Below are positions 1-36,520 of a DNA stretch of 36,520 nt, in pieces. The DNA lies in the IMG/VR virus record IMGVR_UViG_3300040808_001641, positions 1 through 36,520 of that record. The stretch is one strand, 5' to 3'. Each line of letters opens with the position of its first letter. The first letter of the stretch is position 1. The position numbers were made by a program, and so were the translations under genes. The notes under the pieces were generated by a model that was given only the letters and a program-made list of their open reading frames with translations, made no database searches and had not been told where the DNA came from. Source of the DNA: a virus.

Positions 1-142
1 CGACAAACTCCTGCACGGATTTCTGGACGTCCGTGGACGCCTTCACGGCCTGCTTGATCTGGTTCTGGAACCACTCCTCAACAAGAGGCTTCCGGGCATC
101 CAGTACCTTCGAAGTGCCGCGATACTTTGGTTGAAAGGTCAT
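1..142 (-). CDS. Unknown protein, N-terminal part (cut by window edge)
   Basis: The first 47 residues of a leftward gene that runs off the window. It begins MTFQPKYRGTSKVLDARKPL and is hydrophilic and probably helical. The start is well supported: an AAGGAG Shine-Dalgarno lies 6 bases upstream, preceded by a copy of the CCTAACAGAC leader found at several other genes. I do not recognise a family. It is the last visible member of a leftward set of small genes. Confidence 0.7.
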   Translation of the reverse strand, partial: MTFQPKYRGTSKVLDARKPLVEEWFQNQIKQAVKASTDVQKSVQEFV

Positions 143-150
143 TCTATTCT

Positions 151-169
151 CCTTGGTCTGTCTGTTAGG
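151..169 (-). promoter_or_regulatory. CCTAACAGAC leader element (copy 1)
   Basis: The minus strand reads CCTAACAGACAGACCAAGG just before the Shine-Dalgarno of the gene starting at 142. It is a variant of the leader at six other places, with an extra AGAC. The upstream CCT...AGG pairing in the GCGCGTGAGGC repeat could form a weak hairpin. Confidence 0.6.
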
Positions 170-170
170 T

Positions 171-188
171 TTTACCTGCGCGTGAGGC
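171..188. repeat. TTTACCTGCGCGTGAGGC repeat, copy A
   Basis: An 18-base sequence identical to 714-731; a shorter third copy lies at 1065-1078. Here it encodes the last residues and stop codon of the leftward gene at 172-411. All three copies lie at gene boundaries of the leftward set. Confidence 0.75.
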
Positions 189-411
189 GTATTCGGGTGA
201 GGTGATCTAGAGGGAGTAGACCGTCAGCGAAAACTTCCACCCAACCTGCTTCATGGGCATTGTCTTTTAGTAAATCTATAGCCCGTGAAAGTGCGTCTGC
301 AGCGGTCTCGAAGTCCTCTGTGTCCATCGATTCGTCGTGGTCGTCTTGCCCGTCATGAAGGCTCAGAAGCCATCGCCCCTCTTCCGCATAGAAGTGTATC
401 TCATAGTGCAT
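172..411 (-). CDS. Small acidic protein of unknown function
   Basis: A 79-residue protein starting MHYEIHFYAEEGRWLLSLHD and rich in Asp and Glu. I choose the start at 411 because a strong GGAGGCG Shine-Dalgarno precedes it and because ATG overlaps the TGA stop of the gene at 411-698 as TGATG, which suggests translational coupling. The reading frame is open further upstream, but that extension would lie inside the neighbouring gene. A central run of Asp, His and Glu is followed by an Ala-rich predicted helix. I recognise no domain. Its last codons lie in repeat copy A. Confidence 0.65.
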   Translation of the reverse strand: MHYEIHFYAEEGRWLLSLHDGQDDHDESMDTEDFETAADALSRAIDLLKDNAHEAGWVEVFADGLLPLDHLTRIRLTRR

Positions 412-698
412 CACGCCTCCTCCCTCGCCCGAGCTGCAATCTCCAGCAGCGCATCTTTCAGCTCGTATAGCTTTGCCTGTGCCTGCCTGACCTCGGCCAG
501 AGCCTTCATGTCCCTCTTTCGAGTGTTCCATGCCTCGTCTCCGTGCAGGTGCTGGTAGTTCCTGCTGTGGACGATATCAAACTGGAGCGTGGCCAGTGCG
601 TCCTTCACGTTGATCAATGCATTCGACAAGGTGATCCCGGCATCTTCAAAGTGTTTCGGCGTGTTTCCGTTAGGGTGAGGCATAGCGTTCAGTTTCAT
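411..698 (-). CDS. Small helical protein of unknown function
   Basis: A 95-residue protein starting MKLNAMPHPNGNTPKHFEDA. A Shine-Dalgarno AAGGAG lies 10 bases upstream, directly after repeat copy B (714-731). Most of the protein is predicted alpha-helical, with a heptad-like distribution of Leu and Ala over about residues 25-93, so a small coiled-coil or helical-bundle protein is likely. It is followed by the 79-residue gene through a TGATG overlap. Charged, helical small proteins at 34663-35410 have a similar character, but I cannot show homology. Confidence 0.65.
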   Translation of the reverse strand: MKLNAMPHPNGNTPKHFEDAGITLSNALINVKDALATLQFDIVHSRNYQHLHGDEAWNTRKRDMKALAEVRQAQAKLYELKDALLEIAARAREEA

Positions 699-713
699 AG
701 CTCAAATCTCCTT

Positions 714-731
714 TTTACCTGCGCGTGAGGC
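714..731. repeat. TTTACCTGCGCGTGAGGC repeat, copy B
   Basis: Identical over 18 bases to 171-188. It lies between the stop codon of the leftward gene 732-932 and the Shine-Dalgarno of the next leftward gene, so it would be intercistronic in the mRNA. Confidence 0.75.
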
Positions 732-932
732 CTATTTTACAGGCCGGTAAGAGCCTTTGACTCCGGTGTCTTCCTGACCCCCCCGGCCACAGTTCTCACA
801 GTGGTAGGGAACCCAAAACAGGCATTCTAGGAACTCGGACAGGGCATCCTCCAGAGACACATTGGGCGTGTTCCCTAGGTAATTGTTCAAGCTCTGCCGG
901 TCGATCTCAAATTCGAATGTGACCTTTTCCAT
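732..932 (-). CDS. Small protein with a CxxC motif, unknown function
   Basis: A 66-residue protein when started at 932 (MEKVTFEFEIDRQSLNNYLG). An in-frame ATG at 1010 would give 92 residues, but the extra codons cover a TTGACT promoter-like element (989-994) and an AAGGTA motif seen in other promoters. I therefore prefer the internal start, which has a GGAGACAGAG purine tract before it. The C-terminal third has HCENC followed by Gly and Arg, a single CxxC pair that could bind metal as a dimer or with another partner. No family is recognised. Confidence 0.55.
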   Translation of the reverse strand: MEKVTFEFEIDRQSLNNYLGNTPNVSLEDALSEFLECLFWVPYHCENCGRGGQEDTGVKGSYRPVK

Positions 933-973
933 CTCTCTGTCTCCGTGTTCGATCTCATAACTAGACCCTTCCA

Positions 974-994
974 ATAATACCTTAACAAAGTCAA
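974..994 (-). promoter_or_regulatory. Probable leftward promoter/operator
   Basis: The minus strand reads TTGACTTTGTTAAGGTATTAT. This closely resembles the rightward promoter at 7241 (TTGACTTAGTTAGGGTAAT). A clear -10 at 17 bases is not visible, so the exact promoter geometry is uncertain. It would drive the leftward small genes. Confidence 0.45.
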
Positions 995-1064
995 CAGCTA
1001 ATTTTCTCAACCCTACCCTGATCGTGCTGGCGGGCGACCCTCCCTAAGACCAAAAAATACCCCC

Positions 1065-1078
1065 GCGTGAGGCCTATT
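1065..1078. repeat. GCGTGAGGCCTATT repeat, copy C
   Basis: Matches 723-736 over 14 bases. It is upstream of the leftward promoter and therefore probably outside the transcript of the leftward genes, unlike copies A and B. Confidence 0.6.
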
Positions 1079-1218
1079 ACACACGACCTATTAGAGCATA
1101 GAGCTTTGAAATCGCTTTCTATTCCCCTGCTGATCGGCGGGCCGGTGCGGGCTGCGGGCGGTGCCTGATCGGCTGTAGATCGGCCCTAAAAAAAATTTCA
1201 CCAAACTGCATTTTAGGG

Positions 1219-1247
1219 GTTTACCTATGGATTTATTCGGGTAATAA
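1219..1247 (+). promoter_or_regulatory. Possible rightward promoter for the 1328 gene
   Basis: TTTACC and TAATAA are separated by 16 bases. TTTACC and GGGTAA also form a loose inverted pair like that at other promoters in the window. The leader at 1256 follows immediately. The -35 match is poor. Confidence 0.35.
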
Positions 1248-1255
1248 CTCCGACA

Positions 1256-1270
1256 CCTAACAGACCAAAC
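1256..1270 (+). promoter_or_regulatory. CCTAACAGACCAAAC leader element (copy 2)
   Basis: Copy upstream of the 1328 gene. A short TCGG/CCGA pairing at 1236-1253 precedes it. It is separated from the start codon by about 57 bases, longer than in other copies. Confidence 0.65.
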
Positions 1271-1327
1271 CCGCCTAGCCTGCCCGACCAAACCTGCAGC
1301 TAGGCCAGACACAAGAAAGGCTTAAAC

Positions 1328-2092
1328 ATGGCTTTGCATGTCCACCTGACACCTAAGAGCAAAAACGAGAAAACCGGACCGATTCCGGTTTCCACCACAA
1401 CGGCAAAAACCTGCCCTTCTACCTGCCCTTTTAACAATGCAAACGAAGGCGGATGCTATGCAGCTGGTGGACCCTTGGCGATGCATTGGCGCAAAGTGAC
1501 CGAAGGCAAGCGCGGTTCGAATTGGTCAGCCTTTTGTGATCAGATCGCGGCGTTGCCGGATGGTCAGCTATGGCGACACAATCAAGCCGGTGACCTGCCG
1601 GGGGACGGCGAAAGTATTGATCTTGCCGCTATGTGTGACCTAGTCGACGCTAACGAAGGTAAGCGCGGTTTTACATATACGCATTACGACGTAGAGACCG
1701 ACGCGCAAAACCGCCTAGCCGTCAGGAACGCAAACGCAAACGGGTTTACCGTTAACCTATCTGCAAACAGTCCTGCACATGCTGACAGACTGGCGGAAAC
1801 ACAAGCCGGACCTGTCGTGACCGTTCTACCGTCTGACACACAACGTGGCAAGGATGAAACCCTGCCAGATTACCGCAAGCGGATCGCGTTCATGTCGACG
1901 CCAGAGGGTCGCAAGATCACGGTATGCCCTGCCACGTATCAAGACAATGTGTCCTGCGCTACTTGTGGCCTATGCCAGCGGATCAACAACCGTGCGATTG
2001 TCGGTTTTCCTGCCCATGGTGCCAGCAAGCGCAAAGCGGACAAGGCCTTGATCCAGTCCGACGCGCAGAACCTGCCAATTGCTGCGGAGTGA
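1328..2092 (+). CDS. Cysteine-rich DUF7227-like phage/plasmid protein
   Basis: A 254-residue protein. The N-terminal part (about residues 8-56) reads like a group of uncharacterised phage and plasmid proteins that I associate with DUF7227: KTGPIPVST, then CPSTCP and GGCYA, then a PLAMHWRK block. Cysteines at 29, 33 and 43 and a C-terminal cluster at 200, 210, 213 and 216 (CX9CX2CX2C) suggest two metal or iron-sulphur sites. The middle has WRHNQAGDLPGDG, which looks like an active-site or binding loop. The pattern resembles radical-SAM-like phage proteins, but no canonical CX3CX2C is present, so chemistry should not be assumed. AGAAAGG precedes the ATG. It heads the rightward accessory genes and is followed by a small gene 5 bases later. 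Confidence 0.7.
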   Translation: MALHVHLTPKSKNEKTGPIPVSTTTAKTCPSTCPFNNANEGGCYAAGGPLAMHWRKVTEGKRGSNWSAFCDQIAALPDGQLWRHNQAGDLPGDGESIDLAAMCDLVDANEGKRGFTYTHYDVETDAQNRLAVRNANANGFTVNLSANSPAHADRLAETQAGPVVTVLPSDTQRGKDETLPDYRKRIAFMSTPEGRKITVCPATYQDNVSCATCGLCQRINNRAIVGFPAHGASKRKADKALIQSDAQNLPIAAE

Positions 2093-2097
2093 TTACC

Positions 2098-2274
2098 ATG
2101 CCCCGTTATATGATCCACATCACCTACCAAGACACACAAGGCGATAGGGCAAGCCATACCGAACGCTTAGACAGTCCGGATATGGAAACAGCCAAACGTG
2201 AGACAATCGACAAGGTGCGATCTTTTCCGGACTATGTCCGGGGTATGGATTGCCACGCATATGAGGTTGCCTAG
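2098..2274 (+). CDS. Small unknown protein
   Basis: A 58-residue protein starting MPRYMIHITYQDTQGDRASH. The start at 2098 is chosen for its GGAG Shine-Dalgarno at 2086-2089; the frame is open further upstream, but that part overlaps the preceding gene. A beta-type N-terminal strand and a helical middle (METAKRETIDKVRSF) suggest a small alpha/beta fold. It starts just after the DUF7227-like gene, and its stop abuts the start of a tiny membrane peptide at 2275. Confidence 0.6.
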   Translation: MPRYMIHITYQDTQGDRASHTERLDSPDMETAKRETIDKVRSFPDYVRGMDCHAYEVA

Positions 2275-2346
2275 ATGCTAGCGCCATTTTTCCAGCTTAT
2301 AGGCTATCTTTGCTTTGCGGCGTGGCTTTTGAATTTTTTCACCTGA
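2275..2346 (+). CDS. Tiny membrane peptide (23 residues)
   Basis: Begins ATG immediately after the TAG stop of the previous gene and encodes MLAPFFQLIGYLCFAAWLLN followed by FFT. It is almost entirely hydrophobic, enough for one membrane helix. There is no separate Shine-Dalgarno, so translation would rely on coupling. It resembles in size and position the 32-residue membrane peptide at 3478. At this length chance cannot be excluded. Confidence 0.4.
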   Translation: MLAPFFQLIGYLCFAAWLLNFFT

Positions 2347-2366
2347 CCACGAAAAAACATCTTGCG

Positions 2367-2381
2367 TTACCCTAAGACTTA
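2367..2381 (+). promoter_or_regulatory. TTACCCTAAGACTTA promoter/operator-like element
   Basis: The same 15-mer occurs at 3934-3948 in a better promoter. Here a TTGCGT -35 candidate is at 2362-2367 and the downstream -10 is poor (CAATAA). It lies upstream of the leader at 2422 and the gene at 2451. Confidence 0.45.
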
Positions 2382-2400
2382 ATGCAATAAGTCCCTTAGT

Positions 2401-2440
2401 AAGGCCTCCGGGCCTTGCTGACCTAACAGACCAAACAAGG
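2401..2440 (+). promoter_or_regulatory. Hairpin plus CCTAACAGACCAAAC leader (copy 3)
   Basis: AAGGCC-TCCG-GGCCTT forms a perfect 6-bp hairpin at 2401-2416, followed 5 bases later by CCTAACAGACCAAACAAGG (2422-2440), whose end is the Shine-Dalgarno for the gene at 2451. This is the cleanest example of the hairpin-leader arrangement. Confidence 0.7.
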
Positions 2441-2450
2441 ATTTAGACGG

Positions 2451-2591
2451 ATGAAAACCTATATCGCAATCTACGGCAACGGCTCTAAACGCCTATTTGA
2501 CGCCTCCGACGTTTCAGAGGCGAACAAGCTTGCCAATGCCTACGGGCGTCGTAACCAGTGTGGCATGCTCTGCAATCTTTACCCGTACTAA
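2451..2591 (+). CDS. Small unknown protein (46 residues)
   Basis: Encodes MKTYIAIYGNGSKRLFDASD and ends in CGMLCNLYPY. CAAGG of the leader lies 10 bases before ATG. The sequence looks like a compact beta-alpha protein: a strand at residues 2-8 and a helix around 20-32. It stands alone between two leader elements, so it seems to have its own regulation. No family is recognised. Confidence 0.6.
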   Translation: MKTYIAIYGNGSKRLFDASDVSEANKLANAYGRRNQCGMLCNLYPY

Positions 2592-2594
2592 TAC

Positions 2595-2609
2595 CCTAAC
2601 AGACCAAAC
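2595..2609 (+). promoter_or_regulatory. CCTAACAGACCAAAC leader element (copy 4)
   Basis: Lies 4 bases after the stop of the 46-residue gene and 20 bases before the DUF932-type gene. No hairpin or promoter is visible directly before it, so this copy would act within a longer transcript. Confidence 0.65.
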
Positions 2610-2629
2610 ACACACAAGGAATCTAGACA

Positions 2630-3481
2630 ATGGCTGATCTTATTTTCTCACGCAAAGCAAACGACACAACATTGACTGATCAAGACATCATGCGGATGGC
2701 ACCTGCAGCTTTTGCAGATACACAAGCGGATCACTTGTCCGACCGCTATGGCCAAGTGACAACTGCAGATGCAATCGGGATCTTGGCGGATTATGGCTTT
2801 GCACCAGTGCAAGCGGCACAAGTCCAAACCCGCAAGGCAAGCCGGGATCATGCCGCACACCTGATCGCTTTTGCCCCTACATCCGGCGATGTTTCTACCG
2901 ACGGAACACGCGGCGAATTGATCCTGTATAACTCACACGACGGTCAATCGTCGCTTAAGCTCTTTGCCGGTGCCTATCGTTTCATTTGTTCTAACGGTAT
3001 CGTGGCGGGGGACGGTTTTGACGCCCGTTTGCGCCATACAAAAGGCACGGTTTCAAACTTTGAAGATATGCTGCGCGATACTGCAGCAAGCTTGCCTGAT
3101 CTTATGGGTCGTATTGAACGCATGCAATCGGTGCAAGTAGATCCTATGCAAGCTTTGGATTTTGCCTACAACGCGGCAACCCTTCGCTGGGAATGGTTAG
3201 GGGCAGATGCTCCAGAGTCCGGACTCTACGCCGATAAGGGTACACTTGTTTCTATGCTACGCCCGACGCGGTACGGTGATCAGTCCAATGATGCTTGGAC
3301 CGTTTATAACCGTGTTCAGGAAAGTCTTGTGCGGGGTGGTGCCAAGGTTCGGTCTTTCACTGAAAAGAATCCGCATGGCGCAAAGCGCAAAGCACGGCCA
3401 ATTGGTTCGGTCTCTGGCGTGGTGAAAACCAATCGAGAGCTTTGGGACTTAGCCACAGAATGCGGTTTGGTGGCAGCATGA
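2630..3481 (+). CDS. DUF932-type protein
   Basis: A 283-residue protein with the hallmark of DUF932 (phage/plasmid-like protein): around residues 94-130 it has RGELILYNSHDGQSSLKLFA followed by GAYRFICSNGIVAGDGF. The family is widespread on plasmids, conjugative elements and phages, and its biochemical role is not established. The start has AAGGAATCT before ATG and a CCTAACAGACC leader further upstream. Its stop overlaps the start of a 32-residue membrane peptide as ATGA. Together with the DUF7227-like gene it gives this segment a plasmid-like accessory character. Confidence 0.8.
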   Translation: MADLIFSRKANDTTLTDQDIMRMAPAAFADTQADHLSDRYGQVTTADAIGILADYGFAPVQAAQVQTRKASRDHAAHLIAFAPTSGDVSTDGTRGELILYNSHDGQSSLKLFAGAYRFICSNGIVAGDGFDARLRHTKGTVSNFEDMLRDTAASLPDLMGRIERMQSVQVDPMQALDFAYNAATLRWEWLGADAPESGLYADKGTLVSMLRPTRYGDQSNDAWTVYNRVQESLVRGGAKVRSFTEKNPHGAKRKARPIGSVSGVVKTNRELWDLATECGLVAA

Positions 3482-3576
3482 TCCGCGCTTGGCTTGGGGA
3501 TATCATCGGGGGGCTGGCAATCTTTGCCCTTCCCTTCGTTCTAAACTTTCTAGGCTATGGCCTAGGCCTCAACTGA
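3478..3576 (+). CDS. Small single-helix membrane protein (32 residues)
   Basis: Starts at ATG overlapping the TGA of the DUF932-type gene (ATGA), a typical coupled start. It encodes MIRAWLGDIIGGLAIFALPF followed by VLNFLGYGLGLN. Residues 9-29 form one hydrophobic helix with a short charged N-terminus. It could be a small inner-membrane effector or holin-like peptide, but function cannot be assigned. Confidence 0.5.
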   Translation: MIRAWLGDIIGGLAIFALPFVLNFLGYGLGLN

Positions 3577-3590
3577 CAAAGGGAAAGACA

Positions 3591-3845
3591 ATGCCAGCAT
3601 TTATCTACAAAAAATCCCTTCATGATGATCCTTCGGGATCAAGTGTCTACTATTGGAATCGTAGAAAAAGGGCATGGCAAGAAAGCCTTACAAAATCTTG
3701 CGAGTATCCAACATTCAAAGGCACCAATTTGCCCGCCAAAAGATTGTTTAATTCTTGGCAGGGTATGCGGCCTCACAAAGACTGGATAGGACGCAAGGAT
3801 CTGGACACGTTTGCGCGGGATAATTACAATACGCTCACCCTTTAA
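3591..3845 (+). CDS. Unknown basic protein
   Basis: An 84-residue protein rich in Lys, Arg, Trp and Tyr, starting MPAFIYKKSLHDDPSGSSVY. The start at 3591 is chosen for AAAGGGAAAG directly upstream; the open frame further upstream lies over the membrane peptide. The high basic and aromatic content would suit nucleic-acid or protein binding, but no domain is recognised. It is followed by a strong terminator at 3886. Confidence 0.6.
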   Translation: MPAFIYKKSLHDDPSGSSVYYWNRRKRAWQESLTKSCEYPTFKGTNLPAKRLFNSWQGMRPHKDWIGRKDLDTFARDNYNTLTL

Positions 3846-3885
3846 CCTGATGCAGCTACCTTGCCCTTTACCCTGATCTAACAAG

Positions 3886-3911
3886 CCCCTGCCCTAGCTG
3901 GCGGGGTTTTT
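3886..3911 (+). terminator. Rho-independent terminator
   Basis: CCCCTGCC-CTAGCT-GGCGGGG followed by TTTTT. It is preceded by CCCTGATCT (3871-3879), a motif also just upstream of the terminator at 4302. It ends the 1328-3845 gene set. Confidence 0.85.
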
Positions 3912-3916
3912 CTCTG

Positions 3917-3948
3917 TTGACTTACCCTAACTTTTACCCTAAGACTTA
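3917..3948 (+). promoter_or_regulatory. Sigma70-like promoter with tandem TTACCCTAA sites
   Basis: TTGACT (3917-3922), a 17-base spacer and TAAGAC (3940-3945). TTACCCTAA occurs at 3922-3930 and again at 3934-3942, 12 bases apart, so both could be bound on one face of the helix. It drives the gene at 4002. Confidence 0.65.
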
Positions 3949-3953
3949 TTTCA

Positions 3954-3991
3954 TCCGGACCTGATCCGGACCCTAACAGACTGACAAAAGG
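3954..3991 (+). promoter_or_regulatory. Hairpin plus CCTAACAGAC leader (copy 5)
   Basis: TCCGGA (3954-3959) and TCCGGA (3965-3970) can pair as a hairpin, followed by CCTAACAGACTGACAAAAGG (3972-3991), which ends in the Shine-Dalgarno of the gene at 4002. Confidence 0.65.
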
Positions 3992-4001
3992 AAAACAGAC
4001 C

Positions 4002-4259
4002 ATGACCATGACATACCACAAGCCCGACACCCAGATCATAACAGCGATTCGAACCGTGGAGAACACAGGCAAAGGTCGTTTCTTGCCCGGTGACGGATTC
4101 GACAAAAACGACGCCATCCCTCTGGATCACTACCTTTTTCGTCTTGGGTTCGATATCCACGACTACGAAGAACAAGGCAAGGGGCAACGGAAAAGCGTCA
4201 CGCTCACCAATGGCGTTAAGGTCAGCAGAAACGGCTATTGTTGCAAGGTAGACGTCTAA
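4002..4259 (+). CDS. Unknown small protein
   Basis: An 85-residue protein starting MTMTYHKPDTQIITAIRTVE. AAAAGGAAAA precedes it; a second in-frame ATG follows two codons later. It contains a Gly/Asp-rich loop (GRFLPGDGFDKNDA), an acidic-aromatic middle and CC near the C-terminus (YCCKV). It has a self-contained unit: its own promoter, hairpin leader and terminator. No family is recognised. Confidence 0.6.
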   Translation: MTMTYHKPDTQIITAIRTVENTGKGRFLPGDGFDKNDAIPLDHYLFRLGFDIHDYEEQGKGQRKSVTLTNGVKVSRNGYCCKVDV

Positions 4260-4267
4260 CATACCTA

Positions 4268-4286
4268 GCCCGGTGAAAGTCCGGGC
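4268..4286 (+). other. Stable hairpin after the stop codon
   Basis: GCCCGG-TGAAAGT-CCGGGC, a perfect 6-bp stem 8 bases after the stop of the previous gene. It has no U-tract and so is probably a 3' stabilising structure ahead of the terminator at 4302. Confidence 0.6.
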
Positions 4287-4301
4287 AACCCTGATCTGAT
4301 C

Positions 4302-4328
4302 AACCCCGGCAAAGCGTCCGGGGTTTTT
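4302..4328 (+). terminator. Rho-independent terminator
   Basis: CCCCGG-CAAAGCGT-CCGGGG followed by TTTTT. It resembles the terminator at 3886 in layout, including the upstream CCCTGATCT motif at 4289. Confidence 0.85.
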
Positions 4329-5163
4329 CTTTGCCTAGATCCTGTCTTGGTTCAATGGTTAAACTAACCCCTGATTTTTTGCTCTCACAATGCGATGATC
4401 TGTTTTCGGCACCTACCCTAGCCGGATGATCTTAGATGCTACTCCAGAGCCGGTTCTGGGCGGTGTATAGGTGATTTGCGTACCCTGATTAGATACCCTT
4501 GTTGCTAGTCCGGTTCTATCCCTTGCCCTAGCTTGGCTCTATCTCGTGTCTAGTCCGGTCCTATGTCTGGTGCCTGATCTGATGGCGGTCTAGTCCTGAT
4601 CTAGTCCGGATCTTGGATTGCCTCGTGCTAGTATTGGTTTTGGTCCGGTTTAAGTTTTGGTTGTGTGCATAGACACGACCTGCAACACGGCCTGACAATC
4701 TCGTCACCTGATCAGCCACCTACCCCTAGGGGGATAGGGTATAAAACCGCATTGCATGGGGGATATATGCCAGAATATCTAACGCCCCTAACTATTGGTT
4801 ATGACTTTCACTCTATCTTTTCCCCTATTTTTCAAGGCTCTATCCCTTTTCCGTGGACATAGCTAAACCTTCACTCTTTGATTTATTTCAACGGCTTAGA
4901 TGATTTTACGTGTGAGGTTCGAAGGGGGGAGGCGAGTGCCACCGGGGGGGCGTACCGTTACCGTATACAACCCCCTCCAAAAAATCTGAAAACCAAGCTG
5001 TAAACCATGCCCCCCACGTACCCCCTTCCAGATTTTGTCAAATCCTCTGCCATGCCCCCATCCAATTTTTTGGGTAGGTTTCCAAACGTCGTAAACCGAT
5101 TGTGCTTTCTTCAGGGTAGAGAAAGCTAAAACGGTTTCTTTGCCTAGCAGAAACTGAAAAAGC
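4329..5163. other. Long non-coding region with short repeats and hairpins
   Basis: About 0.8 kb without a convincing gene. It holds CTAGTCC repeats at 4505, 4550, 4590 and 4601 (three as CTAGTCCGG, two of them followed by TYCTAT); several ACCCTA or ACCCTGAT words; a CCCCTAGGGG palindrome near 4724; three imperfect copies of CCCCC-NN-CCA followed by A/T runs between 4971 and 5067; and a nested hairpin at 5093-5137. A 31-codon frame at 4767-4862 has GGGGGAT before its ATG but no other support. The content fits a replication origin or control region. Confidence 0.55.
5093..5137 (+). other. Nested hairpin
   Basis: Outer stem AAACCG/CGGTTT (5093-5098 with 5132-5137) and inner stem GCTTTCT/AGAAAGC (5104-5110 with 5120-5126) enclose TCAGGGTAG. 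It sits 27 bases before the -35 of the promoter at 5164. A run of T is interrupted (TTTCTTTG), so a terminator role is possible but weak. Confidence 0.5.
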
Positions 5164-5193
5164 TTGACATTGAGGTAATAGCTAGGGTAGTAT
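5164..5193 (+). promoter_or_regulatory. Sigma70-like promoter for the 5232 gene set
   Basis: TTGACA (5164-5169), an 18-base spacer and TAGTAT (5188-5193). The spacer carries two GGTA half sites (GAGGTAATAG and CTAGGGTAG), with GTTACC further downstream at about 5202. Confidence 0.75.
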
Positions 5194-5231
5194 CGCCATC
5201 AGTTACCAGCACGAGGATAGGCAAGACCCCC

Positions 5232-5573
5232 ATGAGTATCGAACGCACAGCCACAATCGAGAGTGATCTCTCAGTGTCGCTTGAACTGAGCTTTGATGCA
5301 GATGATCTGGTCTATGTCGCTCCTTCGGTTCAGGCCATTGGTGATGTGTCTCCTACCGTTCTGGAGGGGGTTGGTCTTGAGGAATTGGTTGATGAGTTCC
5401 TCCTCCAGAACGTAAATCAGGGTGACTACACTGCCCTCTACTGCATGGCCCACGAGTTCACTCGTCTGTCTGACATCCTTGCTTCCAAAGCTGTCCAGAT
5501 TGAGGACTCTGCTTTTGAGATGGGTCGTCGGTATAGGGTCGATACTGAGGCTATGATCGGAGACGACTTTTGA
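5232..5573 (+). CDS. Unknown acidic protein
   Basis: A 113-residue acidic protein starting MSIERTATIESDLSVSLELS. AGGATAGG lies upstream. It is the first gene after the promoter at 5164, and its stop overlaps the start of the nuclease-like gene. An N-terminal beta-rich part (residues 1-45) is followed by helices. The low positive charge and small size resemble those of early phage host-takeover or inhibitor proteins, but this is only inference from character and position. Confidence 0.65.
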   Translation: MSIERTATIESDLSVSLELSFDADDLVYVAPSVQAIGDVSPTVLEGVGLEELVDEFLLQNVNQGDYTALYCMAHEFTRLSDILASKAVQIEDSAFEMGRRYRVDTEAMIGDDF

Positions 5574-5989
5574 TCGATATCGTAGACCTCCCCCGACCGG
5601 CCAACACCTATATCTCGGGTGCATCTGGTGAGCTTCTGACAGCGTACGTTCTGACCCGAGTTGGTCTGCATGCCACTCTGGTTGATGCCAAAGGCCCTGA
5701 CATCTGGTGTCGTACTCAGGATGGCAGCATCTTCACAGTCGAAGTGAAGACGGCCATTGCCCCAACCCCTCGTGGGGTGGGAAAGCCCCGGAGCTACAGT
5801 TTTCAGGTTCCGGATCGACAGGCCGATATCTTCGCTTTCGTGGCTCTGGATAAGGAACGGGTTCTGTTCAAGCTTCCAGACAGTCTGCCGACATACACGA
5901 CAGTACGGATCAATCCTGAAGAGTTCGAAATCCGGAACGTCCTAGCCTCTCTTGATTTCATTCTAGCCGACCAAGGAATTGCCGCATGA
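5570..5989 (+). CDS. PD-(D/E)XK nuclease-like protein
   Basis: A 139-residue protein with the restriction-fold signature: SGASGE (Glu 21) at the start of the first helix, GPDI (Asp 44), then FTVEVKTA (Glu 58 and Lys 60). These form the expected E...D...ExK set of a PD-(D/E)XK nuclease. The family includes Holliday-junction resolvases, restriction enzymes and homing-type nucleases; which of these it is cannot be told. The start must be TTG at 5570, overlapping the previous stop (TTTTGA), with GGAGACG upstream, since no ATG occurs in the N-terminal domain. The next gene starts by ATGA overlap. Confidence 0.7.
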   Translation: MIDIVDLPRPANTYISGASGELLTAYVLTRVGLHATLVDAKGPDIWCRTQDGSIFTVEVKTAIAPTPRGVGKPRSYSFQVPDRQADIFAFVALDKERVLFKLPDSLPTYTTVRINPEEFEIRNVLASLDFILADQGIAA

Positions 5990-6207
5990 CCAAACCTTTC
6001 CGTGACACACTCGTTGCCCCCCTGACCCCATACACCCCGAACGTGGTGCTGTACCCGATTGTGGTCCTCTACGCCCTGTTCCTCCTGCCTGCGTCTATGT
6101 TTTTCAATGGTGGCACATACCAATGGTGGAAAACGCTGAAAGAGGTCTTCCGTGACATCAAGGGTATGGAGACCGTCCTCGAGTACCACGCCCGCATCAG
6201 CCAATAG
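5986..6207 (+). CDS. Small membrane protein
   Basis: A 73-residue protein with one strong hydrophobic segment at about residues 20-40 (VVLYPIVVLYALFLL at its core), a short polar N-terminus and a charged, helical C-terminus. It starts by ATGA overlap with the nuclease-like gene. A holin or a membrane-bound host-interaction protein are both possible. Confidence 0.6.
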   Translation: MTKPFRDTLVAPLTPYTPNVVLYPIVVLYALFLLPASMFFNGGTYQWWKTLKEVFRDIKGMETVLEYHARISQ

Positions 6208-6217
6208 GAGATTTCAT

Positions 6218-6460
6218 ATGGCAACCCTTCCTGCAAACCCCCTTTCCCCTACCCTGACCCTCTCTTCCGTGTTGAAGACCTTCACGAAGGCCCAGACACA
6301 GCTACAGGCCCTGATCGATCAGAACACGGCCAAGGCTGAACAGAAGATGGAACAGGTACGTACCCTGACCTCTTCCGTGTCCGAGCTGGAGTCCGAGAAG
6401 GCCAAGGCACAGAAGGTGTTGACCAACATCAATCAGATGCTGGGTGAGGAGGCTGTCTGA
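6218..6460 (+). CDS. Coiled-coil protein
   Basis: An 80-residue protein, MATLPANPLSPTLTLSSVLK at the N-terminus, then a continuous heptad-rich helix from about residue 20 to 75 with many Gln, Glu and Lys. TAGGAG precedes the ATG by 8 bases. It probably forms a dimeric or trimeric coiled coil. The stop overlaps the start of the Acb2-like gene (TGATG). Confidence 0.6.
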   Translation: MATLPANPLSPTLTLSSVLKTFTKAQTQLQALIDQNTAKAEQKMEQVRTLTSSVSELESEKAKAQKVLTNINQMLGEEAV

Positions 6461-6690
6461 TGGCTGATCGCGTCGATAGCACATCTGACGAGCGGGTAGT
6501 AAACAACACAGTTCGCCACTCCTATCGTGTTCTCTCTGATGTAGAGAAAGAGCATATGGCCCACATCAAAGACATGGGTGCCGCCTTCCTTAGCAAATGT
6601 GATATTCTCGGTAGCAGCCGGGAGCTTTCCATTGCAAAGACTAAGATCGAAGAGGCTGTTATGTGGGCTGTGAAGCACGTAACCGCGTAA
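6460..6690 (+). CDS. acb2: Acb2/Tad1-type cyclic-nucleotide sponge (anti-CBASS/Thoeris candidate)
   Basis: A 76-residue protein with the two-helix hairpin pattern I associate with Acb2 and related Tad1 hairpins: YRVLSDVEKEHMAHIKDMGA, then SRELSIAKTKIEEAVMWAVK. The last segment is the most characteristic part. Acb2 is known to form a hexamer that sequesters cyclic di- and trinucleotides and so blocks CBASS immunity. The tyrosine and lysine reported as important in Acb2 (Y11 and K26, as I recall) are 15 residues apart; here Tyr 22 and Lys 37 have the same spacing. The extra residues are at the N-terminus. It lies in a run of overlapping small genes and is translationally coupled on both sides (TGATG before, TAATG after). 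Assignment is by pattern; nucleotide specificity cannot be predicted. Confidence 0.72.
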   Translation: MADRVDSTSDERVVNNTVRHSYRVLSDVEKEHMAHIKDMGAAFLSKCDILGSSRELSIAKTKIEEAVMWAVKHVTA

Positions 6691-6794
6691 TGCCGTATGC
6701 CCTGTTTTCCCTCAGTCTGATCCATCCCGTGGGGTACTTCCTGTTCCTCGTGTGGATGGGTCAGGTTCTGTTTCTTCTGGAGAGTACCCTATGA
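6690..6794 (+). CDS. Small membrane protein (34 residues)
   Basis: Starts at ATG overlapping the TAA of the Acb2-like gene (TAATG) and ends with TGA overlapping the next start (ATGA). It encodes MPYALFSLSLIHPVGYFLFL followed by VWMGQVLFLLESTL. It is strongly hydrophobic with a single acidic residue near its C-terminus. The overlaps on both sides argue that this frame is really translated. Confidence 0.6.
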   Translation: MPYALFSLSLIHPVGYFLFLVWMGQVLFLLESTL

Positions 6795-7117
6795 GAGGTT
6801 GGATCGGTGTCGACTTGGATGGCACCCTCGCAAAGTACGATGGTTGGGTTGGACCTGACCATATTGGAGAACCCATCGCCCCTATGGTGGATCGTATCAA
6901 AGGCTGGCTGGGTCAAGGGATTGAGGTTCGGATTTTCACCGCCCGTGCCTTCCGTGCCGACCCTGACGAGATCAGCTTCATCCAAGATTGGGTCGAGAAA
7001 CATGTAGGTGTTCGTCTCACGGTTACTTGCACCAAGGACTACGGAATGATGCAGCTCTGGGATGATCGGGCTGTCCGTGTCGTCCCCAACACTGGTCTCC
7101 CCTGCTGTAGCCAATAA
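6791..7117 (+). CDS. HAD-like phosphatase/hydrolase
   Basis: A 108-residue protein with HAD motifs: GVDLDGTL (nucleophile Asp 8 and Asp 10), FTAR (Thr 50), a CTKDYG lysine (82) and a WDDRAV acidic pair (Asp 91 and 92). Small HAD proteins of this kind are common in phages; they may dephosphorylate nucleotides or sugar phosphates, or repair polynucleotide ends, but the substrate is unknown. The start at 6791 is chosen because it forms an ATGA overlap with the preceding membrane peptide and places DxDGT near the N-terminus as usual. Confidence 0.75.
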   Translation: MRGWIGVDLDGTLAKYDGWVGPDHIGEPIAPMVDRIKGWLGQGIEVRIFTARAFRADPDEISFIQDWVEKHVGVRLTVTCTKDYGMMQLWDDRAVRVVPNTGLPCCSQ

Positions 7118-7142
7118 AAAAGCCGCCCACGAAGGACGGCTT
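7115..7142 (-). terminator. Stem-loop with U-tract on the minus strand
   Basis: AAGCCG/CGGCTT stem at 7120-7142. The run of six A on the plus strand (7116-7121) gives six U on the minus strand, so it would terminate leftward transcription. On the plus strand only two T follow, making it a poor rightward terminator even though it follows a rightward gene. Confidence 0.55.
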
Positions 7143-7216
7143 GGCTCAAATCAGTTTTGGCTACGGGTGTTATATATTACCCCCGGCCAACCAATATCTT
7201 CAAAATACCATATTTC

Positions 7217-7269
7217 TTACCCTATGTCCAGACCTTTCTGTTGACTTAGTTAGGGTAATGTGCGATAAC
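7217..7269 (+). promoter_or_regulatory. Sigma70-like promoter with inverted TTACCCTA/TTAGGGTAA sites
   Basis: TTGACT (7241-7246), a 17-base spacer and GATAAC (7264-7269). TTAGGGTAA lies at 7250-7258 in the spacer and an inverted TTACCCTA at 7217-7224 upstream. It would drive the packaging gene set. Confidence 0.7.
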
Positions 7270-7313
7270 TGTAGTTGTCGTCCAAAGAGTCCAGCTCTGG
7301 CGAAACCTCCCCC

Positions 7314-7535
7314 ATGATCAACATCATCTACATCCGAGCAGCCATTGAGGCTGCAACAGGCGTACGTGTTTCCCTCGAGCGAACACGGGAACTCCTCCTT
7401 GAGGAGGGTTTGATCACCCCGAAGCAATATCGCAACGACTGCTTCATGGGGGTGGATTACTCGTCTCTCTACGAATTCGACTCTGCCGACGTCTCTCAGC
7501 AATCCCTCGATCTCGTCGAGGGCATCCCCCTTTAG
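7314..7535 (+). CDS. Unknown small protein
   Basis: A 73-residue protein starting MINIIYIRAAIEAATGVRVS. The segment AAIEAATGVRVSLERTRELL followed by EEGLITPKQ looks like a small helical, possibly helix-turn-helix, DNA-binding module, which is an inference. The Shine-Dalgarno is poor. An alternative TTG start at 7275 would lie very close to the predicted transcription start and would add 13 residues. It precedes the small basic gene at 7545. Confidence 0.55.
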   Translation: MINIIYIRAAIEAATGVRVSLERTRELLLEEGLITPKQYRNDCFMGVDYSSLYEFDSADVSQQSLDLVEGIPL

Positions 7536-7544
7536 GAGACCGAA

Positions 7545-7646
7545 ATGAAACAGCCCAAGACCCCTACCCCGATCAAAGCCGGTGCATCGAACAAGACCGG
7601 TTCGAGCAACACGAAGAACGTCTCGTCCTGCAAGCGCAGCAAGTAA
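7545..7646 (+). CDS. Small basic peptide (33 residues)
   Basis: Has a good Shine-Dalgarno (TAGGAG, 8 bases upstream) and encodes MKQPKTPTPIKAGASNKTGS followed by SNTKNVSSCKRSK. It is low-complexity and strongly basic with no acidic residue. It might bind nucleic acid or be a small virion or packaging accessory peptide. Confidence 0.5.
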   Translation: MKQPKTPTPIKAGASNKTGSSNTKNVSSCKRSK

Positions 7647-7664
7647 TCTAGCAGGTCTGACTGA

Positions 7665-7961
7665 ATGCCAACACCCTCTCAGCACGAAGGACGACTGGAC
7701 CGCATCGAAGCGAAGCTGGATCAGGTGGCCGAAGCCATCATTGCACTGGCTCGTGTTGAAGAGCGGACGGTCGCCATTCAGGAAATGATCAACGGCGTCC
7801 GGATCGAACAGAACGAAATGGATGGCCGTGTCCGTGAACTTGAGAAGACCTCTGCCAAACAAGGTGGGGGTCTCAGCGTCTACGAACGAGCCTTCTGGGT
7901 AATCCTTGCAACCATCGGCGGGGCTATCACCATCGCCGCCAACATATTCTTCGGAGGCTAA
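7665..7961 (+). CDS. Coiled-coil protein with C-terminal membrane helix (holin-like candidate)
   Basis: A 98-residue protein. Residues 8-62 are heptad-rich (RLDRIEAKLDQVAEAIIALA at their start) and residues 77-95 form a hydrophobic helix (FWVILATIGGAITIAANIFF). This layout resembles XhlA-type and similar phage membrane proteins, often encoded near terminase and annotated as holin-like. The true lysis genes (24854-26032) are far away, so a holin role is only one option. The Shine-Dalgarno is weak. The small terminase starts 1 base after its stop. Confidence 0.6.
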   Translation: MPTPSQHEGRLDRIEAKLDQVAEAIIALARVEERTVAIQEMINGVRIEQNEMDGRVRELEKTSAKQGGGLSVYERAFWVILATIGGAITIAANIFFGG

Positions 7962-7962
7962 C

Positions 7963-8334
7963 ATGGCCGACAAGAAGCCTCTCACAGAACGCCAGCAAAA
8001 GCTCCTCGACATCTTGGCCACATCCAAGACCGGGGATATCCGGGAAGCCGCCACAGAAGCAGGCTACTCTGAGAAGACCCGGATCTCTGAAATCGTGGCC
8101 CCCCTGAAAGACGAGATCATTGAGATGGCCACTGCACAGCTGGCCGTGACCGCACCAAAAGCCGTGGCAAAGCTAGTGGGTGTTCTGGATGATCCTACCG
8201 CCCTCGGCAACAAGAATACCATCGCTGCCGTCCAGACGATCCTTGATCGCATCGGCATCGTGAAGACTGAGCGAGTTCAGGTCGAAACTGAACAGCCCGG
8301 AGTTTTCATCGTACCGCCTAAAGACCCACGGTAA
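7963..8334 (+). CDS. Terminase small subunit
   Basis: A 123-residue protein directly before the large terminase. Residues about 11-50 form a helix-turn-helix (ILATSKTGDIREAATEAGYS), as in many phage small terminases that recognise the packaging site and load DNA to the motor. The remaining helical part would support ring formation. GGAGGC lies 6 bases before the ATG. Its stop codon is directly followed by the ATG of the large subunit. Identification rests on the HTH, size and position. Confidence 0.8.
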   Translation: MADKKPLTERQQKLLDILATSKTGDIREAATEAGYSEKTRISEIVAPLKDEIIEMATAQLAVTAPKAVAKLVGVLDDPTALGNKNTIAAVQTILDRIGIVKTERVQVETEQPGVFIVPPKDPR

Positions 8335-10287
8335 ATGCACGACCCAGATTTTCCTCCTAAGACGAGGCTCCACGGCGGCATCAAACCGGCTTACGGTTAC
8401 ATGCCGTCTGAGGACGATCCTCTCGTTTTAATCCCTGATCCGGACATGGTGCCTCTGATTAAGCAGGCACTTGATTCCATCGATCAGGGGGCCTCTCTTC
8501 GTGAGGTTGCGGACTGGCTGACCACTGCAACAGGCAAGCGTATCAGCCATCAGGGTATCAACAAGATATGGAAAGAGCGTCGTGGCTCCGATCCAAAGAA
8601 CGAACGCGAAAAGCAACAGAAGAAAGCCCGGAAAGCCAAGGCACCTAAGACCGGGCCGGAAAAAGCCAAAGCTCGGGTTAAGCGCAAGATCGCTGACGCC
8701 AAGCGGGTCAAGGTCATGCAGGAGAAGAAGCTCCAGAATTGGCAAGACCCTGATAAACACACCCCAGACACGACCCAGCTGGCAACTCCGTCTGTCCACC
8801 GTGAGACAGATATCGACGACCATGTGGAGTTTTCTGAAACGGCTGTTGAAGAAGCCAACGCCGTCTTCATCCCTAACCCCGGCCCCCAGACACAGTTCCT
8901 TGCCGCGAGTGAGCAGGAAGTCCTATACGGTGGCGCTGCCGGGGGCGGGAAATCGTTCGGTCTCCTCGCAGACCCTGTTCGTTACTTCAGCCACCCTGAG
9001 TTTAATGGACTGATCCTTCGTCGAACCAACGACGAACTTAGGGAACTGGTCTGGAAATCCCAGCAGCTCTATCCCCGTGCATTCTCCAAGGCCAAATGGT
9101 CAGAACGCAAGTCGAGCTGGCAGCTCCCCGCAGGCGGTAATCTGTGGTTGACCTATCTCGAGCGTCCAGAAGACGTTCTTCGATATCAGGGTCAGGCATT
9201 CAGCTACATCGCCTTCGACGAGCTTACGCAGCATCCGACCCCGTTTGCATGGAACTATATGCGATCCCGTCTTCGTACGACGGCGATGGACCTTCCTGTA
9301 TATCAGCGGGCGACGACAAACCCCGGTGGCCCCGGTCACCAGTGGGTGAAATCGATGTTCATCGACCCCGCCCCGGCCAATGAGGCTTTCTGGGCTACGG
9401 ATATCGACACAGGGAAGGTTATGACCCACCCTGACGTGTACCCCCAAGGGCATCCGCAGGCTGGACAACCGAACCCAAAAGCAGGTGAACCTCTGTTCAA
9501 GCGCCGGTTCATCCCGGCCTCCCTCTACGACAACCCGTACCTGACCCAAGACGCCTCCTACGAGAGCAGTCTTTTGTCTCTCCCCGAGCATCAGCGCCGT
9601 CAGCTGCTTGAAGGTGACTGGTCCGTGACCGAGGGAGCAGCCTTTGCGGAGTTCAGACCATCTGTCCATGTCGTAGAACCGTTCGATATCCCGTCGAGCT
9701 GGCGTCGTTTCCGCTCCTGTGACTACGGTTATAGCTCGTATTCAGCAGTCCACTGGTTCGCCGTGGACCCAGCCTACCAAATGCTGATCGTCTATCGGGA
9801 ACTTTACGTCTCCCAGAAGCACGGCAGAGACCTCCAACTCCTTGTCCGCGACTTGGAACGGGGGGAAATGGTCGATTACGGCGTTCTGGACTCCTCGACG
9901 TGGCACAACCGAGGTCAGCGCGGCCCATCCATTGCCGAAGAGATGAATGAACCCGGTCTGGGTGGCCGTTGGAGGCCTTCTGACCGCTCTCATGGCGCAA
10001 GAATTGCCGGGAAAAACCAGCTCCACAAGCGCCTGCAGATCGATCCGCACACAGAGCGTCCGGGGATCGTCTTTTTCAACACCTGCCGGAAGATCATCGG
10101 GACTCTCCCGATCATTCCGTCTGACCCAAAGGGCGGGGAAGACATCGATCCGCGTTTTGCAGACGACCACGCATACGACTCCGTTCGCTACGGCGTGATG
10201 TCCCGCCCCCGATCTGCCGATCCGTTCGGCTGGGAAGACGTTTCCCGCTCCCACCACCGCCCATTCGACAACACGTTTGGTTACTGA
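8335..10287 (+). CDS. terL: Terminase large subunit (packaging ATPase/nuclease) with extra N-terminal domain
   Basis: A 650-residue packaging motor. The ATPase has Walker A GGAAGGGKS (199-207) and Walker B YIAFDE (291-296). The C-terminal nuclease has CDYGY (Asp 463), GVLDSS (Asp 519) and DDHAYDSVRYG (Asp 610, 611 and 615), consistent with the RNase-H-like headful or cos nuclease. Unusually, about 175 residues precede the ATPase. Residues 12-82 resemble the 'Recombinase' DNA-binding region of large serine recombinases (IPDPDMVPLIKQALDSI, then GASLREVADWL and an INKIW ending), followed by a very basic linker (about 85-135). That module may recognise DNA and help the small subunit. The start abuts the small subunit stop. 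Confidence 0.92.
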   Translation: MHDPDFPPKTRLHGGIKPAYGYMPSEDDPLVLIPDPDMVPLIKQALDSIDQGASLREVADWLTTATGKRISHQGINKIWKERRGSDPKNEREKQQKKARKAKAPKTGPEKAKARVKRKIADAKRVKVMQEKKLQNWQDPDKHTPDTTQLATPSVHRETDIDDHVEFSETAVEEANAVFIPNPGPQTQFLAASEQEVLYGGAAGGGKSFGLLADPVRYFSHPEFNGLILRRTNDELRELVWKSQQLYPRAFSKAKWSERKSSWQLPAGGNLWLTYLERPEDVLRYQGQAFSYIAFDELTQHPTPFAWNYMRSRLRTTAMDLPVYQRATTNPGGPGHQWVKSMFIDPAPANEAFWATDIDTGKVMTHPDVYPQGHPQAGQPNPKAGEPLFKRRFIPASLYDNPYLTQDASYESSLLSLPEHQRRQLLEGDWSVTEGAAFAEFRPSVHVVEPFDIPSSWRRFRSCDYGYSSYSAVHWFAVDPAYQMLIVYRELYVSQKHGRDLQLLVRDLERGEMVDYGVLDSSTWHNRGQRGPSIAEEMNEPGLGGRWRPSDRSHGARIAGKNQLHKRLQIDPHTERPGIVFFNTCRKIIGTLPIIPSDPKGGEDIDPRFADDHAYDSVRYGVMSRPRSADPFGWEDVSRSHHRPFDNTFGY

Positions 10288-10298
10288 CGAGGTAATTT

Positions 10299-12470
10299 AT
10301 GTCCTTCATGCAAGAAGATGAATCGACGGGTTTGCCTGTCGCCAATCAAAGCGAAAATCAGCCGGTGGACGGTGAAGGTTACGCTCTGGAAGAGGCCGAC
10401 GACGCCGCTCAAGACGCGGTAGAGCTGAACAGCCTCGTGGACTTTGTCGAAACGAAGTTCCATCAGGCAAAAACAGCCCGCCAGACAAAGGAAAGGAAGT
10501 GGCTGACGCTCTACCGTAACCACATCGGTGAGTATGACGGCGAACACACCTTCGAAGAGCATGAAAAGTCCCGCGTCTTCATCAAAATCACGAAGACGAA
10601 GGTCAATGCGGCCCATAATATGGTCGTGGACGTCCTTCTGGCCGGTGGCAAGTTCCCGATTGGCTACGAAACTCCCTCTGATCCCCTCGGAGCGTTGGAT
10701 GCTGTCAGTTTCGACCCGTCTGCACCGACCGAAGAGAAGCTGAAAGAGCTGACAGGCAAGACTGTCGAGGTTCCGACGAAATATCGTCGCCCTGAAATGG
10801 AAAAAGACCTCGGTATCCTCAAGGATAAGCTTGAGCCTGTCTCCGATCAGCTCCAAGTTGGTACTCCGAACTCCCCGACTGCCGTCATGTGGGAGCCTGC
10901 AAAGCGGGCGGCTACGGCAATGGAGAAGAAGGTCCACGACCAGCTGTCAGAAACCGACGCAGTTAAGCATCTGCGGATGTGTACCTTTGAAGCCTGTCTG
11001 TTCGGGACCGGTATTGTCAAAGGGCCGTTTGTCCAGACCAAAGAGTACCCTGCATGGTCGGCAGAAGGCGAGTACGAGCCTCTGTATCAGGATATCCCGA
11101 AGATTGAGGCCCGGTCTCTCTGGTCGATCTATCCGGACCCCCATGCCCGTACCACGGAAGAGCTGTCTTTCCTCATTGATCGCCACCGTTACAGCCCTTC
11201 CCAGCTCCGCAAACTCAAGTCTCGCCGTGGCTTCCGTGCTTCCAACATCGAAGCTGCCATCTCCCTCGGCCCCAACTACGTTAATGAGTTCTGGGAGACG
11301 GTGATCGACGACGAGAAGTCCACCGCTAACGCTTCCGACCGGTACGAGGTTCTCGAGTTCTGGGGTATCCTCGACATGGAGACCGCCATCGAGCATGGTA
11401 TCGAAATCCCGGAAGCTCTGGAAGACGAAGACGAAATCCAAGCCAACGTCTGGGTCTGTAACGGCCAGATCCTACGTTTGATTGTGAACCCGTTCAAGCC
11501 TGCCCGCATTCCTTACCAGATCGTCCCATACGAGATCGACCCGTATTCAATCTGGGGCATCGGTGTTGGCGAGAACATGGAAGACACCCAGACCCTCATG
11601 AACGGCTTCGCCCGTCTGGCTGTCGATAACGCCATCCTGTCCGGTAACATGATCATCGAAGTGGACGAGTCCGCTCTGGTCCCCGGCCAAGACATGAGCA
11701 TCTATCCGGGTAAAATCTTTAGACGCCAAGCGGGAGCACCCGGACAGGGGATCTTCGGGACAAAATTCCCGAACGTCTCGAACGAACTCATGATGATGTT
11801 CGATAAGGCCCGCCAGCTCTCCGACGAGTCCACCGGTATCCCGTCCTATGCGCATGGCGTGAGTGGCGTCATGAGTACCGGTCGTACGGCCTCCGGTATG
11901 AGCATGCTGATGGGTGCCGCAGCCCAGAACATCAAGGGCGTCGTCCGGAACTTCGACGACTATCTTCTGGCTCCCCTCGCCCGTGCTTTCTTCGCATTCA
12001 ACATGCAGTTCAACTTCGACAAGGCATTCATCGACGGCCTGATCGAGGTCAAGGCCCGTGGCACCGAAAGCCTGATGCGGAACGAGGTTCGCAGCCAGCG
12101 TCTCCTCCAGTTCATGCAGATCACTGCGAACCCAGCGATGCAGCCTTTCGTGCGGTACGACTACATCTTGCGCGAGATTGCCGTGTCGATGGATCTGGAC
12201 GCTGACAAGCTCCTCAACTCCAAAGAGGACGCGATCCTCCAAGCCCAGATCATGGCCGAGGTACAGAAGTTCATGCCGCAGCCTCCGCAGGCTCAGGGTG
12301 GACAAGGTGGCGGGGTTCCGTCCCCTAACGATCCGACCGGTACTGGCAATGGAAATATCGCCCCCGGCCAAGCCCCTGAACCCGGGTCTCAAGGCTTCAC
12401 AGGAGATGGTGGGGGTGCCAATGGCGGTAACCCTGCTCCAGCACCAGCACCTCAACAGCAGGCAGCATAA
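10299..12470 (+). CDS. Portal (head-tail connector) protein
   Basis: A 723-residue protein following the large terminase and preceding scaffold and capsid, in the standard position and size for a podovirus portal. The N-terminus (to about residue 50) is acidic and disordered. The following region has the helical, charged pattern typical of portals (LVDFVETKFHQAKTARQTKE). A stem/wing region and a Met-rich helix (GVMSTGRTASGMSMLMGAAA) follow, as in related portal proteins. The last 70 residues are Gly, Pro, Gln and Ala-rich, likely a flexible tail. It forms the dodecameric DNA channel at one capsid vertex. The start has a GAGG Shine-Dalgarno. Confidence 0.85.
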   Translation: MSFMQEDESTGLPVANQSENQPVDGEGYALEEADDAAQDAVELNSLVDFVETKFHQAKTARQTKERKWLTLYRNHIGEYDGEHTFEEHEKSRVFIKITKTKVNAAHNMVVDVLLAGGKFPIGYETPSDPLGALDAVSFDPSAPTEEKLKELTGKTVEVPTKYRRPEMEKDLGILKDKLEPVSDQLQVGTPNSPTAVMWEPAKRAATAMEKKVHDQLSETDAVKHLRMCTFEACLFGTGIVKGPFVQTKEYPAWSAEGEYEPLYQDIPKIEARSLWSIYPDPHARTTEELSFLIDRHRYSPSQLRKLKSRRGFRASNIEAAISLGPNYVNEFWETVIDDEKSTANASDRYEVLEFWGILDMETAIEHGIEIPEALEDEDEIQANVWVCNGQILRLIVNPFKPARIPYQIVPYEIDPYSIWGIGVGENMEDTQTLMNGFARLAVDNAILSGNMIIEVDESALVPGQDMSIYPGKIFRRQAGAPGQGIFGTKFPNVSNELMMMFDKARQLSDESTGIPSYAHGVSGVMSTGRTASGMSMLMGAAAQNIKGVVRNFDDYLLAPLARAFFAFNMQFNFDKAFIDGLIEVKARGTESLMRNEVRSQRLLQFMQITANPAMQPFVRYDYILREIAVSMDLDADKLLNSKEDAILQAQIMAEVQKFMPQPPQAQGGQGGGVPSPNDPTGTGNGNIAPGQAPEPGSQGFTGDGGGANGGNPAPAPAPQQQAA

Positions 12471-12473
12471 TTC

Positions 12474-12902
12474 ATGAACCTTCTTTCTAAGAAAGTGATC
12501 TGGGGAAACCCCGGTTGGATGCCCTTTTACTTCGGCTTCTGTCCCACCAAAGAGGCATGGAATGACCAGATGGGGCTTCTCCAGACAGAGGCACCATTCC
12601 CTGACGAGGTGGCCTATTGTGCCTCTCTGACTGCGTCCCACGGGCCTCTTATCATTCTGACCATCTATTCCCCTGACCTTATCGCAAACGGAACTCCGTC
12701 TGAAATCCTCGGGGCCATTGTACATGAGTCCACCCATGTCTGGCAGTTCTTGAACGAGTTCATCGGGGAAGAGAACCCGAGCTATGAACACGAGGCCTAC
12801 GGCATCCAGAACATCGTCCAGCAGCAGATCGCGGCTGTCGAAGAGTTCTACGGGGTCTCTGTTTCCGTGAAGCCGGTAAAGAAGAAGGGGAAGAAGAAAT
12901 GA
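12474..12902 (+). CDS. HExxH metallopeptidase-like protein
   Basis: A 142-residue protein with a zinc-binding HExxH motif (HESTH, residues 84-88) in a helix context (EILGAIVHESTHVWQFL) and a downstream acidic EHEAYG (Glu 105 or 107) suited as third ligand. It therefore resembles small gluzincin-like phage proteins. The C-terminus is strongly basic (KKKGKKK). Between portal and scaffold, where many phages keep a head maturation protease, it could be a virion-assembly peptidase, but those are usually serine proteases; a structural role with inactive or active zinc site is also possible. It starts 3 bases after the portal stop. The next gene overlaps by ATGA. Confidence 0.7.
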   Translation: MNLLSKKVIWGNPGWMPFYFGFCPTKEAWNDQMGLLQTEAPFPDEVAYCASLTASHGPLIILTIYSPDLIANGTPSEILGAIVHESTHVWQFLNEFIGEENPSYEHEAYGIQNIVQQQIAAVEEFYGVSVSVKPVKKKGKKK

Positions 12903-13138
12903 TCCCTCTCGAGATTGCCAAGAAACTGAACATCCACGTCCATACACCGGAAACGATGGAGGCCATCCAAGCCTACGCAGAGTGGCGGATGGAACAGATC
13001 AAAGAATACCTCACGAGCGAGACTGACCCTCGTCGGATTGCAGTCCTGCAAGGCCAGTATCGTGAGGCCAACCAGCTTACGCAGCTCAAGGCTATGGTCG
13101 AAGAAGCGGCCAAGCAAGCTCGTAAAAGTGCCACTTAA
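12899..13138 (+). CDS. Small helical virion-block protein
   Basis: A 79-residue, mostly helical protein starting MIPLEIAKKLNIHVHTPETM. ATGA overlap with the HExxH gene shows translational coupling. Repeated Glu, Gln and Lys suggest a coiled coil in the second half. No family is recognised. It probably assists head assembly, from context only. Confidence 0.65.
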   Translation: MIPLEIAKKLNIHVHTPETMEAIQAYAEWRMEQIKEYLTSETDPRRIAVLQGQYREANQLTQLKAMVEEAAKQARKSAT

Positions 13139-13181
13139 CAGTTGGGCCACCCGGCACACCCGGCCCCCATTGGAGTAACCC

Positions 13182-13994
13182 ATGCCTAAATACAAGAACG
13201 CCTTCTTTGCAGATTTGGACAAAGACGATGAAGACAACACCGATCTGACTCAGGGTACTCCTGACCCGGTCCAGAACTACGATCCCGACGCTGCAACAGA
13301 CCCAGCACCGTCCACAGATGGTGTAGATTGGGAGAAGCGTTACAGCGACCTACGACGCTACCAGCAGACTGAGCGTGAGACCTTGATGAACGAGAACTCC
13401 GAACTCAAGCGTAAAGTGGAGGAAGCCGCGAAAGAGCAGATCAAACTCCCGAAGACTAAGGAAGAGATCGAGGCTTGGACTCAGAAGTACCCAGAAGTCG
13501 CTGCAGTCGTGGATACCATCGCTCGTATGCGGGCTGCAGAGGTGGCGGAACAGACCGGAGAGAGTCTGAAAGAGCTGAAGCGCAAAGAAGAAGAATCCCG
13601 CCGTCGCACGGCCTATCAGGAGCTTCTGGAGCTTCACCCCGACTTTGAGACGATCCGCTCTGATCAGAAGTTTAAGGATTGGGTGGCTGAACAGCCTGCC
13701 TACATCTACGACGCCTTGTATAAGAACGCGACCGACGTCCGGGCTGCAGCTCGTGCAATCGATCTGTACAAGGTTGATGCGAAGATCGCTTCCAAACCGA
13801 AGAAGAAGTCCAATCCGGACGCAGACGCAGCTCGTGATGTTGCTTCTGGCGGTTCCTCGGCACCAACTGGTAAGAACACCCCGAAGTGGTCTGACAGCAA
13901 GGTGGATGCTCTGTCCGACGCCGAATACGACAAGTATGAGGCCGAAATCGACGAGGCCCGCCGCACAGGGAACTATATTTACGACCTGACGTAA
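13182..13994 (+). CDS. Capsid scaffolding protein
   Basis: A 270-residue acidic and helical protein before the major capsid gene, as expected of a scaffold. The N-terminal 45 residues are acidic and disordered (FADLDKDDEDNTD). A long coiled-coil region (about 50-165) is rich in Glu, Lys and Arg. A Lys/Ser/Gly-rich linker and an amphipathic C-terminal helix (VDALSDAEYDKYEAEIDEAR) end the protein; C-terminal helices of scaffolds often contact the coat protein. GGAG precedes the ATG by 8 bases. It is separated from the capsid gene by the tRNA region, which is unusual. Confidence 0.8.
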   Translation: MPKYKNAFFADLDKDDEDNTDLTQGTPDPVQNYDPDAATDPAPSTDGVDWEKRYSDLRRYQQTERETLMNENSELKRKVEEAAKEQIKLPKTKEEIEAWTQKYPEVAAVVDTIARMRAAEVAEQTGESLKELKRKEEESRRRTAYQELLELHPDFETIRSDQKFKDWVAEQPAYIYDALYKNATDVRAAARAIDLYKVDAKIASKPKKKSNPDADAARDVASGGSSAPTGKNTPKWSDSKVDALSDAEYDKYEAEIDEARRTGNYIYDLT

Positions 13995-14002
13995 AAAAGT
14001 TC

Positions 14003-14031
14003 TTGCAATGTTACCTTAGTTGGTGTTATAA
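14003..14031 (+). promoter_or_regulatory. Sigma70-like promoter upstream of the tRNA region
   Basis: TTGCAA (14003-14008), a 17-base spacer and TTATAA (14026-14031). GTTACCTTAG lies at 14010-14019 inside the spacer. It starts 9 bases after the scaffold stop. Confidence 0.75.
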
Positions 14032-14037
14032 CAGCTA

Positions 14038-14125
14038 CATCGACGACGTGACATTGTCTCCCTAACTGACCGGGGCCTCTTGTAGGTTTCCTTCCTTTCC
14101 CTACTACGCCCCGGTTCTCTTTTTT
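14038..14125 (+). ncRNA. Possible short RNA or attenuator leader
   Basis: The predicted transcript from the promoter at 14003 reaches a strong terminator after about 88 bases, with no coding sequence. It might be a small RNA, or a leader ended by the terminator until antitermination. Confidence 0.35.
14069..14125 (+). terminator. Strong terminator before tRNA-Asn
   Basis: ACCGGGGC (14069-14076) pairs with GCCCCGGT (14108-14115); GTAGG/CCTAC (14082 and 14100) can form an inner stem. TCTCTTTTTT follows. The last T is the first base of the tRNA. Confidence 0.8.
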
Positions 14126-14200
14126 GCTTAGTAGCTCAGTAGGTAGAGCATCTGATTGTTAATTGGGCGGTCGTAGGTTCGAACCCTACCTAAGCAGCCA
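14125..14200 (+). tRNA. tRNA-Asn (GTT)
   Basis: A complete cloverleaf. Acceptor TGCTTAG pairs with CTAAGCA, then G and encoded CCA. D stem GCTC/GAGC, anticodon stem TCTGA/TTGGG with loop TTGTTAA (anticodon GTT), T stem GTAGG/CCTAC with TTCGAAC loop. The first pair is U-A, which is unusual but compatible. Confidence 0.93.
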
Positions 14201-14220
14201 ACCAACACAGACGACCTCCA

Positions 14221-14622
14221 TTGCATTTCCAAACTTTTAAGCAGCAAGGCGACTACGGTGTGGGTCAAGCAATAGCATGGTTCACATCTCAGGGAATGAC
14301 AGTGAGTCTCCCTCTTACAGACTCTCAAGATTATGACCTAGTTGTCGGTCAGTCCGGAGAGTCTCTACAGAGAGTACAGATTAAGACTACTAATCAGGTC
14401 ACCCCAAGCGGGGCATATAAGGCTCAGTTTCTTGTATGCGGCGGTAATCGTTCTGGTACAGGGGTAAAAAAATACCTGACTAACTCCCCTGACATAGACG
14501 TCTTTTTGGTAATTACCGGGGAAAGTAAGGGATACTTAATACCCAGAAAAGATATTGAAGGTCGTTCTAACTTGAACCTGTCTGGCCCCAACAACTTAGG
14601 CGAACAATATCGTCTTTGGTGA
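14221..14622 (+). CDS. PD-(D/E)XK homing-type endonuclease between tRNA genes
   Basis: A 133-residue protein with GDYGVGQAIAWFTSQGMTVS, DSQDYDLVV (Asp 39) and RVQIKTT (Gln 53 and Lys 55). This is the pattern of the PD-(D/E)XK family typified by the group I intron endonuclease I-Ssp6803I (the PDDEXK_5-type family), in which Q-x-K replaces E-x-K. Catalytic chemistry is metal-dependent DNA cleavage. The start appears to be TTG at 14221. Codon use and base composition (many A/T-ending codons) differ from the neighbouring structural genes, suggesting transfer. Both flanking tRNAs are intact, so it is free-standing, not intron-borne. Confidence 0.75.
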   Translation: MHFQTFKQQGDYGVGQAIAWFTSQGMTVSLPLTDSQDYDLVVGQSGESLQRVQIKTTNQVTPSGAYKAQFLVCGGNRSGTGVKKYLTNSPDIDVFLVITGESKGYLIPRKDIEGRSNLNLSGPNNLGEQYRLW

Positions 14623-14639
14623 AGCTGCAAACCCATTAC

Positions 14640-14713
14640 GGGGGTGTAGCTGAGTGGCATAGCAGCGGTCTCCAAAACCGCGAACGGGGGTTCGATTCCC
14701 TCCACCCCCGCCA
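14640..14713 (+). tRNA. tRNA-Trp (CCA)
   Basis: A complete cloverleaf. Acceptor GGGGGTG pairs with CACCCCC, then G and encoded CCA. Anticodon stem GCGGT/ACCGC with loop CTCCAAA (anticodon CCA). T stem GGGGG/TCCCTC region with TTCGATT loop. Confidence 0.93.
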
Positions 14714-14725
14714 ATCTTCTCCAGT

Positions 14726-14799
14726 AAGTCTCTTTGAGGTCTAGGCCGTTACCCGCGTAGCGAAAACGGCGACAGAGACTTTCTCGAGCAGATGCTCGA
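14726..14799 (+). ncRNA. Structured RNA element after tRNA-Trp
   Basis: Three consistent stems: AAGTCTCT (14726-14733) with AGAGACTT (14774-14781), enclosing GCCGTT (14745-14750) with AACGGC (14765-14770), followed by TCGAGC (14784-14789) with GCTCGA (14794-14799). There is no convincing gene. It may be a leader or processing structure ahead of the capsid gene. Confidence 0.45.
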
Positions 14800-15049
14800 T
14801 TTCCACCACGCTGGCATGTTCTCGCGTCAGCACCTTCTGGATTTCGGTCCAGTCGTAACAAAGACGAGCCGGTTAATCCCTACCTCGTCGCCCTCCCCCA
14901 CAACAGAAAGAACACGAAGACCAGACGACAGGTCCACCAGTGACCCCGGCCCGGTTTCACCGACACCCGGATCAGTTACTGCCACTCTGACCGTCCTCTT
15001 CCGTGACCTGATGAACGCCCTCAACAGAGGGTTTTTGCCTAATCACTAG
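14792..15049 (+). CDS. Doubtful 85-codon reading frame before the capsid gene
   Basis: The frame begins in the hairpin at 14784-14799 without a visible Shine-Dalgarno and encodes a Pro, Thr and Ser-rich protein starting MLDFHHAGMFSRQHLLDFGP. A terminator (15018-15036) lies inside its 3' end, which argues against a normal gene, although it could be translated from the tRNA-region transcript. Some phages encode a decoration protein here, but I see no family match. Confidence 0.25.
   Translation: MLDFHHAGMFSRQHLLDFGPVVTKTSRLIPTSSPSPTTERTRRPDDRSTSDPGPVSPTPGSVTATLTVLFRDLMNALNRGFLPNH
15018..15036 (+). terminator. Terminator before the capsid gene
   Basis: CCCTC-AACA-GAGGG followed by TTTTT. The stem is short but GC-rich, with a clean T-tract. 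Partial read-through could set capsid expression, unless an unseen promoter lies downstream. Confidence 0.7.
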
Positions 15050-15061
15050 AGGAATATCAAA

Positions 15062-16117
15062 ATGGCATTTCCAGCAGAAGCAGGCCACACGAACCTGCCA
15101 AACGGTAACTGGTCCCCGACCATCTTCTCGCGCAAAGCTCAGAAAGCTTTCCGGAAGACTTCGGTTGTTCAGGACATTACCAACACCGACTACATGGGCG
15201 AGATTGCCAGCTACGGTGACTCGGTCGAAATCATCAAAGAGCCGGATATCGAAGTGAAGTCCCTCAAGCGGGGTACTAACATCGTGACTCAGGCACTGGA
15301 CGACGCTGCGTTCAAACTGGTCGTTGATCAGGCGAACTACTTCTCGTTCTCTCTGCAGGACATCGAAAAGGCCCACAGCCACGTCAACTGGATGGAGCTG
15401 GCTACCGATCAGGCCGGTTACAAAATGACCGACCACTTCGACAAAGAAGTTCTGGGTTACGGTGCTGGCTACGAGCTTGACGGTAGCGGCGATTGGATCG
15501 CCCGTACTGCGGCCAACGGCACCAAAGCAAACGCTCTGGCAGGTGCTGACGAACTTCTGGCGGCAAACAAGCTGGACATCACCAACTTCGGTGGTTCTGA
15601 CCTCGGCGTTGAAGCTGGCCCGACCTCGATCCCGGTTGCTCCGGGCGGCGGTTCTGGTGCTGTTACTTCTCTGTTGGCCATCCTGAACCGTATGAAGCGG
15701 ATCATGGATCAGCGTAACATCCCGACTGAAGGTCGCTGGGTTGTTATCGATCCGATTGCGATGGAAGTTCTGGGCGACGAAGACAGCAAGCTGATCAACG
15801 CCGATTGGGGTGGTGAAGGCGAAGTCCGTAACGGTCGTCTGCCGAACCGCATCCGTGGCTTCCGCGTCTACCAGTCGAACAACCTGCCGTACATCGGTAA
15901 TGGTGCCGACACCAACGCAGCTTCCGGTTCGGAAACGAACTACAACGTGATCATCGCCGGTCACGACTCGGCTATGGCGACTGCAGAACAGCTCTCGAAA
16001 ACCCAGCGTTTCGACAGCCCGACTCAGTTCGCAGAAGTCGTTCGCGGCATGCACCTCTACGGTCGTAAGATCCTGCGTCCGGAGGCTCTGGTCACGGCTG
16101 TCTGGAACCTCGCTTAA
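15062..16117 (+). CDS. Major capsid protein
   Basis: A 351-residue protein placed after the scaffold and before the tail genes. It has the HK97-fold style of phage coat proteins: an N-terminal region (MAFPAEAGHTNLPNGNWSPT), a long alpha-helix, a glycine-rich loop region (about 185-200) and a C-terminal domain ending in KILRPEALVTAVWNLA. There is no protease-type N-terminal propeptide, which fits a separate scaffold. GAGGAA precedes ATG. A strong terminator follows at 16135. Codon use is highly regular, as expected of a very highly expressed gene. Confidence 0.88.
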   Translation: MAFPAEAGHTNLPNGNWSPTIFSRKAQKAFRKTSVVQDITNTDYMGEIASYGDSVEIIKEPDIEVKSLKRGTNIVTQALDDAAFKLVVDQANYFSFSLQDIEKAHSHVNWMELATDQAGYKMTDHFDKEVLGYGAGYELDGSGDWIARTAANGTKANALAGADELLAANKLDITNFGGSDLGVEAGPTSIPVAPGGGSGAVTSLLAILNRMKRIMDQRNIPTEGRWVVIDPIAMEVLGDEDSKLINADWGGEGEVRNGRLPNRIRGFRVYQSNNLPYIGNGADTNAASGSETNYNVIIAGHDSAMATAEQLSKTQRFDSPTQFAEVVRGMHLYGRKILRPEALVTAVWNLA

Positions 16118-16134
16118 TCTAAGCTAACCGAACT

Positions 16135-16166
16135 GGGGGTGTCTTTAACTAGACGCCCCCTTTCTG
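16135..16166 (+). terminator. Terminator after the capsid gene
   Basis: GGGGGTGTCT-TTAACT-AGACGCCCCC followed by TTTCT. It probably lowers read-through into the tail genes after high capsid transcription. Confidence 0.8.
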
Positions 16167-16182
16167 TCTTCCGGAGCCAGAA

Positions 16183-16866
16183 ATGTCCTATACCTACCTG
16201 TCACTCTGCAATGACGTTCTTCGCCGTATCAACGAGGTGGAGATCCCGTCGGCAGAGTTTTCTTCTGTAAGGGGTATTCAATCCCTAGCCAAGGACGCGG
16301 TTCAGGATACTCTGGATCGTATCAACCACCAAGAATTCGAATGGCCGTGGAACCATACCCACGTCACTCAGGCCCTAACACCCGGTCAGGTCGATTACAA
16401 CTTCGGGGATAACATCAAAATCCCGGAATGGGACAGCTTCCTGCTCGTGTCTGAGGATGGCTCTGTCGTAGACCCGCTGTCCTTCATGCCAAGGGAAAAG
16501 TGGTACACGCAGGGTCGGGCGGCAGATATTCAGGCCGGTAACCTTGGTCGGGGACAACCTCAGTATGTCTTCCAAAACTCTGACCGTGGCTTTGGTGTCA
16601 CCCCTTCTCCGAACGGGGCCTATTCCGTCCGCTTTGAGGCTTACGAGAAGCGTCAGGAGCTGGTCCTCCCCGGTGATGTTCCTCGTGTTCCTTTCGAGTT
16701 CCGGCATGTGATCGTCTCTGGTGCTTTGTATCACCTCTACATGTTCAAGGATAACACGGAACAGGCTGCATTCACCGATCAGCAGTTCCGAGACGGGGTC
16801 AAGAACATGCAGACCCTGTATATCAACCAATTCCCCCACATCTACCCCACCCGCAAGATTGGATAA
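16183..16866 (+). CDS. Head-tail adaptor / tail tube protein (T7 gp11-like)
   Basis: A 227-residue protein directly after the capsid gene. The first part (LCNDVLRRINEVEIPSAEF) resembles the helical adaptor fold of podovirus tail tube A proteins that bind the portal ring. A beta-rich middle, then a helical end (IVSGALYHLYMFKDNTEQAA) follow. A GGAG Shine-Dalgarno lies upstream. The next gene begins 3 bases after the stop. Confidence 0.72.
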   Translation: MSYTYLSLCNDVLRRINEVEIPSAEFSSVRGIQSLAKDAVQDTLDRINHQEFEWPWNHTHVTQALTPGQVDYNFGDNIKIPEWDSFLLVSEDGSVVDPLSFMPREKWYTQGRAADIQAGNLGRGQPQYVFQNSDRGFGVTPSPNGAYSVRFEAYEKRQELVLPGDVPRVPFEFRHVIVSGALYHLYMFKDNTEQAAFTDQQFRDGVKNMQTLYINQFPHIYPTRKIG

Positions 16867-16869
16867 GAC

Positions 16870-18486
16870 GTGCCGGATCGTATCGACGCCTTCAAAGTGA
16901 TCTGCGAAGGAGGCCTGAACTCCAACGAGCATCACCTCGATATGTCTGACCGGTCCCCCGGTGCAGCAACCCTGTTGGTGAACTTTGAGCCGTCCATCTT
17001 TGGCGGCTATCGTCGTCTTGAGGGGTATGGCCCCTTCGATCCTGATTATCCGTCTGTAGGCGACGCCACAGCAGAAGGCCCTGTCCTCTGTGCCACCTAT
17101 TTCAGCAACCGGGGCATCGGCCTTCCTTACGTGATCGCAGCCCGGAAAGACGTCGGCGCAGCCACCTATTCCCTCTGGAAGCATACTCCTCTCGTGGGGT
17201 GGTCGAAGATGGCATCCCCTGCCCAAGGCAGGAACATGTCGGCCTCCGGTCGCACCGTTTCACGTATCCGGTTTGAGGAATTCGACTTCGGCGCTGGTCC
17301 TGAAATGGTTTTCGTCGATGGCGTGAACCCGGCCCTTCACTTCGACGGTACAACTTGGACAGAACTGGACCTTGCCACCGCAGGCGACCAGATGATCACT
17401 GCACCCACCATCGTGAAGGTCTTCGAAGATCACGTCTTCCTTGGTGCCGGTGTCAATGCGTCTATCCTCTGTCATTCTGCCCCTCGTGATGCCAAGGATT
17501 TCACTGCAGCGTCTGGCGGGGGCCAGATCCCTGTCGGCTTCTCTCTCGTCCAGATTTACCCTTTCCGGGATGATTTGTTTGTCTTCGGCACCTCGGCAAT
17601 CAAGCGTATCGAAGTAGGCTCAAGTGGGGATTTCCTGTTGAAGCAGGTTACCTCCAACGTGGGCTGTATCGCTCGAGACAGCGTCGAAGAAATCGGTGGT
17701 GACCTTGTCTTCCTGTCGGCTGACGGCTTCCGCCCTGTTGCTGGTACAAGCCGCATCGGTGACGTTGAGCTGGAGACTATCTCTAAGCCGATCCAAGGCC
17801 TCCTTCTGGACATTATCAACAACCAAGATCTGGACGCGATGGTGTCTGTCGCTGTCCGGTCCAAATCCCAATACCGCCTGTTCTATGGCGGGGACGACGA
17901 GACCGTAGAAGAGACCTACGGCATTCTCGGCGGTCTTACATTTCGTGGAGGTCAGATTGCGTGGGAGTTTGCCGAAACTAAGGGTATTAGGGCGTCTTGC
18001 ACGTCGTCTCAGTACCTTGGGACCGAGGAAGTGGTTCTCCACGGTGACTATGATGGTAACCTTTTCCGTCAGGAACAGGGAACGAATTTTAACGGAACTC
18101 CGATACTCGCTGTATACGCCACCCCTTTCCTAGACTTTGGCGACACAGAAATTCGGAAGACCTACCGCAAGCTGAACGTCTTTGTTCGTGCGGAAGGCCC
18201 GTTCAACCTCTTCCTTAACATCCGGTTCAATTGGGGCGAAGGCGATGTCTCTGTCCCGGTCGGTTACTCTGGATCGATCACAGGATCGCCCACGGTCTAT
18301 GGCGGTCGATCTGTGACTTTCGATGGCGAGAACATCGTCTACGGGGGTGTTTCCCCGGTCTACGAGCAGAACATCCAAGGCTCCGGACGTGCAGCGCAGG
18401 CCACCTTCATCTGCACCGAAGACTGCGAACCCTTCTCTATTCAGGGCTGCGTCTGGGAGTTCTCTACAGCAGGAAAACGTGAATAA
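16870..18486 (+). CDS. Tail nozzle / tail tube B-like protein
   Basis: A 538-residue, beta-rich protein starting at GTG (PDRIDAFKVICEGGLNSNEHH preceded by Met), 3 bases after the adaptor. The spacing of Gly, Asp and aromatic residues (DHVFLGAGVN, RDDLFVFGTS, YRLFYGGDDE) is that of repeated propeller blades, as in the nozzle protein below the adaptor in short-tailed phages. It would form the distal tube from which DNA leaves. The stop overlaps the next start (TAATG). A GTG start is inferred; there is no other start nearby. Confidence 0.7.
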   Translation: MPDRIDAFKVICEGGLNSNEHHLDMSDRSPGAATLLVNFEPSIFGGYRRLEGYGPFDPDYPSVGDATAEGPVLCATYFSNRGIGLPYVIAARKDVGAATYSLWKHTPLVGWSKMASPAQGRNMSASGRTVSRIRFEEFDFGAGPEMVFVDGVNPALHFDGTTWTELDLATAGDQMITAPTIVKVFEDHVFLGAGVNASILCHSAPRDAKDFTAASGGGQIPVGFSLVQIYPFRDDLFVFGTSAIKRIEVGSSGDFLLKQVTSNVGCIARDSVEEIGGDLVFLSADGFRPVAGTSRIGDVELETISKPIQGLLLDIINNQDLDAMVSVAVRSKSQYRLFYGGDDETVEETYGILGGLTFRGGQIAWEFAETKGIRASCTSSQYLGTEEVVLHGDYDGNLFRQEQGTNFNGTPILAVYATPFLDFGDTEIRKTYRKLNVFVRAEGPFNLFLNIRFNWGEGDVSVPVGYSGSITGSPTVYGGRSVTFDGENIVYGGVSPVYEQNIQGSGRAAQATFICTEDCEPFSIQGCVWEFSTAGKRE

Positions 18487-20639
18487 TGGCAGGATACGTC
18501 CGACAGTCTGCGGGGCAAATCGTCAACGGACAGCCCGTTGTAGCCCCTCCGATCAACAACGAATTTAACCAACTCCAAGATGCCTTCGACGGCACCGGAG
18601 GGCATGCCCATGACGGTACTACCGGCAATGGTCCGAAGATCAATCTGGCGACGTCTGTTGCTGGTTACCTTCCGGCTGCAAATGGTGGTACTGGCGTTCG
18701 CAACAACGCGACTGCGGTTACTGACCCGACCAACCTGATGGACACGACCCTTGGCTATGGCCCCGGTTCTATCTGGGTCAACACCTCTGGTTCCCGTATC
18801 TTTATCTGCCTATCTGGAGCTGCAAACGCTGCAGTCTGGGTTCAGGTCTTCTACAAGAGTACGACCGGCCACTTCCTGCCACAAACAACTGGTCTGGTCG
18901 ATCTTGGTTCGGATACCCAGCGTTTTCGTGACCTGTATATGTCTCGGGATGGCCGCTTTGGTCGTGACCTGTACATTAACGGATCGGCCACAATCCTCGG
19001 GACTCTGGCCGTTACCGGGGCCGTAACGCTGGGTGCGTTCTCCGCAACCAACGCTGACATTAACGGTGGTAACATCGACGCCACCCCGATTGGTGTCTCT
19101 GTGGCTTCCACTGTCCGTGGTACGGTTATCACTGCCCTGAACGGCTTTGTTGGCGACCTGATAGGAAACGTCACTGGTAACTTGACCGGCAACGTCACTG
19201 GTAACGTCACTGGTAACCTGACAGGCGACATCAACGGCAACGTCACGGGCGACATCACGTCGGCTGGTACATCCGTATTCAACAACGTCACGATCACCGG
19301 TCTTCTGGATATGTCGGCGGGTACGGCCAGCGGTATCACTGGTCTACCGACCCCGGTCAACCCGACTGACGCTGCCACCAAAGCTTATGTTGATGCCGGT
19401 ATCGCTGCCGTTCTGGATGCAGCTCCTGCAGCTCTGGACACCCTGAACGAGCTGGCTGCAGCCCTCGGGGACGATCCTAACTTTGCGACCACGATCACCA
19501 ATATGATTGGGACAAAGCTGTCTCTGTCTGGTGGTACGATGGCTGGCAACATCAGCATGGACGGCCTCTACCGAGTGATCAACCTGCCTGTGCCGGTCAA
19601 CCCTGCAGACGCAGCCACGAAGGCTTACGTAGACGCTGGTGATGCTCTCAAGGTGAATAAGGCCGGTGACACTATGACCGGTAACCTGTCGATGGGCGGG
19701 AACAAGGTCACCACAACAGCTGATCCGACTGCGCCAGAAGACTTGGCTCGGAAGGCTTACGTCGACTCCATCCTTGGTTCTGCCACTTCTGCTGCTACTT
19801 CTGCGTCCGAAGCTCAGACTTTCCGCAATCAAGCAGAAGGCTTCAAAGACGATGCAGCAGCCTCTGCTACGGCAGCTGACAACACTCGGGCTGCTATCGA
19901 CGCTGTCTACCTTGGGGTTAAGGCGGCTGATCCCGTCACCGACAACGAAGGCGGTCCTCTACAGATAGGTGCATGGTATCTGAATACGTCTGACGGACGT
20001 CCTCGCATTTACACCGCGTCTGGATGGTCCGGTGCTGTGTTTGACACGAACGGTGCATTGGTAGCTGCTAACAACCTGTCTGACCTTGCTGACCCGGCTG
20101 TAGCCCGTACTAACCTTGGTCTTGGCACGGCTGCTCTACAGCCTTCTACTGCGTTTGCTACAGCGGAGCAGGGTACGAAAGCTGACACAGCTCATGGCTG
20201 GGGTGACCATGCTTTGGCAGGTTACCTGACGTCTGTTGCAGCTATGGGTGGCTACGACGAGGCCGCTGCTGCACAGGTTCTTGAATGGACGGCCAGTGCC
20301 TTGGGTCTTACGACGCGCCGCATCAGAGAAGCTCTTGCACCCGTTACCATTCCCGGCACATCAAACTGGACGCCTGACTGGGGTGCGTTTCATACGGCAA
20401 ACTGGGTGATTACAGACAACCGGACAATCAACAACCCCACTAATGTTTTGGTTGGGGAAACCAAGCATGTCTATATCAAGAGTTCCTCAACAATTGCTCG
20501 GACTATTTTTTGGGGTTCGTATTACGAGGGAAACCTGCCGGATATTGCCGTGACAAACTCTAACTATATTCTGGTGTCCATGAAGGCGGAAACAACAACA
20601 AAGATCACGGTTTCCTTTGTTGAGATTGGAGGTGCCTGA
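18486..20639 (+). CDS. Tail fiber protein
   Basis: A 717-residue fiber-like protein. The N-terminus (MAGYVRQSAGQIVNGQPVVA) probably attaches to the tail. About residues 215-260 repeat a GNVTGN/GNLTGN motif, with tandem short DNA repeats at 19165-19260. The shaft repeats ATKAYVDAG and similar segments (about residues 298, 380 and 420), typical of trimeric phage fibers. A coiled-coil segment (about 430-475) precedes the C-terminal binding part. It is translated in overlap with the preceding gene and followed by a second adhesin by TGATG. It recognises the host surface. Confidence 0.88.
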   Translation: MAGYVRQSAGQIVNGQPVVAPPINNEFNQLQDAFDGTGGHAHDGTTGNGPKINLATSVAGYLPAANGGTGVRNNATAVTDPTNLMDTTLGYGPGSIWVNTSGSRIFICLSGAANAAVWVQVFYKSTTGHFLPQTTGLVDLGSDTQRFRDLYMSRDGRFGRDLYINGSATILGTLAVTGAVTLGAFSATNADINGGNIDATPIGVSVASTVRGTVITALNGFVGDLIGNVTGNLTGNVTGNVTGNLTGDINGNVTGDITSAGTSVFNNVTITGLLDMSAGTASGITGLPTPVNPTDAATKAYVDAGIAAVLDAAPAALDTLNELAAALGDDPNFATTITNMIGTKLSLSGGTMAGNISMDGLYRVINLPVPVNPADAATKAYVDAGDALKVNKAGDTMTGNLSMGGNKVTTTADPTAPEDLARKAYVDSILGSATSAATSASEAQTFRNQAEGFKDDAAASATAADNTRAAIDAVYLGVKAADPVTDNEGGPLQIGAWYLNTSDGRPRIYTASGWSGAVFDTNGALVAANNLSDLADPAVARTNLGLGTAALQPSTAFATAEQGTKADTAHGWGDHALAGYLTSVAAMGGYDEAAAAQVLEWTASALGLTTRRIREALAPVTIPGTSNWTPDWGAFHTANWVITDNRTINNPTNVLVGETKHVYIKSSSTIARTIFWGSYYEGNLPDIAVTNSNYILVSMKAETTTKITVSFVEIGGA

Positions 20640-21613
20640 TGCTGCCGGGATTTCCTACTATGCTTGGTGGAAAGCCTGAGCCGATATATTCACTGTCGGG
20701 GGCAGCTTCGGTTCCTGAAGGTTCGGTCTTGTGGGTGACTGCCACAACTGAAAACGTGCCTGCTGGAACCACACTATATTTGAACACAAACAGCGCTGGC
20801 GACTTTTCTGTTCCTCAAGATTCTGCAAGTGTTGGCGCTGATGGGACAGCTACTTTGTCGCTAACTACTAGCGCAGATCAGACAACTGAAGGTAATGAAG
20901 CTGTTACAGTTTATCTAAGAACTGGTGGTTATACTGGAACAATCGTTGCTCAAAGAACAGTGACCATCACTGACACTTCCACAACCCCACCGATTGAATA
21001 TGTTGGGGGTGCGGTTTTTGACTCTTCTACTTCAAACTGGACAATAAACTTTGGTGGCTCTTTAACCGGAGGTATTGCCTCCTCTGCCACCACTGGTGAT
21101 CTTGTCATTGTTGCCGTAGGGGTCAATGAAAATAATTCATCACTTACTATGTCCGCAAGTGGTTGGTCGCAATTTGGGACTTTTTCTGTAAACAGCGCGT
21201 ACGACGTCCACTTTTCTTTATTTTACAGGTTCCTGCCCAGTACAGACAATGAAATAACAGTAGGATTCAGTGGCTTTGTATTCGCCCGTGCGGTGGTTAT
21301 GGCTTTCAGGAATGTAAATTCTATAGGTAATTTTTCTTATGCGCCGGATTCTAATGGAGGGCAACCAAATCCGCCTGCAAACACTATCCCTAGTGGGGGG
21401 CGTTACGTATGTGCTGGAGCGGGAACAAGGGGAATTAGTTTTATAGGCTCAAACTTTTCTGCGCCTGATATGGACGTTTTCAGGACTACCAGATCCAACT
21501 TTCTTGCGATTGGTATGGGATTCTCCAGTACGGATAATGATGCGGCAGAATTCAATGGCGGTAATAGTCAAACCAGCGCCTCGGCGGCGGCAGTATCTTT
21601 CAACTTATCTTAA
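20639..21613 (+). CDS. Adhesin with Calx-beta-like domain
   Basis: A 324-residue protein beginning MLPGFPTMLGG. Residues about 20-120 resemble Calx-beta-type domains: VPEGSVLWVTATTENVPAGT, then ATLSL and TVTITDTS endings. The C-terminal 200 residues are Ser, Gly and Asn-rich and beta-type, like a binding domain. Within it, A/T-rich third positions are more frequent than in the structural genes, suggesting separate acquisition. It probably decorates the tail fiber and affects host range. Its start overlaps the fiber stop (TGATG), so expression is coupled. Confidence 0.7.
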   Translation: MLPGFPTMLGGKPEPIYSLSGAASVPEGSVLWVTATTENVPAGTTLYLNTNSAGDFSVPQDSASVGADGTATLSLTTSADQTTEGNEAVTVYLRTGGYTGTIVAQRTVTITDTSTTPPIEYVGGAVFDSSTSNWTINFGGSLTGGIASSATTGDLVIVAVGVNENNSSLTMSASGWSQFGTFSVNSAYDVHFSLFYRFLPSTDNEITVGFSGFVFARAVVMAFRNVNSIGNFSYAPDSNGGQPNPPANTIPSGGRYVCAGAGTRGISFIGSNFSAPDMDVFRTTRSNFLAIGMGFSSTDNDAAEFNGGNSQTSASAAAVSFNLS

Positions 21614-21624
21614 GGGAATGGTAA

Positions 21625-22260
21625 ATGAAACACGCAATAGTCGCAAATGGAAAACCATTTCTTTTCGCAGGGAGGTTTTTCAAAGGTGCCGGGGGAGTGC
21701 AGTATCCCTTGCAGGCTATGGATCGGGAAGCAAAAAAGGCGATTGGCGTCTACGAGGTGCAAGAGGATTACACGGTGCCGGAGGGATTTCGCGCTGTGGG
21801 TCGCAAGATTGAATTTGATCCGGTTGCTGATGTTGTTCGTGAGGTACATATTCTTGAGGCCGTACCTGCTTCAGAAGTTAGAGAACAACTGGAAAAGGCT
21901 GTAAAAATAGAACGAGATCGACGCCTTGAAAGCGACTTCGAGTTCATGGGCAATATGTACCAGCGGGACACAAAGAGTCTACAACGTATCACTGGGGCCG
22001 GAACACTGGCAGGTCTCTACATGGGCAACGGCGGTGATCCCATGTCTTTCAAGTGGCATGCTACTTCGGAAGATCCCAACCCAGAAGACTTCGCGTGGAT
22101 CGCCTCTGATGACACCTTGGTTCCAATGAACGCAGCCACTGTCTTTGCATTTTCTCGTGAGGCTGCTGCAGTGGAGACCCGTTTGATCTTCAAAGCGAAA
22201 GCTCTTCGTTCGATGGCTACAATTCCTACAGACTTTACAGACGACAAATGGTGGACTTAA
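21625..22260 (+). CDS. Fiber-associated protein with DUF4376-like domain
   Basis: A 211-residue protein. The C-terminal half (about residues 90-200) resembles DUF4376 (found in phage tail fiber and fiber-assembly proteins): IERDRRLESDFEFMG, LQRITGAGTLAG, DFAWIASDDTLVPMNAATVF and a final helix with KALR. The N-terminal half is specific. It may be a fiber chaperone or a tail-tip part. AAGGGAA precedes the ATG. The next gene overlaps its stop. Confidence 0.72.
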   Translation: MKHAIVANGKPFLFAGRFFKGAGGVQYPLQAMDREAKKAIGVYEVQEDYTVPEGFRAVGRKIEFDPVADVVREVHILEAVPASEVREQLEKAVKIERDRRLESDFEFMGNMYQRDTKSLQRITGAGTLAGLYMGNGGDPMSFKWHATSEDPNPEDFAWIASDDTLVPMNAATVFAFSREAAAVETRLIFKAKALRSMATIPTDFTDDKWWT

Positions 22261-22667
22261 TGGTATTCGGTCCTGTCAGCATCCTCGGTACTCCTGCACC
22301 CGGAGAGCGTCTTCTCGCCCGTGTAAACGGCGTTGTTCGGTTCTCCGAATTGGTTCAAGGTACAGAGACGCTTCAATGGAACAAGGACGGTAATCCTATC
22401 GAGGGGGCCGTCCATTCCAGCCTTCTCCTGACTGATAAGGATCAGGGAAGCGAAATCACCCTCTCCTACAGCTTCCAGACAAGGGACGGGGTTTTCCACA
22501 CCCTGACCAGTAAGCCGGAGAAAGTACCGGCTGCAGCTCTGGCTGATCCTATAGACGCCTTCTTAATCTATCTCTACCGAAAGTACCTGAACCGCGACCC
22601 AGATCCAGAAGGTCTGGCGTGGTGGAAATGGGCTTTCGAGACGATCTTCAAACGGAGTCTTGCATGA
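22260..22667 (+). CDS. Ig-like protein with DUF4214-type C-terminus
   Basis: A 135-residue protein. The first part is beta-rich with an Ig-like pattern (VFGPVSILGTPAPGERLLAR). The second part has FLIYLYRKYLNRDPDPEGLA followed by WW, the signature of DUF4214, a domain seen in exoproteins and phage virion proteins. I choose the start at 22260 because it overlaps the previous stop as TAATG; an in-frame ATG 12 bases earlier would add 4 residues. The stop overlaps the next gene (ATGA). Confidence 0.65.
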   Translation: MVFGPVSILGTPAPGERLLARVNGVVRFSELVQGTETLQWNKDGNPIEGAVHSSLLLTDKDQGSEITLSYSFQTRDGVFHTLTSKPEKVPAAALADPIDAFLIYLYRKYLNRDPDPEGLAWWKWAFETIFKRSLA

Positions 22668-23029
22668 GCCAATTCACAGATGCGTCTGATTGGTGCGTTC
22701 CAGTTGGGGGTATCGACTACCGGGTCACGAAAGCACTCGAGTGGTATATTGGCTCCCCAGAAGGCCGACTTATCGTGGTCCCTGTCGGTCGTATTTTCAA
22801 CGTCTCAATCCCGGAAGGCCTGCGCTGGCTTTTCAGTCCCCACGATCCCCGTTTCCTGAAAGCAGCTGCCATCCACGATGAAATGCTGCACCATCTAGGG
22901 TTCGACCGTCTTCCGAACGGTCGTGTCCACGCTGCAGGACAGTTCCACCATGCTCTTCTCGTGGCTGGTGTTCCAGTAATCGAACGTCTTCCCATGCTGC
23001 TTGCAGTCCTTCTCTTCAAGTACCGCTAA
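22664..23029 (+). CDS. DUF1353-like protein
   Basis: A 121-residue protein resembling DUF1353 phage proteins: an N-terminal beta part, then FNVSIPEGLRWLFSPHDPRF, AAAIHDEMLHHLGF and a C-terminal helix with FHHALLVAGV. The His/Asp-containing AIHDEML stretch is the most conserved part of the family. Its role is not established; members are often near tail or lysis genes. The ATGA overlap with the previous gene defines the start. Its TAA lies in a CTAAGGTAT motif shared with promoters. Confidence 0.65.
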   Translation: MSQFTDASDWCVPVGGIDYRVTKALEWYIGSPEGRLIVVPVGRIFNVSIPEGLRWLFSPHDPRFLKAAAIHDEMLHHLGFDRLPNGRVHAAGQFHHALLVAGVPVIERLPMLLAVLLFKYR

Positions 23030-23037
23030 GGTATTTG

Positions 23038-23075
23038 TTAGACTTTTTTCGCTACCTGTGTTATAACACGGTAAC
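23038..23075 (+). promoter_or_regulatory. Sigma70-like promoter for the internal virion and lysis block
   Basis: TTAGAC (23038-23043), a 17-base spacer and TTATAA (23061-23066) inside a perfect palindrome GTGTTATAACAC (23058-23069), flanked by CTACC and GGTAAC. A CTAAGGTAT site overlaps the previous stop at 23026. Confidence 0.7.
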
Positions 23076-23115
23076 TCTCTCTCCCCCACAATTTATACGT
23101 TCGTCAGAGGCCGCG

Positions 23116-23134
23116 TCTGGTCTCTCTAACCAGA
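23116..23134 (+). promoter_or_regulatory. Hairpin partly covering the Shine-Dalgarno
   Basis: TCTGGT-CTCTCTA-ACCAGA forms a stem whose 3' arm runs into AGAGG, the likely Shine-Dalgarno for the gene at 23144. It could tune translation. Confidence 0.4.
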
Positions 23135-23143
23135 GGTACTCTC

Positions 23144-24853
23144 ATGGCAGGTCAAAACCTTTCGATTCAACAGTTTTCTCGGAACGGCAAGACATGGTGG
23201 TCTGCCGTCGATCAGAATGGCAATCCACAAGCCGGTCCTTGGTATGACAGGGGCAGCGCCAATTCGTGGCTGCAGGACTATCAGGGAAATAACAACCAGA
23301 ACGTCACTACCTCCGGCCTGAAAGCAGAAGCCCGAGGGCAAGACGTCTACAGCTCCGATGTAGATTCCAAGTACGCCGACCAGATCTCTGGTTTCGCAGG
23401 TCAGTACACCCCTCCGACGCAGCCGGTCCAAGGCATGGCGCAGTCTCGTTCCTCGGCTCGGGTTACTACCCCCCAGCAGACACAGGTTGATGGGTTTGCT
23501 TTTGGTGTCCAGCCGTCCCAGATCAGTAACACACAGGCCCCAGCAAATAGCTACGCCACGACTTTGGCTCCTTCTAACCAGACCCCTCAACCCACCTCTG
23601 CTGCTCCTACCCTGCCCGCGTACGACGATCCTATCGTGACGGCCTACCGAGATATCCTCGGTCGCAACCCCGGCCAAGAAGGGTACGACTTCTGGAATGG
23701 GGCCTTGGGCAGTGGCATGTCTATCAACGAGATCCGTAGCCAGATGGCGGCTTCCGACGAGGCTATGGGTACTGTGTCTGCGCCTACGACCGGCCTCCTG
23801 AATATTGTTAATCCGAACGCACAACCGGCACCGGCCCCAGCCCCCCAACAGCCTTCCGTGGACATGGCCCCGGTCACTGACGGCTTCGCCACCACAAACC
23901 AGAACCTTGGGGTGGTCAACGACAACATCGGAGCAGTCAACGACAACCTGACCACTGGCTTCGATGGCATGGCCCAAGGCATGACTGATGGTTTTGCTGG
24001 GGTAAATCAAAATGTAGTTGATACGGGACAAACAATCCTTGACAACCAAGCTGATATCGGCAATAATCTGGCCCAGAACCAAGCCCAGAACACAGAGACT
24101 ATTCTTGGTGGTCAGTCGGCTCTAAACGACGCCCTTTCCCAAGCATCTTCCGATCTTATGACGAGCCAGCAGGGTATCACCCAGCAGCTCACTCAGGCCG
24201 GTAACAACATGGCTCAGTATTATGCTGATCTGATGCAGGGCCAACAGACTATCGGTGGTGGGATCGACGGCTTTGCCGCAGACTTTGGTGATTTCCGGAA
24301 CCAGTACGACACTGACGTGGTCGCCGCTACAAACATGCGGACAGACACTCAGGAAATGGTTCAGGGAGGCTTCGAAGCAGTCCGGGACGATATGTCTACG
24401 CAGGCATCCGCACAGCAGCAAGGTCAAGAGGCCCTGATGCAGCGTGTTGGGACAGCTCAGATGGGCATTGCTGATGGCGGCGGTTTCGCCGGTATGCCTC
24501 AGAACCCAGCAGCTCCGCAGGCTCCTGCAGACCCCGCACAAGGTTCTATTGCCCAAGGCGTGAACCTGATCCGGGAGAACCTCCAGAACCTTCTGCCTCG
24601 TGTCTCTCCTGACGTTCAGCGTGGTTTCATCGGAGTTGCAAACTCCTTCGACGATCAGGGACGCCTGGTCCAGAATGGTCAGGACAGCGAAGGTAACACG
24701 ATGATCCGCAGCATGGATCGCTCCGGTATCCTCACCCTTCGTGGAATGGACCCGAACGGTAACATGATCGGCCAGACCCAGATCTCTGTCCCCCAAGTGT
24801 TCAATATCGCCTCTCAGGTCATGCGTGGGACCGGTGGAGGCTTTGCAGGTTAA
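23144..24853 (+). CDS. Virion-type protein with DUF4214-like segment
   Basis: A 569-residue protein rich in Gln, Ala, Asn and Pro. Residues about 160-205 read YDDPIVTAYRDILGRNPGQE followed by GYDFWNGAL, a DUF4214-like motif also seen in the gene at 22260. Residues about 245-420 form long Gln/Asn-rich helical repeats with GFDGM, GFAGV and GFEAV. The C-terminus is a globular domain. Its composition and its place after the promoter at 23038 and before the internal virion genes suggest a virion or ejected protein. A lysozyme gene starts immediately after the stop. Confidence 0.6.
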   Translation: MAGQNLSIQQFSRNGKTWWSAVDQNGNPQAGPWYDRGSANSWLQDYQGNNNQNVTTSGLKAEARGQDVYSSDVDSKYADQISGFAGQYTPPTQPVQGMAQSRSSARVTTPQQTQVDGFAFGVQPSQISNTQAPANSYATTLAPSNQTPQPTSAAPTLPAYDDPIVTAYRDILGRNPGQEGYDFWNGALGSGMSINEIRSQMAASDEAMGTVSAPTTGLLNIVNPNAQPAPAPAPQQPSVDMAPVTDGFATTNQNLGVVNDNIGAVNDNLTTGFDGMAQGMTDGFAGVNQNVVDTGQTILDNQADIGNNLAQNQAQNTETILGGQSALNDALSQASSDLMTSQQGITQQLTQAGNNMAQYYADLMQGQQTIGGGIDGFAADFGDFRNQYDTDVVAATNMRTDTQEMVQGGFEAVRDDMSTQASAQQQGQEALMQRVGTAQMGIADGGGFAGMPQNPAAPQAPADPAQGSIAQGVNLIRENLQNLLPRVSPDVQRGFIGVANSFDDQGRLVQNGQDSEGNTMIRSMDRSGILTLRGMDPNGNMIGQTQISVPQVFNIASQVMRGTGGGFAG

Positions 24854-25612
24854 ATGGTGAAACCTATGATGCGCATCTCCCAAAATGGCCAAAGCCTGAT
24901 CAAGTCCTTCGAAGGATGCCATACTATCCGTAAGGACGGTATGGTTGAGGCCTACATCGATCCTGTTGGCGTCTGGACAATCGGCTGGGGCCATACTGCA
25001 ACCGCTCGTCCCGGACTGGTGATCAGTCAAGCCAAGGCAGATGCTTTGTTCCTTGACGATCTGGACACCTTCGAACGTGCGGTGAACAAGCTGGTGAAGG
25101 TTCCTCTGACCCAGAACCAGTTCGATGCTCTGGTATCCTTCACCTACAATCTGGGTGCTGGTGCCTTGGAGCGTTCTACCCTTCTCAAGCGCCTGAATGC
25201 CGGTGATTATGACGCTGTTCCCGACCAGCTTATGCGATGGAACAAGGGTCGGGTTAATGGAAAGCTCACCGTTCTCCGTGGACTGACCCGCCGTCGTGCT
25301 GCAGAAGCTGCTCTGTTTGTGGCTCATGAGGCCCCCGTATCTGTAGGCGCAGTTGAGGCAGATCAGCCCAAGCCAAAGGTCAAATCTCGCAAGTTCTGGG
25401 GTACGATCACGGCAGGCGTAGGCTCTGTTCTGGGATGGCTAACCAATCAGGTAGACGCCCTTGCAGAAGGTGTTTCTTCAGCCTCTGAGACCCTCCTGCA
25501 GTACATTCCCTATGTACCTGAATTGTCCACTGTCCTGACAGTCCTCGTCGTGGCCGGTGTTGTTCTAGCCATCTACGCACAATTCGACGACGCAAAGAAA
25601 TCCAAGGCATGA
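24854..25612 (+). CDS. GH24 lysozyme (endolysin) with C-terminal membrane helix
   Basis: A 252-residue T4-type muramidase. The catalytic set is Glu 20 (SFEG), Asp 36 (YIDPVG) and Thr 42 in VWTIGWGHT; NQFDALVSFTYNLGAGAL follows as in GH24 enzymes. It cleaves peptidoglycan beta-1,4 bonds. The insert between Glu 20 and Asp 36 is longer than usual. After residue 160 come a Lys-rich linker and a C-terminal hydrophobic helix at 224-243 (LSTVLTVLVVAGVVLAIYAQ). The enzyme may be membrane-held or need a holin for release. The start is ATG directly after the previous stop; later in-frame ATGs are possible. Two spanin genes follow. Confidence 0.88.
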   Translation: MVKPMMRISQNGQSLIKSFEGCHTIRKDGMVEAYIDPVGVWTIGWGHTATARPGLVISQAKADALFLDDLDTFERAVNKLVKVPLTQNQFDALVSFTYNLGAGALERSTLLKRLNAGDYDAVPDQLMRWNKGRVNGKLTVLRGLTRRRAAEAALFVAHEAPVSVGAVEADQPKPKVKSRKFWGTITAGVGSVLGWLTNQVDALAEGVSSASETLLQYIPYVPELSTVLTVLVVAGVVLAIYAQFDDAKKSKA

Positions 25613-25857
25613 TCGGTGTCTGGAATAAAGTGAAGCTGGTAGTGGGGGCCATTTTCGTGGCCCTCCTGCCTCTATTCTACGTATTCGGTCTCCGTAGCGG
25701 CAAGGACTCTGCGGAGAATGCCAGCCTAAAGTCCGCAGTTCGTCTGGAGAAAGACAGAGCAGCGTTCTATCGTGATCTCGGGGAATTGAATGAAGAAATT
25801 GATCGCCCTCGTAGCCGCAATGAGCTTACTGATCGGTTGCGGAACAAAGGTCTCTAA
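25609..25857 (+). CDS. Rz-like inner-membrane spanin subunit
   Basis: An 82-residue protein with one N-terminal membrane helix (about residues 10-27, LVVGAIFVALLPLFYVFG) and a periplasmic coiled-coil tail rich in Arg, Glu and Asp. This is the usual i-spanin layout; the partner o-spanin overlaps it at 25790 in another frame. Together they fuse inner and outer membranes at lysis. It starts by ATGA overlap with the lysozyme stop. Confidence 0.82.
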   Translation: MIGVWNKVKLVVGAIFVALLPLFYVFGLRSGKDSAENASLKSAVRLEKDRAAFYRDLGELNEEIDRPRSRNELTDRLRNKGL

Positions 25858-26032
25858 TACGGAATTAGAGGTCTACTGCCCTACCCCGATTGAGTACTCT
25901 GAGGAGTTCAATTCGGAGCTGGCAAATGAAATTGAAGAGCTGCCCGTATCTGCTGACAAGATTGTAATTACAATCAGCGATTACGCCACCACTCGAGACA
26001 AACTAAAGAACTGTGAGGAAGCCCAGAAATGA
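25790..26032 (+). CDS. Rz1-like outer-membrane spanin lipoprotein
   Basis: An 80-residue lipoprotein: a signal peptide MKKLIALVAAMSLLIGC with the lipobox cysteine at 17, then a mature 63-residue part ending in KNCEEAQK. The first 68 bases lie inside the Rz-like gene in another frame, the classical Rz/Rz1 embedded arrangement. It is therefore the o-spanin that bridges to the Rz-like protein. The stop overlaps the next gene (ATGA). Confidence 0.85.
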   Translation: MKKLIALVAAMSLLIGCGTKVSNTELEVYCPTPIEYSEEFNSELANEIEELPVSADKIVITISDYATTRDKLKNCEEAQK

Positions 26033-28194
26033 GCCTTTGGGATAGCGTAAAAGACTTTTTTGGTGGTGGTGGTAACTCTGCAGCGCAGAACTCAAACGCG
26101 GGTGCGAGCTACACAACGACCAATACTATTTCCGGCCAGCGTCCTGTAGGACGGGGTCAGGAGCAGACACCTATCGCAGATCGGAACGACGGCCAGCTTG
26201 TTAATGGTCCGGGAAGTGTTCAGGGTACTCAGCAGGGGGTCACTACGAACTTCTTGGGTGTTCCTCAGTACGAATACTCGGAGGTAGGTGCCTTGTCTGG
26301 TGGGGCCAGTACCCCAGACGGATATTCTCAGTTCTACCAAGATAACCCCAGCTCTACCATCAGCCCTACCCAAGCTGGTATCCAGCAAATCGGTTCCAGA
26401 GTCGTAGGGCGGTTGCTCTCTCCCGCCATTGGTCTGGCCGGTAACACGATCACGAAGATGCAGCTGCGAGGTGTCCTTCCGGGCTTCTCTGGAGGTACTC
26501 CCTCAGAAGACGGTGGTACGCCCGGACAGGCTGGTACGATCAGCGGGGACGAGTCGTCTGTAGAGGCCTCAAACCCCGAGCTAGATGCGCGTATTAACGA
26601 CATCCTCGACGACGAGAGTCTATCAGACGCCGAACGCTTTGCTGCTATCGATGAAACCCTTTCTCAGGCAGCTCGAGCGGCTGATGTAGCTGGTATGCAA
26701 GATCTGGCCGACGAAGTGTATGGTGACGGGGCCAATCCTCAAGGTGTTATGGACGACGCTACTCAGGTTCTCCAGCAGAACCGTGTCATGGATATCATGC
26801 GGGCTATCGATCCGAACGCAGCCGGGACCATGATGGATGTGTCCAACCCGGCCTACGCTCTGGGGGATGTTTCCGTGAACCCTGTCACAGCCACCGCACA
26901 GGACGTCTCCACAGTCGCTCCAAAGCAGGCTGCGTGGTATGAAGCTGCGACCACCTACGAAGACGTTCTGGACGCACAGGGGACCGCTGCACAGGGTACT
27001 GTCAGTGATCAGGCTCTGATCGATCCAGATGCAGTCGGTGCAGACATGCAGGGTGCTGCTACAGGCGTCAATCAGGACGGCTCCACCAACTATCTTGGCG
27101 AGGCTCTGCAGCAGTCCGAAACCCAGAACATTTCTCGTGTGATCGACACCACGACTGTGGCAGGTCGTATGCTGGCCCAAGAGCTGGGTGAAGGCAACTA
27201 CACCGATGCCAAAGCCACGGTGAAAGGCCAGCTCGAGATCCTGTCTCGTGAGTTCGTGGATGCAAACGGCAATCCTCGTATCCCGGCATGGGCTGCAGGT
27301 ACTGCCCGTAACGTATCCAAGATCGCAGCCTTCTCTGGCATGACCGGTACAGCTGCTACAGCGGCTATGGCCACGGCTATCATGGAAGCCTCTCTACCGG
27401 TTGCACAGGCCGATGCGCAGTTCTTCCAGACCGTGACCGTCCAGAACCTGTCGAACCGTCAGCAGTCCACCATCAACCGGGCAAACGTACTGGCAAACCT
27501 GAACCTTGCCGACATGGACGCCCGAATGAACGCAGCTGTGTCGAATGCACAGGCTTTCATGCAGATGGACTTGGCCAACCTCGACAACCGTCAGCAGATG
27601 GAAGTGATCAACACTCAGGCACGTATTCAGTCCCTGATGGAAGACGCTCGGTCGGTCAACGCAGCTCGTATGTTTGCAGCAGAGTCCCAGAACGACTTCA
27701 CCAAGTTCTATGACCAGCTGAACTCCAACATCGAAATGTTCGTGGCCGAGCAGGCCAACGCAATGGCTCGTTTCAACGCAGGCGAAATCAACGACTCCCA
27801 AGAGTTCAACGCCAGCATGACCCGTCAGCGTGACATGTTCGAAGCCGAAATGGCCTACAACATCGATTTGGCGAATGCCCGGTGGCGTCAGACTGTCGAG
27901 ACAAACAACACGGAGATGTACTTCCGTGCAGCTCAGACAGACGTCCAGAACCTCGTCAATATCTCGACCGAGGCGATGAACCGTATGTGGGACCGGGAAG
28001 ACGCCATCCTCGCCTACACATGGAAGTCTGCAGAGAACCAGCTCGACCGAGACGTGGATCGCTACAAGGCTGACCGTGGTTACGATCTGCAGGAACGTGA
28101 AATCGAGAACGCAGAAGACGCAGCTACTGGGGCCGCGTGGTTCGAAGTTGCAAAGTTCGCCGTCGACACAGCCTCCGCATTCGACTGGTTCTAA
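26029..28194 (+). CDS. Internal virion-type protein A
   Basis: A 721-residue protein. The first 200 residues are Gly, Ser, Thr and Asn-rich and low-complexity. The second half is mostly long helices rich in Ala, Gln, Asn and Met (about residues 480-700, with RQMEVINTQARIQSLMEDAR-like stretches). This resembles ejected internal or tail-knob proteins of podoviruses. It starts by overlapping the o-spanin stop. I recognise no enzyme domain. Confidence 0.65.
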   Translation: MSLWDSVKDFFGGGGNSAAQNSNAGASYTTTNTISGQRPVGRGQEQTPIADRNDGQLVNGPGSVQGTQQGVTTNFLGVPQYEYSEVGALSGGASTPDGYSQFYQDNPSSTISPTQAGIQQIGSRVVGRLLSPAIGLAGNTITKMQLRGVLPGFSGGTPSEDGGTPGQAGTISGDESSVEASNPELDARINDILDDESLSDAERFAAIDETLSQAARAADVAGMQDLADEVYGDGANPQGVMDDATQVLQQNRVMDIMRAIDPNAAGTMMDVSNPAYALGDVSVNPVTATAQDVSTVAPKQAAWYEAATTYEDVLDAQGTAAQGTVSDQALIDPDAVGADMQGAATGVNQDGSTNYLGEALQQSETQNISRVIDTTTVAGRMLAQELGEGNYTDAKATVKGQLEILSREFVDANGNPRIPAWAAGTARNVSKIAAFSGMTGTAATAAMATAIMEASLPVAQADAQFFQTVTVQNLSNRQQSTINRANVLANLNLADMDARMNAAVSNAQAFMQMDLANLDNRQQMEVINTQARIQSLMEDARSVNAARMFAAESQNDFTKFYDQLNSNIEMFVAEQANAMARFNAGEINDSQEFNASMTRQRDMFEAEMAYNIDLANARWRQTVETNNTEMYFRAAQTDVQNLVNISTEAMNRMWDREDAILAYTWKSAENQLDRDVDRYKADRGYDLQEREIENAEDAATGAAWFEVAKFAVDTASAFDWF

Positions 28195-28203
28195 GAGGTA
28201 CAC

Positions 28204-28356
28204 ATGAATTTCAGAGACGCAATCAAACGCTCAGTTACAGGCTTCTACAACGGCCAGCTCCCAGATAAGGCCATCGAAGCTTCTGAGGAAGAGTTCAAAT
28301 ACACCTTGGACTACTTCGAAGACCTTGAAGAAGAAGAGTTGGAGGGCGACGACTGA
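28204..28356 (+). CDS. Small acidic protein (50 residues)
   Basis: Encodes MNFRDAIKRSVTGFYNGQLP, then an acidic helix with EEEFKYTLDYFEDLEEEELE. AAGAGG precedes the ATG. It has a basic start and a very acidic end, and is followed by TGATG overlap with the next gene. A small chaperone or virion accessory role is possible from context. Confidence 0.6.
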   Translation: MNFRDAIKRSVTGFYNGQLPDKAIEASEEEFKYTLDYFEDLEEEELEGDD

Positions 28357-28877
28357 TGGCCGACATGAAGAAAATGCCGAAGTTCGACGGTCCTATTCCG
28401 GGTGAAAACTACCTGCAGGACACGAAGAACTTCCCTTGGCATCGCCCTGCCGACGAAACGGATTTCGTCAAGATCGTGGACAAGGCGATCACGAAACTGA
28501 GCAAGCCAGAGGCTATCGGTATGATGCTGACCGCGTTAGAAAGCGGTGACACTATCCTCGATTTTGTTACAGGGACGGCACGTAACACAGTAGGCAACGG
28601 CAAGATCCCGATTGATCAGGCCATCCTCGCAGCTGGTCCGATTGCCCGTCATGTTGAATACCTCGCCAAGAAGGCAGGGATCAAATACGAGCGGGGCTTT
28701 GAAGTAGAACCCCAGATTCTGACCCCAGAGAAAGTACGTGCGATGGACCCGGTTCGTCCTGTCCCTACACCCGAGGTAGAAGAGCCTGCAGAGGAGCCTA
28801 TGGAAGGCTTCATGTCTATGGGGGCCGATGAACCGGCCTCCGCAGAAACCCAGAATACGATGCTTGGCGGCGAGTAA
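28356..28877 (+). CDS. Virion-block protein of unknown function
   Basis: A 173-residue protein starting MADMKKMPKFDGPIPGENYL. Residues about 40-115 are helical with small residues (IGMMLTALESGDTILDFVTG). The C-terminal 50 residues are Pro, Glu and Met-rich and disordered. It lies between internal virion genes and is coupled to the 50-residue gene by TGATG. A role in assembly of the internal virion complex is inferred. Confidence 0.6.
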   Translation: MADMKKMPKFDGPIPGENYLQDTKNFPWHRPADETDFVKIVDKAITKLSKPEAIGMMLTALESGDTILDFVTGTARNTVGNGKIPIDQAILAAGPIARHVEYLAKKAGIKYERGFEVEPQILTPEKVRAMDPVRPVPTPEVEEPAEEPMEGFMSMGADEPASAETQNTMLGGE

Positions 28878-28889
28878 GGAGACCCTGAT

Positions 28890-31097
28890 ATGAGTATGAA
28901 ATTTGCCGGTTTCATGGGTGCTATGCGGGACGACCGCCTTCGTCGGGAAGAGCGTGAAGAAGCTGCCAAACAGGCCGAACGCGACTACACCTACCGTAAG
29001 AAGTTGCAGGACGCTGATTGGGATCGCCGGTCTGAGCTGGAAGGCCTGAAACTGTTCTCTGCCCAGCGCGAAAAAGACGGTAAACTGGCCGCAGACACAG
29101 ACTTCGTCATGCAGTCTCTCGGTCTTCCTGCAGCGGTTCGTCCATACGTCTCTCAGGCTGTGTCTGGCTTTGGCGGTGCTGCGAACGTGATCGATATGTA
29201 TCAGACAGGCCGCATAGAATTTGACGCTCCTACGGGTGCTGTCGGCGGTAAAGCTGTTGAGATTTCCGGTGACGCCGAAGAGATCAAGACCAGCTTCATG
29301 TCCACAGTCGAGGCTGGTGGTGTGACCAACCCGTTTGCCTTGTCTGCCATTGCTGCGACCGCCTACCACGAAAGCGGGTTCAAGCCGGGTAACGTCGCCC
29401 GGACATGGGATGATCCGTCCGAGACAGGCCGTCCGGGAACAGCCGGTGGTATCATGTCGTGGAACAACGACCGCCTCCGTGCTTTGCAGAATTTCACTGG
29501 TGGTAACCTGACCCCGCAGGCACAGGCACAGTACTTCCTGCAAGAAGACCCTACTCTGATTAAGCGCCTGAACGAGGCCGGATCAGTCGAAGAAGCCGTC
29601 ACCTTGATGAACAACGCATGGCGTTTTGCAGGCTACAACCGTCCGGGTGGGGAAGCTGCAGCTCGTCTTCGCACAGCACAGCAAATCTACCAGACCGAAA
29701 TGGCTCTGCGAGACACCGGTTCGAACGAGGTTATCTCTGCTCGTGGACCGGCCACAGAAGGTCAGGCTACCCCGGCACCTCAGACAGCGTCCACCGACAC
29801 CCCTACCCCTCGCCAAGGCGGTATGCGTATCGTGTCCTCTACCGAGCTTGCAAACAAGAAGCGAGTCAGTGAAAACATCGACTGGTTCCGAGACAAGATC
29901 CAGCAGTCTGACAAGGTCGAAGAGCTGATTGCTCTGGAAGGCTCCATTAAGTCTGACACCCGGCTTACCCCGGAAGAGAGCAACCGAATGATCACTCTCG
30001 TTGGTGAACAGAAAGAGCTTCTTCTGGAACGGGAACGTCGTGTGGCCATCGAAAAGGGTGACCCCATGATGTGGTTCCCGTCGAACGAGAACGGTATGCT
30101 GGCTTCTGCCGCAGGTGTGCGTTTGCAGCCTACTTCTGATGGCTGGGTCGATCCCACAGGCAACCCTATTGATACCACAGGAGGGCTATTTTTCCCTGTC
30201 GAAGACGGTATGGAAAACCTAAAGATCCACAACACCAAAATCCGGGAAATGGTTGGCTTCACAGCAGCTGGTGTGAACGCTGCACAAGCCTTGGCAGTCT
30301 ACCGGAACGCTATCGTGGAGAACCCACAGTCGCTGAACAAATACAGCAACTTCGTGGGGGGCTTTGGGGCAGAGATCGCAGAGATCGAGGCGGCTATCAA
30401 CACAGCTGTCTCTGATGGTGTCTTCACTCCGCAGAAGCAGGGTGAACTCCTTGGCCGGTTCCAAGAGATTGCTGCCGGGGCCGGTATCGTGGACATGACC
30501 CTTCTGAACGCTGCCTACGCAATGGCGGCTCTGAAAGGCTCCACCGGTCAGGCCCTGTCGGACAAAGAGCTGACCCAGAACCTCCAAGCTCTCGGTATGG
30601 GTAAGGCCAACCCGGAGACGGTCTTGAGCATGATCAACACCGCCTTCAACGACATGGTTGTTAACAACGTCCAGACCCGTCGTCAGGCTGAACTGAGTGG
30701 CCTCTACATGACACAGTCCGGTAAGGCATTCCTCTCCCAGACCAACCTCTACACCCCGTTTGATCAGGTGGTCGAAGAGGCCTTCCAGTCCACGAGCGAT
30801 GCTCGTCTGATTGGTGCCTATGAGGCTATGCGAAATGGCGACACGACCATCCAGCAAGGCGTCCAGACAGGCTCCACATCGAGCGTAGGAGAGGCTGTAG
30901 ACGGTTTTATGGGTGGAGACACCGAAGAGACTGCAGACGACCTTCCTGTGTTCTCTCTGGACGAAGTCACCTCCCCTACCACTCTGGAAGAGTTCAACGT
31001 GTCTATGGAAGCCGGGAAACCTACCCGAGTTACTCAGGAGCTGATTGATGCCTACCCGGACATCTTCACGCCTGAAATGTTGAATACCGTGTACTAA
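28890..31097 (+). CDS. Internal virion protein with tail-lysozyme domain
   Basis: A 735-residue protein. The first 70 residues form a charged coiled coil. Residues about 130-270 resemble the phage tail lysozyme family: FMSTVEAGGVTNPFALSAIA, then AYHESGF with the likely catalytic Glu 161, GTAGGIMSWNNDRL and a final helix with NNAWRFAGYNRPGG. Such enzymes open peptidoglycan locally during DNA entry, as the transglycosylase of T7 gp16 does. The rest is helical and probably part of the ejected assembly. AAGGAG precedes the start. Confidence 0.78.
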   Translation: MSMKFAGFMGAMRDDRLRREEREEAAKQAERDYTYRKKLQDADWDRRSELEGLKLFSAQREKDGKLAADTDFVMQSLGLPAAVRPYVSQAVSGFGGAANVIDMYQTGRIEFDAPTGAVGGKAVEISGDAEEIKTSFMSTVEAGGVTNPFALSAIAATAYHESGFKPGNVARTWDDPSETGRPGTAGGIMSWNNDRLRALQNFTGGNLTPQAQAQYFLQEDPTLIKRLNEAGSVEEAVTLMNNAWRFAGYNRPGGEAAARLRTAQQIYQTEMALRDTGSNEVISARGPATEGQATPAPQTASTDTPTPRQGGMRIVSSTELANKKRVSENIDWFRDKIQQSDKVEELIALEGSIKSDTRLTPEESNRMITLVGEQKELLLERERRVAIEKGDPMMWFPSNENGMLASAAGVRLQPTSDGWVDPTGNPIDTTGGLFFPVEDGMENLKIHNTKIREMVGFTAAGVNAAQALAVYRNAIVENPQSLNKYSNFVGGFGAEIAEIEAAINTAVSDGVFTPQKQGELLGRFQEIAAGAGIVDMTLLNAAYAMAALKGSTGQALSDKELTQNLQALGMGKANPETVLSMINTAFNDMVVNNVQTRRQAELSGLYMTQSGKAFLSQTNLYTPFDQVVEEAFQSTSDARLIGAYEAMRNGDTTIQQGVQTGSTSSVGEAVDGFMGGDTEETADDLPVFSLDEVTSPTTLEEFNVSMEAGKPTRVTQELIDAYPDIFTPEMLNTVY

Positions 31098-31107
31098 AGG
31101 ACCGCTT

Positions 31108-34100
31108 ATGTCTGATATCCTGAAAAACCTTGTACCTCGCGGTCGCGTAGTCGTTGAAGAGGAGGAGGCCGCAAAGGCCTCTTTCGACCCTTCCAAGTTG
31201 AAGCCTCGGGGTCGCGTGGATACCTCTTACACCCCTGCACCCGGAGATAACTCTGACACACGCTACGGCGATGAACAGATGTCTTACGAAGACGCTATCC
31301 GGGAGTATAACTCTCTGCCGGAAAAGGAAGGCTACTCTAAGAACTTCCTTGGGCAGGTCAACTACACCGACCCTGAGACGGGTAAGAAGGTTGCTGTTCC
31401 TCCTCCGGGTGCAGACCGTTTTAGCATGGAGGGCGTAAAGCAAGGGGTACGAGACGTTATCTCTGGTGAACGCGGTCTGGGAGAAGTCCTGTCCGGTGCC
31501 TTCCGTCGTGCGGTTACCGACCCCAAGGCCGATGTAGGCGCAGACACAGCCCTCGCTCTGGGTATGCAAGAATTCGTAGGTGACGTAGCTCGTACGGGGG
31601 CGGCGGCTTCTGATTATGTCCTTGGAACCGATTACTACGACTCCGTGGACAAGGCTATGCCTACGGTCGAAACGTCTGGTATGAATGCTCTGATCGCAGA
31701 CACCCTGCCCCTGATGATCTCTGGCATGGGGGCCGGTCGCGCGGCCTACAACTCTCTCTCGTTCCTTGGTAATAACTTCACAGCCCTTGCGGCACGAGGT
31801 ATTCTGGCAGGGGTCGCAGGAGAGGTAGTAGCCAGCTCAGGTGTAAACGAAGACGAAAAGGGTTTCCTACTTGGCAAAGACTCTATGCTTGCCCTTACAG
31901 ACGACCTTGACATCGGTGACACAGAAGCTGCACAGGTTCTGGAGCATCGTCTTATGGCGATGGGGGATGGTTTCCTTGTCGGTGGAGCGGCCTCGGGCCT
32001 TTTCCAAGTTGGTCGTGGTGGCAAGAACCTCCTGAAATGGTATGCAGCGAAGCCTGTAAACGCCTTCTCTAAGGGTAGCAAAGAAGCCAAGATCTATAAA
32101 CAGATCACGGAGATTGCAGGCCGGATTGATGCCGATACTTCTCCAGAAGAAGCCTTCCGTATTCGTGAGGAAATCGCACGGAAAGTGGAAGAGAACAAAG
32201 AGGTCGTAGTCCGTATCCTTGACAGCGTGGACGACGAGAAGGTGACCCTGACTACCTTGCAGGCACTCGCTCGTGGTTCTGACAACCCGGAAGACGTGGC
32301 TCGTATCGAGGGTCTCATTGCGTCGTTTGACCGTGCTGGATTTGAAGACTTTGGACAGGCCCAGAAAGCCATTGGTAACACTCTGGACGACGTTCTGGAT
32401 CGTCAGGGTAAGGCCCTTGGAGGGGACACAGTAGCAGACCGGTCTCGCACGATTGATGCGGGTGCTGATACTCTTGCGGGTGTAGGCCGAGGTCAGGTCG
32501 ATCTGGCAGACGGAGACGTACAGGCGGCAGAGAACACCTATAACGCTCTGAAAGATGACTTCTGGAAATCTGTAGAAGGCGATCCCACTTTCGGGGAGAC
32601 CGTCCAGCGCCTAACACGCCATGCGGGGACGGATCAGGGTACGGTACGTCGTGGGGCAGAAGATGACGTTCTCGGAGGTCTCCGTGAGGCGTACGAGACC
32701 ATCAAAGGCACGAAAGACGATCTGTATCGGTCAATCTCTGGTGGGCAGGTTTCAGGTACTAGCTTAAAGCGTGTACTGGACACTCTCAGCTCCAACGCCA
32801 TTCTACCAGAAATCGACAAGATGAAATCTGACCCCCTACTCAGCCGGTTCATCCGGGAGGTGAAGCCTAAGCCAAAGGTCGATCCAGAAACCGGCCAAGC
32901 CCTTCTGGACGATGCTGGTGAGATGATCATGGAGACAGAGGCAGAGATGTCTCGCCGTGTTCAGGAATGGCTGTCGAAGAATGACGAAGGGATGGGCCAG
33001 TTCGGTTTCATGTACCGCGAGGTGCGTCCTCGTCTTTCTGCACTCGCAAACAACCTTTTCCAGACTGATCCAACGGCAGCAGGAGAAGTCCGTAAGCTGG
33101 TCCGCTTTATCGACACGGACATGGTGCAGGAGGTGGCCCAGAGAAACCCAGAGCTTGCCGCCAACGCCCAAGAGGCTCTCCGCTACTACAAAGAGGAGTT
33201 TGCTCCTTTCTTCCGCTCTGACGTTGGTACACCCCTGTCTCGCTACGCGGAAATCCACGATAGCACCCTCGGGCGTAACCTCGACCAGTATGGGTATGAC
33301 CGGAACACAGTCAACCTCGGTAAGGAAATCCTGCAGGGTGACAACTATGTGGATGTAAAACAGCTCCGTACTCTTCTCGACCGGCCTGAAATTGCTGGAG
33401 CTGGAGGAGACCGGATCGCTGATTACTACGTCCTAAGCCTGTTCGAAAAGCTTGGCGCAGATATCCAGACCAAGGGTCTCAAGGACACGGATATTACGGC
33501 TATCACCTCCTACGTGAAGCAGTACGAAGATACCCTGTCTCGTGTCTTCCCCGAGAAGGCATCCCAGCTTAACGAATTTATCTCCGGGATCAACGCGAAG
33601 ACTGGAGACCTGAAAGCCCAGCAGGAGATTTTGGAACGGGCGTCGGCTCTAGCTAAAGAACAGCGTCAGAAGGTTCTCAAATCGGCTCTCAAGCCCTTCT
33701 TCCAGAAAGAGGGTATGGAGACCACCAGCGACACGTACACAGCGTTTAAGTCCGTGTTCTCGGGTGAGAAGCCTGTGGACAAGGTCCGGGATCTGAGAAA
33801 GTTCATGGACAGCCTTGACCCTGCCGATAAAGAGATTGCAGAGAGCGGTCTCCGCACGGCCTACAACCGATACTTCCGCCAGACGGTATACACACGTACT
33901 CCAGAAACTGGTGGTGGGTTTGCACTTTCCGGTGCCAAGATCTTCTCCTCCAACGAGGAATTTGATCAGTTCTTTGCCCTGACAGACGAGGTCTTTGCAG
34001 ACCTTCCAGAAGTGTCTGAGTCTCTTCGGGAACTGACTGTACTGGCCGCTAACATGCAGTCCATGCGGTCGGCAAAGCCTAATGCTTCGTGGTCTCCCAC

Positions 34101-34533
34101 TGCATACAAGCAGGATGCGATGGAGCAGGGTAACCGGATGATCAACGTCCTGATTGGACCCCTTAACCGGAAAGCGACACGAGCAAGGACGGCCCTTGCG
34201 ACTGCTATTGAAGCTCGACAGCCTGATCGTGAGGCAGCAAACCTCATGAACAAAATCCTGTCAGATCCAGAGTACTTCGCTGACCTCTCTCGCCGGTTCA
34301 ATAAAGAGCCTGACAACCCTGCCCTGCGCGATGAAGCCATGCGCTGGTTCGCTTCGGCAGAAGCCAAGAGTACAGAACCTGACCCGGAAGTCCCACCAGA
34401 AGACGAGGGAGAAGTCTCTCGTATGCTTCGGGAGGCTCGAGGTACGGTCGGTAGTCTGGCCAGAAAGGCCGGTGATGCCATCGACGAGGAAATGAACCAG
34501 ATCGACGGCTTCATGAACGAGGTGACCCGCTAA
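31108..34533 (+). CDS. Very large internal virion-type protein
   Basis: A 1141-residue, mostly helical protein. Hydrophobic segments around residues 190-250 (ALIADTLPLMISGMGAGRAA and nearby) could insert into membranes, as the ejectosome proteins of podoviruses do. The remainder has long charged helices and a C-terminal acidic part. It is the last gene of the rightward block and the largest in the window. A T7 gp16-like role is inferred from size, order and character, not from a catalytic motif. Confidence 0.65.
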   Translation: MSDILKNLVPRGRVVVEEEEAAKASFDPSKLKPRGRVDTSYTPAPGDNSDTRYGDEQMSYEDAIREYNSLPEKEGYSKNFLGQVNYTDPETGKKVAVPPPGADRFSMEGVKQGVRDVISGERGLGEVLSGAFRRAVTDPKADVGADTALALGMQEFVGDVARTGAAASDYVLGTDYYDSVDKAMPTVETSGMNALIADTLPLMISGMGAGRAAYNSLSFLGNNFTALAARGILAGVAGEVVASSGVNEDEKGFLLGKDSMLALTDDLDIGDTEAAQVLEHRLMAMGDGFLVGGAASGLFQVGRGGKNLLKWYAAKPVNAFSKGSKEAKIYKQITEIAGRIDADTSPEEAFRIREEIARKVEENKEVVVRILDSVDDEKVTLTTLQALARGSDNPEDVARIEGLIASFDRAGFEDFGQAQKAIGNTLDDVLDRQGKALGGDTVADRSRTIDAGADTLAGVGRGQVDLADGDVQAAENTYNALKDDFWKSVEGDPTFGETVQRLTRHAGTDQGTVRRGAEDDVLGGLREAYETIKGTKDDLYRSISGGQVSGTSLKRVLDTLSSNAILPEIDKMKSDPLLSRFIREVKPKPKVDPETGQALLDDAGEMIMETEAEMSRRVQEWLSKNDEGMGQFGFMYREVRPRLSALANNLFQTDPTAAGEVRKLVRFIDTDMVQEVAQRNPELAANAQEALRYYKEEFAPFFRSDVGTPLSRYAEIHDSTLGRNLDQYGYDRNTVNLGKEILQGDNYVDVKQLRTLLDRPEIAGAGGDRIADYYVLSLFEKLGADIQTKGLKDTDITAITSYVKQYEDTLSRVFPEKASQLNEFISGINAKTGDLKAQQEILERASALAKEQRQKVLKSALKPFFQKEGMETTSDTYTAFKSVFSGEKPVDKVRDLRKFMDSLDPADKEIAESGLRTAYNRYFRQTVYTRTPETGGGFALSGAKIFSSNEEFDQFFALTDEVFADLPEVSESLRELTVLAANMQSMRSAKPNASWSPTAYKQDAMEQGNRMINVLIGPLNRKATRARTALATAIEARQPDREAANLMNKILSDPEYFADLSRRFNKEPDNPALRDEAMRWFASAEAKSTEPDPEVPPEDEGEVSRMLREARGTVGSLARKAGDAIDEEMNQIDGFMNEVTR

Positions 34534-34536
34534 AAC

Positions 34537-34570
34537 GAAAATAGCCCCCCACCGACCAAAGTGAGGGGCT
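34537..34570 (-). terminator. Leftward terminator
   Basis: On the minus strand AGCCCCTCAC and GTGGGGGGCT pair, followed by ATTTTCG. It lies 4 bases after the stop of the last rightward gene but serves leftward transcripts. Confidence 0.7.
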
Positions 34571-34572
34571 AA

Positions 34573-34588
34573 CCTAACAGACCAAAGG
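34573..34588 (+). promoter_or_regulatory. Orphan CCTAACAGACCAAAGG leader (copy 6)
   Basis: A full leader with a strong hairpin directly before it (34543-34570) and AAGGAA behind it, but no start codon or gene follows before the terminator at 34625. Confidence 0.65.
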
Positions 34589-34624
34589 ACACAAGGAACT
34601 TTGGCTGTTCATTTTATAGCATAG

Positions 34625-34661
34625 AAGGCCCCCTGACGTCAATCGTTTTGGGGGCCTTTTT
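34625..34661 (+). terminator. Rightward terminator
   Basis: GGCCCCC (34627-34633) pairs with GGGGGCC (34650-34656), followed by TTTTT. It ends the rightward virion transcripts. The loop is 16 bases long. Confidence 0.85.
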
Positions 34662-34662
34662 G

Positions 34663-35037
34663 TTAGCTCATGGAAGCAATGTCGTTGACCATAGTACGGT
34701 CAATCTCGATCAAGGCGTTGTGGGCATCTGTTAGAGCCATGTCCACTGCCTTGATAACGTCGATACGTTCATCCAGACGTATACCCGGCCCGTGAGCCAG
34801 AACGGTGAGAGCGTGAACGCTTGTTAGACGAGATTTAGCCCCCCGAAGAATCTTTGCTGCATCGGTAAGGGCAGCAGCTTGGTCCTGCAGTAGAGTGAAG
34901 GCTACTGCTTCTGTAACCTTGTCTCGTCCATGTTCTTTCGAAAGATCCTTAAACGCAGTGGGCTGTAGCTTCATAGAAGTGAGAAGCTCATTTGCCAGCT
35001 GTGTGAGGGCTTCCATTTCAGAGGTCTGTGTGGTCAT
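34663..35037 (-). CDS. Unknown helical protein
   Basis: A 124-residue, nearly all-helical protein starting MTTQTSEMEALTQLANELLT. An AAGGAAAA Shine-Dalgarno and a CTAACAGACC leader precede it on the minus strand. It has long hydrophobic heptads in its second half (VIKAVDMALTDAHNALIEID). It looks like a small helical-bundle protein. It shares size and architecture, but not clear sequence, with the next leftward gene upstream at 35108. Confidence 0.6.
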   Translation of the reverse strand: MTTQTSEMEALTQLANELLTSMKLQPTAFKDLSKEHGRDKVTEAVAFTLLQDQAAALTDAAKILRGAKSRLTSVHALTVLAHGPGIRLDERIDVIKAVDMALTDAHNALIEIDRTMVNDIASMS

Positions 35038-35050
35038 ATCTTTTCCTTAT

Positions 35051-35060
35051 GGTCTGTTAG
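35051..35060 (-). promoter_or_regulatory. CTAACAGACC leader element (copy 7)
   Basis: The minus strand reads CTAACAGACCATAAGGAAAA before the gene starting at 35037. No strong hairpin precedes it. Confidence 0.6.
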
Positions 35061-35082
35061 TGCGATCTGTGTCACGAGGAGG

Positions 35083-35111
35083 AAGTTACCCTAGTTGAGG
35101 TAACTGGTCAA
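35083..35111 (-). promoter_or_regulatory. Promoter with an inverted GTTACC/GGTAAC site
   Basis: On the minus strand TTGACC (35111-35106), a 17-base spacer and TAACTT (35088-35083). AGTTACC and GGTAACT form a 22-base dyad in the spacer and -10. The -35 overlaps the TGA stop of the preceding gene. Confidence 0.65.
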
Positions 35112-35410
35112 CCCCCCCTCCCAACTTTTTTTGCTTCACGGAGAGCAATATCCAGCTGATAGAGAGCAGAGTCAGCCTGTGCCGACTCGTCCTTCATCTT
35201 GTGGATAGAGGCCACCCGGTTTGCCTGTTCTAAGTTACGTCGGGCCTGTTCAAGCAGACCTGTAGCGGCATCAATCAGGGTGACCCCGTTGATACAGAAG
35301 CGGAGATAACTGGAGCGATGCTCCGACTCGATCAATTCGAAAGAGATATCCACCTCTTCGCCGCCGAGGTTGTCAACTTGGGCTTCAAACAGGTCTTGCT
35401 GTGTAGGCAT
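35108..35410 (-). CDS. Unknown acidic protein
   Basis: A 100-residue protein starting MPTQQDLFEAQVDNLGGEEV. AAGGGAC lies 7 bases upstream. The N-terminal half is beta-rich (ISFELIESEHRSSYLRFCIN); the second half is a charged helix. Its stop TGA is shared with the -35 TTGACC of the next leftward promoter. No family is recognised. Confidence 0.6.
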   Translation of the reverse strand: MPTQQDLFEAQVDNLGGEEVDISFELIESEHRSSYLRFCINGVTLIDAATGLLEQARRNLEQANRVASIHKMKDESAQADSALYQLDIALREAKKVGRGG

Positions 35411-35472
35411 TACAATGTCCCTTGTGTTTATCTAAGGTGAGTGGGTGTATCTTTGGATAGCACCCGATCCTT

Positions 35473-35497
35473 TTACCTTAGCAGGGGGAAGTGTCAA
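35473..35497 (-). promoter_or_regulatory. Promoter inside the 3' end of phoH
   Basis: On the minus strand TTGACA (35497-35492) lies within phoH codons, and CTAAGGTAA (35481-35473) contains the phoH stop codon. The -10 match (TAAAAG) is weak, so an activator may be required, or the motif may be an operator. Confidence 0.45.
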
Positions 35498-36209
35498 GGG
35501 GATCGCTGCGTAACCTTTCAAAAAATTTCACCCACTTCTTGCAGGCATCAGAACGGACCACGTCGTCGGAGGAGAATCTTACGACTCCCACATCTGTATT
35601 ATCCTGCTCCCACAGCGTGGTAAGCTCCTCAAAGGGGGGGTTTGGCCCAAGGTCACTCTGACGTGGATCACCGGTCATGGCGATGCGTGTACCCTCCCCT
35701 GTCCGAGTCAGGAACATTTCCAGCTCTGCCATCGTGGCGTTCTGAGCCTCGTCCAGTACGGCGAAAGCGCGATCATAGGACATACCACGGTCGTAGTTCA
35801 GAGGACGGGCCACAATCTCTTCCTTGCGGATCATGTAGTCAACCTTCTGAGGACCAAGGATTTTCCGCAGGTTCTGTAGAGGGGCAGCGGCCCACGGAGC
35901 CATCTTTTCGTCTACGTCTCCCTTGAAATATCCCAGCTCCTTTCCATCTACAGCCACTAGTGGACGGAGGAGAATGATCTGATCAATCTCACGTTCCACA
36001 TAGGCTCTTGCAGCCACAGCCAGAGGAATGTATGACTTCCCGGTCCCGGCAGACCCGATACCCACAGCAGTGTCGAAGGTGTTCAGGGCGGCTAGGTATT
36101 CTCTCTGTGGCGCAGTTCTCGGTCTGATTTCGACCGTCTTTTGGTACTTCGGAGTGGGTTCTACACCCTCTTGTATTTTGGTTCTACGGGTACGTCTCTG
36201 CTTGGCCAT
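35478..36209 (-). CDS. phoH: PhoH-like ATPase
   Basis: A 243-residue PhoH-family NTPase. Walker A GSAGTGKS lies at 52-59 and the Walker B region VLDEAQN at 151-157; LLRPLVAVDGKELGYFKGDV and TGDPRQSDL are further conserved blocks. PhoH proteins are RNA-associated ATPases/helicases frequently carried by marine phages; the role in infection is not settled. It begins with a basic tail (MAKQRRTRRTK). A promoter, CTAAGGTAAC motif and AGGAG Shine-Dalgarno precede it. Its last codons contain the promoter of the next gene. Confidence 0.93.
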   Translation of the reverse strand: MAKQRRTRRTKIQEGVEPTPKYQKTVEIRPRTAPQREYLAALNTFDTAVGIGSAGTGKSYIPLAVAARAYVEREIDQIILLRPLVAVDGKELGYFKGDVDEKMAPWAAAPLQNLRKILGPQKVDYMIRKEEIVARPLNYDRGMSYDRAFAVLDEAQNATMAELEMFLTRTGEGTRIAMTGDPRQSDLGPNPPFEELTTLWEQDNTDVGVVRFSSDDVVRSDACKKWVKFFERLRSDPLDTSPC

Positions 36210-36245
36210 ACAGTCTCCTGTTGGGGGGTGGTTTGGTATGTCTAT

Positions 36246-36275
36246 GTTGTACCATGGTTACCTTAGCCGCTACAA
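36246..36275 (-). promoter_or_regulatory. Promoter for phoH
   Basis: On the minus strand TTGTAG (36275-36270), an 18-base spacer and TACAAC (36251-36246). CTAAGGTAAC (36266-36257) lies in the spacer. The terminator at 36278 ends just upstream. Confidence 0.55.
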
Positions 36276-36277
36276 TA

Positions 36278-36305
36278 GAAAAGGGCCGGGAGTTACCCCA
36301 GCCCT
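36278..36305 (-). terminator. Leftward terminator
   Basis: On the minus strand AGGGCTGGG and CCCGGCCCT pair with a GTAACT loop and one mismatch, followed by TTTTC. It separates the partial gene at the window edge from phoH. Confidence 0.7.
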
Positions 36306-36351
36306 ATGTGGTGTAGCTCATAAACTGAGCTTATGATCGGAAGCACATACG

Positions 36352-36520
36352 TTAGCGGTTTCGGCCCTCTAAGATCTCACGTCCGTAATAGCCATTGGCC
36401 GCTCTCCACTTGATGGTTTGGTAATTTACCCCGGTCTCGTCGGCCCATTGGGAGGCAGTCTTAGTCTCTCCATCTATAGTGATATGAACGGTGTTTCTTC
36501 GGTTGTTTGCCTGTGTCTTT
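36352..36520 (-). CDS. C-terminal part of an HNH/AP2-like endonuclease-type protein (cut by window edge)
   Basis: The last 55 residues of a leftward gene. VHITIDGETKTASQWADETG, then VNYQTIKWRAANGYYGREIL, is a helix-turn-helix tail of the type found in phage HNH homing endonucleases and AP2-like proteins (an IT-hydrophobic-G-x-T-hydrophobic-x-W-A start and a TI..R...G end). The catalytic part lies outside the window, so activity cannot be judged. Confidence 0.6.
   Translation of the reverse strand, partial: KTQANNRRNTVHITIDGETKTASQWADETGVNYQTIKWRAANGYYGREILEGRNR

Follow-up and report, generated by a model that had tools for sequence, protein, structure and literature searches.

The stretch of DNA analysed here (the window) is the IMG/VR record IMGVR_UViG_3300040808_001641, which has 36,520 bases and 54% G+C. 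It is a piece of an HMO-2011-type podovirus genome, and phages of this type are reported to be a dominant marine group (PMC9038755). The terminase, head-tail adaptor/portal and coat genes are homologues of those of the HMO-2011 type and their order is unchanged. The large terminase subunit (TerL) is 60-63% identical to that of the Roseobacter phages CRP-3, CRP-738, CRP-212 and CRP-235, and the coat protein is 63-65% identical to its counterparts in the same four phages. Within the 36,520 bases we saw no gene for a DNA polymerase, a primase, a helicase or an integrase, whereas the relatives L113 and L140, both of which bear the motif described below, have a replication module (primase, helicase, DNA polymerase) and encode a phage integrase. 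The window is therefore a fragment; it lacks the replication/integrase half, and the missing part comes to roughly a third of the genome or more. Queries of viral contigs with phoH and early genes found no relatives.

Genes for tRNA-Asn and tRNA-Trp (14125-14200, 14640-14713) lie between scaffold and coat, with a PD-(D/E)XK endonuclease ORF (14221-14622) between them. The ORF for the large terminase subunit in the relative L162 (L162:4536-7508) encodes 990 aa, with an intein-like insertion recognised by eye; the window counterpart has 650 aa.

A nine-base word at predicted promoters

The word TTACCYTAR has eight exact copies in the window (2367, 3922, 3934, 14011, 35086, 35473 and 36258 on the plus strand, 7250 on the minus strand). 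Dinucleotide shuffles contain 0.45 copies on average and four at most. Of 1,500 words made by permuting its letters, not one occurs as often as eight times in the window. All eight copies are at gene boundaries, and seven are intergenic in our gene map, in which intergenic DNA makes up 8.9% of the window (binomial P = 3e-7). The eighth, at 35473, has a four-base overlap with the phoH stop codon and stands in front of the next minus-strand gene. Variants with one mismatch are found at 977, 5170, 5182, 23026 and 35095. Across 39 collected sites there is little information beyond the nine core bases; the core itself is conserved by construction, because the sites were picked by resemblance.

The repetition of this word at promoters on both strands was first noticed in a sequence-only reading of the window, and it is confirmed here, as is the excess of intergenic over coding copies that the reading had proposed as a check. 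Both the 12-base step of the tandem at 3922/3934 and the dyad of 22 bases at 35084-35105 hold exactly as described, and the close variants reported at 5182, 23026 and the left-end minus-strand site (977) all differ by one base. The site at 7217 had been listed as a match but reads TTACCCTAT, with one mismatch; the two copies at 7217 and 7250 are inverted as claimed, one of them being imperfect. According to the reading, most copies fall within the spacers of TTGAC-type promoters. By eye such promoters are seen at 3917, 5164, 7241, 14003, 35083, 35470 and 36246, but a stricter consensus scan finds only those at 5164, 7241, 14003 and 35470, and several window promoters are weak by consensus (Table 1).

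Table 1. Promoter-like features and repeated words in the window
Feature	Position	Strand	Details
Promoter-like TTGACT-17-TAAGAC	3917..3945	+	Two tandem exact predicted operators (3922, 3934), 12 bp apart; upstream of ORF 4002-4259
Promoter A, TTGACA-18-TAGTAT	5164..5193	+	One-mismatch copies at 5170 and 5182, 12 bp apart; upstream of the operon from 5232 onward leading to terminase
One-mismatch copy TTACCCTAT	7217..7225	+	Upstream of promoter B, inverted relative to 7250; region conserved in L160
Promoter B, TTGACT-17-GATAAC	7241..7269	+	Exact predicted operator 7250-7258 in spacer; upstream of ORF 7314-7535
Promoter C, TTGCAA-18-TATAAC	14003..14032	+	Exact predicted operator 14011-14019 in spacer; between scaffold (ends 13994) and tRNAs/coat
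Promoter-like TTGACC-17-TAACTT	35083..35111	-	Dyad AGTTACC-N8-GGTAACT, 22 bases (35084-35105); upstream of ORF 34663-35037(-)
Promoter-like TTGACA-16-TAAAAG	35470..35497	-	Exact predicted operator 35473-35481 overlaps -10; upstream of ORF 35108-35410(-)
Promoter-like TTGTAG-18-TACAAC	36246..36275	-	Exact predicted operator 36258-36266 in spacer; upstream of phoH 35478-36209(-)
Exact predicted operator in intergenic gap	2367..2375	+	No convincing -10 found
One-mismatch copy 977-985 adjoining TTGACT	977..994	-	Promoter-B-like layout, no good -10; upstream of ORF 732-932(-)
Possible degenerate inverted pair TTACCTATG...GGGTAA	1221..1244	+	One-mismatch site 1236; upstream of ORF 1328-2092; absent from the sequence-only reading
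Copies of CTAACAGAC	1257, 2423, 2596, 3973, 34574 (+); 160, 35052 (-)		In most cases shortly before a start codon or ribosome-binding site

Relative to its promoter, the word is forward at 3917 and 14003 and reverse at 5164, 7241, 35470 and 36246. Its position varies as well, and in both orientations it may lie in the spacer, over the -10 or, in the clade of L011, directly after the -10. Since place and orientation vary with respect to -35 and -10, and a sigma-factor element would keep its place, the word is better read as a predicted operator than as part of the promoter. A further promoter-like sequence at 23020-23070 (TGTGTTATAACA), upstream of ORF 23144-24853, resembles promoter C and has only a degenerate copy of the word.

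Conservation in related phages

Relatives with about 59-77% protein identity keep the motif at the orthologues of promoters A, B and C. At promoter A, upstream of the orthologue of ORF 5232-5573, the window has TTGACATTGAGGTAATAGCTAGGGTAGTAT, L160 has TTGACTTAGGGTAATAGTTAGGGTAATAT and L162 has TTGACTTAAGGTATTTGTTAGGGTAATAT, the last two with two copies each. L003, L005, L007, L011, L263 and L265 have a single copy here, TTARGGTAA or CTAAGGTAA, directly after the -10; L002 retains the copy, and its -35 falls off the contig. At promoter B, upstream of the orthologues of ORF 7314-7535, the spacer contains GTTANGGTAA in the window, L160, L162 and L265, and L011 and L263 have GTTGGGGTAA. The leader downstream of promoter B diverges fast while the promoter and motif stay; in a comparison of the window with L160, the stretch upstream of the -35 is conserved as well. 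Promoter C, between scaffold and coat, carries TTACCTTAR in the window, L160 and L161 and a degenerate copy in L162. Absence from the promoters of related phages had been named beforehand as an observation that would count against a common operator; the motif is instead kept at orthologous promoters.

In a permuted-word test, TTACCYTAR is enriched in the relatives G010, L140 with L002, L160 with L162, and L130 with L003, L005 and L007. Taken by themselves, L160 and L162 show a modest enrichment: 27 of the 1,500 permutations are as frequent there as the word itself. The word is not enriched in CRP-3, CRP-212 and CRP-738, nor in the parts of CRP-235 and HMO-2011 that were scanned. CRP-3, CRP-212, CRP-235 and CRP-738 resemble the window in having promoters at corresponding places upstream of the orthologues of gene A and gene B, but they are without the TTACCYTAR set. 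By this comparison, the motif appears confined to one clade of HMO-2011-type phages. Clade-specific words, such as CACCYTA in CRP-3, are suspected by eye in other CRP phages.

When viral contigs were searched for the tandem form by itself, 43 contained it. Three of these (L130, L134 and L140) have genes for HMO-2011-type proteins along much of their length, with the tandem at a promoter: promoter A in L134, and in L130 and L140 a site flanked by the integrase/replication operon and the early genes of the plus strand, in the layout seen at 3917..3945. L113 has a degenerate tandem in the same place. The 40 matches without HMO-2011 gene context (three more had weak single-gene matches) were set aside and include unrelated 12-bp repeats. 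The promoter-B pattern picked out five contigs, three known relatives together with L249 and L250, both of them relatives as well. The pattern comes from an orthologous promoter, so the scan recovers relatives and is not an independent test of the motif; L249, moreover, is close to L011 and therefore not an independent lineage.

The predicted operator set and its regulator

What would such a word do? We think it probable that a single sequence-specific DNA-binding regulator has TTACCYTAR as its operator in one HMO-2011-type clade; this protein would probably be a repressor encoded by the phage. An operator set for one regulator, as the sequence-only reading had suggested, is well supported as a prediction by the intergenic enrichment, the location at promoters on both strands and the conservation at orthologous promoters of relatives. 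Its extension to nearly all promoters is less certain: near 23040, a promoter-like sequence has no better than a degenerate copy. One regulator would control the scattered early, packaging and capsid promoters, and by sitting on the spacer, the -10 or the start site it would block the sigma-70 RNA polymerase of the host. At the tandem copies 12 bp apart and at the dyad, two protein molecules would bind cooperatively.

Could the set have arisen without any regulator, an AT-rich word merely accumulating in the intergenic DNA of a 54% G+C genome? Intergenic composition does differ from that of genes, and a promoter-A match in L060, L061 and L066, not shared with their sister genomes L058 and L064, may itself be due to chance and was set aside. 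However, permuted words with the same letters never reach the observed count, and copies are retained at orthologous promoters while the surrounding DNA diverges; an origin by chance or composition is very improbable and appears strongly disfavoured by the conservation. An activator site, for example for a phage early protein that switches on the packaging and capsid promoters, would suit the imperfect sequences of many promoters (TTGCAA, GATAAC, TAAGAC) and the conservation of promoter B upstream of the -35 in the window and L160. Most copies, by contrast, lie between or over the -35 and -10 and not upstream, which is the usual place of repressors. Activation of the MerR type needs a dyad in a spacer of 19-20 bp, whereas the spacers here are 16-18 bp and most sites are single. 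We regard activation as quite unlikely, and infer that a protein bound at the word would repress.

The regulator might also belong to the host, the phage having adopted host operators and so tied its genes to the state of the host. The promoters that the sites overlap are of the sigma-70 type and would be read by the host polymerase, and our search turned up no phage regulator. Yet the tandem form is present in none of 395 genomes from the family of a Rhodobacteraceae bin, a comparison that covers the tandem form only and has limited power, as few tandems are expected by chance. Nor is the word enriched in CRP phages that infect Rhodobacteraceae. A host factor therefore seems unlikely, and the missing tandem in these bacterial genomes together with the lack of enrichment in CRP-3, CRP-738 and CRP-212 favours a protein of the phage. 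A lysogeny repressor is plausible, because L140 and L113 carry an integrase and CRP-3, a member of the HMO-2011-type group, has been shown to be able to integrate (PMC9038755).

Which protein might fill this role? Scans of 56 small proteins with PHROGs and Pfam gave one helix-turn-helix family match only, a Fis-type HTH_8 in L011/L140; this protein is without a homologue in the window and was rejected as the regulator. No repressor of the cluster A kind, which has a helix-turn-helix and a stoperator domain and binds as a monomer, was seen among the 56 small proteins, the window being a fragment. The gene-B protein (7314-7535; 73 aa, INLIYIRAAIEANTG...LVEEGLIT) has conserved orthologues in dozens of HMO-2011-type phages, some of them without the motif, and matches no Pfam family. 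Its predicted model has three helices and a mean pLDDT of 69 (about 85 over the first 40 residues), with no significant structural match. ORF 5570-5989 is, among the matches listed, the only small ORF (<260 aa) found in all motif-bearing contigs of the packaging region and in none of the named CRP/HMO records compared. It has nuclease-like motifs by eye and its orthologues in L011 and L265 have no Pfam match; it was rejected as not an obvious regulator. To our knowledge, TTACCYTAR fits none of the host boxes for CtrA, LexA, DnaA, FNR and PhoB. A literature search for the word found nothing relevant among the papers listed, and we found no described regulatory site for HMO-2011-type phages; the main genomic paper on the group mentions neither promoter nor repressor (PMC9038755). 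Separately, a match to the Acb2/Tad1 hairpin family (alignment A1, E 2.8e-18) makes one small protein, encoded by the window or by a relative, a possible anti-defence protein.

Known operator systems and other repeats

In the way it would work, the set in the window comes closest to the operator/stoperator system of the cluster A mycobacteriophages (L5 repressor), with which it shares one short asymmetric word at many intergenic and promoter places per genome (PMC9283540). Stoperator sites in cluster A have 13 bp, number more than 20 per genome and follow the direction of transcription (PMC9283540), whereas the words in the window have 9 bp, number about 8-12 per 36 kb and occur in both orientations relative to transcription, with 12-bp tandems and a dyad in addition. 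No repressor homologous to that of cluster A was seen. Because the orientation ignores transcription and no matching repressor was seen, we do not claim membership of the stoperator systems. The operators of lambda CI and Cro are 17-bp dyads clustered at two promoters, where several overlap the -35 or -10 and some are paired. Overlap with -35/-10 and pairing are also found among the predicted operators of the window, which are, in contrast, words of 9 bp, for the most part single, spread over seven or more promoters.

The window thus contains a real, conserved set of predicted operators, new in itself and of a kind of phage regulation that is already known. A tentative and rather doubtful extension is that one clade of the abundant marine HMO-2011 type uses genome-wide, stoperator-like control through single 9-bp words and 12-bp tandems read by an unrecognised kind of repressor, the other words of sister clades marking immunity groups. 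A conserved operator set offers a handle for finding the switch protein of HMO-2011-type phages. It also helps to test whether the integrase-bearing members lysogenise and to predict superinfection immunity between strains.

Other repeats are present in the window and its relatives. The most over-represented intergenic 9-mer in the window is CTAACAGAC, with seven intergenic and no coding copies, often as CCTAACAGACCAAA; it is essentially absent from the relatives and may be an element of leaders or one that acts at the RNA level. The sequence ACC(T/C)(G/C)CGCGTGAGG occurs three times, at 174, 717 and 1059, between the minus-strand genes of the left end. Upstream of a small DUF1127 gene in relatives (L011:8231-8262, L263:5101, L265:5114), TTACCYTAR forms one arm of a conserved dyad, ATAATTACCT...AGGTAATTAT, over the ribosome-binding site; in L011, L263 and L265 this dyad may act as a hairpin in the RNA and not as an operator.
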